A DNA stretch of 64,000 bases from an uncultured Alistipes sp. Its GTDB lineage: Bacteria > Bacteroidota > Bacteroidia > Bacteroidales > Rikenellaceae. Positions 1 through 64,000 of this stretch are shown piece after piece. Position numbers and translations under genes: made by a program. Within the stretch, counting starts at the first letter, position 1. Each line of letters opens with the position of its first letter. The stretch lies in assembly GCA_944321945.1 (NCBI GenBank), contig CALUNE010000009.1:1-64000 (forward strand). Reading direction: 5' to 3'. The notes under the pieces are model-generated. The model worked only from the letters and a program-made list of their open reading frames with translations. It was not told where the DNA came from and made no database searches.

Positions 1-111
1 CCCGCCGAGTTCGACCCCCGCAAGTACCTGGGTCCGGCTCGTGACAACATGAAGAAGCTCTACATCCACAAGATCAAGGAGGTTCTGGGTTCGGACGGCA
101 AGGCCGAATAA
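1..111 (+). CDS. fba: Class II fructose-bisphosphate aldolase, C-terminal end (partial)
   Basis: Only the last 36 codons lie in the window; the frame is open from base 1 to TAA at 109-111. The tail carries FDPRKYLGPAR followed by a basic helix and VLGSDGKAE. This matches what I know of the C-terminus of long-type class II (zinc-dependent) fructose-1,6-bisphosphate aldolases in Bacteroidales, which split fructose-1,6-bisphosphate into dihydroxyacetone phosphate and glyceraldehyde-3-phosphate in glycolysis. The catalytic domain is outside the window, so the call rests on this tail alone. A rho-independent terminator follows 20 bases later, so this is the last gene of its transcript. Confidence 0.8.
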   Translation, partial: PAEFDPRKYLGPARDNMKKLYIHKIKEVLGSDGKAE

Positions 112-131
112 TTCGGAGCATCCCGAAACGA

Positions 132-170
132 AAAGCCGGAGGGTCGTCGAGAACCTCCGGTTTTTTGTTG
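132..170 (+). terminator. Rho-independent terminator after the aldolase gene
   Basis: CCGGAGG at 136-142 pairs with CCTCCGG at 154-160, and six T residues follow directly at 161-166. It ends the aldolase transcript. Confidence 0.9.
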
Positions 171-338
171 TGCAAGCCCTGCCATACAGAAATCTGCTCC
201 CGGCCGGAAGACTTGCTGTCATTCGCCGACTGCGGCGCCGTTTTCAAATCTGACCCTCTCCTAAATCTCCTCCCCGGAGGGGACGCGCCGTTGTACAGAG
301 CCGGGCGAGCAGAAGCCCGGAATCGGTAAAAGATCCGT

Positions 339-794
339 TTATTTCACAGTCACCCGGAAGCGGCACTCCGAGCCGCCGGCCAGTACCGTTGCAAGCGTCT
401 CCACTTCAATCGTCCGCCCCGGCATCAACACCTCAAGCACATAGAGAATACTCTGACGCGAACATTCACAATGGGTCATAGCCGCCACAAACCCCGCCTC
501 GACCTGCGGACAGAGGCAACGCGGATAACCCATCTCGTAAACCCGTCCCGGCTCTATGACATCGGCAAAGAAAAACGGGCTCCTCCCATATTTCGCATAC
601 TGCCGGTCGAGGTCGCATCCGCACTCCTCGAATTGCCGGCGCAGTTCGACCAGCACACCATCGCGGACACACGCCTCGGCACACGGCCGGTAAAGCCGCG
701 CCCGGACCTCGGCCGGAAGCTGACCGATCGCCGCCTCAAGCGTCCGATAAAACACCTGGTTCCTGGACTGTTCCACCCTTTTATCCATTGTCAT
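339..794 (-). CDS. Cysteine-rich small protein, possibly a DUF6144/V4R-like binding protein
   Basis: A 151-residue soluble protein with no signal peptide. It has nine cysteines, six of them in three CxC pairs (58/60, 93/95, 109/111), plus C38, C42 and C144. The C-terminal part (EVLMPG, an acidic stretch, then LAGGSECRFRV) resembles the end of V4R/hydrocarbon-binding or DUF6144-type domains, where a final Gly-Gly-x-x-Cys-x-Phe segment is common. I do not know the function; the CxC pairs could bind metal. I start it at the ATG at 794-792, just after the stop of the upstream hydrolase gene (805), which leaves a 10-base gap. A longer reading to 980 would overlap that gene and has no domain support. 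Probably co-transcribed with 805-1767. Confidence 0.7.
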   Translation of the reverse strand: MTMDKRVEQSRNQVFYRTLEAAIGQLPAEVRARLYRPCAEACVRDGVLVELRRQFEECGCDLDRQYAKYGRSPFFFADVIEPGRVYEMGYPRCLCPQVEAGFVAAMTHCECSRQSILYVLEVLMPGRTIEVETLATVLAGGSECRFRVTVK

Positions 795-804
795 TTTCGG
801 TATT

Positions 805-1767
805 TCAATCCTCCGGAATATACCGCCCGACAAACTCACCCACACGCCGCGTGTACTCCTCCCGCTGATCGTGATACGACATGGCGTGCGTCGCTCCCGG
901 CACGATCCACAACTCCTTCTCGCCGGGTTTGGCGTCGTACAACGGGTAGACCATCCACGTCGGCACGTAATCGTCCGCATCGCCGTGGATGAAGAGCATC
1001 GGGAGCCCGCAACGGGCCACCTGCCTCAGCGACGAAGCCTCGCGGAACGTCCAGCCGAACTTCACACCGCACAGACCGCTGGCCACATCCAGCAGCGGAA
1101 AGGCCGGCAGGTGGAACTGTTCGCGCAACTCCTTTGAGAATTCATCCCAGACACTCGTGTAGCCGCAATCCTCGACGAAACACCGCACGTAGGGCTGCTG
1201 CACCTCGCCCGAGACCATCATTGTCGTGGCGGCCCCCATCGAGATGCCGTGCACCACCATCCGCGTCTGCCCGCCGAAGAGCGTGTTGGCCACCTCCATC
1301 CAGCGCAGCACGTCGAGACGGTCCTTCCACCCCATCTGGATGGCACGACCGGCGCTCTCACCGTGGTAATAGAGATCCGGCAGGAGGATATTGAACCCCA
1401 GATCTCGGTTGTAGAGGTAGCCGATCATCAGCATCCGCACGGCATTGTCCGTGTAGCCGTGGACGATGACCGCCGTACGGTCCGTGGGCTGCGGGGCCCG
1501 GACATAGAGGGCATGCAGGCGTTCGCCCTCCCGCCCGAGGATCGACGTGTCGCGCAGGGCCCCCACCCGGTGGAGGCTGTCGACCCACGGTCGCAGGAAG
1601 GGGTACTCCCTGTACATATATTTATAGGAGGAGGCATTCTTGGCCTCGATCGTCGCCTGCGGCTGCAGCGAGTAGCGCAGCAGGTAGAGACTGCCGCCCA
1701 CGAGGAGTGCCGCGATGATCACCACCGCAAGGACGACACCCCGAAGAATCCGTCTTTTCATATTCAT
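805..1767 (-). CDS. Membrane-anchored alpha/beta hydrolase
   Basis: A 320-residue protein with one N-terminal membrane segment (about residues 8-30), then an alpha/beta-hydrolase domain, so it is probably anchored facing the periplasm. The nucleophile elbow is HGISMG (Ser176), the acid lies in HGDADDYVP (Asp263-266) and the base in GATHAM (His294). The oxyanion region is VHGYTD (about 102-107). The sequence is closest to the prolyl-oligopeptidase-like / FrsA-YqkD esterase group; the substrate is unknown. It is followed 10 bases later by the small Cys-rich gene on the same strand. A second in-frame ATG lies at 1761. GATATTTG at 1809-1802 is one base off the -7 promoter consensus and could drive this pair. 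Confidence 0.88.
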   Translation of the reverse strand: MNMKRRILRGVVLAVVIIAALLVGGSLYLLRYSLQPQATIEAKNASSYKYMYREYPFLRPWVDSLHRVGALRDTSILGREGERLHALYVRAPQPTDRTAVIVHGYTDNAVRMLMIGYLYNRDLGFNILLPDLYYHGESAGRAIQMGWKDRLDVLRWMEVANTLFGGQTRMVVHGISMGAATTMMVSGEVQQPYVRCFVEDCGYTSVWDEFSKELREQFHLPAFPLLDVASGLCGVKFGWTFREASSLRQVARCGLPMLFIHGDADDYVPTWMVYPLYDAKPGEKELWIVPGATHAMSYHDQREEYTRRVGEFVGRYIPED

Positions 1768-1949
1768 CCAGATATTGGTTCCTACGAAAAGACCGTCGAA
1801 GCAAATATCCTGCCCCGACGGTCCTCCGCTGTTTCATCCGATCCGCCTCCGGACACCGGTACTGCAGCCGGCCGGGTGTCAAGGCATGCCGGGCAAGCCA
1901 GACACCGCAGTCGGCCGGGGATCACAGTCGGCCGGTCGGGAAGCGACGA

Positions 1950-2900
1950 TCAGTTCTTGCCCAGCTTGGTGCGGATATGGGAGAGCATGTCGTCGGTCAT
2001 CCGCGAAAGGTCCCATTCGGGCTTCCAGCCCCACTCCTCGCGGGCGCAGGTGTCGTCCAGCGAGTTGGGCCAGCTCTCGGCGATCTCCTTCTTCACGGGA
2101 TCGATGTCGTAGTTCATCGTGAAGTCGGGCAGACGCTTCTTGATCTCGGCATAGATAATCTCCGGCGTGAAGCTCATCGAGGCGAGGTTGAAGCTGTTGC
2201 GGTGGACGAGCTTCGAGGGGTCGGCCTCCATCAGCTCCACGCAGGCCCGCAGCGCATCCGGCATATAGATCATGTCCATATAGACGTCACCCGGCACGGG
2301 GCAGGTGAAATGACCGCTGCGAATCGCCTCGTAGTAGATCTCGACAGCGTAGTCGGTCGTACCGCCGCCGGGCAGCGTGACGTTCGAGATGATGCCCGGG
2401 AAGCGGACCGAACGCGTATCGACCCCATATTTGTGGTGATAGTAGTTGCTCAACAGTTCGCCGGTCACCTTGCAGACGCCGTAGATGGTCGTCGGCTGCA
2501 TGATGGTGTCCTGCGGGGTCTTGTCCTTGGGCGAAGTGGGGCCGAAGGCGCCGATCGACGAAGGGGTGAAGAGGGCGCAGTGGTGCTGACGGGCCACCTC
2601 GAGCGAATTGTTCAGTGCACCCATGTTGACATTCCAGGCCATCTGGGGATTGCGCTCGCCGACAGCCGAAAGCAGGGCCACGAGGTTGAAGATCGCATCA
2701 ACGTGGTAACGGGCCACGACGGAAGCCATGGCCGTTGCATCGAGGGCATTCAGCACCTCGAAGGGGCCGTCCTCTCCCAGGTTGCGGCATTCGCGCATAT
2801 CGGTGGCCACGACATTCGAGCCTCCGTAAATTCCACGCAGGAAAACTGTCAGCTCGGAACCAATCTGGCCTCCGGCGCCTACTATCAGAATACGTTTCAT
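1950..2900 (-). CDS. tdh: L-threonine 3-dehydrogenase, SDR type (NAD-dependent epimerase/dehydratase fold)
   Basis: A 316-residue cytosolic protein. The N-terminal Rossmann motif is VGAGGQIG (residues 7-14) and the catalytic pair is Y140-G-V-C-K144. The C-terminal segments around AESWPNSLDD and EEWGWKPEWDL are typical of short-chain-type threonine dehydrogenases, which oxidise L-threonine to 2-amino-3-ketobutyrate with NAD. UDP-sugar epimerases share the fold but usually lack this tail. The start is the ATG at 2900, placed by the Rossmann motif at the N-terminus; a longer frame to 3080 would run through the tRNA. TATCTTTA at 2932-2925 is a one-mismatch -7 element. It is divergent from tRNA-Thr. 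Confidence 0.9.
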   Translation of the reverse strand: MKRILIVGAGGQIGSELTVFLRGIYGGSNVVATDMRECRNLGEDGPFEVLNALDATAMASVVARYHVDAIFNLVALLSAVGERNPQMAWNVNMGALNNSLEVARQHHCALFTPSSIGAFGPTSPKDKTPQDTIMQPTTIYGVCKVTGELLSNYYHHKYGVDTRSVRFPGIISNVTLPGGGTTDYAVEIYYEAIRSGHFTCPVPGDVYMDMIYMPDALRACVELMEADPSKLVHRNSFNLASMSFTPEIIYAEIKKRLPDFTMNYDIDPVKKEIAESWPNSLDDTCAREEWGWKPEWDLSRMTDDMLSHIRTKLGKN

Positions 2901-2960
2901 GTGTTTTGGGTTATAATTTGGTAGTAAAGATAGAAAATATTTGTGAAAAGCGCATATTTT

Positions 2961-2992
2961 TTTGGTCTTTTCATTTTTCTTATGTACTTTTG
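2961..2992 (+). promoter_or_regulatory. Bacteroidetes-type promoter of tRNA-Thr
   Basis: TTTG at 2961-2964 and TACTTTTG at 2985-2992 match the -33 and TAnnTTTG -7 consensus with a 20-base spacer. Transcription would begin near 2999, about 15 bases before the tRNA. Confidence 0.85.
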
Positions 2993-3013
2993 CACCACTC
3001 AACGAAGGAAACT

Positions 3014-3085
<72 letters not shown>

Positions 3086-3121
3086 CTCGGAGGCGCAGAG
3101 AAAGAGGTCGCCAAAAAAAGG

Positions 3122-3164
3122 AAAGCCTTATGTATCAGATGATATGTAAGGCTTTTTTGTTTTT
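3122..3164 (+). terminator. Terminator after tRNA-Thr
   Basis: AAAGCCTTA (3122-3130) pairs with TAAGGCTTT (3147-3155), and the T-rich tract runs to 3164. Confidence 0.85.
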
Positions 3165-3461
3165 GTACGGTTTTCGAGAATGCATCTGCAGACAGGCAGT
3201 CCGAGGCCAAATCGGGACCAGTTCTGCCCCGGATCGAAAACAGGCGTACGATTTACGCGCCATATTCCCGCCCCCCCGATTACAAGGAGTCGGGCCGGCT
3301 CAACGGCTTCGTTCAACAATCAGCCCCGTCCGAGGGGCTGTCCCGGCGAAGCGGAACAAATCCCGAAACAGACGGCGCTGAAATGATCCCGGTTGCGGCG
3401 GTATTTTCATCCAGGCAGGCGACTTTCGCCCCGTGCGGAGACACCCAATCGAATTATTGCG
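3165..3461. other. Intergenic stretch without a supported gene
   Basis: No frame here shows a recognisable domain or a start near a promoter. The only structure seen is a GC-rich hairpin, CAGCCCC (3321-3327) with GGGGCTG (3334-3340), which lacks a T tract. Confidence 0.6.
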
Positions 3462-3469
3462 TACCTTTG
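3462..3469 (+). promoter_or_regulatory. -7 element of the AraC-type regulator gene
   Basis: TACCTTTG fits TAnnTTTG exactly. A transcript start near 3475 excludes the in-frame ATG at 3433 and supports the start at 3499. No clear TTTG is visible at -33. Confidence 0.65.
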
Positions 3470-3498
3470 TTACGATCGCCTTCAAGCCCGATACACGC

Positions 3499-4659
3499 AT
3501 GAACCATCCGCTCTACGAATATTCGCTCTGCATCGCCCTGCCGCTGATGATCTTCTTCGGCGCCTACTTCCTGCTGGCCCCGGCCCCCGACAAGGCCATT
3601 TTCGCGAACTACCTCCGCTCGCGGCGCATCATGGGTTGTGCTCTGCTGCTTCTGGCGGCCAACTACGCGGTCCACTTCTTCTTCGAGATCCGGTTCCGCG
3701 ACGTTCATGCAGCCATTCTGATGAACCTCTCGACCTACTTCCTCTGCTACTGGCTCTTCAGTTCGGCGCTCACCACGCTGCTCGACCGCTTCTACATCAC
3801 GCGCCGCCGACTGCGCTTCCACCTCTCGGCATGGGTGCTCTTCACGCTCCTCTCGGGCGTCATCCTGCTGGGCCTGCCCGAGGGCGCGGCCCAGAGGGCG
3901 GGGCTGACGGTGATGGCCGTCTGGCTCGTGGGCTATGGACTGTGGCTGGCCCGACGGCTTATCCGCGCCTACCGCCGCGCCGTACGCCTCTTCGACGACA
4001 CCCGCTCCGACGACATCGGCGCCTACATCCGCTGGATGTCCGTCTTCACCTACTGGGCCGTCATCTTCGGCGTCGGATGCGGGCTGCTCACCTTCCTGCC
4101 CGACCGCTACGTCTTCCTGTGGATCCTCTCGTCGGTACCCTTCTACATCTACCTCTACTGCTCCTACATGAACTACCTGCTCCTCTACGAGCGGGTCGAG
4201 CAGGCCCTCGAGGAGGAGATCCCCGCGGAGGTGGACGCCGCCGCGGAGGCTCCGAGCGATTCGGACGGTCCGGACAACAGGCCGGACTGCGAGGCACGTC
4301 CCCTCCATACCGACCTTGCCGTGCGGCTTTCCGGGTGGATTGCCGCCAACGGCTACCTCCAGCCGGGGCTGACCATCCGCGAACTGGCCGATACGCTGCA
4401 CACCAACCGCACCTACCTCTCGGAATACATCAAGGCAACGTACGATCGTTCGTTCCGCGACTGGATCTCGGGACTGCGCATCGACCATGCCAAGCAGATG
4501 CTGCTCCGCTCGCCCGAACTGACCATTCTCGAAATCGCGGAAAAGTCGGGATTCCTCTCGCCGAGTCACTTCATGCGAACCTTCAAGGAGCACGAGGCGT
4601 GTTCGCCCGCCCGATGGCGTCGCATGCGGGTATTTGAGGAGCAGACTCCGGAGCAATAG
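3499..4659 (+). CDS. Membrane-bound AraC-family transcriptional regulator
   Basis: A 386-residue protein with about six or seven hydrophobic membrane segments over residues 8-228, an acidic linker rich in Glu, Ala and Asp (235-262), and a C-terminal AraC/XylS double helix-turn-helix domain (about 278-376). Helix 2 contains TIRELADTLHTNRTYLSEYI and the second motif reads ILEIAEKSGFLSPSHFMRTF. The layout implies a regulator that senses a signal at the membrane and binds DNA directly. The start at 3499 is favoured because the -7 element lies just upstream. A strong terminator follows, then a fourfold repeat of AraC-like half-sites in front of the fimbrial operon, so I infer that it controls that operon, itself, or both. 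Confidence 0.88.
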   Translation: MNHPLYEYSLCIALPLMIFFGAYFLLAPAPDKAIFANYLRSRRIMGCALLLLAANYAVHFFFEIRFRDVHAAILMNLSTYFLCYWLFSSALTTLLDRFYITRRRLRFHLSAWVLFTLLSGVILLGLPEGAAQRAGLTVMAVWLVGYGLWLARRLIRAYRRAVRLFDDTRSDDIGAYIRWMSVFTYWAVIFGVGCGLLTFLPDRYVFLWILSSVPFYIYLYCSYMNYLLLYERVEQALEEEIPAEVDAAAEAPSDSDGPDNRPDCEARPLHTDLAVRLSGWIAANGYLQPGLTIRELADTLHTNRTYLSEYIKATYDRSFRDWISGLRIDHAKQMLLRSPELTILEIAEKSGFLSPSHFMRTFKEHEACSPARWRRMRVFEEQTPEQ

Positions 4660-4687
4660 ATCCCCATCCGGCAACGACCGACCACAT

Positions 4688-4716
4688 GGACACCCCGAAC
4701 GGGGTGTCCTTTTTTC
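4688..4716 (+). terminator. Terminator after the AraC-type regulator
   Basis: GGACACCCC (4688-4696) pairs with GGGGTGTCC (4701-4709) around the loop GAAC, followed by six T residues. Confidence 0.93.
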
Positions 4717-4773
4717 GTATCCGTCCGAAGCCGTTTGCCGCCCCGGAGCCGCATTGCGGCAAACATAAAAATG

Positions 4774-4850
4774 TGCCCAAATGACAAAAATATGCCTAAA
4801 CGACAAAAACAAAAAATGCCTGTCTGACAAAAAAGTGCGATTCTGACAAA
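4774..4850 (+). promoter_or_regulatory. Four direct repeats, TGCC-N4-YGACAAA: candidate regulator-binding array
   Basis: Four copies of TGC(C/G)-N4-(T/C)GACAAA start at 4774, 4793, 4817 and 4836, spaced 19, 24 and 19 bases apart, in an AT-rich stretch. Two short conserved blocks about 8 bases apart per unit is the usual form of an AraC-family monomer site, with one block per helix-turn-helix. The array sits between the AraC-type gene and the fimbrial operon, about 50-125 bases upstream of the candidate -7 element at 4899. This is inference from position and repeat structure. Confidence 0.6.
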
Positions 4851-4898
4851 TTCCGTATTCCGCAGCGAGCCAAGGCTGTGGGTTCCCGATTTTTTACC

Positions 4899-4906
4899 TA
4901 CTTTTA
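4899..4906 (+). promoter_or_regulatory. Candidate -7 element of the fimbrial operon
   Basis: TACTTTTA matches TAnnTTTG except for the last base. It lies 65 bases before the first ATG of the operon and just downstream of the repeat array. A weak -7 element and a poor -33 region would fit a promoter that needs an activator. Confidence 0.4.
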
Positions 4907-4970
4907 ACCTGCAACACCGATCCGGAGTCTGCAGTCCCTACCGCGAAACAAGTCAAATATCCTTCATTTT

Positions 4971-6056
4971 ATGAGCAAAAAAATTCAATTCCTCTCCCTG
5001 CTTGCCCTCCTTTGGATCCCGGCGGCAGCCCAGGAGTCATCCGACTCAACCTACACCTTCCGCTTCGTTTCGCAGAAGGACATGTTCTATGTGCCGTGGA
5101 GCGACAACGGCGAGGAGCTCGACCGTCTGCTCGCCTGCATCGCGCAAAACAAGGCCGCCATCACGGAGGGCACCGTGCCCGTCTACGTGGACGGCTACTG
5201 CATCTCGCAGCCCTCGGAAACCGAAAACCTCGCCATGGCCAGGACGCGTTCAAACCGCGTGAAGACGGAGATGATTCTCCGCGGCGGGCTCACCGAGGCC
5301 TGCTTCCGGACACAGAACCACGCCTCGCAGGGCAACTTCGTGACCGTGCGCCTCGTCATCCCCGCCGGGCCGTCGGAGGCCGAGCTTGCAGCCCGCCGCG
5401 CTGCCAAGGAGGCCGAAGCCGAGCGTCTGGAGGCCGCGAAGCGCGCCGAAGAAGAGCGCCTTGCTGCCGAACGAGCCGCCGAAGAGGCACACCGGGCCGC
5501 CGCCGAAACCGAGACGGTCCCGCCCGTCCTGGAGGAGGCCCGAGCCGAAGAGCCCGAGAAGACCGAGTGCTGCGCCATGGGCCTCTCCCTGCGTGCCAAC
5601 CTGCTGCGCTGGGCGACGCTGACGCCCGACCTCGGGCTGGAGTGGCACATCTCCGACCGCTGGAGCCTGGGCGTGAGCGGCTCATGGACCTCGTGGTCGT
5701 GGAACGACAAGGAGCGCCGCTACGCCCTGTGGGAGGTAGCTCCCGAGGTACGCTATTATATGGGCAGGGAGCGGCGCGGCTACCTCGGCGTGATGTTCAA
5801 AACCAGCGCATTCAACTACAAGTTCTCCGAAACAGGCAAGCAGGGCAACCTTCTGGGCGGCGGGCTGACCGGAGGCTACATCCTGCCCATCGGCAACTGC
5901 CTCTCGCTCGACTTCTCGCTCGGGCTCGGATACCTGAATGCCGACTATGAGAAATACGTGGTCATCGACGGTGTGCGCGTACGCCGCGGCAACGAGACCA
6001 AGGAGTGGTGGGGCCCCATCAATGCCGGTATGACATTGGTATGGACGCTATTCTAA
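4971..6056 (+). CDS. DUF3575-like outer-membrane protein with OmpA-like N-terminal region
   Basis: A 361-residue exported protein with a signal peptide (residues 1-20). An OmpA-like segment covers about 25-135, with VYVDGYCISQPSETENLAMARTR resembling the peptidoglycan-binding fold (listed as two halves, VYVDGYCI and SETENLAMARTR). A long Ala/Glu/Arg-rich coiled coil spans about 143-185. The C-terminal half (200-361) alternates short aromatic strands (WSLGVSGSWTSWSW, YYMGRERRGYLGVMF) and ends in Phe, as expected of a small beta-barrel. DUF3575-type proteins often head FimB/fimbrillin operons in Bacteroidales, and the next gene follows after 16 bases. The role is inferred as outer-membrane anchoring or assembly of the pilus. 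Confidence 0.78.
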   Translation: MSKKIQFLSLLALLWIPAAAQESSDSTYTFRFVSQKDMFYVPWSDNGEELDRLLACIAQNKAAITEGTVPVYVDGYCISQPSETENLAMARTRSNRVKTEMILRGGLTEACFRTQNHASQGNFVTVRLVIPAGPSEAELAARRAAKEAEAERLEAAKRAEEERLAAERAAEEAHRAAAETETVPPVLEEARAEEPEKTECCAMGLSLRANLLRWATLTPDLGLEWHISDRWSLGVSGSWTSWSWNDKERRYALWEVAPEVRYYMGRERRGYLGVMFKTSAFNYKFSETGKQGNLLGGGLTGGYILPIGNCLSLDFSLGLGYLNADYEKYVVIDGVRVRRGNETKEWWGPINAGMTLVWTLF

Positions 6057-6072
6057 GAAAGGAGATCAACGT

Positions 6073-6909
6073 ATGAAAGCAAGACAATATATAAATATGA
6101 TGGGAATGGCAGCCGCCGTGCTGCTCTCTTCCTGCGTGAAGGACACGCTCTATGACACGCCACACCCCGACAAGGGAGCTGTCACCGTCAGTCTGACGGG
6201 AGTGTCGGCAGACGATAACTATGTACTCGACATGGACGGGAAGGTGGCCGACATTACAGGCTCGCCATTCACCTATCCCGACCTGCTCAATCCGGGAACA
6301 CACAGTATGGTAATCTATAACCGTGCGGAAGGTTTCACTTTCGACGAACGAATGGCACGGGTCAATGCCCACACGGACGGGACCTCTGTTATCCCCCTGC
6401 CGGGCTATCTGAAGACCGTCAGTCAGCAGATTACCGTTACAGCTGACGACACGCTGCGTGTCAATGCCGTTCCGCAGCAGCGTGTACGTGACCTGCAACT
6501 GGAACTGGAGGTGACACAGGGACGCCCCGAACTGATACAAAGCGTGACCGCCACCCTCAGCGGCATAGCCGGAGCCTTCGACATGGAGCAGGGACAGACC
6601 ACGGGCGAACCAGCCTCTACGCTCTTCTCCTTCACCCGTGACGGCAGCCGGCTCACGGCCTATGCCCGCCTGCTGGGAACGATGGGAGCCGTGCAGACGC
6701 TGGTACTGGACATCGTCTTCATCGACGGCGGACGCACACAGCACACGGAAGTCGATCTGACGGAGGCCATGAAGGACTTCAACGGCGACATGACCACCGT
6801 CTACCGGGTGACCGGGACACTGGAGACCCCCGTCGGCATGGAAGAAGGCAAGGGCGAAATTACCGGATGGGAAACGGTAGAAGGTGGCGATTCCAGTGCG
6901 GAAATGTAA
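6073..6909 (+). CDS. FimB/Mfa2-like fimbrial anchor lipoprotein
   Basis: A 278-residue lipoprotein; the lipobox LLSSC puts the acylated cysteine at residue 21. The mature start (VKDTLYDTPHPDKGAV) and the two transthyretin-like beta-domains, first about 35-130 and second about 135-265, resemble the FimB/Mfa2 family, whose members anchor type V pili to the outer membrane and limit their length. It lies 16 bases after the DUF3575-like gene and 39 bases before the fimbrillin gene; that gap is an AT-rich run of GAATGAA repeats. Codon use is less extreme than in neighbouring genes: TCG serine codons are scarcer and A/T-ending codons commoner, which hints at transfer. Confidence 0.75.
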   Translation: MKARQYINMMGMAAAVLLSSCVKDTLYDTPHPDKGAVTVSLTGVSADDNYVLDMDGKVADITGSPFTYPDLLNPGTHSMVIYNRAEGFTFDERMARVNAHTDGTSVIPLPGYLKTVSQQITVTADDTLRVNAVPQQRVRDLQLELEVTQGRPELIQSVTATLSGIAGAFDMEQGQTTGEPASTLFSFTRDGSRLTAYARLLGTMGAVQTLVLDIVFIDGGRTQHTEVDLTEAMKDFNGDMTTVYRVTGTLETPVGMEEGKGEITGWETVEGGDSSAEM

Positions 6910-6948
6910 GACAATGAAGAATGAAGAATGAAGAATTAATAATTAAGA

Positions 6949-7842
6949 ATGAATAAGATGAAGACAAGATTTTTTGCTTTCGCAGCGCTGGCATTGACAC
7001 TTGCCGCCTGTAACAACGACAACGAGAACCTGAATGACGGCCCGGTAGCCGCCAAGTTTATCGCCGACATTACGCCCGCTACCCGCGTCAATTCGGAAGG
7101 AAACGAGTGGACCGAAGGCGACCGCATCGGCGTCACCGGCGCCGGCTTTACCAACGTGCCCTACAAGAGAGAGTACGGTATGTTCGTGCCTGACGGTACG
7201 GTCATCTATTTTGACGACACCGAAACCCATACCTTCCATGCCTACTATCCGTATCAGGCTGAGGGCGGAACGGTGACCGTCAGCACCGCAGCCGACAAAC
7301 AGGGCACGGGCATCGACTTCCTCTTTGCCTCGGGAGCCACGGGCGACACCCACAACCCGGAGGTGAGCTTCACCGACAAAACCGACAAAGGCGGCCCAGA
7401 CAACTCCTTCCAACACTGCATGAGTCTCATCAAGTTCACCTTCAAGGCGGGCGATGGCATCATTTTCAACGGAATGGAACCTGCCAGCTACACGTTGGGC
7501 GGGCTGAAGCACGAAGGCACATTCGACACGGCTACCGGAACGACTGCCGTAACCGCAGCCGCCAACTCGCCGATTACCATGCAGCTGGGCGGTGCCACCG
7601 CTTCGCAAGTCATCATTCTCCCGCAGGAAGTGACCATTCCTCTTGACCTGAGCGTGTCTTACAACGGACAGAGCTATACAGCCATACTGAAACTGCCTGA
7701 GACACCCACAGCCAATTTCTACACAGCAGGCTATGCCTACACCTACAACATAACGCTCAACAATAAGGACATCGAGGTGAGCGAACCCACAATTACTCCG
7801 TGGAAACCCGGCGATTCGTTCAATGCAAACTCTACGCTGTAA
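6949..7842 (+). CDS. Fimbrillin family protein (type V pilin-like)
   Basis: A 297-residue lipoprotein precursor with lipobox LAAC (Cys21). In known type V pilins the lipidated precursor is cut after an arginine by a trypsin-like protease; ITPATRV (Arg46) fits that position. Fimbrillin-like features follow: EWTEGDRIGV, a YFDDTETHTFHAYYPY segment, and SLIKFTFKAGDG in the middle, with a Tyr-rich YTYNITLNN strand near the C-terminus. It probably forms the pilus stalk or an accessory subunit at the cell surface. An in-frame ATG at 6958 is an equally good start. A GC-rich hairpin without a T tract (GCCGCC 7910-7915 with GGCGGC 7922-7927) lies between this and the next gene. Confidence 0.82.
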   Translation: MNKMKTRFFAFAALALTLAACNNDNENLNDGPVAAKFIADITPATRVNSEGNEWTEGDRIGVTGAGFTNVPYKREYGMFVPDGTVIYFDDTETHTFHAYYPYQAEGGTVTVSTAADKQGTGIDFLFASGATGDTHNPEVSFTDKTDKGGPDNSFQHCMSLIKFTFKAGDGIIFNGMEPASYTLGGLKHEGTFDTATGTTAVTAAANSPITMQLGGATASQVIILPQEVTIPLDLSVSYNGQSYTAILKLPETPTANFYTAGYAYTYNITLNNKDIEVSEPTITPWKPGDSFNANSTL

Positions 7843-7966
7843 GTTCCACACACCGCTGCCCCGGCGCAAGCGTCAAGCCGGAGCTGCCCATAGACACTAT
7901 GGTGCGACGGCCGCCTTCGCGGGCGGCGGCAGCACAAAACCGGAAACAAATAAAAAACAACCCGAT

Positions 7967-9565
7967 ATGAAGAAAAGAGATTCCATCCATGTACTTCTTG
8001 CAGCAGCCGCGCTGCTACTTGCCATGGCTGCCTGCACGAAGGACGAACTGGCGGACGGCAACCGTCTGCCCGAAGGACAATACCCCCTTGAGATAGCCTG
8101 CATCACCCTCGGCGTGGAGGGCGGCGAGGCGCAGCCCTGGGGCGCACCGCAGACGCGCGTCAGCGAGATTGCGGACGGCACGGGCAGCGTGTTCGACGCG
8201 GGCGACCGGTTCGCCGTGCAGATAGACGGCAAGGAAGAGGTCGGCACCTACACCGTGCAGGATGACCACACCGTCAAAGCCGAAACGCCCCTGTACTGGA
8301 GCGACCGCAACAACCACACCGTCAATGCCTGGTACCCCGCCACGGACGGCACCATCGACCTCGGCAACCAGAGCCAAAGTCTTGCCTATCTGCTGAGCGG
8401 TACGGGCACGGGCAAATATCCAGATCCCGTCACGCTGAACTTCACCCATGCTCTGGCGAAGGTACGCATCACGCCTTCGGACGAGGCAATCAACAAGGTG
8501 CAGAGCCTCCAGCTCTATACCTACACACAGTGTACCTACGAAAAAGGCAAGGCCGGACAAGGCTCGCAAGAGGGCTGGATAGAGATGAAGAAGTGCGAAT
8601 ACACCGAGAACGGCGCCACCACCACCTGCTGGGAGGCGAACGTGGTGCCCGGCTATTCCATTTCGAAACTTCGGGCAAACGGCATCGAGGTGCGCGACCT
8701 CTCCTCCGCCTTCACCCCCGAGGCGGGCAAGTTCTACAATATCACACTGAATTATGACAAGGGATATAACCTGTCTGCTGACGGCAGGACCTACGAGGTT
8801 TACAACGCCAACGGGCTGCTGGCATGGAACAAAGCCGTACAGGGCAACCTCTCGCTGAACTGCACCCTGACCGACGACATCGACCTTACTGGCAAAGAGT
8901 GGACGCCGATAGGAGACTACAATAACCGATACACCGGCACCTTCGACGGCGGCAACCATACCATCACGGGGCTGACTATCAACCAGTATGGAAGCTATGT
9001 GGGGATGATTGGCTTCCTCGACTCCGGTGGCACGGTGCAGAACTTGACGCTGGAAAACGTGAATATAACCGGCAACGTGCATATAATCTACGGCGGCGGC
9101 GACATTGTTGGCAGCGTGGTGGGAGACAACCACGGCACCGTGACCGCCTGCACTGCCTCGGGCAACGTCTCCGGCACCTTCTGTATCGGCGGCGTGGTGG
9201 GATGGAACCACGGCACCGTGACCGCCTGCTACCACGCCTCGGGCAACGTCTCCGGCACCTCCCATATCGGCGGCGTGGTGGGACGCAACACATCCGGCAC
9301 CGTGACCGCCTGCTACCACGCCACGGGCAACGTCTCCGGCACCTCCAATGTCGGCGGCGTGGTGGGATACAACATATCCAGTACCCTGACCGCCTGCTAC
9401 TGGAGCGGCCTCCCCGACAATGACAACGGTGGAGCCACGAAGGTGGACGGCACAACCGTTACCTGGCAGAACGCCGTTGATGCCATGAACACCGCCCTGC
9501 AGAGTGCAGGTTCAGAGTGGCGTTACGAACTCACCGGAGCATTGCCTACCTTGAAGAAACAGTAA
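7967..9565 (+). CDS. Fimbrillin-like lipoprotein with GLUG repeats, candidate tip adhesin
   Basis: A 532-residue lipoprotein with lipobox AMAAC (Cys23). PQTRV (Arg64) is a plausible pilin processing site. A fimbrillin-like domain spans about 65-260 (FDAGDRFAVQI, NAWYPATDG, NFTHALAKVRITP). From about residue 270 the protein changes to a beta-helical region starting with YEVYNANGLLAWN and containing FDGGNHTITGLTI, typical of GLUG proteins. Four near-identical units around GGVVG...GTVTAC...GNVSGT follow. I start it at the ATG at 7967, next to the signal peptide; the frame is open back to 7823 but without support. A repeat-bearing C-terminus on a pilin domain suggests a tip or adhesin subunit. 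Confidence 0.8.
   Translation: MKKRDSIHVLLAAAALLLAMAACTKDELADGNRLPEGQYPLEIACITLGVEGGEAQPWGAPQTRVSEIADGTGSVFDAGDRFAVQIDGKEEVGTYTVQDDHTVKAETPLYWSDRNNHTVNAWYPATDGTIDLGNQSQSLAYLLSGTGTGKYPDPVTLNFTHALAKVRITPSDEAINKVQSLQLYTYTQCTYEKGKAGQGSQEGWIEMKKCEYTENGATTTCWEANVVPGYSISKLRANGIEVRDLSSAFTPEAGKFYNITLNYDKGYNLSADGRTYEVYNANGLLAWNKAVQGNLSLNCTLTDDIDLTGKEWTPIGDYNNRYTGTFDGGNHTITGLTINQYGSYVGMIGFLDSGGTVQNLTLENVNITGNVHIIYGGGDIVGSVVGDNHGTVTACTASGNVSGTFCIGGVVGWNHGTVTACYHASGNVSGTSHIGGVVGRNTSGTVTACYHATGNVSGTSNVGGVVGYNISSTLTACYWSGLPDNDNGGATKVDGTTVTWQNAVDAMNTALQSAGSEWRYELTGALPTLKKQ
9110..9400 (+). repeat. Tandem GLUG-encoding repeats, 78-84 nt
   Basis: Four units begin at 9110, 9188, 9269 and 9353 with GGCRGCGTGGTGGGA. 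The middle two are nearly identical over most of their length (CACGGCACCGTGACCGCCTG, CGGGCAACGTCTCCGGCACC). All length steps are multiples of three, so gain or loss of a unit would keep the frame. Confidence 0.85.
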
Positions 9566-9570
9566 ACCGT

Positions 9571-9594
9571 CGGGCGGGATTCCGGCCCCGCCCG
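9571..9594 (+). terminator. GC-rich hairpin after the fimbrial operon
   Basis: CGGGCGGG (9571-9578) pairs with CCCGCCCG (9587-9594), six bases after the stop codon. No T tract follows, so it may act as a 3'-end stabiliser or a weak terminator. Confidence 0.4.
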
Positions 9595-9688
9595 CAACCG
9601 GAACCCCGGCGCGGATCGCGCGGCGCCCCGTATCGGATGCCAAGACGGCAGCTGCATGAGAATCCGCCGACAAAAAAACGCCCGCGGA

Positions 9689-9719
9689 TTTGGTTTTTCA
9701 AAATTTTTTAGTATATTTG
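9689..9719 (+). promoter_or_regulatory. Promoter of the pheA leader and operon
   Basis: TTTG at 9689-9692 and TATATTTG at 9712-9719 match both consensus elements with a 19-base spacer. Transcription would start near 9725, about 17 bases before the leader peptide ATG. Confidence 0.88.
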
Positions 9720-9741
9720 TACCCAACAAGAGAGACAAACC

Positions 9742-9825
9742 ATGAGACTTTACGGTTTTGCATATTGCTTTTATTACTTTTTCTTTTATGCCAAAGGAAA
9801 AAGCGGGAGCGTATGCATCGGGTGA
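9742..9825 (+). CDS. pheL: Phe/Tyr-rich leader peptide of the pheA operon
   Basis: A 27-codon frame from ATG at 9742 to TGA at 9823. Residues 4-16 read YGFAYCFYYFFFY: ten of thirteen are Phe (5) or Tyr (5), with no Trp. It lies between a strong promoter and a strong terminator placed directly before pheA, the classical layout of ribosome-mediated attenuation. Codons 10-16 (9769-9789) are the expected stall site; a ribosome stalled there would leave bases from about 9803 free to form the antiterminator. The symbol is by analogy with the enterobacterial pheA leader; the sequence itself is different. The peptide is not expected to act apart from its translation. Confidence 0.87.
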   Translation: MRLYGFAYCFYYFFFYAKGKSGSVCIG

Positions 9826-9875
9826 CACCCCGGACCGAATCGTCGAAACAACGCATACTCACATGAAAATCCCGC
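9803..9875 (+). promoter_or_regulatory. Antiterminator pairing of the pheA attenuator
   Basis: GCGGGA (9803-9808) can pair with TCCCGC (9870-9875), and GTATGC (9811-9816) with GCATAC (9853-9858), with G9809-C9860 between them. This long-range stem uses the 5' arm of the terminator, so the two folds exclude each other. A ribosome that finishes the leader (stop at 9823) covers 9803-9816 and lets the terminator form; one stalled at the Phe/Tyr codons leaves that stretch free. Confidence 0.7.
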
Positions 9876-9897
9876 ACGAAACCCGTGCGGGATTTTT
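9866..9897 (+). terminator. Attenuator terminator upstream of pheA
   Basis: CCCGCACG (9871-9878) pairs with CGTGCGGG (9884-9891) around a 5-base loop, extended by AAAAT/ATTTT. T residues run 9893-9897, 18 bases before the pheA start. Confidence 0.92.
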
Positions 9898-9914
9898 CTT
9901 TAATCAACAACGCC

Positions 9915-10760
9915 ATGGACAGAATCGCCATACAGGGCATCGCAGGATGCTACCACGAAACCGCCGCCCGCCGCTACTTCACCGATCGGGAGATCGAGGT
10001 GCTGCCCTGCTCGAGTTTCGAACGGCTCTTCGAACGGCTGGCCGAAGACCCCGCGCTGCTGGGCATCGCCGCCATCGAAAACACCATCGCCGGAAGCCTG
10101 CTCCCCAACCATGAGCTGCTCCAGCGCAGCCACGCCCGCATCGTCGGCGAACAGAAAATCCGCATCTCACACGTCATCGCCGCACTGCCCGGCGAGCGAC
10201 TGGAGTCCATCCGCGAAGTCCACTCCCATCCCATCGCCCTGATGCAGTGCGGCGAATTTCTCAAGAGCCGCCCCGACATGAAGGTCGTCGAACGGGACGA
10301 CACGGCCGGCAGTGCCCGCGAGATCGCCCGAGAACGCCTCGCCGGAACGGCCGCCATCTGCGGAGCCGACGCCGCCCGAATGTACGGACTCAAGATCCTG
10401 CAGCGCGGCATCGAGACCAACCGCCACAACTTCACGCGCTTTCTGCTGCTGGCCGACGAAAGCCGCGCCGCCGAATTCTCCGACCCACGACGCACGAACA
10501 AGGCCTCGCTCGTCTTCACGCTCCGCCACACACAGGGCTCGCTGTCGAAGGTGCTGACCGTCCTTTCGTTCTACGACATCAACCTCACGAAGATCCAGTC
10601 GCTGCCGATCATCGGCCGCGAATGGGAGTACCGGTTCTACGTCGACGTCACCTTCGACGACCCCGTCCGATACCGCCAGGCCATCGACGCGGCCCGCCCG
10701 CTGACCAGCGAATTCCGCATCCTGGGCGAATATGCCGAGTGCGGCAGTCCCGAAATCTGA
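9915..10760 (+). CDS. pheA: Prephenate dehydratase
   Basis: A 281-residue cytosolic monofunctional enzyme that converts prephenate to phenylpyruvate in phenylalanine synthesis. The catalytic domain (1-180) has AAIENTIAGS (52-61) and the essential TRF motif (Thr174-Arg-Phe176). A C-terminal ACT domain (about 195-275) follows, with KASLVFTL and KIQSLPI in place of the usual GALV and ESRP motifs; in this family it binds Phe for feedback inhibition. The ATG at 9915 is chosen because the open frame before it lies inside the attenuator terminator. The DAHP synthase/chorismate mutase gene follows after 60 bases, so both enzymes are probably under the same Phe/Tyr attenuation. Confidence 0.95.
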   Translation: MDRIAIQGIAGCYHETAARRYFTDREIEVLPCSSFERLFERLAEDPALLGIAAIENTIAGSLLPNHELLQRSHARIVGEQKIRISHVIAALPGERLESIREVHSHPIALMQCGEFLKSRPDMKVVERDDTAGSAREIARERLAGTAAICGADAARMYGLKILQRGIETNRHNFTRFLLLADESRAAEFSDPRRTNKASLVFTLRHTQGSLSKVLTVLSFYDINLTKIQSLPIIGREWEYRFYVDVTFDDPVRYRQAIDAARPLTSEFRILGEYAECGSPEI

Positions 10761-10820
10761 ACCGCCGGCCGAAACGGCGGCCCCAACCACGCATCACGAA
10801 CAACAAAAAACAATAACACC

Positions 10821-11885
10821 ATGAACGACATTCAACCCATCACACTTCCCGGGGTCGATCCCCGGCGGCCGCTGGTCATCGCAGGTCCGTGCAGCGCCGA
10901 GACCGAAGAACAGGTACTCGAAACGGCCCGCATTCTCGCTTCGGAAGGCATCCGCATCTACCGGGCCGGCCTGTGGAAACCGCGCACCAAACCCGGAGGC
11001 TTCGAGGGGGTCGGCGAACGGGGCATCCCGTGGCTGCAGCGCGTCAAACGCGAAACGGGCATGTACACCGCTACGGAGGTCGCCACGCGGCAGCACGTCG
11101 AAACGGCCCTCAAGGGCGGCGTCGATCTGCTCTGGATCGGTGCCCGCACGGCGGCCAACCCCTTCGCCATGCAGGAGATTGCCGATGCCCTGCGCGGGGT
11201 CGACATCCCGGTGCTGGTGAAAAATCCCGTCAGCCCCGACCTCGAACTGTGGATCGGCGCCATCGAGCGCATCTACAACGCCGGAATCCGCCGGCTGGGA
11301 GCCATCCACCGCGGCTTCACCTCCATCGACAAGAGCATCTACCGCAACCACCCGATGTGGGCCATCCCCATCGAGCTGCACCGCCGTCTGCCCGAACTGC
11401 CGATCTTCTGCGACCCGAGCCACATCGGCGGCAAACGCGAACTGATCGCCCCGCTGTCGCAACAGGCCATGGACATCGGGTTCGACGGCCTGATCATCGA
11501 GGCTCACTGCGCGCCCGACTGCGCCTGGAGCGACAAGGCCCAGCAGGTGACGCCCGATGCCCTGGCCTACATTCTGCGCAACCTGGTCATCCGCGAGCAG
11601 ACCGTCACCACGGACAGTCTCAATGAACTGCGCGCCCAGATCGACAAGCTGGACGATCAGCTGCTCGAACTGCTCGTGCGGCGGATGCGCGTCTCGCGCG
11701 ACATCGGTCAGTACAAGAAGGAGCACGACATGCCCATCCTCCAGACACAGCGTTACGAGGAGCTGCTGGCCCGCCGCGCCGCTCAGGCCGTCGAACTGGG
11801 CATGGACCGCGAATTCATGCGGACGGTCATGCAGGCCATCCACGAAGAGTCGGTCCGTCAGCAGATGGAGATCCTCGGCCGGTAA
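10821..11885 (+). CDS. Bifunctional DAHP synthase / chorismate mutase (AroQ type)
   Basis: A 354-residue fusion. The N-terminal part (1-260) is a KDO8P/type I-beta DAHP synthase: GPCSAE (22-27), KPRTKPGGFEG (53-63), and DPSHIGGKR near 190. It joins phosphoenolpyruvate and erythrose-4-phosphate, the first step of the shikimate pathway. The C-terminal part (about 262-354) is an all-helical AroQ chorismate mutase (LNELRAQIDKLDDQLLELL, then SRDIGQYKKEH), which makes prephenate, the substrate of the PheA encoded just upstream. The same fusion is common in Bacteroidales. No tyrA or aminotransferase gene follows; a repeat array lies after the stop. Confidence 0.95.
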   Translation: MNDIQPITLPGVDPRRPLVIAGPCSAETEEQVLETARILASEGIRIYRAGLWKPRTKPGGFEGVGERGIPWLQRVKRETGMYTATEVATRQHVETALKGGVDLLWIGARTAANPFAMQEIADALRGVDIPVLVKNPVSPDLELWIGAIERIYNAGIRRLGAIHRGFTSIDKSIYRNHPMWAIPIELHRRLPELPIFCDPSHIGGKRELIAPLSQQAMDIGFDGLIIEAHCAPDCAWSDKAQQVTPDALAYILRNLVIREQTVTTDSLNELRAQIDKLDDQLLELLVRRMRVSRDIGQYKKEHDMPILQTQRYEELLARRAAQAVELGMDREFMRTVMQAIHEESVRQQMEILGR

Positions 11886-11917
11886 GCCCCCGGCTTGCCG
11901 GGACCCGGCCGGGAGGG

Positions 11918-11998
11918 CGCAAAACGGAGCGGAAAGGGCGCAAAACGGGGCGGAAGTAGTCGCAAAACGGGGCGGAAGTAGCCGCAAAACGGGGCGGT
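11918..11998. repeat. GC-rich tandem repeat, 22-nt unit, about four copies
   Basis: Units starting CGCAAAACGGRGCGGAA begin at 11918, 11939, 11961 and 11983; the first is 21 nt and the last is partial. There are no spacers, so it is a minisatellite rather than a CRISPR array. It lies 33 bases after the DAHP synthase stop. Confidence 0.88.
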
Positions 11999-12081
11999 CA
12001 TCCCCAACAAATCCCGTCCGGCGGCTGTTACATTTCGGTGAAAAGTCAGCCACGTGGCGTGTAACATCCGTGAATGTTGTG

Positions 12082-12089
12082 TAAATTTG
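12082..12089 (+). promoter_or_regulatory. -7 element of the two-component operon
   Basis: TAAATTTG fits TAnnTTTG, 23 bases before the response-regulator ATG. TGTTACA (12026-12032) and TGTAACA (12060-12066), reverse complements of each other, lie just upstream and may be regulator sites. Confidence 0.6.
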
Positions 12090-12111
12090 GCGCGGATTCA
12101 AACCCGAAGCT

Positions 12112-12792
12112 ATGGCAAAACACAAAATCCTCGTGGTCGACGACGAAGAGTCGCTGTGCGAAATTCTCCAGTTCAACCTCGAAGTCGAGGGATACGACGT
12201 CGACGTGGCCTACAGCGCCGAACAGGCCCTCGAAATGCACCCCGAACGCTACTCGCTCATCCTGCTCGACGTGATGATGGGCGAAATGAGCGGCTTCCGC
12301 ATGGCCCGCATCCTGAAGGAGAACCCCGAAACGGCCCGCGTGCCGGTGATCTTCTGCACGGCCAAGGACTCCGAAGACGACACCGTCGCCGGACTGAATC
12401 TCGGCGCCGACGACTACATTGCCAAACCCTTCTCGATCCGCGAAGTGCTGGCCCGCGTGCGCAGCGTGCTGCGCCGCACCGCCTCGGCCGAACCCGAACA
12501 CGAAACCATCGTCTTCGAGGGCCTCGAAATGGATCTCAAACGCAAGGTCTGCACGCTGGACGGCTCGGAACTCGCCCTCACGAAGAAGGAGTTCGAGATC
12601 CTGGCCCTGCTGCTCGCCCATCGCGGCGTGATCTTCTCGCGCGAGGAGATCCTCCACCGCATCTGGAGCGACGAGGTGATCGTGCTGGACCGCACGATCG
12701 ACGTCAACATCACCCGCCTGCGCCGCAAGATCGGCCCCTACGGCAAACACATCGTCACGCGTCTGGGATATGGCTACGGCTTTGAAGAGTAG
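12112..12792 (+). CDS. OmpR/PhoB-family response regulator
   Basis: A 226-residue cytosolic regulator. The receiver domain (1-118) has the acidic pair D10/D11, phospho-acceptor D53 in LLDVMMGEMSG, T82 and K104 in the AKPFS motif. The winged-helix DNA-binding domain (about 128-225) contains ALTKKEFEILALLLAHRG and VDVNITRLRRKIG-like recognition segments ending RLGYGYGFEE. The histidine-kinase gene overlaps its end by 23 bases, and a Pit-family phosphate transporter gene with a PhoU-like tail follows. That context suggests a PhoB-like role, but an RprY-type stress regulator is the main alternative; nothing in the sequence settles it. Confidence 0.93.
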   Translation: MAKHKILVVDDEESLCEILQFNLEVEGYDVDVAYSAEQALEMHPERYSLILLDVMMGEMSGFRMARILKENPETARVPVIFCTAKDSEDDTVAGLNLGADDYIAKPFSIREVLARVRSVLRRTASAEPEHETIVFEGLEMDLKRKVCTLDGSELALTKKEFEILALLLAHRGVIFSREEILHRIWSDEVIVLDRTIDVNITRLRRKIGPYGKHIVTRLGYGYGFEE

Positions 12793-14218
12793 ACTCTCCT
12801 ACCATCGGCGGCTCTTTCTGCTGCTGCTCGCCTTCTCGTGGACGCTCGTAGCCTGCTTCGTACTCTTCCAGTACGGCCGCGAGAAGCACTTCAAGGCCGA
12901 ACGGCTCAACGCACGGCTGCAGCTCTTCAACCTGCGGATGCTCGACGCCCTGGACGAGGGCGAGGATCCCGCCTCGTTCATCGCCACCCACGACGAACCC
13001 TTCGAGGAGCTGCGCATCACGCTCATCGACCGCGCCGGACACGTCCTCTTCGACAACTCGCTCGACACACTCCCGACGGCCAACCACCTCGACCGTCCCG
13101 AAGTGGTCGATGCCCTGGCCAACGGCTCGGGATACATCATCCGCCGCCATTCGGCGAGCACCCATCTCAACTACTTCTATTCGGCCCAGCTCGGCGACCG
13201 CTACATCGTCCGCTCGGCCGTTCCCTACTCGCTGACGCTGAGCGAGGTGCTGGCCGCCGACCGCGAATTTCTCTGGTTCATGCTCGGCATCACGCTGCTG
13301 ATGAGCATCGCGGGCTACTTCGCCACACGGCGGCTCGGCCACAACATCTCGCGGCTGAACGACTTCGCCGAACGTGCCGAACGCGGCGAACGGATCGATG
13401 AAGTCGAACCCTTCCCGCACGACGAACTGGGCGAAATCTCGAACCACATCATCCGCCTCTACGCCCGCCTGCAGCGCACCACCGCCGACCGCGACCGCGA
13501 ACACGCCCTGGCCCTGCACGAGGAGCAGGAGAAGATCCGCATCAAGAAACAGCTCACCAACAACATCAACCACGAGCTGAAGACCCCCGTAGCGGCCATT
13601 CAGGGCTATCTGGAGACGCTGCTGGCCAATCCGCGGATCGACGAGCGCCACCGCCGGGAGTTCCTCGAAAAGAGCGCCGCACAGACCGAACGGCTGCGGC
13701 GGCTGCTCGCCGACGTGTCGACCATCACGCGCATGGACGAGGCGAGCCAGCTGATCCAGAAGGAGCCCGTCGTTCTGAACGACCTGATCGACGAAGTGGC
13801 CGACGAGATGGCCCTCAAACCCGCCGAACAGCGGTTGCGCGTGAACGTCGACTTCCCGAAACAGGTCGAGATCCTCGGCAATCCGGCGCTGCTGGGTTCG
13901 ATCTTCCGCAACCTGGCCGACAACGCCTCGGCCTACTCCGGCGGCCGCGACATCTACATCCGGCTGCTCGACGACACGCCCGACGAGTGCACGATCCTCT
14001 TTGCCGACAACGGCATCGGCGTCGGCGAGGAGCATCTGGCCCACCTCTTCGAACGTTTCTACCGCGTCGACAAGGGGCGTTCGCGCAAAATGGGCGGGAC
14101 GGGCCTCGGCCTCTCGATCGTCAAGAACGCTGTGATGATCCACGGCGGCACGATCACGGCCCGCAACCGCGACCGCGGCGGCCTGGAATTTGTCTTCACG
14201 CTGAAAAAAAAGAGCTGA
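12770..14218 (+). CDS. Sensor histidine kinase, PhoR-like by context
   Basis: A 482-residue inner-membrane kinase with two membrane segments (about 14-34 and 167-187) enclosing a periplasmic sensor region of about 130 residues. A HAMP-like linker (188-240) follows. The HisKA motif is NNINHELKTP with phospho-acceptor H268, and the catalytic ATPase domain (about 370-480) has the N box NLADNASAYS, ADNGIGVG and GGTGLGLSIV. It is translationally coupled to the response regulator (23-base overlap), which is its obvious partner. I keep the ATG at 12770 because it gives a basic N-terminus before the first membrane segment. Confidence 0.92.
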   Translation: MATALKSRLSYHRRLFLLLLAFSWTLVACFVLFQYGREKHFKAERLNARLQLFNLRMLDALDEGEDPASFIATHDEPFEELRITLIDRAGHVLFDNSLDTLPTANHLDRPEVVDALANGSGYIIRRHSASTHLNYFYSAQLGDRYIVRSAVPYSLTLSEVLAADREFLWFMLGITLLMSIAGYFATRRLGHNISRLNDFAERAERGERIDEVEPFPHDELGEISNHIIRLYARLQRTTADRDREHALALHEEQEKIRIKKQLTNNINHELKTPVAAIQGYLETLLANPRIDERHRREFLEKSAAQTERLRRLLADVSTITRMDEASQLIQKEPVVLNDLIDEVADEMALKPAEQRLRVNVDFPKQVEILGNPALLGSIFRNLADNASAYSGGRDIYIRLLDDTPDECTILFADNGIGVGEEHLAHLFERFYRVDKGRSRKMGGTGLGLSIVKNAVMIHGGTITARNRDRGGLEFVFTLKKKS

Positions 14219-14439
14219 ACGCCGATGTTTCACGACGTTGCAACGCGCTCTTAACCGTTTTGTAATATCTGTTTCGGACCTTTGCTCCCGGTAAGCCCAA
14301 GCCCCGGACAGTCCCCGGCACAGCGCCTCCGACCCGCTCCGCCCCCCCAACCCGGAGAAACGGTCAGGCCGCCCAGCGTCGACTTCCGGACATCGGCTTT
14401 TCCACCGGCAAATTCTAAAATCGGAACAGATATTTCACT

Positions 14440-16686
14440 ATGTCGCCCTTGTTTACCGCCATCGTCATCATTCTGGCCATCCTGGCCGTGATGGGCATTG
14501 TCGTGGGTGTCGCCAACGACGCCATCAACTTCCTCAATTCGGCCATCGGCTCGAAAGTCGCCCCGCGCCGCACGATTCTCTGGATCGCCGCCGCCGGCAT
14601 CCTGATCGGTACGCTCACCTCGAGCGGCATGATGGAGGTCGCCCGCAGCGGCGTCTTCTATCCGGCGCAGTTCTCCTTCCCGGAGATCATGATGCTCTTC
14701 CTGGGCATGATGCTCGGCAACGTGCTGCTGCTCGACCTCTACAACACGCTCGGACTGCCGACCTCGACCACCGTCTCGATGGTCTTCGGACTGCTGGGCG
14801 CCGCCGTCGCCACGGCCCTCTTCCGCATCTCGTCCGATCCGGCCTACTCGCTGCAGGACCTCTCGCAGTTCATCAACACGGGAAAGGCCATGGTCATCAT
14901 CGCCGCCATCCTGCTCTCGGTGGCCTTCGCCTTCGTCGCCGGACTCATCTACATGTACGTCTCGCGGCTGATCTTCTCGTTCCGCTATGCGCCGGTTTTC
15001 CGCCGCTGGGGCGCCGTATGGTGCGGCATCTCGCTCTCGGGAATCCTCTACTTCGCCCTCTTCAAGGGGCTCAAGAGCTCGGGACTGATCCCCACGTCGG
15101 TCTCGGAGTACGTCACCGACCACGTCCTGCTCACGCTGCTGGTCTTCTGGGTGGTGGCGGCCGCCGTGCTGTGGATCTTCCAGCGCATGCGGCTCAACAT
15201 CATGCGCATCACCATCCTCTCGGGAACGTTCGCCCTGGCGCTGGCCTTCGCCGGAAACGACCTGGTCAACTTCATCGGCGTGCCGCTGGCCAGCTTCGAC
15301 GCCTGGCAGATCGCCCGTGACGCCGGCAGCGAGGCCATCATGATGGGACAGCTCGAAGCCCCGGCCCGCGCCAACTTCCTGATTCTGCTCGCCTCGGGTC
15401 TGATCATGATCCTGACGCTCTTCTTCTCGAAAAAGTCGCAGCACGTGGCCGAAACCGAACTCTCGCTCGCCTCGCAGCACGAAGAGGAGGAGCGCTTCGG
15501 CTCGACGTTCCTCTCGCGCAGTCTGGTGCGGCTGACGCTCATGGCCAACCACCTCTGGACGGGCATCGTTCCCCAGCGCGTGCAGCAGGCTATCGACCGC
15601 CGCTTCGAACCGCTGCCCGTCGAGGAGCGCACCTCGGCCCAGTATGACATGATCCGCGCCGTGGTCAACCTGACGGCCGCCTCGGTGCTGATCGCCATCG
15701 GCACGTCGTACAAACTCCCGCTGTCGACCACCTACGTCGTCTTCATGGTGGCCATGGGCTCGTCGCTGGCCGACCGCACGTGGGGCCGCGAAAGCGCCGT
15801 CTACCGCATCACGGGCGTGATGGCCGTCATCTCGGGGTGGTTCATCACCGCACTGGGCGGGTTCCTCATCGCCCTGGCCGTCACGGCCGTGCTGCTCTGG
15901 GGCGGATGGGTGGCCGTCGTGGCACTGACAGCCCTCTGCGCCTGGCTGCTCGTCCGCAGCCACCGCAAAACCCCCGCACTGAAGGAGGAGGCCGAAAAGG
16001 CCCTGCTCCCGCTCGAAAAGGCCGAAACCCCCGACGAGGTGCTCTGCGCCTGCATCGGCGAGGTCTGCAACACGATGCAGGAGGTCACGCGCATCTACAA
16101 CCGCACGCTGGTGGCCGTCTTCAAGGAGAACCGCAAGGTCCTGAAGGAGATGGTCCGCGACTCGAACCGTCTCTACGAAGAGGCCCGCGAACGCAAATAC
16201 AACATCATGCCCACGCTGCGGCGCCTGCAGCAATGCGACATCGATACGGGACACTTCTACGTGCAGGTGGTCGACTACCTCTCGGAGGTGACCAAGGCCC
16301 TGATCCACATCACGCGCCCGTCGTTCGAACACATCGACAACAACCACGAAGGCCTGTCAAAGGAGCAGACCATCGACCTGATGCGCGTGAACGACCAGGT
16401 GGAGGCCATCTTCGACAAGATCAACGACATGCTCGCCTCGAAGGACTTTTCGGATCTGGACCTGGTGCTCGAGATGCGCGACCGCCTCTTCGACACGATC
16501 GTCGAGGCCGTCAAGAGCCAGCTGCGCCGCATCAACGGCGACCCGCAGACCTCGACCCGCGCCAGCGTCCTCTATCTGACGATCCTCAACGAGACGAAGA
16601 CCATGGTGCTGCAGTCGCGCAACCTGCTCAAGTCGCAGCGCTACTTCCTCGAATCGCAGCACGAGATCGCCCCCGAAAAGAGGTGA
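14440..16686 (+). CDS. Inorganic phosphate transporter (Pit family) with C-terminal PhoU-like domain
   Basis: A 748-residue inner-membrane protein. The duplicated Pit signature appears as GVANDAINF (about 23-31) and AGNDLVNF (Asn273). Ten or more membrane helices occupy about 1-515. A soluble helical region (about 530-748, rich in Glu, Arg and Lys, with NTMQEVTRIYNRTL) resembles a PhoU domain fused to the transporter, as often seen in Bacteroidetes. It imports phosphate with a cation. The gene stands 221 bases after the kinase; CTTTTT-type signals are absent there, but TTTTG (14258-14262) and GACCTTTG (14277-14284) could form a poor promoter. A GC-rich hairpin follows the stop. Confidence 0.92.
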   Translation: MSPLFTAIVIILAILAVMGIVVGVANDAINFLNSAIGSKVAPRRTILWIAAAGILIGTLTSSGMMEVARSGVFYPAQFSFPEIMMLFLGMMLGNVLLLDLYNTLGLPTSTTVSMVFGLLGAAVATALFRISSDPAYSLQDLSQFINTGKAMVIIAAILLSVAFAFVAGLIYMYVSRLIFSFRYAPVFRRWGAVWCGISLSGILYFALFKGLKSSGLIPTSVSEYVTDHVLLTLLVFWVVAAAVLWIFQRMRLNIMRITILSGTFALALAFAGNDLVNFIGVPLASFDAWQIARDAGSEAIMMGQLEAPARANFLILLASGLIMILTLFFSKKSQHVAETELSLASQHEEEERFGSTFLSRSLVRLTLMANHLWTGIVPQRVQQAIDRRFEPLPVEERTSAQYDMIRAVVNLTAASVLIAIGTSYKLPLSTTYVVFMVAMGSSLADRTWGRESAVYRITGVMAVISGWFITALGGFLIALAVTAVLLWGGWVAVVALTALCAWLLVRSHRKTPALKEEAEKALLPLEKAETPDEVLCACIGEVCNTMQEVTRIYNRTLVAVFKENRKVLKEMVRDSNRLYEEARERKYNIMPTLRRLQQCDIDTGHFYVQVVDYLSEVTKALIHITRPSFEHIDNNHEGLSKEQTIDLMRVNDQVEAIFDKINDMLASKDFSDLDLVLEMRDRLFDTIVEAVKSQLRRINGDPQTSTRASVLYLTILNETKTMVLQSRNLLKSQRYFLESQHEIAPEKR

Positions 16687-16714
16687 TCCGCCGCTCGTGT
16701 CACACAAACGTAAC

Positions 16715-16745
16715 GGGGCCGTCATTCCGATGAAACGACGGCCCC
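16715..16745 (+). terminator. Hairpin after the Pit transporter gene
   Basis: GGGGCCGTC (16715-16723) pairs with GACGGCCCC (16737-16745). There is no T tract; the next bases are the -7 element of the candidate small RNA, so it may separate the two transcripts. Confidence 0.5.
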
Positions 16746-16746
16746 G

Positions 16747-16754
16747 TATCTTTG
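16747..16754 (+). promoter_or_regulatory. -7 element of a candidate small RNA
   Basis: TATCTTTG fits TAnnTTTG exactly. No -33 TTTG is visible; the hairpin at 16715-16745 occupies that position. Transcription would start near 16760. Confidence 0.6.
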
Positions 16755-16759
16755 CAACG

Positions 16760-16855
16760 TGAAAACCGAAGGACGGTTTCACAAGTTGGTTTTAGGTTAC
16801 ATAAGTAGGTTAGTGGGAGATGCAGCGACGCGACGTCGCGGCATCTTCGTTTTTC
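16760..16855 (+). ncRNA. Candidate small RNA of about 96 nt
   Basis: A short transcription unit is bounded by TATCTTTG at 16747-16754 and a rho-independent terminator at 16818-16855. The 5' end would fold as a hairpin: GTGAAAACCG (16759-16768) with CGGTTTCAC (16774-16782), one bulged A. A single-stranded purine/U-rich middle with two AGGTTA copies follows, then the terminator stem. No convincing reading frame fits inside. It is downstream of the phosphate transporter and upstream of a tandem repeat. The Bacteroidales-1 RNA family has a comparable promoter-to-terminator layout, but I cannot match the sequence from memory. Confidence 0.5.
16818..16855 (+). terminator. Terminator of the candidate small RNA
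   Basis: AGATGC (16818-16823) pairs with GCATCT (16841-16846) and GCGACG (16825-16830) with CGTCGC (16834-16839), with one A-G mismatch between. The tail TCGTTTTTC follows. Confidence 0.8.
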
Positions 16856-16908
16856 ATGCCCCTTGCCCGGACCATGCGACAGCCCGTCCGGCGGCCCGAC
16901 AAACTCCT

Positions 16909-17007
16909 GCCCGGCAGTCCGGCAACTCCCGTCCGGCAGTCCGGCAACTCCCGTCCGGCAGTCCGGCAACTCCCGTCCGGCAGTCCGGCAACTCCCGTCC
17001 GGCGGCC
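16909..17007. repeat. GC-rich tandem repeat, 22-nt unit, four and a half copies
   Basis: The unit GTCCGGCAGTCCGGCAACTC plus CC starts at 16909 (first base pairs differ), 16931, 16953, 16975 and 16997. Copies two to four are identical. It ends within a few bases of the stop codon of the leftward gene at 17010. There are no spacers, so it is not a CRISPR array. Confidence 0.9.
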
Positions 17008-17009
17008 CG

Positions 17010-17402
17010 CTATTTCTCCATGTCGCGCAGATGGATCTCCAGCGCGCGGACCGAAATCTGGATCTCGCGGAACGAAACCCCCAACGAGGCGATCAACAGC
17101 AGCAGCGCGATGCCGAATACCCAAACCGAGAGCGTAAAACACCCGACATAAATCAGAAACATCGTCACCACACAGAGAAACAGGCTCGAAACGCCGAGCG
17201 CCTGCATCGTGCGGGTGAGATGGAGCCGGCGCCGCAGGTTGTCGATCTGGGCACGTGTCACCTTCGAAGGGTGTTCGAGATGCTGCTCCTTGAGCGTGCG
17301 CACAAGCTGTGCGTAGGAGAGAAAACGGTTCGTGTAGGCCAGCAGGATCAGCGACACGGCCGAAAAGAGCAGTGCCGGCGTCGTAAGCGTAAGTTCTTCC
17401 AT
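17010..17402 (-). CDS. DUF2721-like membrane protein
   Basis: A 130-residue protein with a hydrophobic N-terminal segment (about 6-22), a charged helix (RTLKEQHLEHPSKVTRAQIDNLRRRLHL) listed here as RTLKEQHLEH and RAQIDNLRRRLHL, and two closely spaced membrane helices (about 72-112), then an amphipathic C-terminus. This matches my picture of the small DUF2721 family; its function is unknown. The start at 17402 is set by the -7 element at 17441-17434; the frame is open to 17513 but that part lies upstream of the promoter. The gene is divergent from pflB and its stop abuts a minisatellite. Confidence 0.75.
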   Translation of the reverse strand: MEELTLTTPALLFSAVSLILLAYTNRFLSYAQLVRTLKEQHLEHPSKVTRAQIDNLRRRLHLTRTMQALGVSSLFLCVVTMFLIYVGCFTLSVWVFGIALLLLIASLGVSFREIQISVRALEIHLRDMEK

Positions 17403-17433
17403 GATTGCAGGATATTGATTTTTGATTTTGCCG

Positions 17434-17441
17434 CAAAGGTA
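17434..17441 (-). promoter_or_regulatory. -7 element of the DUF2721-like gene
   Basis: On the minus strand TACCTTTG fits the consensus, 31 bases before the ATG at 17402. Confidence 0.6.
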
Positions 17442-17562
17442 GCCATTTTCGCCGAATCCGCGAAGCCTCTCCCCCACCCGGCACAAGGTACCGAAACGTA
17501 GGTATTTTTTCAAATTTTATACGAATTTGAAAGCCCGATTCGCCGTATACGAAAAATTCGCC

Positions 17563-17570
17563 TATCTTTG
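17563..17570 (+). promoter_or_regulatory. -7 element of the pflB-pflA operon
   Basis: TATCTTTG fits the consensus, 49 bases before the pflB ATG. The -33 region is not consensus. Confidence 0.62.
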
Positions 17571-17619
17571 TGCGCCGAAAGAAGACAATCTTAATCCAAA
17601 AACGAACAACAACGCATCT

Positions 17620-19848
17620 ATGGAACTGAACAAAACCTTTATCGACGGGCTTTGGAGCAAGGAGATCAACGTCACGAGTTTCGTGCAGACGAACATCACC
17701 CCCTATCTGGGCGACGCCTCGTTCCTGCAGGGACCTACCGAACGCACCCAACACATCTGGAATCTTTGCCTGAAAGCCCTCGAGGAGGAGCGTCAGAACA
17801 ACGGCATCCGCTCGCTGGACAACAAGACCGTCTCGACCATCACCTCCCACAAGGCCGGCTACATCGACCGTGAGAACGAACTGATCGTGGGCCTGCAGAC
17901 CGACGAACTGCTCAAACGCGCCATCAAACCCTTCGGCGGCATCAACGTCGTCTCGCGCGCCTGCAGGGAGAACGGCGTGGATGTCGACGAAAAGGTGCGC
18001 GACATCTTCACCCACTACCGCAAGACCCACAACGACGGCGTCTTCGACGTCTACACCGAGGAGATCCGTTCGTTCCGCTCGCTGGGCTTCCTGACGGGCC
18101 TTCCGGACAACTACGCCCGCGGCCGCATCATCGGCGACTACCGCCGCCTGGCCCTCTACGGAACGGACCGCCTGATCGAGGCCAAACAGCAGGATCTGCG
18201 CAACCTCACCGGTCCGATGACCGACGCCCGCATCCGCCTGCGCGAGGAGGTCGCCGAGCAGATCAAGGCCCTCAAGGAGATCCGCACGCTGGGCGAATAC
18301 TACGGTCTGGATCTGAGCCGCCCGGCCACGTCGGCCCAGGAGGCCGTACAGTGGGTCTACATGGCCTATCTGGCCGCCGTCAAGGAGCAGGACGGTGCCG
18401 CCATGTCGCTGGGCAACGTCTCGTCGTTCCTCGACATCTTCATCGAATACGACCTCTCGCACGGTCTGATCGACGAAACCTTTGCCCAGGAGCTGATCGA
18501 CCAGTTCGTCATCAAGCTCCGCATGGTGCGCCACCTGCGCATGCAGTCCTACAACGACATCTTCGCCGGCGACCCGACGTGGGTCACCGAGGCCATCGGC
18601 GGCCGCTTCAACGACGGTCGCACGAAGGTGACGAAGACCTCGTTCCGCTTCCTGCAGACGCTCTACAACCTCGGCCCCTCGCCCGAACCCAACCTCACGA
18701 TCCTCTGGAGCCCCGATCTGCCGCAGGGCTTCAAGGAGTTCTGCGCCCGCGTCTCGGCCGACACCAGCTCGATCCAGTACGAGAACGACGATCTGATGCG
18801 CGAAGTGCGCCACTCGGACGACTACGGCATCGCCTGCTGCGTGTCGTACCAGGACATCGGCCGCCAGATCCAGTTCTTCGGCGCCCGCTGCAACCTGGCC
18901 AAGGCCCTGCTGCTGGCCCTGAACGAGGGCCGCTGCGAGAACACCGGCACGCTGATGGTCAAGGGCATCCCGGCTCTGTCGGAGGGTCCGCTGCGCTTCG
19001 AGGAGGTGATGCAGAACTACAAGAAGGTGCTGCATGAGATCGCCCGCGTCTACAACGAGGCGATGAACATCATCCACTACATGCACGACAAGTACTACTA
19101 CGAGAAGGCCCAGATGGCGTTCGTCGACACCGATCCGCGCATCAACCTGGCCTACGGCGTGGCCGGTCTCTCGATCGCACTCGACTCGCTGTCGGCCATC
19201 AAATATGCCCGGGTGACCCCGCGCCGCAACGAACTGGGGCTGACCGAGAGCTTCGACATCGAGGGCGAATTCCCCTGCTTCGGCAACAACGACGACCGCG
19301 TCGACCATCTGGGCGTCGATCTGGTCTACTACTTCAGCGAGGAGCTGAAGAAACTGCCCGTCTACAAGAATGCCCGCCCGACGCTGTCGCTGCTCACCAT
19401 CACCTCGAACGTGATGTACGGCAAGAAGACCGGCGCCACGCCCGACGGACGTGCCAAGGGGGTCGCCTTCGCGCCGGGCGCAAACCCCATGCACGGACGC
19501 GACAAGAGCGGTGCCATCGCTTCGCTCTCGTCGGTGGCCAAACTGCGTTACCGCGACTCGCAGGACGGTATCTCGAACACCTTCTCGATCATCCCCAAAT
19601 CGCTGGGTCCGACGCCCGAGGAGCGGGTCGACAACCTGGTGACGATGCTCGACGGCTACTTCACGAAGGGTGCCCACCACCTGAACGTCAACGTGCTGAA
19701 CCGCGAGATGCTCGAAGATGCCATGGTGCATCCCGAGAAGTATCCGCAGCTGACGATCCGCGTGTCGGGCTATGCCGTGAACTTCACCAAGCTGAGCCGC
19801 GAACACCAGCTGGAGGTCATCAGCCGCAGTTTCCATGAGCGCATGTAA
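17620..19848 (+). CDS. pflB: Formate acetyltransferase (pyruvate formate-lyase)
   Basis: A 742-residue cytosolic glycyl-radical enzyme that turns pyruvate and CoA into acetyl-CoA and formate under anaerobic conditions. The catalytic cysteine pair is C406-C407 in IACCVSY and the radical site is G717 in RVSGYAVNF, near the C-terminus as expected. Length is normal for the family. The ATG at 17620 gives the usual [12 protein letters not shown] start; upstream codons to 17527 include the promoter and are excluded. The activating enzyme gene pflA follows after 81 bases. Confidence 0.97.
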
Positions 19849-19929
19849 CGGCGCAAGAGACCGCTTCCAACGGGAGGGGGCAGCACGCCTCCTCCCAATT
19901 GATCAGACGATTCCAAACACAACCGAGCG

Positions 19930-20655
19930 ATGATCCGCGTACACTCCTATGAATCGATGGGAACGTTTGACGGGCCGGGACTGCGGCTTGTCGTCTTCCT
20001 GCAGGGCTGCCCGTTCCGCTGCCTCTACTGCGCCAACCCCGACACGATCGAAGCGGGCGGCGGCCGCGAAACCGACGAGGCGGAGATCCTCCGCATGGCC
20101 GTCGATCAGAAACCCTTCTACGGACGGCGGGGCGGCGTGACCTTCTCGGGCGGCGAACCGACGTTCCAGGCCGCAGCGCTCGTACCGCTGGTGCGGAAGC
20201 TGAAGGAGGCCGGGATCCACGTCTGTCTGGATTCGAACGGCGGGGTGTGGAATCCGGCCGTCGAGGAGCTGCTGGGGCTGGTGGATCTGGTGCTGCTCGA
20301 TGTCAAGCAGGCCGATCCGGAACGTCACCGCGCACTCACCGGACGCTCGAACTCGCAGACCCTCCGTACGGCCGCCTGGCTCGAGGAGCACGGCAAACCC
20401 TTCTGGCTGCGCTACGTACTGGTCCCGGGCTACAGCGATGCCGAGGCCGACATCCGCACGCTGGGCCGGCTGCTCGGCGGCTATCGCTCGATCCAGCGTG
20501 TCGAACTGCTCCCCTACCACACGCTGGGGGTGCACAAGTACGAAGCCATGGGGCTGGAGTACCGCCTGCGCGACGTGCGGGAGAACACCCCCGAACAGAT
20601 CGACCGCGCGGCCGCCCTGCTGCGCGAATACTTTCCGACGGTGGTGGTCAACTGA
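19930..20655 (+). CDS. pflA: Pyruvate formate-lyase activating enzyme (radical SAM)
   Basis: A 241-residue radical-SAM protein that installs the glycyl radical on PflB. The 4Fe-4S cluster motif is CPFRCLYC (C27, C31, C34). The SAM-binding GGE motif is FSGGEP (about 74-79), and LLDVKQAD (about 122-129) is typical of the group. No extra ferredoxin-like cluster domain is inserted, so it is the short PflA type rather than an activase for another glycyl-radical enzyme. It is downstream of pflB on the same strand and ends before a two-way terminator. Confidence 0.95.
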   Translation: MIRVHSYESMGTFDGPGLRLVVFLQGCPFRCLYCANPDTIEAGGGRETDEAEILRMAVDQKPFYGRRGGVTFSGGEPTFQAAALVPLVRKLKEAGIHVCLDSNGGVWNPAVEELLGLVDLVLLDVKQADPERHRALTGRSNSQTLRTAAWLEEHGKPFWLRYVLVPGYSDAEADIRTLGRLLGGYRSIQRVELLPYHTLGVHKYEAMGLEYRLRDVRENTPEQIDRAAALLREYFPTVVVN

Positions 20656-20676
20656 CCGGCCGCATCCGACCAACGA

Positions 20677-20711
20677 AAAGACCCGGGTCCCTTAGCAGGA
20701 CCCGGGTCTTT
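20677..20711. terminator. Bidirectional terminator between pflA and the HTCS gene
   Basis: AAAGACCCGGGTCC (20677-20690) pairs with GGACCCGGGTCTTT (20698-20711). T-rich tails occur on both strands, so it can end both converging transcripts. Confidence 0.93.
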
Positions 20712-20712
20712 C

Positions 20713-23700
20713 TTATTCGTCGGATGGTGCGGCCGCCGATCCGCCGGAAGCTCCGTCCCGGGCAGCAGAACCGGGTGTCCCGGCAGGATCGGGCGTCCCG
20801 GCAGGATCGGGCGTTTCGGCAGGATCGGGCGTCTCGGCAGGATCGGGCGTCTCGGAGGTTTCGGGCGTCTCGGAGACGAAATTCTTCGGCAGCACGCCGA
20901 ACTGCTTCTGGAAACACTTCGAGAAATAGGAGGTCGAACTGAATCCGACCATGTAGCAGACCTCGTTGATGTGGTAGCGTTTGTCGCGGAGCAGCTGGGC
21001 GGCCGTCTTCAGCCGTTCGAGACGCAGGTAGTCGTTCGGAGTCATGTCCAGCACCCCCTTGATCTTGCGGTAGAAGCTCGCCCGGCTCATGTGCATCATC
21101 TCGGCGATGTCGTTCATCTTGAACTCCGGGTTGTTGAAGTTGGCATGGATGATCTCCTGCAGACGGACGATGAAATCCGTATCGGCCGACGAGGTGGCCA
21201 TCGTGTTGGCCAGCACGAGCGGATTCTTCGTGAAGGCCTCGCAGAGTTTCTGACGGCTCTTGATCAGATTGGCGATCACCGAAAGCAGGTAATCCGACGA
21301 GAAGGGCTTCTCGATATAGGCGTCGGCTCCGGCATCCATGCCCGAAATCTTCGACTGCAAGGTGGTCTTTGCCGTCAGCAGCACCAGCGGAATGTGGCTG
21401 TAACGCAGATCGTTCTTCACCCGCTGACAGAGTTCGATACCATCCATGCGGGGCATCATGATATCGCTGACAATCAGATTGATGTAGTTCTTTTCGAGCA
21501 GTTCGAGCGCCTCGACGCCGTTTTCGGCCGTCACGACGGCATAGTGTGCCGCGAGCTGTCGCCGGATGAAGGCGCACATCTCGGCATTGTCCTCAACCAC
21601 CAGGATGCAGTAGGCATCGCCGGCGGGCTCCGGAGCCGGTTCCGGAGCGGGTGCCGACGGCTTGTCGGGGTGCGGAACGGGAGCTTCCGGCCGAGCCTGG
21701 AGATCGGCCGGAAGGGTCAGCACGAATTCGTTGACCTGCGTCGAGGGTCCCATTGCCAGCGTACCGTGGTGCAGTTCGGCCAGCGACCGGGCCAGGGCCA
21801 GTCCGATCCCCGTTCCGGGGGCCTCGTCCTGGCGGGCGTGGCGGAAGAACGGCGCGAAAATCGCCTCGCGCATCTCCGCGGGAACCACCTCGCCGTCGTT
21901 GGTCACCGTGAGCCGCCAGGCCCCGTCGGTCCGGTGCAACTCCACCCGGACCTCCGTATCGGAATACTTCAGCGCGTTGTTGAACAGATTGCTCAGAATC
22001 TTGGTGAAGGCCTCCCGGTCGATCGCCGCCCAGGCTTCGGGTTCGTCGATGTGCAGTTCGAAGCGCTTGTTCTGCTGCTTGGCCGACGAGCTGAAGCGGT
22101 AGAAGGTCTCCGAAACGACATCCGCCACATTCTGGCGGGTCAGATTGAGCGGCAGACGCTCCTTTTCGATCTTCTGGAAATCGAGCAGCTGGTTCGTCAG
22201 GTCGAGCAGCCGGTTCGTATTGCGGTCCATGATCTCAAGGTCCTCGACCAGATCGCGATCCACCTTCCTGCGGGCCAGGATATTCTCCAGCGGACCCTTG
22301 ATGAGCGTCAGCGGCGTGCGGATCTCATGGGCGATATTGGTGAAGAAGTTGATCTTCGCATTGTAGAGTTCACGCTCCTTCTCGCGTTCGAAGGCCTCGA
22401 TGTGCTGCTGCTGACGCCGGCGGTTGCGGCGCGTGTGGTAGACGAAGACCATCCCCAGCAACCCCACGCCCAGCAGTGCATAGACCGCATAGGCGGCTCC
22501 CGAAAGATAGAACGGCGGCGCCACCTCGATATACAGCCGCCGCGGAGGCACATCCTCGCGGTCGGCCAGCCGTACCTCGAAGAGATAGCGTCCGGGATCG
22601 AGTTTCGAATAGGTGATCGTCGACGATTCGGCCGTATAGCGTCGCCAATGGTCGTCGAGCCCCGCCATCCTGAACAGCAGCCGGTTGGCCTGCGGTTCGC
22701 GGTAGCCGAGCGCCGCCAGCTGCAGGCTGAAGGAGTTCTGGTCGTAGGTCAGCCGCAGCGAATCGCTGCAGATGATGCTCTTGTGCAGGGGCGAGTGGCG
22801 TTCGCCGACCGAAACGGGTTCGTCGAGCAGCGAAAAGTCGGTGATGTAGACCGGCGGCACGAAATCCGTACGTCGTTCGGTCAGGCGCTCGGGGTCGAAC
22901 GAAATCAACCCCTCGATGCAGCCGAAATAGATGATCCCCTGCTCGGAGCGGTAGCTCGACTTGTAGTTGAACTGATTGCTCAGCAGCCGGTCGGCCACGG
23001 TATAGACCTGCCGGACCCGGGCCTGTTGCGGATCGAAGAGCACCAGTCCGCGATTGGTCGTGATCCAGAAGAGACCGCGGGCATCCTCGACGATCTGAAA
23101 GGCCACGTCGCTCGGCATGCCGTCGCAGGAGTTGTAGCGGATGAAGGTCTCGTGTTCGGGGTCGAAACGGCAGAAACCCGACCCCTCGGTCGTCAGCCAG
23201 ATCTGACCGTGCGAATCCTCGCAGACACTCGTGATGTTGTCGCACGGCAGCGAGCGCTCGTCCTCGGGATCGTTGAGATACTGCCTCCAGCGGTCGTTGC
23301 GCGCATCGTAACAATAGAGGCCGTTCGAGAAGGTGGCCACCCACAGCCGTCCGTTCGAGTCCTCGCGAATGTCGTTGACCATCTTTCCGCCGTTGATCTG
23401 CGGAACCAGCTGGAAACGGTCCGTCGTCCGGTCGTAGTACTGCAGTCCGTGCATCGTACCGACGTAGATGCGGCCGTTGTTCGTGCGGCAGAGGGCGAAG
23501 ACATAGTTGCTGAAGATCCGGCCCGGGGCTCCGTTGTCGGTGTAGGCCCGGATGCGGCCGCTGCGGGTGTCAATCACCCGGATACCCTTCGAGAAGGTGC
23601 TGACCCAGAGGTCGCTGCCGTCCACAAGCAGGCCGTGGACGTTGGAGAAATCCCGGCTCGGAGCGAAGAAGTCGAAGCGGCGCGTCGCGGGATCGAAATG

Positions 23701-24831
23701 GTAGAGACCGGCATCCTCGGTGCCGACCCACAGTCCGCCGGCGGGGTCGGGGCAGATCTCCCGCACGCGACGCCCCTGCAGGCTGTAGGGGTCGTCCGTC
23801 TGGTAGTACTTGTCGAAATCGGAGTTGCGGCGCGGCAGGTAGTTGATGCCGCCGAAGAACGAACCGATCCACAAACCGCCCTCACGGTCCTTGCAGAGCG
23901 AATAGACGGCATTGTCCGAGAGCGAATAGGGGTCGTAGTGCGAACTGCGCAGCTGCTGGTGGCTGCGGGTGCGGGTATTGTAGACCACGATGCCCGATTC
24001 GGTGCCGATCCACAGTTCGTCGGGAGCGTACTGCAGGATGGTGCGCACGAAGAGCGGCGTCGAGGGGTCGTCGGTCAGCCGCAGCGGCGTGACCCGTGCC
24101 GTGATGAGATCCACCTCGACCACGCCGTGCATCTCCAGACCGAGATACATGCGGTTGTAGTCGCTCGGGCAGATGTACGAGATGATGTCCTTGGCCAGGA
24201 TCGGCTCGCCGGTGTCGGTCAGGAAGGGGCGCACGTGTTCGAAGCCGTCCTCCGTGCAGAAGAGCCCGCCGCCGTAACCGGCAAACCAGATCACCCCGTT
24301 GCGGTCGCTGCACAGCGTGCGGATGGCCCGCTTCTCGCGATAACGGTTTTCGGTCACGCCCGTACGGGGATCGTGACAGAAGATGCCGTTGGCCTCGACG
24401 ACGATCCAGATACGCCCCTCGGGGTCGCAGTCCAGCACGGTGACGGGTTTGGTGATGAGCTTGCCCTCGGGATCGTAGAGCGGCAGCGCCTCGAAGCGTT
24501 CCGTTTCGGGGTCGTAGATGTAGAGCCCCGAATCGGTGCCGACCCACAGCCGGTGGCAGCCGTCCTCGACCAGACACTTGATCAGGCTGTTTCCCAGTCC
24601 TGTCTTTTCGCGCGGATTGTGCTTGAAGATCTTGAACGTCTTTCCGTCGTAGCGGTTCAGGCCGTCCTTGGTCCCGAACCACATGAAGCCCCGTTCATCC
24701 TGAAGAATCGAGGTGACGGTATTTTGCGACAGGCCGTCGTTGATCCCCAGCCGATCGAAATGGATCGACTGTGCGGAGGCGATCAGCACGCCGCCGAGGA
24801 GCTCGAGAATCAGCAGGTGAAGTCTTTTCAT
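20713..24831 (-). CDS. Hybrid two-component system regulator (HTCS)
   Basis: A 1372-residue one-protein sensor and regulator. A signal peptide (1-20) is followed by two-component propeller repeats (about 25-690; many WFGT/WVGT-type turns), a Y_Y_Y domain (about 700-770) and one membrane helix (about 780-800). The cytoplasmic part has HisKA with H835 in NIAHEIRTPL, an ATPase domain (about 890-1060), a receiver (about 1075-1190) with phospho-acceptor D1123 in VSDIMMPRMDG, and an AraC-type DNA-binding domain (about 1225-1325). The last 45 residues are an odd ETPDPA repeat tail. The family senses glycan fragments in the periplasm and activates the adjacent PUL, here the divergent operon from 25086. 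The ATG at 24831 precedes the signal peptide; the promoter at 24853-24884 rules out the longer frame. Confidence 0.96.
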   Translation of the reverse strand: MKRLHLLILELLGGVLIASAQSIHFDRLGINDGLSQNTVTSILQDERGFMWFGTKDGLNRYDGKTFKIFKHNPREKTGLGNSLIKCLVEDGCHRLWVGTDSGLYIYDPETERFEALPLYDPEGKLITKPVTVLDCDPEGRIWIVVEANGIFCHDPRTGVTENRYREKRAIRTLCSDRNGVIWFAGYGGGLFCTEDGFEHVRPFLTDTGEPILAKDIISYICPSDYNRMYLGLEMHGVVEVDLITARVTPLRLTDDPSTPLFVRTILQYAPDELWIGTESGIVVYNTRTRSHQQLRSSHYDPYSLSDNAVYSLCKDREGGLWIGSFFGGINYLPRRNSDFDKYYQTDDPYSLQGRRVREICPDPAGGLWVGTEDAGLYHFDPATRRFDFFAPSRDFSNVHGLLVDGSDLWVSTFSKGIRVIDTRSGRIRAYTDNGAPGRIFSNYVFALCRTNNGRIYVGTMHGLQYYDRTTDRFQLVPQINGGKMVNDIREDSNGRLWVATFSNGLYCYDARNDRWRQYLNDPEDERSLPCDNITSVCEDSHGQIWLTTEGSGFCRFDPEHETFIRYNSCDGMPSDVAFQIVEDARGLFWITTNRGLVLFDPQQARVRQVYTVADRLLSNQFNYKSSYRSEQGIIYFGCIEGLISFDPERLTERRTDFVPPVYITDFSLLDEPVSVGERHSPLHKSIICSDSLRLTYDQNSFSLQLAALGYREPQANRLLFRMAGLDDHWRRYTAESSTITYSKLDPGRYLFEVRLADREDVPPRRLYIEVAPPFYLSGAAYAVYALLGVGLLGMVFVYHTRRNRRRQQQHIEAFEREKERELYNAKINFFTNIAHEIRTPLTLIKGPLENILARRKVDRDLVEDLEIMDRNTNRLLDLTNQLLDFQKIEKERLPLNLTRQNVADVVSETFYRFSSSAKQQNKRFELHIDEPEAWAAIDREAFTKILSNLFNNALKYSDTEVRVELHRTDGAWRLTVTNDGEVVPAEMREAIFAPFFRHARQDEAPGTGIGLALARSLAELHHGTLAMGPSTQVNEFVLTLPADLQARPEAPVPHPDKPSAPAPEPAPEPAGDAYCILVVEDNAEMCAFIRRQLAAHYAVVTAENGVEALELLEKNYINLIVSDIMMPRMDGIELCQRVKNDLRYSHIPLVLLTAKTTLQSKISGMDAGADAYIEKPFSSDYLLSVIANLIKSRQKLCEAFTKNPLVLANTMATSSADTDFIVRLQEIIHANFNNPEFKMNDIAEMMHMSRASFYRKIKGVLDMTPNDYLRLERLKTAAQLLRDKRYHINEVCYMVGFSSTSYFSKCFQKQFGVLPKNFVSETPETSETPDPAETPDPAETPDPAGTPDPAGTPGSAARDGASGGSAAAPSDE
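20781..20878. repeat. 18-nt tandem repeat inside the 3' end of the HTCS gene
   Basis: Units CGGCAGGATCGGGCGTYY start at 20781, 20799, 20817 and 20835, with degenerate copies at 20853 and 20871. They encode the six-residue ETPDPA/GTPDPA repeats after the DNA-binding domain, so copy number can change in frame. Confidence 0.88.
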
Positions 24832-24852
24832 GGCATTTCCGGGTTGGCAAAA

Positions 24853-24884
24853 CAAATATAGTGTTTTTCGTGCGTTCGGACAAA
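24853..24884 (-). promoter_or_regulatory. Promoter of the HTCS gene
   Basis: On the minus strand TTTG (24884-24881) and TATATTTG (24860-24853) match both consensus elements with a 20-base spacer. Confidence 0.88.
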
Positions 24885-24944
24885 TCCACGCCACGGGCGC
24901 GCGCATGATACATACATTGTGAATCAGTGAGTTATGCAATGATC

Positions 24945-24987
24945 AAATCATCTCACAACTTTGAGACGCCCAAAATTGAGATGATTT
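24945..24987. promoter_or_regulatory. Perfect 11-bp inverted repeat, candidate HTCS operator
   Basis: AAATCATCTCA (24945-24955) and TGAGATGATTT (24977-24987) are perfect reverse complements with a 21-base spacer; their centres are 32 bases apart, about three helical turns. TTGAGACG (24961-24968) repeats part of the right arm. The site lies between the divergent HTCS and PUL promoters, 48 bases upstream of the PUL -7 element. The spacer is long and no T tract follows, so a protein site is likelier than a terminator. Confidence 0.6.
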
Positions 24988-25034
24988 TTACATGAATAGC
25001 GACTATATTTTCTTACTCCCCGCACGGGCTTTTC

Positions 25035-25042
25035 TATCTTTG
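25035..25042 (+). promoter_or_regulatory. -7 element of the PUL operon
   Basis: TATCTTTG fits the consensus. The -33 region lacks TTTG, which would suit an HTCS-activated promoter. It is 44 bases before the first gene. Confidence 0.65.
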
Positions 25043-25085
25043 TGTTGGCAAAAAACGCCGTCATGAACCCTTCGAAAGAACCGAA

Positions 25086-27140
25086 ATGAACCGACCCGAC
25101 ATGAAGAACCGACTTGCGATCCTGCTCGCGTTCGCCGCCATCGGCTGGAGCAGCTGCTGGAGTGCCAGCGCCGCCGACGAACCCCTTGCTGGACGCATCC
25201 TGCTCAAGACCCCCGGAAACCCGGCCACCGCCTACGACCTGCACGCCTCGACCCACGATCCGGAGCTGCTCCAGGCCGCATGCAAACTGCCGGTCGTCAT
25301 CCGCCGCGAAACCGTCACCGAGGGTTCCGAAACCCGGCTCACCCTGACGCTGACCGCCTCCCAACGCATCTACTATAATATAGAACAGCTCTACCGCACG
25401 TCGCTGCCCCACGAGGAGTGCCTCTTCTACATGCCGGGCTTCTGGTACCACCGCAATCTGCGTTCACCCGAATCGGCGCCGTCGTTCCACACCTCGGACA
25501 GCTGGCAGGTCCGCGAAGACCGCCTCAGCACGCCGCTCACGGGCATCTACGACGAACGCTCGGGCGACTTCTTCACCGTGCTGCGCACCGATTCGCTGTG
25601 CGAGGAGACGCTCGCCTGCCACAACTACGGCGAAGTGATCCTCTCGGGCCGCACGTCGCTGGGCTTCACCGGATTCCGCAACGTCGACGGCCATGCCGCC
25701 CTGGTCTTCGGATTCCCCTGGAGCGAAGCCCCGAAATCCTACATCCGCAAACTGAACCTCGCCCCGCAGGTCCGCAGCTTCGAGATGCTGGAGAAGGGTG
25801 AAAGCCGCCGGCTGACGTGGGTGATCCGTCGGGGACACTGCGACACCTATTCCCGGTTCGTGGCCGACGTCTGGAACGACTCCTTCGACCGCTTCGACCC
25901 GCAGCCGCTCGATCCGCCCTACACCCCCGACGAGGCCAAGGCGCTGCTGAGCGAATACTTCCTGCAGAGCTACGTGGGCGACTACCCGCTCAAATACACC
26001 TCGGGCGTCGAGCTGCGCACGGATGATCCCGCCAGCAACGGCGTAGCCGAGGTGGGATTCGTCGGACGCGTGCTGCTGAACGCCTGCAACGCCCTCGAAT
26101 ACGGCGAGGCCACCCACAACGAAACCCTGGTGAACAACGCCCGATCGATCTTCGACAGCTATCTCCGCTACGGCTTCACACCCGGCGGGCTGATCCGCGA
26201 GGTGGTCGACTTCAAGCGCAACCGCGAAACCGACGTCTACAGCATCCGCCGCCAGTCGGAAGGGGCCTACGCCCTGCTGCTCTACCTGGCCTATGAACAG
26301 GAGCACGACCGCCGCCATCCGGAGTGGGAGAAGCGGGTCCGCACGCTGCTCGACCGCCTGCTGCAGCTGCAGAATCCCGACGGAAGCTTCCCGCGCAAGT
26401 TCCGCGACAATCTGAGCGTCGTCGACGCCTCGGGCGGCAGCACCTCCTCGGCCACCCAGCCGCTGACGATGGCCGCCGCCTACTTCCACGACAAGCGTTT
26501 CCGCCAGGCCGCATGCCGCACGGCCGACTACATCGAGCAGAACATCATCGCCCGCGCCGACTACTTCTCCTCGACGCTCGACGCCAACTGCGAAGACAAG
26601 GAGGCCGCACTCTACGCCTCGACGGCGATGTACTATCTGGCGATGAGTTCGCACGGCGAGGAGCGCAGCCGCTACGTCGCGCTGTGCCGCGAAGCCGCCT
26701 ATTTCACCCTCTCGTGGTACTACCTCTGGGACGTTCCCTTCGCACGGGGGCAGATGCTCGGCGACGTGGGATTCCACTCGCGGGGCTGGGGCAACGTCTC
26801 GGTGGAAAACAACCACATCGACGTCTTCATCTTCGAGTTCGCCACCGTCCTCGACTGGCTCGGCGCCGAATGCCGCGACGAGCGCTTCCCGCGCATGAGC
26901 GCCGTCATCCGCAGCTCGATGCTGCAGCTCCTGCCCACCGAAACCTCGCACTTCGACATCGGCCGCGCGGGCTACTACCCCGAAGTGGTGCAGCACACCA
27001 CCTGGGACTACGGCCGCAACGGCAAGGGCTTCTACAACGACATCTTCGCCCCGGGATGGACCGTCGCCTCGCTGTGGCAGATGCTGAGCCCCGAGCGTGT
27101 CGAACGCTTCTTCGCCACGTACTCCTCAGCCGGAGAGTAA
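25086..27140 (+). CDS. Unrecognised secreted protein, probably beta-sandwich plus alpha/alpha-toroid carbohydrate-active enzyme
   Basis: A 684-residue exported protein (signal peptide to about residue 30, cleavage after SASA). Residues 30-270 look like a beta-sandwich rich in short strands. Residues 275-670 are helical, with repeating patterns (FVGRVLLNACNALEYGE, SEGAYALLLYLAYEQEHD, QNPDGSFPRKFRDN, SSATQPLTMAAAYF) as in six- or seven-hairpin toroid glycosidases and lyases. A conserved-looking patch around 565-585 (WGNVSVENNHIDVF) may line the active site. I cannot assign a CAZy family. As first gene of the PUL, ahead of GH2 and two GH105-like enzymes, it could be the missing lyase; PL27 is worth testing. 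ATG at 25101 is an alternative start. Confidence 0.75.
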   Translation: MNRPDMKNRLAILLAFAAIGWSSCWSASAADEPLAGRILLKTPGNPATAYDLHASTHDPELLQAACKLPVVIRRETVTEGSETRLTLTLTASQRIYYNIEQLYRTSLPHEECLFYMPGFWYHRNLRSPESAPSFHTSDSWQVREDRLSTPLTGIYDERSGDFFTVLRTDSLCEETLACHNYGEVILSGRTSLGFTGFRNVDGHAALVFGFPWSEAPKSYIRKLNLAPQVRSFEMLEKGESRRLTWVIRRGHCDTYSRFVADVWNDSFDRFDPQPLDPPYTPDEAKALLSEYFLQSYVGDYPLKYTSGVELRTDDPASNGVAEVGFVGRVLLNACNALEYGEATHNETLVNNARSIFDSYLRYGFTPGGLIREVVDFKRNRETDVYSIRRQSEGAYALLLYLAYEQEHDRRHPEWEKRVRTLLDRLLQLQNPDGSFPRKFRDNLSVVDASGGSTSSATQPLTMAAAYFHDKRFRQAACRTADYIEQNIIARADYFSSTLDANCEDKEAALYASTAMYYLAMSSHGEERSRYVALCREAAYFTLSWYYLWDVPFARGQMLGDVGFHSRGWGNVSVENNHIDVFIFEFATVLDWLGAECRDERFPRMSAVIRSSMLQLLPTETSHFDIGRAGYYPEVVQHTTWDYGRNGKGFYNDIFAPGWTVASLWQMLSPERVERFFATYSSAGE

Positions 27141-27203
27141 GCCCCCGGAACCCGATTCATCCAAACCCGACAAACATACAAAACCGCATAAATCCGTAAG
27201 ATC

Positions 27204-29945
27204 ATGATCCGAATACTGCCTGTTCTGCTGGCGCTTCTTCCGCTCACAACCGCGGCCCGGGAGACCGGGGAACTCCGCCTGGCCCGCCAGGAGCGGCGGA
27301 TTCTCTGCACGCTGACCTCCACGGAGGGCCACGGCGGCGAATTCGTCTGGAAGATGAAACGGGCCGATCAGGTCGGGGTCCGCTCCGAGCAGATCGCCTC
27401 GGCGGGGCTCGACACCCGCGACTGGCTGCCGGCCGTCGTTCCCGGCACGGTGCTCAATTCGCTGGTCTACGACAGCATCTACCCCGAACCCTACTACGGA
27501 CTGAACAACAAGCTCGAATCGGGACTGATCCCCGACATCTACCGCGTCGGACGCGACTTCTACACCTACTGGTTCCGCACGGAGTTCCGCCTCGACCGTG
27601 CACAGTGCGACGGGCGGAAGATCTGGCTCCAGGCCGACGGCATCAACTACCGCTCGGAGATCTGGCTCAACGGCAATCTCGTCGGGTCGACGGCCGGCAT
27701 GTTCCTCCAGCGCGTGATCGACATCACGGACAAGGTCTCGCTCGACCGCGTGAACACGCTGGCCGTGAAGGTCTATCCGGTGGACATGCCCGGCACCGTC
27801 AAGCCCAAGGGCGGCAAGGCCTTCGGCGCCAACGGCGAATTCCAGAACGGCGGAAACGGCGAAATCGGACGCAACGTCACGCAGCTGATGACCGTCGGCT
27901 GGGACTTCTACTACCTGGACGGCATCCGCGACCGCAATACGGGCATCTGGCGCGACCTGAAGATCTTCACCACGGGGCGCGTGCGGCTGCAGCACCCCTT
28001 CGTCCGCTCCGAACTCGAACGGCCCGGCTACGACGTCGCCCGGCAGACCGTCTCGGTCGAGGTCACCTACCCCGACTACATTCCGCAGGGCCGCTACCGC
28101 AAGGCCCGCATCATCGGCGAGATCCCGGGCGAGGGCATCCGCTTCGAAAAGGAGGTCTCGCTCTATCGCGGCGAAGTGAAGGAGGTGGTCTTCACCCCCG
28201 AGGAGTTCCCGCAGCTGGTCATCCGCCATCCGCGGCTGTGGTGGCCCGTCCACAAGGGTCCGCAGGAGCTCTACGACCTCTCGCTGAAGGTCGAATACGA
28301 GGGTCGGGTGAGCGACTCGATCTCGACACGCTTCGGCATCCGCGAAATCACCTCGACAACCGATACGCCCGACCGCTCGCGGCAGTTCCGCATCAACGGC
28401 AAGCCGCTCTTCATCCGCGGCACGAACTGGCTGCCCGAAGCCATGCTCCGCACGTCGGACGAACGCACGCGCGCCGAACTGCGCTACACGGCCCAGTCGG
28501 GCGTCAACCTGATCCGCTTCTGGGGCGGCGGCATCAGCGAATCGGACTACTTCTTCGAGCTGTGCGATTCGCTGGGACTGCTCGTCTGGCAGGAGTTCTG
28601 GATGACGGGCGACACGAACCATCCGGTCGATCCGGCAATCTACTTCTCGAACGTCGCCTCGACCGTCAAGCGTATCCGCAACCACCCGTCGCTGGCCTAC
28701 TACGTCGCCTCGAACGAGAGCAGCGAAGTGTCGGGTACCGCCGCCCTGATCGCCCGTCTGGACCCCTCGCGCGGCTATCAGATGCAGTCCGAATGCTGCG
28801 GCATCCACGACGGAAGCCCCTACAAGCAGGTCAACGTCATGAGCCACTACGAAGACAAGGCTTCGCCGCGCGGCAGCCGCGTCAACGGCTTCAACCCGGA
28901 ATACGGCGCACCGTGTCTGCCGACCGTGGAGTGTCTGCGCGAAATGATGCCCGAGAAGGATCTCTGGCCCATCAACAAGGCCGTCTGGGACTACTCCGAC
29001 GGCAACGGCTTCCACCTCATGTCGAGCCTCTACACCGATCTGGTCAACGAATACGGCCCCTCGGAGAGCATCGACGAATTCGCCGAAAAGGCCCAGTTCG
29101 TCGGAGCGCTGAACTACAAGAGCATCTGGGAGGTCTGGAACTACAACAAGTTCGGATACGGCGACCGCTACACGTCGGGATTCCTCTACTGGTACCACAA
29201 TTCGGCCGTACGCCAGGTGGCCGGCCGCATGTGGGACTGGTCGCTCGAACCCACCGCCGCCCTCTACGCCGCACAGAACGCCTGCGAACCCCTCCATCCG
29301 CAGTTCGACTACCTGAAAAACACCGTCTCGGTGGTCAACGACTACTACCGCAGCTTCCACGGCTATCGCGTCACGGCCGACGTCTACGACCTCGACATGC
29401 GGCGCATCGACTCGAAATCGGCTCAGGTCGACCTCCCGGAGGACGGCGTGGTGAACGACATCTTCCGGCTCGACTTCTCCGACTCGAAGACCCCCGTGCA
29501 GTTCATCCGGCTGCGGCTTCTGGACGGACAGGGAAAGCAGGTCGGCAGCAACTTCTACTGGCGTTCGGACAACGAATACCAAGGCGCCGGGACCCTGACG
29601 GGGCCCGCTACGGCCGGCTTCGAAGCCCTCGAAGGGCTGAAGAGCACGAAACTCGCCGTACGCTACACCACCTCGACCGACAACGGATGCCACTTCATCG
29701 ATCTGCACGTGCGCAACACGGGCCGTACGGTGGCCTTCTTCACGCAGCTCAAGTGGCTCGATGCCGACGGCAAACCCGTGCGACCGTCGTTCTATACCGA
29801 CAACTTCTTCTCGCTGATGCCGGGCGAAAGCCGCACCGTACGCATCGAAACCGCCCTCTCACGGCTTCCCGAAGCCGAATACCGCCTCGTTGTGCGCGGC
29901 TACAACGTCGCCCCGCGCGAATACCGGATCCCGATCGCGCGATAA
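27204..29945 (+). CDS. Glycoside hydrolase family 2 (exo-glucosaminidase/mannosidase-like)
   Basis: A 913-residue exported enzyme with signal peptide (1-18). The GH2 order is visible: sugar-binding domain (about 35-230; WLPAVVPGTVLNSLV, IWLNGNLVGSTAGMF), Ig-like domain (about 240-350), then a TIM barrel starting at FRINGKPLFIRGTNWLPEA. The likely acid/base is E505 in ASNESSE and the likely nucleophile E566 in NPEYGAP. Extra beta-domains follow to the C-terminus. The shape is closest to the exo-beta-glucosaminidase/beta-mannosidase branch of GH2, but GH2 specificity cannot be read from this. It sits 63 bases after the toroid protein gene in the PUL operon and probably trims oligosaccharides in the periplasm. 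Confidence 0.9.
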   Translation: MIRILPVLLALLPLTTAARETGELRLARQERRILCTLTSTEGHGGEFVWKMKRADQVGVRSEQIASAGLDTRDWLPAVVPGTVLNSLVYDSIYPEPYYGLNNKLESGLIPDIYRVGRDFYTYWFRTEFRLDRAQCDGRKIWLQADGINYRSEIWLNGNLVGSTAGMFLQRVIDITDKVSLDRVNTLAVKVYPVDMPGTVKPKGGKAFGANGEFQNGGNGEIGRNVTQLMTVGWDFYYLDGIRDRNTGIWRDLKIFTTGRVRLQHPFVRSELERPGYDVARQTVSVEVTYPDYIPQGRYRKARIIGEIPGEGIRFEKEVSLYRGEVKEVVFTPEEFPQLVIRHPRLWWPVHKGPQELYDLSLKVEYEGRVSDSISTRFGIREITSTTDTPDRSRQFRINGKPLFIRGTNWLPEAMLRTSDERTRAELRYTAQSGVNLIRFWGGGISESDYFFELCDSLGLLVWQEFWMTGDTNHPVDPAIYFSNVASTVKRIRNHPSLAYYVASNESSEVSGTAALIARLDPSRGYQMQSECCGIHDGSPYKQVNVMSHYEDKASPRGSRVNGFNPEYGAPCLPTVECLREMMPEKDLWPINKAVWDYSDGNGFHLMSSLYTDLVNEYGPSESIDEFAEKAQFVGALNYKSIWEVWNYNKFGYGDRYTSGFLYWYHNSAVRQVAGRMWDWSLEPTAALYAAQNACEPLHPQFDYLKNTVSVVNDYYRSFHGYRVTADVYDLDMRRIDSKSAQVDLPEDGVVNDIFRLDFSDSKTPVQFIRLRLLDGQGKQVGSNFYWRSDNEYQGAGTLTGPATAGFEALEGLKSTKLAVRYTTSTDNGCHFIDLHVRNTGRTVAFFTQLKWLDADGKPVRPSFYTDNFFSLMPGESRTVRIETALSRLPEAEYRLVVRGYNVAPREYRIPIAR

Positions 29946-30005
29946 CCACACTCCGTAACGAAACCGAACCGCTGAAACCGTAACCCCGAAACCCCGACCC
30001 AAGCC

Positions 30006-31871
30006 ATGAAACACACGCTGTCGATGCTTCTGCTGTTGCCGACGCTGCTCGTCACGGGCTGCGCACCGCGCTACGACGTGGTGATCGTGGGCGGCACGCC
30101 CGCCGGAATCACGGCCGCCATCGCCGCCTCGCGCGAAGGCCGCAGCTGCGTGGTGCTGGAGCGTTCGTCGCACATCGGCGGTCTGCCGGTCAACGGACTC
30201 GGAGCCACCGACATCGCCACGCGCGGAGCCACAACCGGCCTCTTCGCCCGTTTCGTGGAGCTGAACCGGGAATCCTATACGGAGCATTACGGGGCCGATT
30301 CGCCCCAGGTGCGCGACTGCAGCGACGGATACCACTTCGAACCGAAGGTCGCCCAGGAGAGCTTCGCACGGATGCTGGCCGAGGCCGGTCCCGGGCGGAT
30401 CACCGTCCGGACCATGCGGCAGTTCGATGCCGGGGACGGCAACGTCATCAAACGCGGCGACCGCATCCGCGCCATCCGCATCGTCGACCGCACGACGGGC
30501 CGCGAAGAGCGTTACCGCGGACGTGTCTTCATCGACGCCACCTACGAAGGCGATCTGGGCGCCGCGGCCGGCGTGCCGTTCCGTCTCGGACGCGAAGGCC
30601 GGGCCGATTACGACGAGCCGTGCGCCGGGAAGCTCTACCGCTGGTGGAAACACGGCCCCGAGGGCGAAGGCTCGACCTTCGAAGGTGACAGCACCATCCA
30701 GGCCTACAACTACCGGCTCTGTCTGACCGACAATCCGCAGAACCGCCGGCCGATTCCCCGTCCGGCGACCTACAACCGCGAGGAGTACCTCTCGCTGGTG
30801 GCCGACGTCCTCGACGGCCGCAATACCGACGTCCGTTTCCGGGAGGTCACCCCCGAGCAGATGGCCCTCAACCGACGGCGCATCGAGGCGGGCGGACGCA
30901 CCTCGATCCCCGGAGATCCCTGGGGCATGGCCAAGATCACGAGCATGACCCGTCTGCCGAACGCCAAGATGGATGCAAACAACCAGCATCTGGCCCTGCT
31001 CTCGACCGATCTGCCCGAGGAGAACTACCCCTGGCCGACGGCCGACTGGGCGTGGCGCGACCGATTCGCCGAACGGCTGCGCGACTACACGCTGGGGCTG
31101 CTGTGGTTCGCACAGCACGACGAGGCGCTGCCCGAATCGTTCCGCAAGGCCTGTCTGGAGTGGGGGCTGGCCGCCGACGAATACCCCGACAACGAAGCAT
31201 TCCCGCGTCAGGTCTATGTCCGCGAGGGGCGCCGGCTCGACGGCATCGACTTCTTCACGGCCCACGACGCCCTGCCCGTCAACAAGGGTGGACGGCCGCC
31301 GCTCCACCGCACGTCGATCACCGCCAGCCACTATGCGCTCGATTCGCACGCCGTCCGCAAACGCGAGCCCGGACGCATCCATCTCGACGGATTCTTCAGC
31401 TCGCCGACGGCCGTCTATACGGTGCCCTACGGCGTAATGGTCCCCCGCCGGATCGAGAACCTGCTCTTCCCGGTGGCCGTCTCGGGGTCGCACGTCGGAT
31501 TCTCGACCCTGCGCATGGAGCCCTGCTGGATGGCCCTCGGCGAAGCGGCCGGCGAAGCCGCCGCCCTGGCGATCGAAAGCCGGAGCAACGTGCAGACAAT
31601 CGAGATCGAGACCCTGCAGCAGCGGCTGCTCGACCACGGCGCCACGCTCGTCTTCATGCGCGACATGCGCCCCGGCGATCCCGATTTCGCCACCGTGCAG
31701 CGGCTGGCGCTCGAAGGCTACTTCCCCGACTGGGAGGCCCGGCTCGACCATCCGCTCGACGAGCAGACCGCGCGCCTCTGGAGCTCGCTCTCGGGCCGGC
31801 GGATCGATGCCGACAGCACCAGGACACGCCGCGACCTGATCCGGCAGCTCTCCCGCCCGGCAAAACACTGA
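30006..31871 (+). CDS. FAD-dependent oxidoreductase lipoprotein
   Basis: A 621-residue protein with lipobox VTGC (Cys19). An FAD-binding Rossmann motif follows at once: VVIVGGTPAGITAAIAAS with VVLERSSHIGG (about 24-58), as in the FAD_oxidored family (PF12831). A second FAD-contact region is PYGVMVPRRIENLLFPVAVSGSH, written here as YGVMVPRRIENLL and VAVSGSH (about 475-500), and MEPCWMALGEAAGEAAALA follows. Relatives in PULs are often annotated as xanthan lyase, which the motifs do not support. An oxidoreductase tied to a membrane in the middle of a glycan operon suggests oxidation of a sugar or sugar acid; the substrate and electron acceptor are unknown. Confidence 0.85.
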   Translation: MKHTLSMLLLLPTLLVTGCAPRYDVVIVGGTPAGITAAIAASREGRSCVVLERSSHIGGLPVNGLGATDIATRGATTGLFARFVELNRESYTEHYGADSPQVRDCSDGYHFEPKVAQESFARMLAEAGPGRITVRTMRQFDAGDGNVIKRGDRIRAIRIVDRTTGREERYRGRVFIDATYEGDLGAAAGVPFRLGREGRADYDEPCAGKLYRWWKHGPEGEGSTFEGDSTIQAYNYRLCLTDNPQNRRPIPRPATYNREEYLSLVADVLDGRNTDVRFREVTPEQMALNRRRIEAGGRTSIPGDPWGMAKITSMTRLPNAKMDANNQHLALLSTDLPEENYPWPTADWAWRDRFAERLRDYTLGLLWFAQHDEALPESFRKACLEWGLAADEYPDNEAFPRQVYVREGRRLDGIDFFTAHDALPVNKGGRPPLHRTSITASHYALDSHAVRKREPGRIHLDGFFSSPTAVYTVPYGVMVPRRIENLLFPVAVSGSHVGFSTLRMEPCWMALGEAAGEAAALAIESRSNVQTIEIETLQQRLLDHGATLVFMRDMRPGDPDFATVQRLALEGYFPDWEARLDHPLDEQTARLWSSLSGRRIDADSTRTRRDLIRQLSRPAKH

Positions 31872-31904
31872 AAAATGACCGAACAACCAAAAACAGAACC
31901 TCAT

Positions 31905-33314
31905 ATGAAACACAAATTCTCCTATCTGATCGTCGCTCTGATCACCATGACGACGATGCTGTGCTGCCACTGCAGCAAGGACGACTCGGCAGGCGACGAT
32001 GCCGGAAAGCCCTATCTGCGCGTAAGTTTCAGCGAAAAGATGGTCGGCAACTCGAGCGGTTCGCTCGAACTCTACGTCACGTCGAACACCTCGTGGATGG
32101 CCGAATCCCGCTCGCAGTGGCTCCGCACCGACCGTTCGAGCGGCAAGGGCAACCTCTCGGTGCGCATCTCCTACGACGAGAACCCCGATCCGGAGGGAAC
32201 CCCCAAGCGCACGGGCGTCATCCGCTTCACGGCCGAAGGCGTCAACCCCGTCGAGGTGGTCGTCACACAGTCGGCACTGACCTTCACCAACCCCATCACC
32301 GTCGGCGGCAACATCTCGACCATGCCCGACCCCTACATCGTCAAGGACGGCGACAAATACTACGCCTGCAAGGCCAGCGGCAGCAGCATCGCCATCTCGA
32401 TGTCGAGCCGGCTGTCGGTCATCGAGGCCACCACGAAGGTCTGGTCGCTGCCCTATGACAACGCGTCGAAACCCTGGAACACCAACGACCTCTGGGCTCC
32501 CGAACTCTTCCACATCGACGGCCGCTGGTACGTCTACTACGCCGCCGGCCGCAGCGACGGCAGCTACGGCGATCAGCGCACGGGCGTCATCCGCTCGAAG
32601 ACCGACGATCCGCTGACCGGCGGCTGGGAGGACATGGGCATGATCTACACGGGCGAAAGCGACCAGATCCCCGCCGAAATCACGGCCGAAAACACCGAAT
32701 ACGCCATCGACATGACCACCTTCGTGCTCAACGGACAGCGCTACGCCGTCTGGTCGGGCAACCGCAAGACCAACAGCATCCAGCAGATCCGCATCGCCCG
32801 CATGTCGAATCCGTGGACCATCAGCTCGGGATTCAAGATCCTCTCCGAGCCGTCGAAGAGCTGGGAGAAGCTCTCCAGCACGGTCAACGAAGGCCCCTCG
32901 ATCCTGTTCAACGAGGAGAAGGGCAAACTCTTCATCGTCTACTCCTGCAACGGATCCTGGACCGAGAACTACCGCCTGGGATGGCTCATGCTCGACACCG
33001 CCACGGGCGACCCGATGAATCCGGCCGACTGGACCAAATCGAACAACTACGTCTTCTGGCGCTGCGACAACACCTCGGAACCGATCGCCGGCGTCAACGG
33101 CGTGGGTCACAACTGCTTCACCAAGTCGCCCGACGGCACCGAAGACTGGATCGTCTACCACGCCATGAAGTATCTGCCCAGCGGAGGCGGCGGCTGGGGA
33201 CAGCGCTATCCCTTCATCCAGAAGTTCACGTGGAACGACGACGGCACGCCCGCATTCGGCGATCCGGTCGGCTGGGGCGAACCGCAGCTGCTGCCCTCGG
33301 GCGAAACGCTCTGA
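31905..33314 (+). CDS. BACON domain / glycoside hydrolase family 43 lipoprotein
   Basis: A 469-residue lipoprotein (Cys20 or Cys21 after TTMLC). A BACON domain spans about 35-125 (SLELYVTSNTSWM, KRTGVIRFTAEG). The GH43 five-bladed propeller runs from about 130 to the end, with the family triad visible: base D142 in MPDPYIV, pKa modulator D269 in AIDMTTF and acid E329 in NEGPSIL. GH43 members are mostly alpha-L-arabinofuranosidases, beta-xylosidases or exo-galactanases; the subfamily is not assigned. The start at 31905 places the signal at the N-terminus; an ATG at 31875 would add ten polar residues. It lies 33 bases after the FAD protein gene. Confidence 0.92.
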   Translation: MKHKFSYLIVALITMTTMLCCHCSKDDSAGDDAGKPYLRVSFSEKMVGNSSGSLELYVTSNTSWMAESRSQWLRTDRSSGKGNLSVRISYDENPDPEGTPKRTGVIRFTAEGVNPVEVVVTQSALTFTNPITVGGNISTMPDPYIVKDGDKYYACKASGSSIAISMSSRLSVIEATTKVWSLPYDNASKPWNTNDLWAPELFHIDGRWYVYYAAGRSDGSYGDQRTGVIRSKTDDPLTGGWEDMGMIYTGESDQIPAEITAENTEYAIDMTTFVLNGQRYAVWSGNRKTNSIQQIRIARMSNPWTISSGFKILSEPSKSWEKLSSTVNEGPSILFNEEKGKLFIVYSCNGSWTENYRLGWLMLDTATGDPMNPADWTKSNNYVFWRCDNTSEPIAGVNGVGHNCFTKSPDGTEDWIVYHAMKYLPSGGGGWGQRYPFIQKFTWNDDGTPAFGDPVGWGEPQLLPSGETL

Positions 33315-33415
33315 CGACCGACACCCCGTCCGGAAGTCGGTTCACGGCCGGCTCCCGGAGGGGAATCCCCAACAAACCCGGACTCCATAAAACCTGAAAA
33401 CCGAAACCCATATCC

Positions 33416-34600
33416 ATGAAAAAAATCACTCTCCTTGCACAGACTCTGCTGCTGATGGCCAGCTTCACGACCGCCAGCGCCCAGAAAAGCTGGGACCTGA
33501 AGAACTTCCCCGAAGGCTCGCGTCCCGAAGAGATCGGCGTCCGCCTGACCGAACGCTACCTCGAGACCCCCCATTCGCACTGGGGCGACACCCACTCGAA
33601 ATACAAGGTCACGCTGATCACCTATCCCGACGTCTGCGCCTGGCTCGGCGCCCTGTGGTTCACCGCCGGAACCGGCAACGATTCGCTCTACACGAAACTC
33701 GTCGAACGTTTCGAACCGCTCTTCACCACGCAGAAGAACCTCCAGCCCGAACTCTATCCCAAGGCCCACAACGTCGTCGACTTCTATGTCTTCGGCGCCG
33801 TGCCCCTGGAGATCTACAAGCGCAACCACGACCCGAAATACCTCGAACTGGGTCTGAAATACGCCGACAACCAGTGGACGCTGCCCGAAAATCCGCAGCA
33901 CTACAAGCAACTCTCCGAGGCGCGTGAATATGCCGACGACGGCTACTCGTGGCAGACGCGGCTCTGGGTCGACGACATGTTCATGATCACCGACCTGCAG
34001 GCCCAGGCCTATCTGGTCACCGGCGACCGCAAGTACATCGACCGCGCCGCGCGTGAGATGAGCCTCTATCTGGACCGCATCCAGCGCCCCAACGGCCTCT
34101 TCTACCACCACACCGGAACGCCCTTCTTCTGGGGCCGCGGCGACGGATGGATGGCCGTCGGCATGGCCGAAATGCTGCGCATGCTGCCCAAGGACAACCC
34201 CGACCGTCCGCGCATCGAGGCCGCCTACCGGCTGATGATGTCCACGCTGCTGCGCTACCAGTCCTACGACGGCATGTGGTGTCAGATCATCGACAACCCC
34301 AACACCTGGAAGGAGACCTCCTCGACGGCCATGTTCACCTACGCCATGATCCTCGGCGTCAAGAACGGCTGGCTCGACAAGAAGGTCTACGGAACGGCCG
34401 CCCGCAAGGCCTGGACCGCCTTGCTGACCTATCTCGACGAAAACTGCGACCTGCGCAACGTCTGCGAAGGAACCGGCGCCAAGAACAGCTTCGACTGGTA
34501 TCAGAACCGCCGCCGGCTGACCGGCGATCTCCACGGACAGGCCGCCATGCTCTGGTGCGCCTATGCCCTCTCGTGCGACGTGAAGCCCTATAAACTTTAA
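33416..34600 (+). CDS. GH105/GH88-type unsaturated uronyl hydrolase, periplasmic
   Basis: A 394-residue protein with a cleavable signal peptide (1-23, ending ASAQ) and no lipobox. The toroid motif WQTRLWVDDMFM holds D186/D187, one of which should be the catalytic Asp of this clan; GRGDGWMAVGMAEML and ETSSTAMFTYAM are also typical. Family members remove 4,5-unsaturated uronic acid from the ends of oligosaccharides made by polysaccharide lyases, by hydration of the double bond. A close paralogue follows only 14 bases later. A lyase that would make its substrate is not recognised in the window. Confidence 0.9.
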   Translation: MKKITLLAQTLLLMASFTTASAQKSWDLKNFPEGSRPEEIGVRLTERYLETPHSHWGDTHSKYKVTLITYPDVCAWLGALWFTAGTGNDSLYTKLVERFEPLFTTQKNLQPELYPKAHNVVDFYVFGAVPLEIYKRNHDPKYLELGLKYADNQWTLPENPQHYKQLSEAREYADDGYSWQTRLWVDDMFMITDLQAQAYLVTGDRKYIDRAAREMSLYLDRIQRPNGLFYHHTGTPFFWGRGDGWMAVGMAEMLRMLPKDNPDRPRIEAAYRLMMSTLLRYQSYDGMWCQIIDNPNTWKETSSTAMFTYAMILGVKNGWLDKKVYGTAARKAWTALLTYLDENCDLRNVCEGTGAKNSFDWYQNRRRLTGDLHGQAAMLWCAYALSCDVKPYKL

Positions 34601-34614
34601 TTCGACAATCCGGC

Positions 34615-35928
34615 ATGAAATGGATCTTACAGAGAATGGCAATCGCCGTTCTCCTGCTCTTCGCCGCTCTATGGCAGGCCTCCTGCGAGGAGAAGGCCAC
34701 ACTCGGTTCGGGCACCAAACCCAACACGGGACAGAAACCCTCGGAACCCGACGATCCGGCCACCTCGGAGGCTGACCTGATCCACTTCCCCGACGGGAAG
34801 GATCCCAAAACCGTAGGCGACGGCGTCGCCTGGCTCTTCGCCTACTGCGACAACTCGAACTGGGGCGACATGCATGCCTCGAAAAAGAGCTCGCTGACCT
34901 CCTATCCCGACGTCTGCGCCTGGCTCGGGGCCTTCTGGTATGCCGAGGCGACCGACAACCAGGATCTCTTCGACGCACTGGTGGTCAAGTTCGAGGACTT
35001 CCGCACCGAGGGGCTCCACACCCCCATTCCGCGCACCGAGGGCAATGCCGTCGACTACTACGTCTTCGGCGCCATTCCGCTGCACATCTACGCCGAGAAG
35101 AAGCGTCAGGGTGTTCCCGAAGCCGAAATCAGCCACTACCTCGAACAGGGCCTCGAATATGCCGACGGACAGTGGGAGCTCCCCTCCGACCCGAAGTACT
35201 ACCGGAACATCTCCTCGAAGGCCGTGGAGTACCACAACCAGGGATACTCCTACCAGACGCGGCTGTGGATCGACGACATGTTCATGATCACCGCCCTGCA
35301 GGCCCAGGCCTATCTGGCCACCGGCGACGAAAAGTACATCAAGCGCGCCGCCGAGGAGATGATGCTCTACCTCGATCAGCTGCCCGGCGACAAGGGTCTC
35401 TACTACCATGCCGCCAGCGCCCCCTTCTTCTGGGCCCGCGGCAACGGCTGGATGGCCGCCGGCATGCCCGAAATGCTGCGCATGCTGCCCCAGGGAGCCG
35501 AATACGACCGCTATCGCCAGCGGATTCTGGCCGAATACCAGGAGATGATGGCCTCGCTGCTCAAGTATCAGTACGACAGCGGCATGTGGGGACAGCTCAT
35601 CTATGCCGAGGGCCACGACGCCAGCGAAATGTGGGAAGAGACCTCCGGATCGGCCATGTTCACCTATGCCATGATCCTCGGCGTCAAGAACGGCTGGCTC
35701 GATGCCCAGACCTACGGCGCAGCCGCCCGCAAGGGTTGGCTCGCCCTGCAGAACTACCTGCTCTCGAACTACGAGATCCAGAACGTCTGCTGCGGCACGG
35801 GCATCGGTTCGACCTACGAATACTACCGCGACCGCGAAAAGCTCATCGGGGATCTCCACGGACAGGCCGCCATGATGTGGTGCGCCTACGCCCTGATCGA
35901 ACTGGCCGACGAACAGCAAGAACAATAA
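34615..35928 (+). CDS. GH105/GH88-type unsaturated uronyl hydrolase, lipoprotein paralogue
   Basis: A 437-residue paralogue of the preceding protein, sharing most toroid motifs (YQTRLWIDDMFM with D220/D221, ARGNGWMAAGMPEML, ETSGSAMFTYAM). It differs in having a lipobox (QASC, Cys24) and a Pro/Thr-rich linker, so it is probably held at a membrane, perhaps on the cell surface, while the other is free in the periplasm. A short insert before the catalytic region (KKRQGVPEAEISHY) also differs. The two genes are adjacent, which suggests a tandem duplication followed by change of location or specificity. Confidence 0.9.
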   Translation: MKWILQRMAIAVLLLFAALWQASCEEKATLGSGTKPNTGQKPSEPDDPATSEADLIHFPDGKDPKTVGDGVAWLFAYCDNSNWGDMHASKKSSLTSYPDVCAWLGAFWYAEATDNQDLFDALVVKFEDFRTEGLHTPIPRTEGNAVDYYVFGAIPLHIYAEKKRQGVPEAEISHYLEQGLEYADGQWELPSDPKYYRNISSKAVEYHNQGYSYQTRLWIDDMFMITALQAQAYLATGDEKYIKRAAEEMMLYLDQLPGDKGLYYHAASAPFFWARGNGWMAAGMPEMLRMLPQGAEYDRYRQRILAEYQEMMASLLKYQYDSGMWGQLIYAEGHDASEMWEETSGSAMFTYAMILGVKNGWLDAQTYGAAARKGWLALQNYLLSNYEIQNVCCGTGIGSTYEYYRDREKLIGDLHGQAAMMWCAYALIELADEQQEQ

Positions 35929-36061
35929 TCCCGCAAACCTGAAACTTCCGCAAGCCTATGAAACGAAAACCATTCACCGATTGACCGCCCGGGCCGGAAA
36001 CCGTCAGGACGAAGGCCCTCATCCGAACGAACACTTAACCCCAATTCAAACAACTAACCGT

Positions 36062-39000
36062 ATGGAAAATTTCTATAAGACAGCCATCGAACGTGCCCGC
36101 ACACTGCGTCATGCGGGTCTCGTTCTGCTCCTCATGCTGTTCCTGGCGGTGGATACCGGCGCCGCATACGCCCAGAACAACGCCTCGGGCAACGGGAAAC
36201 GGCGTATCACCGGAACCGTGACCGACAACGACGGCTCGCCGCTGGTCGGTGCCACCGTCTACATCCAGAACACCACCGTCGGAACCACCACCAACACCGA
36301 CGGACTGTTCGTCATCGACGTGCAGCCCGGTCAGCAGATCACCGTCAGCTACATCGGCTACCTGTCGCAGACGCTCCCCACCGACGGCCGCAGCGTCATC
36401 AACGTCAAACTGCTCACCGATACCGACCAGATCGAAGAGGTCGTCGTCGTGGGTTACGGCAAGCAGAAGCGTCAGGCCATGGTCAGCTCGATCTCAACGG
36501 TCGGCTCGCGCGAACTGATGCAGTCGTCGTCGAGCAACCTGACGAGCAACCTCGCCGGCCAGCTCGCCGGTCTGATCAGCATCCAGCGCAGCGCCGAGCC
36601 CGGACGTGACGACGCCGAATTCTGGATCCGCGGTATCAGCACCTTCAAGGGCGGTACGGAGCCCCTGGTGCTGGTCGACGGCGTGCCCCGTGACATCAAC
36701 AACCTCGAAGCCGACGAAATCGAAACCTTCAGCATCCTGAAGGACGCCGCCGCAACGGCCGTCTACGGTGCCGAAGGTGCCAACGGCGTCATCCTGGTGA
36801 CCACCAAGCGCGGTACGATCTCCAAACCGAAGATCTCGTTCCGCATCGAGCAGTCGATCGCCTCGCCGCAGCGTCTGCCGGAATTCGTCGACTCGTGGGA
36901 CTACCTCGAACTGGCCAACGAAGCCCGCTTCAACGACGGTCTGACCCCGAACTTCAGCGAAGAGACCATCCAGCTCTACCGCGACCGCGTCGACAACGAC
37001 CTCTATCCCAATACGCAGTGGATCGACGAACTGGTCAAGAAGGCCGTCCACAGCCAGCGCTACACGCTCAACTTCCGCGGCGGCGCCGAGAATGCCAAAT
37101 ACTTCGTCTCGATGGCCTACTACCAGTCCGACGGCGTCTTCAAGGAGAACCCCAACGGCAAGTACAACAGCAACTTCGGCTACGAACGCTACAACCTGCG
37201 CAGCAACATCGACCTGAAGGTGAGCAAGACCACCCGTCTGAGCGTCGATCTGGCCGGACAGTACGTACACCGCCGTACGGCCAACCGCTCGGCCGACGAC
37301 ATCTTCTCGTTCATGCTCCACACGCCGTCGTACCTCTTCCCGGCCATCTACAGCGACGGCACGCTCTCGAGCTACGAGAAACAGGCCGACGCCAACAACC
37401 GAAACCCCTACAACATGCTCTACAACCAGGGCTACCGCCAGGAGTGGGGCACGAAGATCCAGTCGAAGATCAATCTCGAACAGGATCTGAAATTCATCAC
37501 CGAAGGTCTGAGCGTGCGCGGAAGCGTCAGCTTCGACTACGACGGAAGCGCCGCCACGCTGCGCGACTACTGGCCGAGCCTCTACCACGCCAGCGGCCGC
37601 GATGCCGAAGGCAACCTGATCTTCACCACCACCTCGTCGGGTTCGCCCGAAATCGAGGACCCGGAGTTCGTCTCGGACAGCTATCTGCGCAAGATCTACA
37701 TCGAGGGGGCCGTCAACTACCAGCGCACCTTCAACTACGTCCACAACGTGGGCGCCATGCTGCTCTACATGCAGAAGGAGGAGCAGTACAACGATCCGGT
37801 GCTCCCCTACCGCAAGCAGAGCGTCGTGGGCCGTGTCACCTATTCGTACGACAACCGCTACTTCATCGAGGGCAACTTCGGATACACGGGCAGCGAAACC
37901 TTCGCCAAGGACAACCGCTTCGGATTCTTCCCGGCCGTGGGCGTCAGCTACTTCATCTCCAACGAGAAGTTCTATCCCGCGGGGCTCAAGCGCGTGATGA
38001 ACAACCTGAAGCTGCGTCTGTCGATCGGCCGCACGGGTAACGACGACACCGGCACCGACCGCTTCCTCTACCGCGCAACGTTCGCCACCAACGGTCACAC
38101 CTTCAACCAGGGCATCGGAACCTCGGCCTCGAACGGCATGGGCGCCGGCATCTACGACCTGCGTTTCGCCAACGACGACATCCACTGGGAGATCGAAACC
38201 AAACGCAACATCGGTCTCGACCTCGGCTTCTTCGACAACGAAATCGAAATCACGGCCGACTACTTCAACAACCGACGCAAGGACATCCTGCTCGAACGCA
38301 ACACCGTCCCGGGCGTGGCCGGATTCCACGCCAAACCGTGGCAGAACTACGGTATCGTCGACAACTGGGGCGTCGACGCCAGCCTGAACGCCCACCACTC
38401 GTTCGGCGACGTGCGCATCAGCGCCCGCGGAACCTTCACCTTCGCCCGCAACAAGATCATCGAATACGACGAGCTGAACCAGCTCTACGACTACCAGAAG
38501 GTCACCGGCACGCGCGTGAACGAAAACACGCTCTACATCGCCGAACGCCTCTACACCGAGGATGACTTCATCCGCACGCAGAACGCCAACGGAACCTACT
38601 CCTACGAGCTGCGTCCGGGTCTGCCGACCGTCGCCCTGCAGGGTACGCTGGGCCCCGGCGACATCAAGTTCGTCGACATGAACCACGACGGCATCATCGA
38701 CAGCAACGACAAGGTCCGCGGCGTGGGTCACCCCTACAACCCGGAGATCAACTACGGTTTCGGCCTCAACATCGAGTACAAGGGCTTCTACGTGAGCGCC
38801 TTCTTCCAGGGCACGGGCAACTCGTCGGTGCTGCTGGCCTCGGGCAACAACCACTTCTGGCCCTTCAACTGGTACGAGGACAAGTCGAACTACCGCACGC
38901 TCTTCCTCGACCGCTGGACGGCCGACGACCCGCGGCAGGACGTCACCATGCCCCGTCTGCACAGCCACTACAGCTACAACGTCAACAAGGAGCCCAACAC

Positions 39001-39238
39001 GTGGTGGCTCCGCAGCGGCAACTTCCTGCGCTTCAAGAACCTCGAGATCGGCTACAACCTGCCCAAGAAATTCCTGCGCAAGATCCGTCTCGAAACGGCC
39101 CGCATCTACATGCTGGGCAACAACCTCTGCGTCTGGGACGACATCAAGTACTGGGATCCCGAGCAGGGCAACCGCAACAACGGCATGAGCTACCCCATGT
39201 CGCGCACCTTCACGCTGGGTATCGAAGTGAACTTCTAA
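36062..39238 (+). CDS. SusC-family TonB-dependent outer-membrane transporter (PUL)
   Basis: A 1058-residue transporter. Signal peptide to about residue 37 (AAYAQ), carboxypeptidase-regulatory-like domain (48-118), TonB box region DQIEEVVVVGYG (122-133), plug (about 135-260), then the 22-strand barrel ending in a C-terminal Phe (FTLGIEVNF). It imports oligosaccharides with the SusD-like lipoprotein encoded 18 bases downstream. ATG at 36062 is chosen because it precedes the signal peptide; the frame is open to 35981. No promoter element is visible in the 133 bases upstream, so it is probably transcribed from the start of the operon at 25035. Confidence 0.95.
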   Translation: MENFYKTAIERARTLRHAGLVLLLMLFLAVDTGAAYAQNNASGNGKRRITGTVTDNDGSPLVGATVYIQNTTVGTTTNTDGLFVIDVQPGQQITVSYIGYLSQTLPTDGRSVINVKLLTDTDQIEEVVVVGYGKQKRQAMVSSISTVGSRELMQSSSSNLTSNLAGQLAGLISIQRSAEPGRDDAEFWIRGISTFKGGTEPLVLVDGVPRDINNLEADEIETFSILKDAAATAVYGAEGANGVILVTTKRGTISKPKISFRIEQSIASPQRLPEFVDSWDYLELANEARFNDGLTPNFSEETIQLYRDRVDNDLYPNTQWIDELVKKAVHSQRYTLNFRGGAENAKYFVSMAYYQSDGVFKENPNGKYNSNFGYERYNLRSNIDLKVSKTTRLSVDLAGQYVHRRTANRSADDIFSFMLHTPSYLFPAIYSDGTLSSYEKQADANNRNPYNMLYNQGYRQEWGTKIQSKINLEQDLKFITEGLSVRGSVSFDYDGSAATLRDYWPSLYHASGRDAEGNLIFTTTSSGSPEIEDPEFVSDSYLRKIYIEGAVNYQRTFNYVHNVGAMLLYMQKEEQYNDPVLPYRKQSVVGRVTYSYDNRYFIEGNFGYTGSETFAKDNRFGFFPAVGVSYFISNEKFYPAGLKRVMNNLKLRLSIGRTGNDDTGTDRFLYRATFATNGHTFNQGIGTSASNGMGAGIYDLRFANDDIHWEIETKRNIGLDLGFFDNEIEITADYFNNRRKDILLERNTVPGVAGFHAKPWQNYGIVDNWGVDASLNAHHSFGDVRISARGTFTFARNKIIEYDELNQLYDYQKVTGTRVNENTLYIAERLYTEDDFIRTQNANGTYSYELRPGLPTVALQGTLGPGDIKFVDMNHDGIIDSNDKVRGVGHPYNPEINYGFGLNIEYKGFYVSAFFQGTGNSSVLLASGNNHFWPFNWYEDKSNYRTLFLDRWTADDPRQDVTMPRLHSHYSYNVNKEPNTWWLRSGNFLRFKNLEIGYNLPKKFLRKIRLETARIYMLGNNLCVWDDIKYWDPEQGNRNNGMSYPMSRTFTLGIEVNF

Positions 39239-39256
39239 CCAAAGGAGAGAACAACC

Positions 39257-41095
39257 ATGAAACAGAAAATCGCAAAAATACTTTCGCTCGGACTGCTCGC
39301 CTGCACGGCCTGGTCGTGCAGCTTCCTGGACGTCTCCGACGAACTGGCCGGCGGTATCACCGACATCTCGCAGGTGTTCAGCAACGTCGACCGGACCAAG
39401 AAATGGTATTCGCAGGTCTTCAACAACCGCCCGGACTATTCGGCCGTCTTCGTGTCGTCGAGCCCGATGGGCAACCCCTGGGCGTCGATGGCCGACGAGA
39501 TCTACACGCGTGAGATGGACAAGGCCGGCAAATACGTCGAGTGGAACTCGTCCAACACCAACTCCCAGCGCTGGAACACCCTCTACGAGAGCATCCGCCA
39601 GGCCAACATCTTCCTCGAGCAGGCCCACCCGATCACCGACGAGGGCGGCCCCGACGCCGACCGTCTGACCGAAGACGAAATCAAGCTCTACAAGGCCAAC
39701 GTGCGCTTCATGCGGGCCGCCTACCACTACTATCTGATGGAGCTCTACGGCCCGATTCCGATCGTCGACCACTCGATGACGCTCGAGGACGACCTCGACC
39801 TGCCGCGCAACTCGCTCGACGAGGTGATCAACTGGATCGATCAGGAGCTGGAGGGCTGCATGAGCGAGATGGCCCAGGAGCCCTACCACGATCAGGAGAA
39901 CCTGCGCGCCGTGCCGACCAAGGGCGCCGCACTGGCCCTGCGTGCCAAGCTGTGGGTCTATGCCGCCAGTCCGCTGTTCAACGGCGGATGGCCCGAGGCG
40001 CTGGCCCTGACCAACAAGGACGGCAAACGCCTCTTCCCCGACCGCGACGAAACGAAGCTCCAGACGGCCGTCGACCGTCTGCGCGACTTCCTCGACTACG
40101 CCGAGGAGGGCAACCGCTACTCGCTCTACAAGAAGACGGGCGATCCGGCCACCGACCTCTACAACCTCTTCCAGGAGTACAACGAGGAGATCATCTGGGC
40201 CACCTCGACCAGTTCGTGGGGCTCGCTGGGCAGCCTGCAGTTCGACACGATGGCCACGCCGCGCTGCGAACCCCAGGGTCAGGGCGGTCTGCACGTGCTG
40301 CAGGAGCTGGTCGACGACTTCTACATGAGCGACGGACTGCCGATCAAGGCCACGTCGTTCCTGCCCAAGTCGGACCTCTACCCCGACAACGAGGCCGAAA
40401 TGGGAACCTACAACGGGGTGTCGGTCTCGAAGATGTACATCAACCGCGAACCGCGCTTCTACAACACGATCACCTTCTCGGGCATGAAGTGGCACATCAG
40501 CAACGACGTCATCCAGTTCTACAAGGGCGGCAACTCCGACAACTCGGTGGCCGACGGCGCCCCGCGTACGGGCTACCTGCTCTACAAGCGCATGAACCGC
40601 ACGGTCTACGGCGGCAACGTCTCGGGAGCCGTCACCTCGAAGTACCGTCCCTCGATCATCTTCCGTCTGGCGGAGTTCTACCTGCTCTACGCCGAGATGC
40701 TCAACGAGGTGGATCCCACCAACGAGGACGTGCTGCGTTACGTCAATCTGGTGCGCGAACGCGCCGGAGTACCCGACCTCGAGGTGCTGAATCCCGCCAT
40801 CAAGGGCAATCAGGAGCTGCAGCGTGAGGCCATCCGCCGCGAAAGCCGCGTCGAACTGGCCACCGAGGGCCAGCGCTACTTCGACGTGCGCCGCTGGATG
40901 ATCGCCGACAAGGCCCCCGGCGAAGGCGGTCAGGGCGGCGAATTCACCGGTATGAACCTCGATCAGCCCGAACCCGGATACTACACCCGCACGAAGATGC
41001 AGACGCGCGTCTTCAAGAACAAGAACTACCTCTTCCCGATTCCGCTCGACGAGATCAAGCGCAGCAAGGTCCTCGTGCAGAACCCCGGCTGGTAG
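39257..41095 (+). CDS. SusD/RagB-family glycan-binding lipoprotein (PUL)
   Basis: A 612-residue surface lipoprotein with lipobox AWSC (Cys21) and the usual start SFLDVSDE. TPR-type helices hold the SusC partner; SusD hallmarks include LYESIRQANIFLEQ, KANVRFMRAAYHYYLMELYGPIPI (quoted here as RFMRAAYHYYLMELYG) and the C-terminal ESRVELATEGQRYFDVRRW and FPIPLDEIKRSKVLVQNPGW-like end. It forms the lid of the SusC pore and binds the glycan. Spacing of 18 bases from SusC and 32 bases to the next lipoprotein shows one operon. Confidence 0.95.
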   Translation: MKQKIAKILSLGLLACTAWSCSFLDVSDELAGGITDISQVFSNVDRTKKWYSQVFNNRPDYSAVFVSSSPMGNPWASMADEIYTREMDKAGKYVEWNSSNTNSQRWNTLYESIRQANIFLEQAHPITDEGGPDADRLTEDEIKLYKANVRFMRAAYHYYLMELYGPIPIVDHSMTLEDDLDLPRNSLDEVINWIDQELEGCMSEMAQEPYHDQENLRAVPTKGAALALRAKLWVYAASPLFNGGWPEALALTNKDGKRLFPDRDETKLQTAVDRLRDFLDYAEEGNRYSLYKKTGDPATDLYNLFQEYNEEIIWATSTSSWGSLGSLQFDTMATPRCEPQGQGGLHVLQELVDDFYMSDGLPIKATSFLPKSDLYPDNEAEMGTYNGVSVSKMYINREPRFYNTITFSGMKWHISNDVIQFYKGGNSDNSVADGAPRTGYLLYKRMNRTVYGGNVSGAVTSKYRPSIIFRLAEFYLLYAEMLNEVDPTNEDVLRYVNLVRERAGVPDLEVLNPAIKGNQELQREAIRRESRVELATEGQRYFDVRRWMIADKAPGEGGQGGEFTGMNLDQPEPGYYTRTKMQTRVFKNKNYLFPIPLDEIKRSKVLVQNPGW

Positions 41096-41127
41096 CCGAC
41101 CCCTTACACCCTTAAAAAGAGACAATC

Positions 41128-42876
41128 ATGAAACGATCCATTTTAGCTCTTTGCGCGGCGGCGGCCCTGCTCATCGGGGGCGGCTGCGAGGAGAACTCCG
41201 ATACGGACCAGGCGAGCGTCATCACGGCCATCGCCCTGGATCCGTCGCTCAGCGGCGGCATCACGCTCGTCGTGGGCGAAACGACCAGCATCGCCGGACG
41301 GGTGACAGTCCTGCCCGAAGATGCACCCGACAAGAGCGAAAGCTACGAATCCTCCGACACGTCGATCGTCACGGTCGACGCCTCGGGCCAGGTCAAGGCC
41401 CTTGAGCCGGGTCTGGCGATGATCACCATCACCGTGGGCGGCAAGCACACCCACTTCGAAGTGCGCGTCGAGGCGCGGAAGATCCCCGTCGAGACGGTGA
41501 CGCTGCCCGACGAATGGAAAGAGGGCGTCACGCTGCGGACGGGTCAGACGCTCGAACTGGCCGGCCAGGTGACGATCTCGCCGGCCGACGCCACCCACAC
41601 CGCCGAAAGCTACTCGGTCGAGAAGGAGACGATCGCCCAGGTGACGGACGCCGGTACGCTGACGGCGCTGGCCGTGGGTGAAACCCGCGTGACGATCACC
41701 GTCGACGGCGTCTCGGCGTCGTTCATGCTGACCGTCGAGAAGACCCCCGTCGAGACGGTGACGCTGCCCGACGAGTGGAAAGAGGGCGTCGAAATCGCTT
41801 TGGACGGTACGCTCGAACTGGCCGGCCGCGTGACGATCTCGCCGGCCGACGCCACCGACCGCAGCGAAAGCTACGATTCGTCGGACAAGAGCGTGGCCAC
41901 GGTCAGCGCCGAAGGCGTCGTGACGCCGCTCAAGGCCGGCAGGACCACCCTCACGATCACCGTCGACGGCGTCTCGGCATCGTTCGAACTGACCGTGCTG
42001 GAGGAGATTCCCGTCGCCCTCGAGAAGATCGAGATCAAGGACGGCACCACCGCCACGCAGGGTACGGCAAGCATCGTGCTGGGCCAAGGCACAACGTTCG
42101 ACCTCGCGGCTCAACTGCAACTCTCGCCCGTCGACCAGAACGAAGGGGTGAAATACGTCGTCTACGGCTCGGAGGATATCGCCACGATCGACGAAAACGG
42201 TCTGGTCACCTGCAAGGGTGTCGGCACGGTGACGTTCGTCATCCTGGCCAAGAGCAACGAAAACAACGACTTCAAGAACGCCGGAGCCAAGAAGGCCTAC
42301 TTCGCGCTGAACATCACCGATGCGAACGATCTCGACCGTACGGACTGGCGGGTTTCCGCCACGTCGGGCGCAATCAACGGCACGGGCGGCAGCGATGTGG
42401 CACTCTTCGACGGTCTGTTCGATCCGAGCTTCTTCGCCACGGCGAACGGCACGAACTTCGGACTGAACCGTCCGGGCAAGGGCGGCGCAGGCAGCGAAAT
42501 CTGGTTCGTGGTCGACATGCAGCAGCAACAGCAGGTCAACTACGTGCGCTACAAGCACCAGTCGTGCCGCAACACCGACCGCGGATGCCGCTGGAAAGGT
42601 TTCTCGCAGATCCTGGGCAGCAACACCGGGGCCGACGACGACTGGACACTCATTGCCGAGGATGTCAACGCCCCCGACTGGGCCCTGGCCTACAAGACCG
42701 GCATCGATCCCAACGACGGCGGCTCGCGCAATCTGGACGACTACCGTGACACCCCGAACCTGAGCTTCCCGACGGCCAACTACCGCTACCTGAAGTTCGT
42801 CGGCACGGCTTCCGACTTCACGGGCAGCACGACCACCTGTCAGATCGCCGAACTCTATCTGGGTTACGAAGAGTAA
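41128..42876 (+). CDS. Surface lipoprotein with Ig-like (Big_2) repeats and discoidin-like end
   Basis: A 582-residue lipoprotein with lipobox GGGC (Cys20). About four bacterial Ig-like domains of some 87 residues follow (about 27-385), with repeated VETVTLPDEWKEGV starts and VTVDASG/VSAEGVV turns. The C-terminal part (about 390-582) contains EIWFVVDMQQQQQVNYVRYK and ends in ATTCQIAELYLGYEE-like sequence, resembling an F5/8-type discoidin carbohydrate-binding domain. The position after SusD fits a surface glycan-binding protein (SusE/F position). Domain assignments are by pattern only. The DNA for two Ig domains is almost identical over 45 bases. Confidence 0.82.
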   Translation: MKRSILALCAAAALLIGGGCEENSDTDQASVITAIALDPSLSGGITLVVGETTSIAGRVTVLPEDAPDKSESYESSDTSIVTVDASGQVKALEPGLAMITITVGGKHTHFEVRVEARKIPVETVTLPDEWKEGVTLRTGQTLELAGQVTISPADATHTAESYSVEKETIAQVTDAGTLTALAVGETRVTITVDGVSASFMLTVEKTPVETVTLPDEWKEGVEIALDGTLELAGRVTISPADATDRSESYDSSDKSVATVSAEGVVTPLKAGRTTLTITVDGVSASFELTVLEEIPVALEKIEIKDGTTATQGTASIVLGQGTTFDLAAQLQLSPVDQNEGVKYVVYGSEDIATIDENGLVTCKGVGTVTFVILAKSNENNDFKNAGAKKAYFALNITDANDLDRTDWRVSATSGAINGTGGSDVALFDGLFDPSFFATANGTNFGLNRPGKGGAGSEIWFVVDMQQQQQVNYVRYKHQSCRNTDRGCRWKGFSQILGSNTGADDDWTLIAEDVNAPDWALAYKTGIDPNDGGSRNLDDYRDTPNLSFPTANYRYLKFVGTASDFTGSTTTCQIAELYLGYEE

Positions 42877-42960
42877 CGCCGACCCCTGCCGGCTCCGGAC
42901 GCCGACCTGAAAACCGACGGCCGGAGCCCCTCGAAGACAAGCTTAAACACCTGATAAAAC

Positions 42961-44145
42961 ATGAAAAAGATAAGTATCTTTCTGTTGGCCGCAGCGGCCC
43001 TCACGGGCTTCGGCTGCGACGACAACGTCCCCGAACCGGGAACCCTGGATGTCCCCGTGCAGAGCGTTACGCTCGACGAATCGTTGAGCGGAGGCGTCAC
43101 CCTCGAGGTCGGTCAGACGCTCGACGTCGCCCTGAAGGTGCATGTCGAACCCTACAACGCCACCGATCTGGCCGAACTCTTCTACTCGTCGAACGTCGAG
43201 GTGGCCACCGTCAGCCCCAAAGGCATCGTCACCGCCCAGAAGGCCGGCATTACGATGATCTCGATCTACGTGGGCGGCATCGAAACCTACTTCACCGTCA
43301 CGGTCGTCGATCAGATTCCGGTCGACATCGAGTCGATCGCCTTCACGGCCGAGAGCCGCGAGATGACGCTCGGTGAGGCCGATCTGGATCTGGCCTCGAT
43401 GCTCTCGATCCTGCCGCTCGACCAGAACGAAGGGGTCAACTTCGCCTCGTCGAATCCCGACGTGGCCACGGTCAGCGCCGACGGCAAGCTCCACGCCCTG
43501 AAGGTCGGCCGCACGACCGTCACCGCCACGGCCAAGCGTCAGTCCGAACTCTCGGCCTCGATCGAGATCCAGGTCATCCGTCTGGTCAACGAAGACAGCG
43601 ACCGCAGCAACTGGTCGATGAGCTTCTCGAAGCCCTACTACAACGACACGGCCATCGGCAGCTCCGCTACGGCCGCCATCGACAACAACACCAGCACGAC
43701 GCTCTCGATGGTTCGTCCGGGCCGCACGTTCGGCGGCGTGAGCGGCGGTGCGGCCACCGACGAGATCTGGTTCCAGATCGACCGCGGCGAGAACCCCGGC
43801 ACGGTCAACTACCTGCGCATCAAGCACCGTCCCGAAGGCGGCGGCAGCAACAACATCCTGGTGCGCTGGTTCGGCTTCAACCGCATCGAGGGCAGCAACA
43901 ACGCCGACTTCTCGAATGCCGAGGTGATCGTCAACAACGTCTCGCTGACGCCCGATCCGAGCGTCTACGACAACCTGGAGACCGACAACATCCTCATTCC
44001 CGAGACCGATTACCGCTACCTGCGTTTCGTCGGAGTGAACAACCCCGACGACACCAAGGGATTCTACTGCTCGCCCAGCCCCGGCAGCACGATTCAGATC
44101 AACGAGTTCTACCTCGGACTGCAGACCAAGATCACCGAGGAGTAG
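42961..44145 (+). CDS. Second Ig-like/discoidin-like surface lipoprotein
   Basis: A 394-residue lipoprotein with lipobox GFGC (Cys19). It is a shorter relative of the previous protein: two Ig-like domains (about 28-210; VTLDESLSGGVTLEVGQTL, ATVSADGKLHALKVGRTTV) and the same type of C-terminal domain (EIWFQIDRGENPGTVNYLRIK, YRYLRFVGVNNP). It probably binds the same polymer beside SusD. It ends 70 bases before a strong hairpin, and the GH115 gene lies beyond that. Confidence 0.8.
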   Translation: MKKISIFLLAAAALTGFGCDDNVPEPGTLDVPVQSVTLDESLSGGVTLEVGQTLDVALKVHVEPYNATDLAELFYSSNVEVATVSPKGIVTAQKAGITMISIYVGGIETYFTVTVVDQIPVDIESIAFTAESREMTLGEADLDLASMLSILPLDQNEGVNFASSNPDVATVSADGKLHALKVGRTTVTATAKRQSELSASIEIQVIRLVNEDSDRSNWSMSFSKPYYNDTAIGSSATAAIDNNTSTTLSMVRPGRTFGGVSGGAATDEIWFQIDRGENPGTVNYLRIKHRPEGGGSNNILVRWFGFNRIEGSNNADFSNAEVIVNNVSLTPDPSVYDNLETDNILIPETDYRYLRFVGVNNPDDTKGFYCSPSPGSTIQINEFYLGLQTKITEE

Positions 44146-44215
44146 ACCCGTCGTCCGCACCCCGGCCGGCCGGACCTCCCGACCGGTCGGGACAGGGCGG
44201 ACTCATCCCCCAGGC

Positions 44216-44252
44216 AAAGGGCTCAAAGATCGATGCTTTGGGCCCTTTCGTT
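44216..44252 (+). terminator. Terminator-like hairpin inside the PUL
   Basis: AAAGGGCTCAAAG (44216-44228) pairs with CTTTGGGCCCTTT (44236-44248) with a single G-T wobble, followed by CGTTT. It could end most transcripts before the GH115 gene or protect the 3' end of the SusCD message. Confidence 0.65.
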
Positions 44253-44283
44253 TCTGCAACACCCCAAAAGAAAGACAAGAGAC

Positions 44284-47241
44284 ATGATGCAAAAGAGAAT
44301 CCTGACGCTCCTCGGAGCAACGCTGTGGCTGCTGACGGCCGAGGCACAGGTGACACTCCGGGAGGGAAACGCCTCGCGGAACGATCTTCAACTGGCATCC
44401 GAATCGGGATGCGCCGTCCTCTGCTGCGACGGACAGGACGCCGCCGTGGTGCGTACCGCCGCGGAGCTCTTCGCCGCCGACGTCGCCCGCGTCACGGGAC
44501 ATACGCCTGTCGTGTGCGACGACGAGAAGCTCCCGGAGGGAAGCCGCTACGGCGTGATCGTCGGCACGATCGGCCACAACCGCTGGATCGACCGCCTCGT
44601 CCGGGAGCGGAAGATCGACACCACGGGGCTGACCGGCGCCTGGGAGCGCGCGGCGGTCCGCTTGGTCGAACATCCGGGCAACGGGCTGCGCCGCGCGCTG
44701 GTCATCGCCGGAAGCGACCGTCGCGGCGCCGCCCACGCATTGATCGCCCTCTCGCCGATCATCGGCGTAAATCCCTGGTACTGGTGGGCCGATGCTCCCG
44801 TGACGCCCCGCAGCCGGCTGACGCTGCACGTCGAACCCTTCACCACGAAGAGCCCCTCGGTGAAGTACCGCGGCATCTTCATCAACGACGAGGACTGGGG
44901 CATCTACCGCTGGGCGAAGTACAACTTCGAGAAGGAGCTGGGCAACATCGGACCGAAAACCTATGAAAAGGTCTGCGAACTGCTGCTGCGCCTGCGGGCC
45001 AACTACCTCGCTCCGGCGATGCACGACGCCACGACGGCCTTCTACCGGATTCCGGAGAACAGGGTGATCGCCGACCGATACGGCATTGCCGTCGGGTCGT
45101 CGCACTGCGAGCCGCTGCTGCTCAACACGGCCAGCGAGTGGGATGCCAAACGCTACGGCCCGTGGGACTACGTCCACAACCGCGCGGGGGTGGACAGCGT
45201 CCTCACGGCCCGGGTGCGGACCGCCGCCCCCTACGAGAATGTCTACACGCTGGCGCTGCGCGGCCTGCACGACAAGGCCATGGCCGGCGACGACGACCTG
45301 GATGCCCGCAAGGCCACGATGCAGGAGGCGCTGATGGCCCAGCGGCGCATCCTCTCCGAGGTGCTGGGGAAACCCGCCGACGAAATCCCGCAGGTCTTCA
45401 CCCCCTACAAGGAGGTGCTGGAGGTCTACGACCGCGGACTGCAGCTGCCGGACGACGTGACGATCATCTGGCCCGACGACAACTACGGCTACATGAAGCG
45501 TCTGAGCAGCCCCGCCGAGCAGAAACGCGCGGGCCGGTCGGGCGTCTACTACCACTCCTCCTACCTGGGACGCCCGCACGACTACCTGTGGATGAACACC
45601 ACCTCGCCGACGCTCATGTATGAGGAGCTGCGCAAGGCCTACGACGCCACGGCCGACCGCGTATGGCTGCTCAACGCCGGCGACATCAAGTCGTGCGAAT
45701 TCGCCGTGGACCTCTTCCTCGCCATGGCCCGTGACATCGACGCCTTCGACTTCGAACGGGCCGCCGACTATCGCGCCGAATGGATGAGCGGCATGCTCGG
45801 CGCGGAGTATTACGACGAATTCCGCTCGATCTGCGACCGCTTCTACCACCTGGCCTTCGTCCGCAAGCCCGAATTCATGGGCTGGGGATACCAGTGGACC
45901 ACCGACCGCCACGGCCGCGAACGCAACACCGACACCGACTTCTCGTTCGCCAACTACCGCGAAGGCGACCGCCGGCTGGACGACTACCGGCAAATCGGAC
46001 GCCGCGTCACGGAGCTGCTCGACAGCATGCCCGACGAGAAACGCGCCTGCTTCTACGAGGTGCTCTACTATCCGGTCAAGGGGTGCGAACTGCTCAACAG
46101 GATGGTGCTGTGCGGACAGCAGAACCGCCGATACGCCACCCAGCAACGGGCCGCAACGGACTCGCTGGCCGCCGAAAGCCGCCGCTGTCACGAAGCGCTG
46201 CAACGCATCACCGACGGCTACAACGCCCTCTGCGGCGGGAAATGGGACCATGTGATGACGATGCGGCAGGGCTTCGCCTCGGCCTATTTCGAACTGCCCG
46301 AACTGCGCAACACGACTCTCGCCCCGCAGCCCGAACTGGCGGTCCAGGTCGAGGGCGAGGATGTGATGAAGGGGACGGGAAGCTATCATCTGCTGCCGAC
46401 GTTCGACACCTTCGTGCGCCGCAGCTACTTCATCGACCTCTACAACCGGGGTGTCGGGCCGTTGCAGTGGCGCATCACGCCGAGCGACGCCTGGATCCTC
46501 CCGAGCCGCCGCACCGGCACCACCGCAACCGAAGAGCGGATCGAGGTGGAGATCGACTGGGCGAAGGTCCCCGTCGGCGAACGCATCGAAGGCAGCCTGA
46601 CCATCGAGGATGCCGCGGGGAGGAGCGAACGGGTTCTCGTCTCGGTCTTCAACCCCGCCTCGCCCACGCGCGAAGAGCTGCTCGGGCTCTACGTCCAGCA
46701 CCACGGATACGTCTCGATCGACGCCGCGGGATTCCACCGCAAGGTCGAGAACGACGCCATCCGAATGCGCCGGATCCCGAATCTCGGCATCGAAAATGCG
46801 GCCGTACAGCTCGGCGACCCGAACCGTCCGAAACAGAACACGCGCCGCGACCGGGTACCGGCCCTGGAGTACGACTTCTACACCTTCGAACAGGGCTCGG
46901 TCGACGTCTACACCTACGTGCTGCCGACGTTCGTCATCAGCGCCGACCGCGGATATGCCGGCCACGAGGCAACGAACCTCGAAACGCAGTACGGCGTGGC
47001 GATCGATGACGGCCCGGTGATGAATCCGTCGACCTCGTCGATCGAATATGCGCAGATCTGGTACGAAAGCGTGCTGAAAAACTGCCGGGTGAACAAGACC
47101 ACGCTGCACATCGACCGCCCGGGACGGCATACGGTGCGGATTCTCTGCGGCGATGCCGGGACCGTGCTGCAGAAGATCGTCCTGGATTTCGGCGGGATGA
47201 AGCGCTCCTACCAGGGACCGCGTCCCACCCGGGTCGAATGA
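44284..47241 (+). CDS. Glycoside hydrolase family 115 alpha-glucuronidase
   Basis: A 985-residue exported enzyme with signal peptide (1-21, ending AEAQ). Family features: a leading domain with GVIVGTIGHN and VIAGSDRRGAAHALIALS, then KYRGIFINDEDWGIY, GSSHCEPLL and WPDDNYGYMKRL in the barrel, and a C-terminal beta-region. GH115 enzymes remove (4-O-methyl-)glucuronic acid linked alpha-1,2 to xylan, and some act on arabinogalactan or gums. ATG at 44284 (or 44287) precedes the signal; the frame is open to 44233 but that part lies in the hairpin region. As the last PUL gene beyond an internal terminator, it may be expressed at a lower level. Confidence 0.93.
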   Translation: MMQKRILTLLGATLWLLTAEAQVTLREGNASRNDLQLASESGCAVLCCDGQDAAVVRTAAELFAADVARVTGHTPVVCDDEKLPEGSRYGVIVGTIGHNRWIDRLVRERKIDTTGLTGAWERAAVRLVEHPGNGLRRALVIAGSDRRGAAHALIALSPIIGVNPWYWWADAPVTPRSRLTLHVEPFTTKSPSVKYRGIFINDEDWGIYRWAKYNFEKELGNIGPKTYEKVCELLLRLRANYLAPAMHDATTAFYRIPENRVIADRYGIAVGSSHCEPLLLNTASEWDAKRYGPWDYVHNRAGVDSVLTARVRTAAPYENVYTLALRGLHDKAMAGDDDLDARKATMQEALMAQRRILSEVLGKPADEIPQVFTPYKEVLEVYDRGLQLPDDVTIIWPDDNYGYMKRLSSPAEQKRAGRSGVYYHSSYLGRPHDYLWMNTTSPTLMYEELRKAYDATADRVWLLNAGDIKSCEFAVDLFLAMARDIDAFDFERAADYRAEWMSGMLGAEYYDEFRSICDRFYHLAFVRKPEFMGWGYQWTTDRHGRERNTDTDFSFANYREGDRRLDDYRQIGRRVTELLDSMPDEKRACFYEVLYYPVKGCELLNRMVLCGQQNRRYATQQRAATDSLAAESRRCHEALQRITDGYNALCGGKWDHVMTMRQGFASAYFELPELRNTTLAPQPELAVQVEGEDVMKGTGSYHLLPTFDTFVRRSYFIDLYNRGVGPLQWRITPSDAWILPSRRTGTTATEERIEVEIDWAKVPVGERIEGSLTIEDAAGRSERVLVSVFNPASPTREELLGLYVQHHGYVSIDAAGFHRKVENDAIRMRRIPNLGIENAAVQLGDPNRPKQNTRRDRVPALEYDFYTFEQGSVDVYTYVLPTFVISADRGYAGHEATNLETQYGVAIDDGPVMNPSTSSIEYAQIWYESVLKNCRVNKTTLHIDRPGRHTVRILCGDAGTVLQKIVLDFGGMKRSYQGPRPTRVE

Positions 47242-47449
47242 TCCAGAAGCCGTTCCGATGACGATGACGCCCCGCCGGGAATGAAAACCGGCGGGGCGTC
47301 ACGGCCTCCGCAGACGACCGCGACGAAGAGCCGACACGCTGATTCCGGAATAAAACGGCCCTCCGACACACGATCCGAAGTTTCCGCAACGTTATATCTC
47401 TGCCGGTCGGAGGATGATCGGCAATGATAACGATAAAAGTGCGAATATC

Positions 47450-48028
47450 ATGAAACGAATGCTTTTGATTTTGGCCGCACTGCTGACTGCACATACGGCC
47501 GTCGAGGCCCAGACCGAACGCCGGATCTACACCCGGGCCGAACAGACCGAAGCCCAGGATCGGGCCCTCGAAAAGGAGCTGCAGCAGGTTCAGGATTCGC
47601 TGAACTATGCCGAAGCCATGGCGTCGCTCGAAAAACTGGACTTCGTGGTCGAAGCCGACAAACTGGTCTTCAAGCACGGTGACTCGGCCTTCGTGAACTC
47701 CACGACCAATTTCGTCTCGCTCACCGACAGCCGGGCTCTCGTCCAGATCGCCCCGTTCAACGGCGGAGGACCCAACGGCATCGGCGGCATCACCCTCGAA
47801 GGCCAGGCCTCGAACATCAAACTCAAGACCGACCGCCGCGGAAACACCTATTTTACAATGAATGTCATGGGCGCCGCCCTGTCGGCCTGCGTGACCGTCT
47901 CGATGGCCAAAGGCAGCAACTACGCCTCGGTAACGGTCGATCCGACCTTCAACGGAAACCGGATCACCTTCTACGGACGGCTCATCCCGTCGAAAAAATC
48001 ACGCGTCTTCGAAGGCCGGGCCTTCTGA
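47450..48028 (+). CDS. DUF4251-like secreted protein
   Basis: A 192-residue exported protein with signal peptide (1-21, ending VEAQ). A Gln/Glu-rich helix (about 25-60) precedes a beta-rich domain (about 62-192; FVSLTDSRALVQIAPFNGGGPNGIGGITLEG in shorter pieces: RALVQIAPFNGGGPNGIGG). The GGGPNGIGGITLEG and RRGNTYFTMNV patterns match the DUF4251 family of Bacteroidetes, whose function is unknown. It is a single-gene unit: TATCTCTG at 47395-47402 is a one-mismatch -7 element, and a strong terminator follows. The start at 47450 is set by the signal peptide. Confidence 0.8.
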   Translation: MKRMLLILAALLTAHTAVEAQTERRIYTRAEQTEAQDRALEKELQQVQDSLNYAEAMASLEKLDFVVEADKLVFKHGDSAFVNSTTNFVSLTDSRALVQIAPFNGGGPNGIGGITLEGQASNIKLKTDRRGNTYFTMNVMGAALSACVTVSMAKGSNYASVTVDPTFNGNRITFYGRLIPSKKSRVFEGRAF

Positions 48029-48048
48029 CCGGGACCGAATCCGACCCC

Positions 48049-48082
48049 AAGGCCGCTCCCTGCAAGGGGAGCGGCCTTTTCC
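48049..48082 (+). terminator. Terminator after the DUF4251-like gene
   Basis: GGCCGCTCCC (48051-48060) pairs with GGGAGCGGCC (48067-48076) around TGCAAG, followed by TTTT. Confidence 0.9.
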
Positions 48083-48142
48083 ATTGACAACCCCGCCCGG
48101 ATCCCCGAATGTCCCGGTTCGAAAAATACCTGAAATTCGCGA

Positions 48143-48173
48143 TTGCAACGCCCCCGCCGGAGAACTACCTTTG
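48143..48173 (+). promoter_or_regulatory. Upstream promoter of the second SusC/SusD operon
   Basis: ATTG (48142-48145) and TACCTTTG (48166-48173) form a near-consensus promoter with a 20-base spacer. It would give a 5' leader of about 215 nt. Confidence 0.65.
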
Positions 48174-48212
48174 CACCGGAACACCCGAAAACATTCCGCT
48201 TTATCCGCCCGA

Positions 48213-48231
48213 AATGAATACCCAATGAATA
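48213..48231 (+). promoter_or_regulatory. Direct repeat AATGAATA, one helical turn apart
   Basis: AATGAATA occurs at 48213-48220 and 48224-48231, a period of 11 bases, about 40 bases before the second -7 element. GAATTT (48251-48256) and AAATTC (48264-48269) form an inverted repeat next to it. Both could be regulator sites; this is inference. Confidence 0.35.
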
Positions 48232-48271
48232 TTTTAGAGGAAAAATAGTGGAATTTTACTATTAAATTCTA

Positions 48272-48279
48272 TATATTTG
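48272..48279 (+). promoter_or_regulatory. Downstream -7 element of the second SusC/SusD operon
   Basis: TATATTTG fits the consensus, 118 bases before the SusC ATG, in the AT-rich part of the 368-base gap after the DUF4251-like gene. The -33 region is not consensus. Nothing else gene-like is seen in that gap. Confidence 0.6.
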
Positions 48280-48396
48280 CGAAAACACCCTCAAAGACAC
48301 CTCGCCTTCAAAAACAATCCGCCCCCCGCTGACGCTTCTCCCGTACGGCATTCCGCCCCCGCCAAACTCCCGTAATACGAACCAATACCCGCTCGA

Positions 48397-51300
48397 ATGG
48401 ACAAATTCTACCTCACTGTACTCCTGATCTGTATGCTGTTTCTGCCGGGCGGCGCCGCGCTGGCCCAGGATAAACCCGTAAAACAGCGCTACGCCATCTC
48501 GGGAACCGTGACCGACAACCACGGCCAACCCCTACCGGGTGCCACCGTGCGCATCAAGGGCACCATGGTGGGCACGGTCACCGATACCGAAGGCCGATAC
48601 ACCCTCCGCGGCGAATGGGCCATGGGAGACGTCGTCCTCTTCACGTTCATCGGCATGAAGGAGGTCTCCGTGAAATACACCGGCCAGAAGACCCAGGATG
48701 CCGCCATGGTGCAGGATGCCACCGACGTCAACGAAGTGGTCGTCGTCGCACGCCGCAACATCAACGAAATCGATATCCGGGCCAAGTCGGGTGTCGTACA
48801 GCGCGTCGACATGGAGCGTCTGAACGACAAGCCGATGATCGACATGTCGCTCGCCCTGCAGGGCGCCGTCCCGGGTCTGATCGTCACCAACACCGGCGAC
48901 CTGGGATCCAAACCCCAGATCCGGCTGCGCGGCAACTCGTCGTTCCGCGCCGGCGACACCGCCAACGAACCCCTCTATGTCATGGACGGACAGGTCATCT
49001 CGTCGGATGCCTTCCTGACGCTCAACCCCGCCGACATCGAGGAGATCAAGGTCCTCAAGGATGCCGTGGCCTGCGCCCTGTACGGCGTCAAGGCCGCAAA
49101 CGGCGTTATCGAGATCACCTCCCAGCGCGGAAACCCCGACGGCGTACTGAAAGTCAACTACGACTTCAGCGTCGGCGTCACCCTGCGCGGCCGCCGCGGC
49201 GTGGAGATGATGCAGAGCGACGAAAAACTCGAGCTCGAACGCCTGCTGCAGAACACCTCCACCCCCGGATACCGCTACAGCGCCGACTACTACCGCAAAT
49301 ACCACCCGAACGATCCGGACCTCGACGGAATGATCGCCCAGGGCGCCCGCATCCTCGATTCGCTGCGCGGCATCAACACCGACTGGTTCCGCGAACTCAT
49401 CCGCCCGAACCTCTACCAGCGTCACAACCTCAGCATCCGCGGCGGCAACGAGAACACCTCCTACTTCATCTCGGCCAACTACTCGCAGCAGGGCGGCCGC
49501 GTGCCGGGCAACGACGTGCAGCGCATCTCGACGCGCATGAGCATCGATCAGCGCCTGGGCCGCTGGGGCTATCTCTCGCTGGCCAGCGACGCCGGATACT
49601 CGATCACCAACACCCCCAACGGCAGCTCCTTCTCACCGACGGACCTCGTCTATCAGCTCAACTCCTACGAAACGAAAACCAGTCCGCTGGTCTCGTTCTC
49701 GAACGAATCCTCGGAATACACCTACAGCGACCTGCTGAGCCAGTATCAGAGCAAATCGACCGACAAGCATGCCGGCGTAAGCGGTTCGCTCAACCTCCAT
49801 CCGCTCGAGGGCCTGGACATCGATGCCGTGGGCGGTGTGGACTTCGTGCTGGGCGAGGGTCTCTCGCTCACCCCCTCGACCTCGATCGAGGAACGCAAGT
49901 CGGGTGCCGCCATCAACGAACGCGGCCGCCTGACCAAAAACAAGGACGTCACCACCAACGTCTCGTCGAACATCCGTGTGACCTACAACCGCGTTTTCGC
50001 CGAACGCCACGACCTGACCCTCAGCGGAAACATGGACTACTACTTCACCGATCAGGACAACGTCTCGATCACGGGCTACGGCGTCGGCACGCAGATGTCC
50101 CCGGCAGCCATTAACCAGTCGATCACCGGCAACCGCAAACCGTCGGTCGGCTCGCTCAAGGAGAAGAGCGCCCAGCTGGGATTCGGTCTGGTACTCGGTT
50201 ACTCGTTTGACTCGACCTACGACCTGTTCGCCACCTACAAGGCCGACGCCTCGTCGATCCTCCCGGCCGACAAACGCTGGAACGCCGCCTGGGCCGTCGG
50301 CGTGGGCTGGACCCCGAGCCGTTACGGATTCCTGCGCGACAGCCGCGTCATCACGTCGCTCAACATCAAGGGTTCGTACGGCAAGATGGCCAATCTGGCC
50401 GGCGTATCGTCAGCCTCGGCCATCGGCACCTTCTCCTACTCGACGGACTTCTACGGCGACGCCCGCCTGCTCGAACTCATGGCCTTCTACAACACCGACC
50501 TCCGGCCCGAACAGACCACCTCGATCGATGCGGGCCTCTCGCTCGAACTCTTCAAGCGCATCACCCTCGGAGCCAATTTCTACCGCCGCGAGACGAGCGA
50601 CGCCCTGTTGTCGGTGCCCATTCCGCTCTCGAACGGATTCTCGACCATGCTCCGCAACATCGGCGTGCTGCGCAACGAAGGCTACGAACTCACCGCCTCG
50701 GTGAAGGCCGTCGACCGGGATCCGTGGCGGCTGTGGCTGCGCGGCTCGCTGGCCTACAACCGCAACAAGGTCGTCGACCTCTACTACGCCGACCGCATCT
50801 ACGCCAGCGCCGAATCGATCGTCCCCGACTACGAGATCGGAAAGTCCTACGACATGCTCTACGGTCTGGAATCGCTGGGCATCGACCCCATCTCGGGTCT
50901 GCCGGTCTTCCGCGGCGCCGACGGACGCGAAATCCCCGCCACCGAAACCCCCTCCAAGGAGAACATCGTCGCCTTGGGTCACAGCACCCCGCCCTACAGC
51001 GGCTCGGTCAATGTGAGCCTCTCGTACCGCAACCTCGATCTCGACATGGACTTCTACTACGTCTTCGGCGGCGTACGCCCCTACAACTACAGCTACGTGC
51101 GAACCACCGACGACGCCAACAAAAATGCCATCCGCGGCCAGGTCTCCGACATGTGGTTCAAGCGCGGCGACGAAAACAAGATCTACCACTCGCCCTTCTT
51201 CAGTTCGTCGGCCATCGCCTCGTTGAACTACCCCAACACGATGACCGTCGGCAAGAGCGACTACTTCAAGATGTCGATGCTTTCGCTGCGTTACCGTATC

Positions 51301-51474
51301 TCCTCGGCCTGGCTCGAGCGCAACTGCGGCGGGGTAATCAAATACGCCAGCGTGGCATTCCAGGCCTCGAACCTCTTCATGATCACCCCCTACAAGGAGT
51401 CGGACCCCGAAACGGGTTCGCTGGCCGGCACGATGCAGCCCGTGCTGACGCTCAACATCAGTCTCACCTTCTGA
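48397..51474 (+). CDS. SusC-family TonB-dependent transporter (second locus)
   Basis: A 1025-residue outer-membrane transporter: signal peptide (1-24, ALAQ), carboxypeptidase-regulatory-like domain (32-105), TonB box region DVNEVVVVARR (110-120), plug (about 125-250) and barrel ending in a C-terminal Phe (LNISLTF). It lacks the typical VVVGYG form of the TonB box. It heads an operon with SusD, a lipoprotein, an M16 peptidase and a ChaN-like protein, and no glycoside hydrolase, so the cargo is more likely a peptide, haem or chelated metal than a polysaccharide. RagA of Porphyromonas gingivalis shows that SusC relatives can import peptides. Confidence 0.93.
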   Translation: MDKFYLTVLLICMLFLPGGAALAQDKPVKQRYAISGTVTDNHGQPLPGATVRIKGTMVGTVTDTEGRYTLRGEWAMGDVVLFTFIGMKEVSVKYTGQKTQDAAMVQDATDVNEVVVVARRNINEIDIRAKSGVVQRVDMERLNDKPMIDMSLALQGAVPGLIVTNTGDLGSKPQIRLRGNSSFRAGDTANEPLYVMDGQVISSDAFLTLNPADIEEIKVLKDAVACALYGVKAANGVIEITSQRGNPDGVLKVNYDFSVGVTLRGRRGVEMMQSDEKLELERLLQNTSTPGYRYSADYYRKYHPNDPDLDGMIAQGARILDSLRGINTDWFRELIRPNLYQRHNLSIRGGNENTSYFISANYSQQGGRVPGNDVQRISTRMSIDQRLGRWGYLSLASDAGYSITNTPNGSSFSPTDLVYQLNSYETKTSPLVSFSNESSEYTYSDLLSQYQSKSTDKHAGVSGSLNLHPLEGLDIDAVGGVDFVLGEGLSLTPSTSIEERKSGAAINERGRLTKNKDVTTNVSSNIRVTYNRVFAERHDLTLSGNMDYYFTDQDNVSITGYGVGTQMSPAAINQSITGNRKPSVGSLKEKSAQLGFGLVLGYSFDSTYDLFATYKADASSILPADKRWNAAWAVGVGWTPSRYGFLRDSRVITSLNIKGSYGKMANLAGVSSASAIGTFSYSTDFYGDARLLELMAFYNTDLRPEQTTSIDAGLSLELFKRITLGANFYRRETSDALLSVPIPLSNGFSTMLRNIGVLRNEGYELTASVKAVDRDPWRLWLRGSLAYNRNKVVDLYYADRIYASAESIVPDYEIGKSYDMLYGLESLGIDPISGLPVFRGADGREIPATETPSKENIVALGHSTPPYSGSVNVSLSYRNLDLDMDFYYVFGGVRPYNYSYVRTTDDANKNAIRGQVSDMWFKRGDENKIYHSPFFSSSAIASLNYPNTMTVGKSDYFKMSMLSLRYRISSAWLERNCGGVIKYASVAFQASNLFMITPYKESDPETGSLAGTMQPVLTLNISLTF

Positions 51475-51487
51475 CACGACGAACATC

Positions 51488-52900
51488 ATGCGAACACTCT
51501 TCCGACATATCCTTTCGGGCCTCGTGGCGGCACTGGGCGCCACCTCCTGCTCGCTGGACATCCCCTACGAAAACCAGCTCTCCGACCCCTCGGCCATCAC
51601 CACGGTCACCTCGGCCCGCGAACTGCTCGCTTCGGCCTACGACCGGCTGCCCAATCCCGAGTTCGACCTCTCGGTGCTGGGCGACGACTTCTCGACCACG
51701 TCGCTCATCTCGCGCAACAGCGATCTGGGCAACCTCTACAAGTGGCAGACCCAGCCCCTGACGGACCTGGCACTCACGCTCTGGCAGGGATACTACGAAT
51801 CGATCGCCATTGCCAATGCCGTTCTCGAACGCACCCCGGCGATCGTTCCGCAGAACGACAGCGAACAGGCGCAGCTCAATGCCGTGAATGCCGAGGCCAA
51901 GGCCCTGAAGGCCTACTGCTATTTCGACCTGCTGCGGCTCTTCGCCCCGGACATCGCCGAGGGCGGCAACCGCGACGGCGTGATCCTCAAGGAGGAGTTC
52001 GAGCTGGGATTCCTCCCCCGCTCGTCGATCGACGCCTGCATCACACACATCCGGACGCTGCTGACCGAGGCCGTCGCCGTGGAAAACACCCCCGAAACGG
52101 TCTACTGGATCTCGCAACAGGGGGTGCGGTGTCTGCTGGCCGAGGTGGAACTCTACGCCGGAGAGTATGAAAAGGCCGCCCAGTGGGCGCGGCTCGTACT
52201 GGAGACGGCCGGCGGGTACGACGTCTTCGCGGAGACGAACTACCTGCGGCTCTGGAGCGGCGATGCCGGTCCCGAAAGCCTCTTCTCGCGCCACACGACC
52301 GCGACGTTCTATCTCGATCTGCGCTACGACACCGAGAAGGGCGATTTCCTGGAGGTGGCCGACGATCTGGCCGCCAGCTACACGGAAGATGATCTGCGCG
52401 GCAACGAAACCGTCTACCCGAAGGAGTTCCCCGGCGAAACGGTCGGCGAAACGATCACGATGCGCTGTCTGGGCAAGTACAACCGCATGAACTGGGAGGC
52501 CACGGAGATCACGTGCATCCACAAGCTGCGTATCGCCACGGCCTGCTTCGCGCTGGCCGAAGCCTGCTGTCTGCAGGGCAATCACGACGCCGAAGCCCGG
52601 CAGGCCATCAACGAATACCTCACCCGGCGCAAGGCCCCGACACTCGACGAATCGCTCTCGGGCGACGACCTGCTGCGGGCCATCCTCGCCGAAAAACAGA
52701 AGGAGTTCGCCGGCGAGGGCGAGCGCTGGTTCGATCTGAAACACTACCGCAACAACATCCTCTCGGCGTGGAACCAGGGCAACAGCGACAAGCGTATCGA
52801 CGCCTCGGACTACCGCTGGACGCTGCCCATCCCCCAGGAGGAGTACTTCTACAACGAAAACATCTCCCAGAACGAGGGGTGGCCCAAGATCGAAAACTGA
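51488..52900 (+). CDS. SusD/RagB-family lipoprotein (second locus)
   Basis: A 470-residue lipoprotein with lipobox GATSC (Cys21), mature start SLDIPYENQL. SusD helices include LWQGYYESIAIANAVLER, EAKALKAYCYFDLLRLFAPDIA (shown as ALKAYCYFDLLRLFAPD) and the C-terminal EKQKEFAGEGERWFDLKHYR with WTLPIPQEE. It is shorter than the PUL SusD (612 residues), with fewer inserts around the usual glycan site. It lies 13 bases after its SusC partner and should form the lid of that pore. Confidence 0.93.
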   Translation: MRTLFRHILSGLVAALGATSCSLDIPYENQLSDPSAITTVTSARELLASAYDRLPNPEFDLSVLGDDFSTTSLISRNSDLGNLYKWQTQPLTDLALTLWQGYYESIAIANAVLERTPAIVPQNDSEQAQLNAVNAEAKALKAYCYFDLLRLFAPDIAEGGNRDGVILKEEFELGFLPRSSIDACITHIRTLLTEAVAVENTPETVYWISQQGVRCLLAEVELYAGEYEKAAQWARLVLETAGGYDVFAETNYLRLWSGDAGPESLFSRHTTATFYLDLRYDTEKGDFLEVADDLAASYTEDDLRGNETVYPKEFPGETVGETITMRCLGKYNRMNWEATEITCIHKLRIATACFALAEACCLQGNHDAEARQAINEYLTRRKAPTLDESLSGDDLLRAILAEKQKEFAGEGERWFDLKHYRNNILSAWNQGNSDKRIDASDYRWTLPIPQEEYFYNENISQNEGWPKIEN

Positions 52901-52950
52901 TTCATCCGAAAGTATCATATCCAAATCATTCACCCTAAAAACACGAAAAA

Positions 52951-54159
52951 ATGAAAAAAACCGCCTATGCACTTTTCATGGGAGGGGTCTTGCTGACGGC
53001 TGCGGCCGCCTCGACCTCCTGCAACGAAGAGAAAGCCACCGGATACTCCGGCACGAACAAGATCTATCTGACGGCGGCCGACAACAACGCCGTGATGACG
53101 GAATCGGACGCCACGCCGCTCGAAATCGAAGTGACGCTCACCTCGACGGTCGAAACGGCCACGACGCTGACGTTCCGTCTGGAGGACGATGCGCAGGAGC
53201 TGCTCCGTCTGGAGGGCAACCCCGTGACGATCGCCGCCGGTGAGAAGAGCGCCTCGCTCCAGGTCATTTCGAACGAGAAAAACCTCCTCACCGAAAGCTG
53301 CTACATCACCCTCGGCATCGACGCCGCCCAAGTGCCCGCCGGCATGGAGCTGGCCGAGGCCCTGCGGATCCGCCTCAACCCCAACCCGGCCATCCCCGAA
53401 CTGACCGACGACCAGAAGGCGCTGATCGAAGGCTACAAGGAGAAGTTCGGATTCGACCTCAACGAGGTCCTCGGCGTGATGAAGTGCACGACGACGCTCG
53501 ACATCCCGGGCGACGGTACGACCAACGACTTCGCAACGCCCGAAACCCGTACCATCAACGGACAGACCGTCCTGACGCTCAGCGAAGAGTCGACGGCCGA
53601 CATGCCCGTCCTGAAGATGGTCGACAACCCGATGGGTCTGACCGAATACCTCTACTGGGTCTTCCGCCAGAACACCATCGACGACGACGAATACTGGACC
53701 CAGATGGGCGAGGAGAGCGCCAACCAGCGCCTGATGGACCGCATCGGATGGACGGCAACCAGCGAGGAGACCTTCAACGTCACGCTCAACGGCATCAAAT
53801 GCAAGAACCTCTCCGCCTCGAGCGCCGATCTCGACATCCTGGGCGAAGTCGAGGATTCGTACGGCGATCCCTACATGATCGTACCGTTCGACTACTCGTT
53901 CTCGGCCTGGGATCGCCAGAAGAAGCTGCTCGACGCCGGTGACGCCGACATGCAGGAGATCTACGACCAGGGAGGTTTCGCCAATCCGGCCTTCTACCTC
54001 TTCTACTGCGGAGCCGATACGGACGAATACGAGTCCGGCAACTGGCTGGAAAGCAAGGGCCATATCGACTTCGAGAAGGGCGAAATGACCTTCCAGTTCG
54101 TCATCGACCACGCCTACGCCAGCGACTACACCCGCGTACACGTCACCTACACGAAATAG
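52951..54159 (+). CDS. Lipoprotein of unknown function in the second SusC/SusD operon
   Basis: A 402-residue lipoprotein with lipobox STSC (Cys24). The first part (about 30-150) is a beta-domain of the Calx-beta/DUF1735 style seen in SusE-position proteins (EIEVTLTSTVETATTLTFRL as EIEVTLTSTVETA; ITLGIDAAQVPAG). Residues 160-402 contain FGFDLNEVLGVMKCTTTLDIPGDG and a second mixed domain ending in HVTYTK. I think of DUF4929, often found in such clusters, but cannot confirm it. It follows SusD by 50 bases and precedes the M16 peptidase gene by 31 bases; it may bind the cargo at the cell surface. Confidence 0.7.
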   Translation: MKKTAYALFMGGVLLTAAAASTSCNEEKATGYSGTNKIYLTAADNNAVMTESDATPLEIEVTLTSTVETATTLTFRLEDDAQELLRLEGNPVTIAAGEKSASLQVISNEKNLLTESCYITLGIDAAQVPAGMELAEALRIRLNPNPAIPELTDDQKALIEGYKEKFGFDLNEVLGVMKCTTTLDIPGDGTTNDFATPETRTINGQTVLTLSEESTADMPVLKMVDNPMGLTEYLYWVFRQNTIDDDEYWTQMGEESANQRLMDRIGWTATSEETFNVTLNGIKCKNLSASSADLDILGEVEDSYGDPYMIVPFDYSFSAWDRQKKLLDAGDADMQEIYDQGGFANPAFYLFYCGADTDEYESGNWLESKGHIDFEKGEMTFQFVIDHAYASDYTRVHVTYTK

Positions 54160-54190
54160 CGCTACAAAAGACCGTTAACCCCGAACAATC

Positions 54191-57058
54191 ATGGGCGAAC
54201 GTATTCGGAAAATCGTCCGGAACACGGCTGTCGGCATGCTGGCAGCCCTGTTTCCGGTGTTGTTACAGGCTCAACCGGACACGCTGACGCTGGCCCCGGG
54301 CACCTGCGAGGGTGTGCTGCCTAACGGCTTGCACTACATCCTGCGGCAGAATCCCGTGCCGGAATCACGCATCGAATTCCGCCTCGTATGGCGGATCGGT
54401 TCGGTTCAGGAGCTGGATCGGGAGAAGGGTTGTGCGCATTTTCTGGAACACGTCGCCTTCGGCGGTTCGCGCCACTTCCCCGGGAAATCGATGCAGGGCT
54501 ATCTCGAATCGCTCGGCATGAAGTACGGCGTGGACATCAACGCCTTCACGGGTCAGGACCGCACGATCTACCTCTTTGCCGTGCCGACCGACTCCGGGCG
54601 TGAAGGGGTCATCGACAGCGCCCTGCTCATCCTCCACGACTGGATGGCCGGCCTGGAGATCAACCCCCGCCGCGTGGAGAACGAGCGCGGCATCATCCTC
54701 GAAGAGCTGCGCGGATATGACGTCGGCGACGATTTCTATGACCTGAAGATCGGCGAAGGAATCTATGCCCGCCGCATGCCCCTCGGCACGGCGGACGACA
54801 TCCGCCGCATCACGGCCAAGACGCTGGCCTCGTATTACCACCGCTGGTATGTACCGTCGCTGGCCACGATCGTGGCCGTGGGCGATCTCGATCCGGCGGA
54901 GATGGAGCGCCGCATCCGCGAACGCTTCTCGTCGCTCCCGGCACGCAAGGCCCGCGGCTACCGCCGCTATCCGCTCACGTACGATCCCGGCACACGGGTG
55001 GCCGAGGTCCGCGATTCGCTCTACGACCATACGCAGATCGAAGTGATGATCCCCCACCCGGGCATCACGGTCCGCACGTTGGGCGATGCCGTGGAGAAGG
55101 CCCGCGAAGAGCTGCTGGTCGATGCCGTGGCGGCCCGGCTGCGCGGCCGGGGCATCCGCTCGTCGGTCTCGGACACGTGGTATCTGAGCGACAAGAACCA
55201 CTTCACGGTGACCGCCGAAGGGCATAACCGCGAAGAGCTGCTCGGGAATCTCGCCGGACTGGCTTCGGCCCTGTATGACCTGGCGGCCAACGGTTGGGAC
55301 GAAGAGGAGCTTGCCGACCTGCGCACGCGCCGCTGCGAACGGATGGCCCGCTACGAGGTCGATGCGCCGCAGTGCTCCTCGGCCTGGTGTGAAGACTTTG
55401 CCGACTATATCATCTCGGGCGACCGCACGATCCGCGACACAGCGCTCTACCGTCGTGTGATCGATTCGCTGGCGGCAACCCCCGGCCCCCTCCTGCAGCA
55501 GATGCTCCGCCAGCGGCTCGACTGCTACGAACAGTCGGCACGCGTCGCCTGCCACAGCCATCCGGGTCTGGGCGCGGAGCTGCGCGCCGAGGAGGTCGAC
55601 GAAGCCTGGCACCGCGGCGCCGCAACCCCCTGCGAGGCGTATCTCTACGAATCGCGCAAGAGCGAGGAGGAGCCCGTCGAGATCGAAACCCCGGCCTGTC
55701 TGGCCCAGTGCCCGGCGTTCGACACCACGGCCATCGTCTCGATCCGCGACTACCCGACGATCAAAGTCCGCGAGGCGGTGCTGAAAAACGGCATGCGGCT
55801 GGTCATGCGCCCCACACCGGGCGGAGGCCGCGTGCTCTTCACGCTCGTCGCCCCCTACGGCACCTCGTCGATTCCCGATCAGACCTATCCCCTGCTTGAG
55901 GGCGTGGCCGGATACATGGAGATGGGCGGTATCGCCAAGGTCGACAACCAGCACCTCTCGGAGTATCTCTACCGCAACGACATCGCCCTGGCCGTCACCA
56001 TGGAGAACCATTGGCACGGTTTCATGGGCATGGCCCCCGAAAGCGCCCTGCAGCCCTTCTTCAACCTGATCCGCGAAAAGATCTTCGACCCGGAACTCAA
56101 GTACGACGAGTTCGAGGAGCTGCGCCGCGAAATGGCCGAAGAGGAGCAGGAAGAGTCGATCCTCAGCCGCATGCTCCAGCGGGCCGCCGACCGTCAGCTC
56201 TCGGCCCGCATGAACGAGCTGACCGGCGCCACCGTACCGCGTCCGGCGACAACGCTCTCCCGGCTGGAGATCGCCCGACGGCTCGATCTCGACTCGATCG
56301 CCGACTTCTACCACCGGCTCTACACCCCCACCGAAGGGAGCTGTGCCGTGGTCACGGGCGACTTCAACCCCGACACGCTGCTGTGCCGGTTCACGGCGGC
56401 CTTCGCCTCGATCCCGACCCGCAGCCACGGCCCCGAATTCGGGTACAAGACCGGCCGGATTCCCGACCATCGGATCATCGAACGCTTCGACAACGACAAC
56501 CCGACCCAGACGCTCTTCGACTGCCTCTATCTGGGCCACTACGAACCGTCGCTGCGCAGCAGCCTGAAGCTCAAGCTCATGCGCGACGTGCTGCGCAACC
56601 GGCTGATCTCGATCCTGCGCGAACGCGAATCGCTGGTCTACTCGCCCTTCATCTCGCTCTTCTACGAGGGGATTCCCGACCGTACGTTCTGCTTCGACAT
56701 CAACGCCTCGGCCGACAACCGCAACATGGGCGCCATCGACACGCTGCTGCGTACGATCATCTCCGATCTGCAGCGCCGTCCGATCAGCGACCAGGAGCTG
56801 GCGAACCTCAAACGCTCGTTCCGCATCGCCAAACGCGAAACCCTCACCGACGACGCCGCATCGGACTGGCGCAACATCCTGATCGGCGTTATCAAAAACG
56901 GAGAAAAACTCGAGGATTTCGACAACTACGACCAGGTCCTCGATTCGATCTCCAACGAGGAGCTGCGCCAGGCCTTCGCCACGCTGCTCGATCCCCAAAA
57001 ATATGTTTTGTTGTACATGAGCCAAGAAAAACTGAAAGATGACACGTCCGACCGTTAA
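54191..57058 (+). CDS. M16-family zinc metallopeptidase
   Basis: A 955-residue exported peptidase (signal peptide 1-27, LLQAQ). The inverted zinc motif HFLEH (His83, Glu86, His87) lies in the first M16 domain, with the third ligand expected in RVENERGIILEE (about E163-E165). The second, inactive M16 half begins near residue 525 (REAVLKNGMRLVMRPTPGGG). M16 enzymes of this length act on peptides and unfolded segments as a closed clam. In an operon with SusC/SusD it probably degrades an imported peptide in the periplasm. The last 20 bases overlap the next gene. Confidence 0.93.
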   Translation: MGERIRKIVRNTAVGMLAALFPVLLQAQPDTLTLAPGTCEGVLPNGLHYILRQNPVPESRIEFRLVWRIGSVQELDREKGCAHFLEHVAFGGSRHFPGKSMQGYLESLGMKYGVDINAFTGQDRTIYLFAVPTDSGREGVIDSALLILHDWMAGLEINPRRVENERGIILEELRGYDVGDDFYDLKIGEGIYARRMPLGTADDIRRITAKTLASYYHRWYVPSLATIVAVGDLDPAEMERRIRERFSSLPARKARGYRRYPLTYDPGTRVAEVRDSLYDHTQIEVMIPHPGITVRTLGDAVEKAREELLVDAVAARLRGRGIRSSVSDTWYLSDKNHFTVTAEGHNREELLGNLAGLASALYDLAANGWDEEELADLRTRRCERMARYEVDAPQCSSAWCEDFADYIISGDRTIRDTALYRRVIDSLAATPGPLLQQMLRQRLDCYEQSARVACHSHPGLGAELRAEEVDEAWHRGAATPCEAYLYESRKSEEEPVEIETPACLAQCPAFDTTAIVSIRDYPTIKVREAVLKNGMRLVMRPTPGGGRVLFTLVAPYGTSSIPDQTYPLLEGVAGYMEMGGIAKVDNQHLSEYLYRNDIALAVTMENHWHGFMGMAPESALQPFFNLIREKIFDPELKYDEFEELRREMAEEEQEESILSRMLQRAADRQLSARMNELTGATVPRPATTLSRLEIARRLDLDSIADFYHRLYTPTEGSCAVVTGDFNPDTLLCRFTAAFASIPTRSHGPEFGYKTGRIPDHRIIERFDNDNPTQTLFDCLYLGHYEPSLRSSLKLKLMRDVLRNRLISILRERESLVYSPFISLFYEGIPDRTFCFDINASADNRNMGAIDTLLRTIISDLQRRPISDQELANLKRSFRIAKRETLTDDAASDWRNILIGVIKNGEKLEDFDNYDQVLDSISNEELRQAFATLLDPQKYVLLYMSQEKLKDDTSDR

Positions 57059-58055
57059 CCTGCTCTGCAGTCTGATTCTGCTGGCCGCGACCCTTCCGGC
57101 CGCCGGCTCCCCGCTCCGGCACGTTTCGGAGGCGGCTCTTGCCCGTCCCGCCGGCGAAAGCACCGAAACCACGGCCGTCTCCGCCCGGGAAACCGCGGCC
57201 GACAAGGGGGACAAGGCCCCGAAATACAAGAAACGAAAAGGCGAACTGCGGGCCTATGCCCTGTTCGACAACACGGGTGCCGAGATCACGTTCGAGGAGC
57301 TGATCGAACGGCTCGCTCCGGCCGATGCGGTCTTCGTCGGCGAGGTGCACAACTGCCCGATTACCCACTGGCTCGAACTCGAAATCTCCCGGGCCCTCTA
57401 TGCCCGCCACGGCAAACGGCTGGTCATGGGCGCCGAGATGCTCGAAAGCGACACGCAGCTGATCCTCGACGAATACATGCAGCGTCTCATCTCACCCGAA
57501 CGCTTCGGCGCCGAGGCCCGGCTGTGGGACAATTACGAAACGGATTACCATCCGATCGTCTTCTTCGCCAAGGAGCATGCCATTCCGTTCGTGGCGACGA
57601 ACGTCCCGCGTCGATATGCCAACAGCGTGCGCAACCACGGTCTCGGGATCCTCGACTCGCTCTCCGAAGAGGCCAAACGATACATCGCGCCGCTGCCCAT
57701 CCCCTTCGAATACGACGAGGAGCAGAGTCAGGCCGCATTCGGCATGATGGCCATGCTCGGGCACGGCGGCGATACGCGCCGTCTGGCCGAGGCCCAGGCC
57801 GTGAAGGATGCAACGATGGGATGGTTCATCGCCCGCAACCTGAAGGAAGGCGGCCACTTCCTCCACTTCAACGGCAACTATCACTCGGACTTCAAGGGAG
57901 GTATCATCCCCTATCTGGAGCGTTACCGGCCCGGAACCCGCGTGGCGACGATCGCATCGGTGCGTCAGACCGAAATCGACCGTCTCGCCGAAGAGCAGTA
58001 CGGCCGCGCGGACTTCTACATCTGCGTCCCCGAGGAGATGACCAATACCTACTGA
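57039..58055 (+). CDS. ChaN-like protein (haem-binding uptake / Tiki-fold superfamily)
   Basis: A 338-residue exported protein (signal peptide about 1-22). After a Lys/Glu-rich linker (about 40-70) the ChaN-like domain starts with ADAVFVGEVHNCPITHWLE (DAVFVGEVHNCPITHW) and continues with RLVMGAEMLESDTQLILDEY, FVATNVPRRYANSV and FLHFNGNYHSDFKGGIIPYL, the motif order of the ChaN/DUF399 family (PF04187). ChaN binds haem in Campylobacter; related Tiki proteins are metallopeptidases, so either role fits beside an M16 peptidase. The start overlaps the M16 gene by 20 bases, implying coupled translation. It is the last gene before a 700-base gap. Confidence 0.85.
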   Translation: MTRPTVNLLCSLILLAATLPAAGSPLRHVSEAALARPAGESTETTAVSARETAADKGDKAPKYKKRKGELRAYALFDNTGAEITFEELIERLAPADAVFVGEVHNCPITHWLELEISRALYARHGKRLVMGAEMLESDTQLILDEYMQRLISPERFGAEARLWDNYETDYHPIVFFAKEHAIPFVATNVPRRYANSVRNHGLGILDSLSEEAKRYIAPLPIPFEYDEEQSQAAFGMMAMLGHGGDTRRLAEAQAVKDATMGWFIARNLKEGGHFLHFNGNYHSDFKGGIIPYLERYRPGTRVATIASVRQTEIDRLAEEQYGRADFYICVPEEMTNTY

Positions 58056-58385
58056 CCCGGTTCCGGAACAAAATACGAAAATACGAACGGATCCTTCGCT
58101 CCAGGAGGCGCGTTCCCGGAAAGCGGCATAATTACTACCGGTCTTAGAACCGCTGATGGCAAGCAGGAGGTTCCCGATATGCTGCGGGAACGTTCAGGCC
58201 GACACTCCGCCCGCTTGCCGGGAGACGGCCGCCGCAGCCGGCAGGATCGTCGGGTCAATTTTTCGGACAACAACCCGGAGCCGGCGACCCCGAGAACCTT
58301 TCGAACAATTTGCAAAAAAATTTCAACAAAATTCAGGATCCCGGAACAGCGGACACAAATGCCTATCTATAAATGCATTATACGT

Positions 58386-58413
58386 AAAAAGAGCCCTGCG
58401 GGGCTCTTTTTTT
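58386..58413 (+). terminator. Terminator of the second SusC/SusD operon
   Basis: AAAAAGAGCCC (58386-58396) pairs with GGGCTCTTTTT (58401-58411) around TGCG, within a T tract to 58413. It lies 330 bases after the last gene; the bases between (58056-58385) show no supported gene. Confidence 0.9.
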
Positions 58414-58756
58414 CGGCTATTTCGGAACTCCTTTTTCCCCTATCGGAATCTTTTCTGTATGGATTTCTGGTTTTTTTGTATTATCTTGTAACTGCAATCA
58501 CCCTCTTGGAACAAAAAAAATAGACACGTATTTCCTGAAACTGCCCCGAAATCCCCTCTTTCCATCCAGGAAAAATCGGACAAAAAGCAGCATTACCTGT
58601 CTGCAGGCATTTGGCCCGAACGGCCGAAATCACCTGTAGACGGGAGAGGTCTTTTTTATTCAACGCCGAACGTTGCCAGATCCGGTGATTGCCCGACAAA
58701 CGAAATTGGGTTGCACCGAAATAAGTCAATGTTTAATGTAAAAAGATCTCATTCGA
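58414..58756. other. AT-rich upstream region of the third SusC/SusD operon
   Basis: No gene or tRNA is seen and no exact TAnnTTTG element. The nearest is TTATCTTGTAAC around 58481, which lacks one T. T-rich runs (58432-58480) and A-rich runs suggest a control region. A promoter for another sigma factor or a long leader is possible but not demonstrated. Confidence 0.5.
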
Positions 58757-61700
58757 ATGGAAGCAAGAAAATTTTACTTTCGATGGCAGGTCGTCGCCGT
58801 TTTGTGGCTGCTGATGGCATTCCCCGTCTCGTTCGCCCATGGACAGGATGCCGCACCCGCATCACAAAACAGTACGACGGAAAAAGGGATACAGGTGATT
58901 ACGGGCCACGTCTGCGACAAGCAGGGCATACCGATCATCGGTGCGAGCATCGCCTGCCAGCGAACCGGGGCCGGCGTGGTGACCGACGTGAACGGTGACT
59001 TTACGCTCAAACTGAAGACAACCCGCGAGCAGGAAACCCTCGTGATCGCCTATCTGGGCATGAAACGCCAGAATCAGGTCATCCGCTTCGCCCAGCTCAA
59101 GCAACCCCTCAAATTCGTCATGGAGGAGGATGCAACCTCGATCGACCAGGTGGTCGTCACCGGTATCTACAACCGTACGAAGGAGAGTTTTACCGGCTCG
59201 TACGCAACCTATGACGTCAAGGAGCTGAAAAAAGCCGGCAATATCAACATCATCCAGAGTCTGAAAACCATCGACCCGTCGTTCGCCGTGCTCGAAAACA
59301 ACTCCTTCGGTTCGGATCCCAACCAGTTGGCCGATGTCGAAATCCGCGGCAAAACCAGCATCGTCGGCTTCAAGGAGGTCTTCGGCGAGGATCCCAACCA
59401 GCCGCTCTTTATCCTCGACGGTTTCGAAACCTCGCTCCAAACCATCATGGACCTGAGCCTGGACCGCGTCGCATCGGTCACCGTGCTGAAGGATGCCGCC
59501 TCGACGGCCATCTACGGCGCCAAGGCCGCAAACGGCGTGGTGGTCGTCGAAACCAAAAGCCCCGAACCCGGAAAACTCCGCGTCTCCTACAGCGGAAACT
59601 TCGACGTCTCGTTCGCCGACCTGAGCGACTACAACCTGATGAACGCCCGCGAAAAACTCGAGTTCGAACGCCTGGCCGGCCGCTTCGAGTCGAACCTGGT
59701 GGCCAGCGAAGGCATGCTCCAGCAGCGTTACAACGACCTGTTGGCCGAGGTGGAACGCGGCGTGGACACCTATTGGATGTCGGAACCGCTGCGTCTGGGT
59801 CTGAACCAGCGCCACAACCTCTACGTCGAAGGCGGCGACGACCGGATGAGATACGGCGTCGGCCTGAACCTCAACAACCAGGAGGGCGTGATGAAAAACT
59901 CCAGCCGCAGGGTCTTCAGCGGCAACGTCGACCTGCTCTACCGCGTCGGCAAACTGAGCTTCTCGAACAAACTCACGATCGACGCCACCAAACTGAGCAA
60001 TCCGGTCGTGCCCTTCTCCGAATACGCCGAGGCAAACCCCTACTACCGCAAGTACAACGAAACGGGCGGCATCGACCAGTGGCTCGAAGCCCGTACCTAC
60101 ACCAATCCGGCCAATGTCGGATATACCGAAATCTGGGTCGGAAACCCCATGTGGAACGACTCCCAGAACAGCTACGACCGCGGCGACGGCCTCTCCGTGC
60201 AGAACAACTTCCAGATGGAATACCGCCCGCTGGAGTTCCTCTATGTCCGGGGCCGCTTCAGCGTCCGGAAAAGCATCGACGAAACCGAGGCCTTCACCTC
60301 GCCGACCGATACCCAGTTCGATGGCGAAGACATCCTGATGAAGGGCTGGTATCAGAACGAATCGGACAAGGGCATCGACTACAACGGCGACCTGACCGTC
60401 ACCTTCGGTAAGATGATCGGCGAGAAACACCAGGTCAACGCCGTACTGGGTGCCAGCATCGCGGAATCCACGAGCGTCACCAAAGGCTTCGAGGCCATCG
60501 GATTCCCCGAAGGCGACTTCACCACCCCGGCCTTCTCGAACCAGTACTCCGAAGGCGGAAAACCCAGCTACTCCGACTACAAGAAGCGCAGCGCCAGCTT
60601 CTACTTCAACGGCAACTACTCCTACGACAACCGTTATCTGCTGGATGTCAACCTGCGGTCGGACGGCTCGTCGGTCTTCGGATCAAACAAGCGCTTCACC
60701 ACCACGTGGGCCGTGGGTCTGGCCTGGAACCTCTACAACGAGCCCTTCCTGAAGCGCCTCACCGACGCCTTCACGATGTTCAAGCTGCGTGCGTCGATCG
60801 GTAACCCCGGTAACCAGAACTTCGGTTCGTTCACCTCGATCACCACCTACCGGTTCAACAACTGGATGATGAACAACTTCGGCACAGGACTGCTGATCAA
60901 CAACTTCGGCGACCCGGATCTCGACTGGCAGAAGACCGTCAACCTCAACTACGGTATCGACCTGAGTATCCGCAACCGCCTGCACCTGACCTTCGACTAC
61001 TACACCAAGCGCACCGACCCGCTGCTGGCCAGCGTCGGCATTCCGCTCTCGGTGGGCACCTCCTCACGCCTGATGAACATCGGCCGGCAGGTCAACAAGG
61101 GTTTCGACGGCAGCATCCGCTATGCCATCCTCTACAACCCCGAACAGCGCATCAACTGGACCGTGGGCTTCGACTTCCGCCACAACACGGCCTACTACGA
61201 CGGTATCGGCGACAAACTCTCGCAGTACAACGCCGAAAACCAGACCAAAAGCCTGATGCGCTACTACGACGGCGGCAGCCCCACGGCCCTCTACGCCGTG
61301 CGCTCGGAGGGCATCGACCCCGCTACGGGCCGCGAAATCTTCCTCACCGCCTCCGGCAAACGGACCTTCACCCACAGCTACAACGACGAAGTGCTCATCG
61401 GCGACACGAACCCCGATCTCGAAGGCACGTTCAACAGCTCGCTCTACTGGAAGGGCTTCTCGTGCAGCTTCTACATTCGTTACAGCTGGGGCGCCGACCA
61501 GTTCAACTCAACCCTCTACAACAAGGTGGAAAACATCTCCGAAGAGGGTCTGAAGGTCAACCAGGACCGCCGCGCCCTCTACGACCGCTGGCAGAAACCC
61601 GGCGACATCGCCCAGTTCAAGAGCATCTCCCTGACCGAATATACGCCCATGTCGTCGCGTTTCGTGCAGAAGGACAACTACATCACCCTCGAATCCGTGC

Positions 61701-61870
61701 GCATATCGTACGAATTCCAGCAGCGCTGGATGAGCAAGGCGGGTATCTCGGGCCTGATCCTGAGCGCCTACATGAACGACATCTGCCGCTTCTCGACCAT
61801 CGAGGATGAACGAGGCACGAGCTATCCCTTTGCCCGAAGCGTATCTCTGGCGTTGACCGTTAACTTCTAA
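58757..61870 (+). CDS. SusC-family TonB-dependent transporter (third locus)
   Basis: A 1037-residue transporter: a slightly atypical, Arg-rich signal peptide (to about residue 30), carboxypeptidase-regulatory-like domain (46-122), TonB box region SIDQVVVTGIYN (128-139), plug (about 140-270) with LFILDGFETSLQTIMDLS in place of the common VLVDGVP form, and a barrel ending SLALTVNF. It starts a new transcript after a 700-base gap. No enzyme genes of this locus are inside the window, so the cargo is unknown; the DUF4843-like neighbour is shared by many non-glycan SusC/SusD clusters. Confidence 0.93.
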   Translation: MEARKFYFRWQVVAVLWLLMAFPVSFAHGQDAAPASQNSTTEKGIQVITGHVCDKQGIPIIGASIACQRTGAGVVTDVNGDFTLKLKTTREQETLVIAYLGMKRQNQVIRFAQLKQPLKFVMEEDATSIDQVVVTGIYNRTKESFTGSYATYDVKELKKAGNINIIQSLKTIDPSFAVLENNSFGSDPNQLADVEIRGKTSIVGFKEVFGEDPNQPLFILDGFETSLQTIMDLSLDRVASVTVLKDAASTAIYGAKAANGVVVVETKSPEPGKLRVSYSGNFDVSFADLSDYNLMNAREKLEFERLAGRFESNLVASEGMLQQRYNDLLAEVERGVDTYWMSEPLRLGLNQRHNLYVEGGDDRMRYGVGLNLNNQEGVMKNSSRRVFSGNVDLLYRVGKLSFSNKLTIDATKLSNPVVPFSEYAEANPYYRKYNETGGIDQWLEARTYTNPANVGYTEIWVGNPMWNDSQNSYDRGDGLSVQNNFQMEYRPLEFLYVRGRFSVRKSIDETEAFTSPTDTQFDGEDILMKGWYQNESDKGIDYNGDLTVTFGKMIGEKHQVNAVLGASIAESTSVTKGFEAIGFPEGDFTTPAFSNQYSEGGKPSYSDYKKRSASFYFNGNYSYDNRYLLDVNLRSDGSSVFGSNKRFTTTWAVGLAWNLYNEPFLKRLTDAFTMFKLRASIGNPGNQNFGSFTSITTYRFNNWMMNNFGTGLLINNFGDPDLDWQKTVNLNYGIDLSIRNRLHLTFDYYTKRTDPLLASVGIPLSVGTSSRLMNIGRQVNKGFDGSIRYAILYNPEQRINWTVGFDFRHNTAYYDGIGDKLSQYNAENQTKSLMRYYDGGSPTALYAVRSEGIDPATGREIFLTASGKRTFTHSYNDEVLIGDTNPDLEGTFNSSLYWKGFSCSFYIRYSWGADQFNSTLYNKVENISEEGLKVNQDRRALYDRWQKPGDIAQFKSISLTEYTPMSSRFVQKDNYITLESVRISYEFQQRWMSKAGISGLILSAYMNDICRFSTIEDERGTSYPFARSVSLALTVNF

Positions 61871-61884
61871 ACAAGAACTCGACC

Positions 61885-63315
61885 ATGAAAAAACATAGAC
61901 TTTGCATAGCTGCCCTGATGGCTCTGGTTCTGGTCTCGTGCGCCGACTGGCTGGACGTCCAGCCCAGCGACCAGGTCTCCGAAGAGACCGCCTTCGGCTC
62001 GGTAGCCGGATTCAAACAGACCCTCAACGGCGTTTACGTCGAACTCAACTCGGACAACCTCTACGGACGGGCCCTCTCCTGCGGAATGATCGAGGTCCTC
62101 GCCCAGCGTTACGACATCAGCGAAGAGTTCACCCGCTACTACCCCCTGACCGAATACGACTACACGGGAGCTACGGCCCAGGATCAGATCTCCAGCATCT
62201 GGGAAACGGCCTACAACCTGATCGCCAACCTGAACAAAATCCTCGAAAACTGCGAAAAACGCCGCGGAACGGTCCTCTCCGACGAGTATTACCACCTAAT
62301 CAAGGGTGAGGCCCTGGCCCTGCGCGCGCTGCTGCATTTCGACCTCTTCCGCCTGTTCGGTCCCGTCTACCAGGGCAACGAATCGCAGGTCTCGATCCCC
62401 TACTACGAGACCTTCTCGCTGAATGTCGCCCCGAGCCTCCAGGCCTCCGAATTCATGCAGAACGTCATCACGGACCTCGAAAACGCCCTGGTCGAGCTGA
62501 AGGACGACCCCGTCATCGAAAACGGAATCAGCGGCAAACCCGGCGATACGTTCCTCGCCTACCGCAATCTGCGCATGAACTACTACGCCACGGAGGCCCT
62601 CCTGGCCCGGGCTTCGATGTATGTCGGCGACACGGAGCGGGCCGGCAAACTGTGTCAGGAGATCATCGACACCCACAACCGCCGCAACTTCTTCCCCTTC
62701 GTCGAGAGCAGTCAGGTCCTCACGACGGAACCCGACCGCGTCTTCTCGACCGAAGTCCTCTTCGGCCTGCAGAACCTGAACGTCGATCTGCTCTATTCGT
62801 CGATGTTCGACGCCACGCGCCTGAAGGCCGAGAGCCTGCTGGCCCCCAATGCCGACGTCATCGCCGAACTATACCCCACGGCCGCACGCGACGACTACCG
62901 CTACCGCACCTCGCTCAACAAAACGGCCGAAGTCGGCGGAAACGACTATGCCGTCTTCCAGAAGTATCTCGGCGGCGATTCGCTCTACTCGCAGCTGATC
63001 CCGATGCTGCGCGTCAGCGAAATGTACTACATCAAGGCCGAAATCCAGATGAAGCAGGGGCTCAACACCGAAGCCATGCAGACCCTGACGGAGGTGATCA
63101 CCCATCGCGGCCTCGCCTCGACCAGCATCAACTCCCCGCAGGAGCTGCTCGACGACGAATACCGCAAGGAGTTCTTCGGCGAGGGCCAGCTGTTCTTCTA
63201 CTACAAGCGGCTGAACCGTTCGTCGATCGACAACGCCTCCGGATTCGGCACCACCTCGCTCGGCAGCGCCCAGTATGTCCTGCCCATCCCGGACGGCGAA
63301 ACCCAGTACAATTAA
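61885..63315 (+). CDS. SusD/RagB-family lipoprotein (third locus)
   Basis: A 476-residue lipoprotein with lipobox LVSC (Cys19) and start ADWLDVQPSDQVSEE, typical of SusD relatives. Helices include ISSIWETAYNLIANLNKILE and ALALRALLHFDLFRLFGPVY, and the C-terminus has YRKEFFGEGQLFFYYKRLNR followed by YVLPIPDGET. It lies 14 bases after SusC and pairs with it at the outer membrane. The DUF4843-like gene starts 28 bases later. Confidence 0.93.
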   Translation: MKKHRLCIAALMALVLVSCADWLDVQPSDQVSEETAFGSVAGFKQTLNGVYVELNSDNLYGRALSCGMIEVLAQRYDISEEFTRYYPLTEYDYTGATAQDQISSIWETAYNLIANLNKILENCEKRRGTVLSDEYYHLIKGEALALRALLHFDLFRLFGPVYQGNESQVSIPYYETFSLNVAPSLQASEFMQNVITDLENALVELKDDPVIENGISGKPGDTFLAYRNLRMNYYATEALLARASMYVGDTERAGKLCQEIIDTHNRRNFFPFVESSQVLTTEPDRVFSTEVLFGLQNLNVDLLYSSMFDATRLKAESLLAPNADVIAELYPTAARDDYRYRTSLNKTAEVGGNDYAVFQKYLGGDSLYSQLIPMLRVSEMYYIKAEIQMKQGLNTEAMQTLTEVITHRGLASTSINSPQELLDDEYRKEFFGEGQLFFYYKRLNRSSIDNASGFGTTSLGSAQYVLPIPDGETQYN

Positions 63316-63343
63316 CCCCCCACGCAAATACCTGTCAGCAATC

Positions 63344-64000
63344 ATGAGACGAATCATAACCATCCTGTTTGTCTTCGCATTCTTCTGGACGGGCTGCCAG
63401 AAGGATCTGGCCACCTATCAGGGCGAAAGCGGCATCTATTTCGACCACATCGAAAACCAGAACCTGCTGCGCGCCGATACGCTGCCCTTCGCCTGGGGGC
63501 AGATCGACGGCGACATCCGCGAGGAGAAAATATCCCTGAAGATCGATCTGATCGGCAACGTGGCCGACCACGACCGCAAATTCCGGGTCGACGTCGTCGA
63601 ATCGATCGTCCCGCCCGAACTGAAGGACGAAATGCAGGTCGCCGTCGAGGGCGTCGACTACCTCCCGTTCGAAAACGAATGTATGATCCCGGCCAACGCC
63701 GCGAGCACGAACCTCGAAATCACGCTGCTGCGCACCGAGGCCCTCCAGACCGAAAGCCGTATCCTGACCGTCGCCCTGAACGAAACCGACGAATTGAAGT
63801 TCCTCTATTCGCGCGAGGTCTCCGACGAGCAGAACAACCGCCGCCGCATCGATCTGCAGCGCGTGATCGTCATGGACGAGACGCTGCCTCAGCCCGACTG
63901 GTGGTGGGGCGACATCAACGACATCTTCGGCGACTACTCGATGAAGAAGGCCATCACGATCTGCAACGTCATGGAGATCGACCGCGCCGAATGGATGAGC
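63344..64000 (+). CDS. DUF4843-like lipoprotein (partial, cut by window end)
   Basis: The first 219 codons are present; the gene runs off the window at base 64000. It has a signal peptide with lipobox FWTGC (Cys18). The mature start DLATYQGESGIYFD, the VADHDRKFRVDVV segment and GVDYLPFENECMIPANAAS followed by EITLLRTEALQ match the pattern of DUF4843, a beta-sandwich lipoprotein family found after SusD in many Bacteroidetes loci. The function is unknown, presumably surface binding of the cargo. The WWWGDIN stretch near residue 187 is typical of the second half. Regulation is shared with the SusC/SusD genes. Confidence 0.83.
   Translation, partial: MRRIITILFVFAFFWTGCQKDLATYQGESGIYFDHIENQNLLRADTLPFAWGQIDGDIREEKISLKIDLIGNVADHDRKFRVDVVESIVPPELKDEMQVAVEGVDYLPFENECMIPANAASTNLEITLLRTEALQTESRILTVALNETDELKFLYSREVSDEQNNRRRIDLQRVIVMDETLPQPDWWWGDINDIFGDYSMKKAITICNVMEIDRAEWMS

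Follow-up and report, generated by a model that had tools for sequence, protein, structure and literature searches.

In the pheA/pheL and trp-type attenuators of enterobacteria, a short leader rich in codons for the product of the operon is combined with alternative 1:2, 2:3 and 3:4 helices, and in the pheA case a terminator stands before pheA. Ribosome-mediated attenuation requires that a ribosome start promptly on the nascent RNA and keep pace with the polymerase. The closeness of transcription-translation coupling in Bacteroidetes is, to our knowledge, little studied. Bacteroid-trp RNA is a Trp attenuator. This RNA (RF01692) was reported as a probable cis-regulatory RNA of Bacteroidetes (PMC2864571). 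In Bacteroides thetaiotaomicron, a putative attenuator before the pheA > hisHb > aroAIbeta-aroQ > tyrA operon is entered in a Table 7 taken from Merino's web list (2005; PMC1173090), an entry that is silent on the leader peptide, its codons, alternative folds and distribution. The 5′ UTRs of B. thetaiotaomicron contain short ORFs reminiscent of leader peptides, and Bacteroidetes mRNAs are described as being without Shine-Dalgarno sequences (PMC7366714). In Flavobacterium psychrophilum, a structured 5′ element without an Rfam hit lies before pheA and is kept in other genera of its family, and the same paper mentions 'strong clues' of leader-peptide attenuation at amino-acid operons of flavobacteria (PMC9723704). 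The main text of PMC2965389 contains neither 'bacteroid' nor 'pheA'. PMC4833913 counts leader genes in Bacteroidetes and makes no mention of 'pheA'.

The pheA locus described here lies in a 64,000-nucleotide stretch of DNA (the window, analyzed as a whole) from a draft genome of 2.2 Mb that is 78% complete. Among the matches listed, the closest named relatives of its PheA belong to Alistipes (Rikenellaceae, Bacteroidales, Bacteroidia), with 86–87% identity. The locus shares with enterobacterial pheA/pheL a short leader of product codons, alternative helices and a terminator before pheA, but it has equal numbers of Tyr and Phe codons, a Bacteroidota promoter and a pheA gene beside a separate DAHP synthase/chorismate mutase gene. 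The Rfam model Phe_leader (RF01859) does not match the site even at E ≤ 10, and its matches elsewhere in the genome are weak, with none over the cut-off. A covariance-model search of this genome for Bacteroid-trp gave no match, and no T-box family occurs among the Rfam covariance matches. Weak Rfam scores for Thr_leader and Leu_leader (E about 0.04, far below gathering) were set aside as generic terminator likeness. The attenuator listed for B. thetaiotaomicron (PMC1173090) has the same position and a related operon, and it very likely represents a relative's version of the element described here. The F. psychrophilum element (PMC9723704) is also a structured 5′ region at pheA, but it belongs to the Flavobacteriaceae. 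Subscription papers and supplements aside, no account of this leader peptide, its spread, its spacing rule or same-signal doublets was found in the literature. The comparison strongly supports reading the locus as an instance of a classical mechanism that is thinly described in this phylum and was already predicted in outline in one relative.

Architecture of the pheA leader region

All features of the locus lie on the plus strand. The gap between the end of a fimbrillin-like gene on the same strand (9565) and pheA (9915) holds a promoter, a leader ORF and a terminator, in that order. The promoter (9689–9719) consists of a −33 TTTG element (9689–9692) and a −7 TATATTTG element (9712–9719) with 19 nt spacing, following the sigma-ABfr consensus quoted in PMC7366714. 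Transcription is expected to start near 9723. A consensus promoter had been placed here by an earlier reading made from the letters of the window (the sequence-only reading), and the promoter is indeed present and of the Bacteroidota type. Neither this Bacteroidota-type promoter nor the terminator was listed by a sigma-70 scan and a simple terminator scan of the window.

The leader ORF (9742–9825) comprises 27 codons plus TGA, MRLYGFAYCFYYFFFYAKGKSGSVCIG, running from the ATG at 9742 to the stop at 9823–9825, and is conserved in sampled relatives. Phe or Tyr occupies codons 4, 6, 8 and 10–16, which gives ten Phe/Tyr among thirteen residues, with five Phe and five Tyr codons. In the minimum-free-energy fold, residues 9759–9772 of the leader RNA pair with 9805–9817 around an inner helix (9777–9787 with 9793–9803) to form the segment 1:2 hairpin (9759–9817), a predicted pause/protector structure. 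Segment 2 (9803–9816), composed around GCGGGA and GTATGC, is also the 5′ strand of a predicted antiterminator, whose 3′ strand spans 9853–9875. By script-derived coordinates, the lower helix of the antiterminator joins 9803–9808 to 9870–9875 and its upper helix joins 9811–9816 to 9853–9858; residues 9870–9875 are shared with the 5′ arm of the terminator. The strong intrinsic terminator (9866–9901) pairs 9866–9878 with 9884–9896 and carries the T run TTTTTCTTT at 9893–9901. The distance from the terminator hairpin (9866–9896) to the pheA ATG is 18 nt. The 27-codon aromatic leader and the terminator 18 nt before pheA, both claimed in the sequence-only reading, stand as described, and the coordinates and counts of that reading agree with the sequence.

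The pheA gene (9915–10760) encodes a prephenate dehydratase (Pfam PF00800, 2.4e-51) whose ACT domain scores below its Pfam cut-off. The ATG at 9915 was chosen as its start by the analyst, and a GTG lies in the same frame at 9885. The following gene (10821–11885) encodes a DAHP synthase fused to a type II chorismate mutase (Pfam PF00793 and PF01817), and the two genes are presumed to form an operon. Two adjoining fimbrillin-like (Mfa_like_1) genes are located just upstream (6949–7842 and 7823–9565), and a Bacteroidetes-type PhoB/PhoR two-component pair is located just downstream (12112–14218).

Distribution and amino-acid content of the leader

Sampled pheA loci number 82 in the genus and family of the window, 46 in the remaining families of its order, 17 elsewhere in its class and 17 elsewhere in its phylum; these kinship groups come without taxon names, and the names behind 'family', 'order' and 'class' are deduced. 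The own-family set combines 30 of the 53 genus matches with 12 loci from a further search and 40 hand-picked from other genera. The order set contains 46 of the 49 genomes with a match (G000, G489 and G527 omitted), and the 34 loci from the rest of the class and outside it were hand-picked among 215. A leader was defined as an ATG-initiated ORF of 9–48 codons with at least six Phe/Tyr in 13 residues, located within 400 nt of pheA, and leader counts are limited to loci that have 250 nt or more before pheA (three fall short of this).

A leader of this kind precedes pheA at 73 of 80 own-family loci, at 40 of 45 from other families of the order and at 12 of 17 from elsewhere in the class, amounting to 125 of 142 sampled loci class-wide. 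None was found near pheA at the 17 sampled loci outside the class. None occurs either in 556 control stretches of 400 nt before other long ORFs of the class loci (at least 150 codons, either strand, unchecked as genes). Among dinucleotide shuffles, 0.1–3.5% pass by group, the value for own-family pheA upstream regions being 1.3%. A terminator follows 123 of the 124 leaders that are strongly aromatic (F/Y ≥ 7), at a median of 25–29 nt past the stop by group. A second, named sample, which overlaps the first in some genomes, contains both leader and terminator at 69 of 79 loci, including Phocaeicola vulgatus ATCC 8482 and Bacteroides xylanisolvens XB1A; this set is the best 80 of at least 593 stretches, reduced to 79 by one locus with too little upstream sequence. 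A TAnnTTTG (−7) box is present in the 70 nt preceding the leader in 166 of 185 cases vs 12 of 500 background windows. The gap from the end of this box to the leader ATG is 22 nt in the window. In ten Alistipes-group loci and two others (L012–L020, L041, L226 and L233), the box ends 7–11 nt before the ATG, and in those 12 loci the 5′ UTR should be very short and the leader ORF may be almost leaderless.

A PheA match is present in only 53 of 101 own-genus genomes (20 of the 38 good ones), a pattern that might reflect loss of phenylalanine synthesis in many of them. These matches split into 24 with 65–100% and 29 with about 35–44% identity to the window PheA, and a separate search added one further genus member with 52% identity. 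In the low-identity group, a leader is present at all six loci inspected (L025–L030). In one family member, the PheA match (G125:C12:27260-28063) is interrupted by a single in-frame TAA.

Leader composition was compared in 59 non-redundant leaders, reduced from 122 that have a terminator and enough spacer for pairing tests; the redundancy cut of 0.72 similarity was the analyst's choice, and the remaining loci are still related. Both Phe and Tyr occur in 58 of the 59, and F and Y interchange at positions of the aromatic run. Phe accounts for 0.233 and Tyr for 0.157 of residues, frequencies inflated by the selection of these leaders at F/Y ≥ 7, and at run positions −5 to −3 the two residues are equally common. 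No residue is fixed class-wide in a position-by-position comparison of the leader peptides. As judged from these sequences, the conserved feature is F/Y codon content, not a fixed peptide. The composition supports the proposal of the sequence-only reading that the leader would sense both amino acids. Trp is found in 14 of the 59 leaders, and Trp codons lie inside or beside the aromatic run in the leaders of L083, L093, L097, L129, L139 and others; leaders that hold Trp perhaps sense all three aromatic amino acids.

Leader and operon were counted together at loci with enough flank on both sides (14 short-flank loci left out), using F/Y ≥ 6 within 700 nt as the leader definition. In the rest of the class, 12 loci combine the leader with a DAHP synthase/chorismate mutase gene downstream and 5 (two genera) lack both, and neither was found at the 17 loci outside the class. 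Family and order loci contain both in 97 cases, neither in 3, the gene without the leader in 8 and the leader without the gene in 6. These counts support a tendency of leader and operon to occur together, and the co-occurrence outside the own order supports the earlier suggestion that dual sensing suits an operon with this second gene.

A search for more Phe/Tyr runs in the own draft genome was discarded: five consecutive TTY/TAY codons gave 13 matches vs 23 for the reversed pattern, without excess, and the pheA leader itself accounts for three of the 13. Among four short-frame Phe/Tyr runs that were read, L163 and L171 resemble promoter stretches, and L170 and L175 show no leader by eye.

Alternative RNA folds and ribosome-scale spacing

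The RNA of residues 9726–9905 folds more stably than its shuffles (z = −5.9), but the 9790–9880 piece, limited to the antiterminator, shows no unusual stability (z = −1.3; matched by 23 of 200 shuffles). In a genus alignment of 13 sequences, the terminator covaries, with 5 pairs changed on both sides, a level reached by 1 of 500 shuffles. The lower helix of the antiterminator is 92% paired in this alignment and the upper helix 46%, and antiterminator covariation is not above that of shuffles. Alignment-free pairing tests were used because the class sequences are too diverged to align and the genus alignment is not decisive for the antiterminator.

Across the 59 leaders, segment 2 pairs with the terminator arm of its own locus at a mean of −15.1 kcal/mol vs −9.95 kcal/mol with the arms of other loci (mismatched-arm permutations: standard deviation 0.33; lowest of 10,000, −11.18). 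The own segment 2 ranks in the best 5% of partners for 47% of the 59 arms and in the best 20% for 80%, and the own arm pairs better than a reversed arm of the same composition in 50 of 59. The leader codons, in turn, pair with their own segment 2 as a 1:2 protector at −18.8 vs −13.3 when permuted. Tested leader by leader, the antiterminator reaches p ≤ 0.05 against shuffles in 99 of 136 cases, and the antiterminator of the window gives p = 0.07. The upper antiterminator helix is unsupported class-wide in the pairing test (26 of 59, p = 0.59). The long-range stem of the sequence-only reading (9803–9816 with 9853–9875) is present, with its lower helix supported class-wide and its upper helix not; the conservation expected of relatives was found for leader and terminator as well as for the lower helix of the antiterminator. 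The protector pairing of 9759–9772 with 9805–9817, which was absent from that account, is supported class-wide.

The antiterminator is positioned at a nearly constant distance from the aromatic codons. Counted from the first base of the final aromatic codon, the 5′ edge of the antiterminator lies at a median of 12 nt (interquartile range 10–13; 59 leaders) and at 9–17 nt in 50 of 59, vs a median of 17 nt (interquartile range 8–26) for shuffled segments. The edge counts one dangling base, and the first paired base is usually one further on. A spacing of about 12 nt corresponds roughly to the downstream edge of a ribosome holding that codon in its A site. In the window, a ribosome at the stop codon would, given the usual reach of a ribosome, cover much of segment 2.

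When a stalled ribosome is imposed on the finished window RNA, the terminator (−38.3 kcal/mol) is favored over the antiterminator (−28.1 kcal/mol). With the stall in place, the antiterminator is predicted to be the preferred structure as long as the emerged transcript stops between about 9874 and 9888; beyond this the terminator gains the advantage, which reaches about 10 kcal/mol in the finished RNA. Because the terminator is favored in the finished RNA even with a stall, antitermination would have to be kinetic and be decided before the 3′ arm of the terminator is made.

Probable mechanism of attenuation and serial doublets

The locus has the organization of a trp/phe-type attenuator. A promoter-proximal short ORF rich in product codons and a terminator precede the first structural gene, the antiterminator is mutually exclusive with the terminator and would capture its 5′ arm through the lower helix, and a 1:2 protector hairpin is present, with segment 2 predicted to lie just beyond a stalled ribosome and to be covered by one at the stop codon. 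Taken together, the data make it highly probable that a ribosome-mediated transcription attenuator governs pheA and the DAHP synthase/chorismate mutase gene through the supply of charged tRNA-Phe and tRNA-Tyr. With Phe and Tyr plentiful, the ribosome would reach the stop codon at 9823–9825 and cover segment 2, the terminator (9866–9896) would form, and transcription would end near 9897–9901. With either tRNA scarce, the ribosome would stall on the Phe/Tyr codons, the last of which finishes at 9789. Segment 2, which starts 13 nt further on at 9803, would then lie just outside the stalled ribosome and be free to pair with the emerging 5′ arm of the terminator, so that the polymerase would read into pheA. 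If the leader were untranslated, its codons would pair with segment 2 (9759–9817) and the terminator would form.

The leader is well conserved and contains recurring motifs (FAY in Alistipes and SPFY in other family members), as would also be expected of an arrest peptide whose nascent chain, and not codon starvation, stalls the ribosome. This reading is very improbable given the interchange of F and Y by position and the lack of a class-wide fixed residue; furthermore, the GCAT of the leader that is invariant in the genus alignment sits in bases that pair as segment 1. Since the alternative folds exist irrespective of the leader ORF, a riboswitch, a T-box or an RNA-binding protein might instead choose between them without translation. 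Such control gives no role to the constant spacing from the last aromatic codon or to the open aromatic frame. No Rfam family reaches its gathering score at the window site, and the Rfam matches in 20 relatives are only two tRNAs and two Flavo-1 RNAs, which leaves translation-independent control extremely improbable.

Sensing of Phe only (or of Tyr only), with the other codons as passengers, is unlikely. The higher frequency of Phe than of Tyr in the leaders and the Phe-specific first gene would suit it, but Tyr accompanies Phe in all but one of the 59 leaders and equals it at positions −5 to −3, and the second gene makes the shared precursor. The same-strand gene that ends at 9565 allows the region to be read as an ordinary terminator of this fimbrillin-like gene together with a chance ORF. 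That reading is barely credible, as the promoter sits after the gene and the leader recurs at 125 of 142 class loci vs 0 of 556 controls.

Among the 46 loci examined from the rest of the order, 40 bear a leader, and eight of these have two Phe/Tyr leaders in series, each with its own terminator: L086, L094, L099, L102, L107, L108, L114 and L125. The eight doublets carry eight different family labels in a sample drawn almost one per family. In all eight, the stretch from the first terminator to the second leader lacks a strict TAnnTTTG box; such a box is found upstream of the first unit in five, not in L086, L094 or L099. Both antiterminators reach p ≤ 0.05 against shuffles in five doublets (L086, L107, L108, L114 and L125), one does so in L099 and in L102, and neither does in L094. 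The paired units within one locus differ in sequence in the five doublets compared. The named set contains one doublet in 79 loci (L224), which resembles L107. No doublet was found among the sampled own-family loci or among those from the rest of the class, apart from the own-family candidate L014, which was rejected because its first 'leader' looks like the tail of the upstream gene; the window itself has a single unit. In Salmonella mgtCBR, one leader RNA contains two leader ORFs and two attenuators, which sense ATP and proline (PMC3641672). That tandem responds to two different signals, whereas both leaders are Phe/Tyr-rich in the eight pheA doublets.

On balance, we consider it more likely than not that Bacteroidia share one ancestral pheA-operon attenuator that senses Phe and Tyr with a fixed ruler of about 12 nt and initiates without Shine-Dalgarno sequences, and that it was doubled into series behind one promoter in several Bacteroidales families. 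If this is true, initiation without Shine-Dalgarno sequences would mean that ribosomes trail the polymerase closely in this phylum, and a doublet would be a two-gate switch. The serial doublets are the part that a specialist would least expect, and they constitute a natural experiment on what two gates do with a single signal. An attenuator that is widespread in the class and has ribosome-scale spacing is indirect evidence for transcription-translation coupling and could serve as a natural reporter of it. It also gives aromatic amino-acid synthesis a regulatory annotation in gut bacteria, including Alistipes, Bacteroides, Phocaeicola, Prevotella and others.
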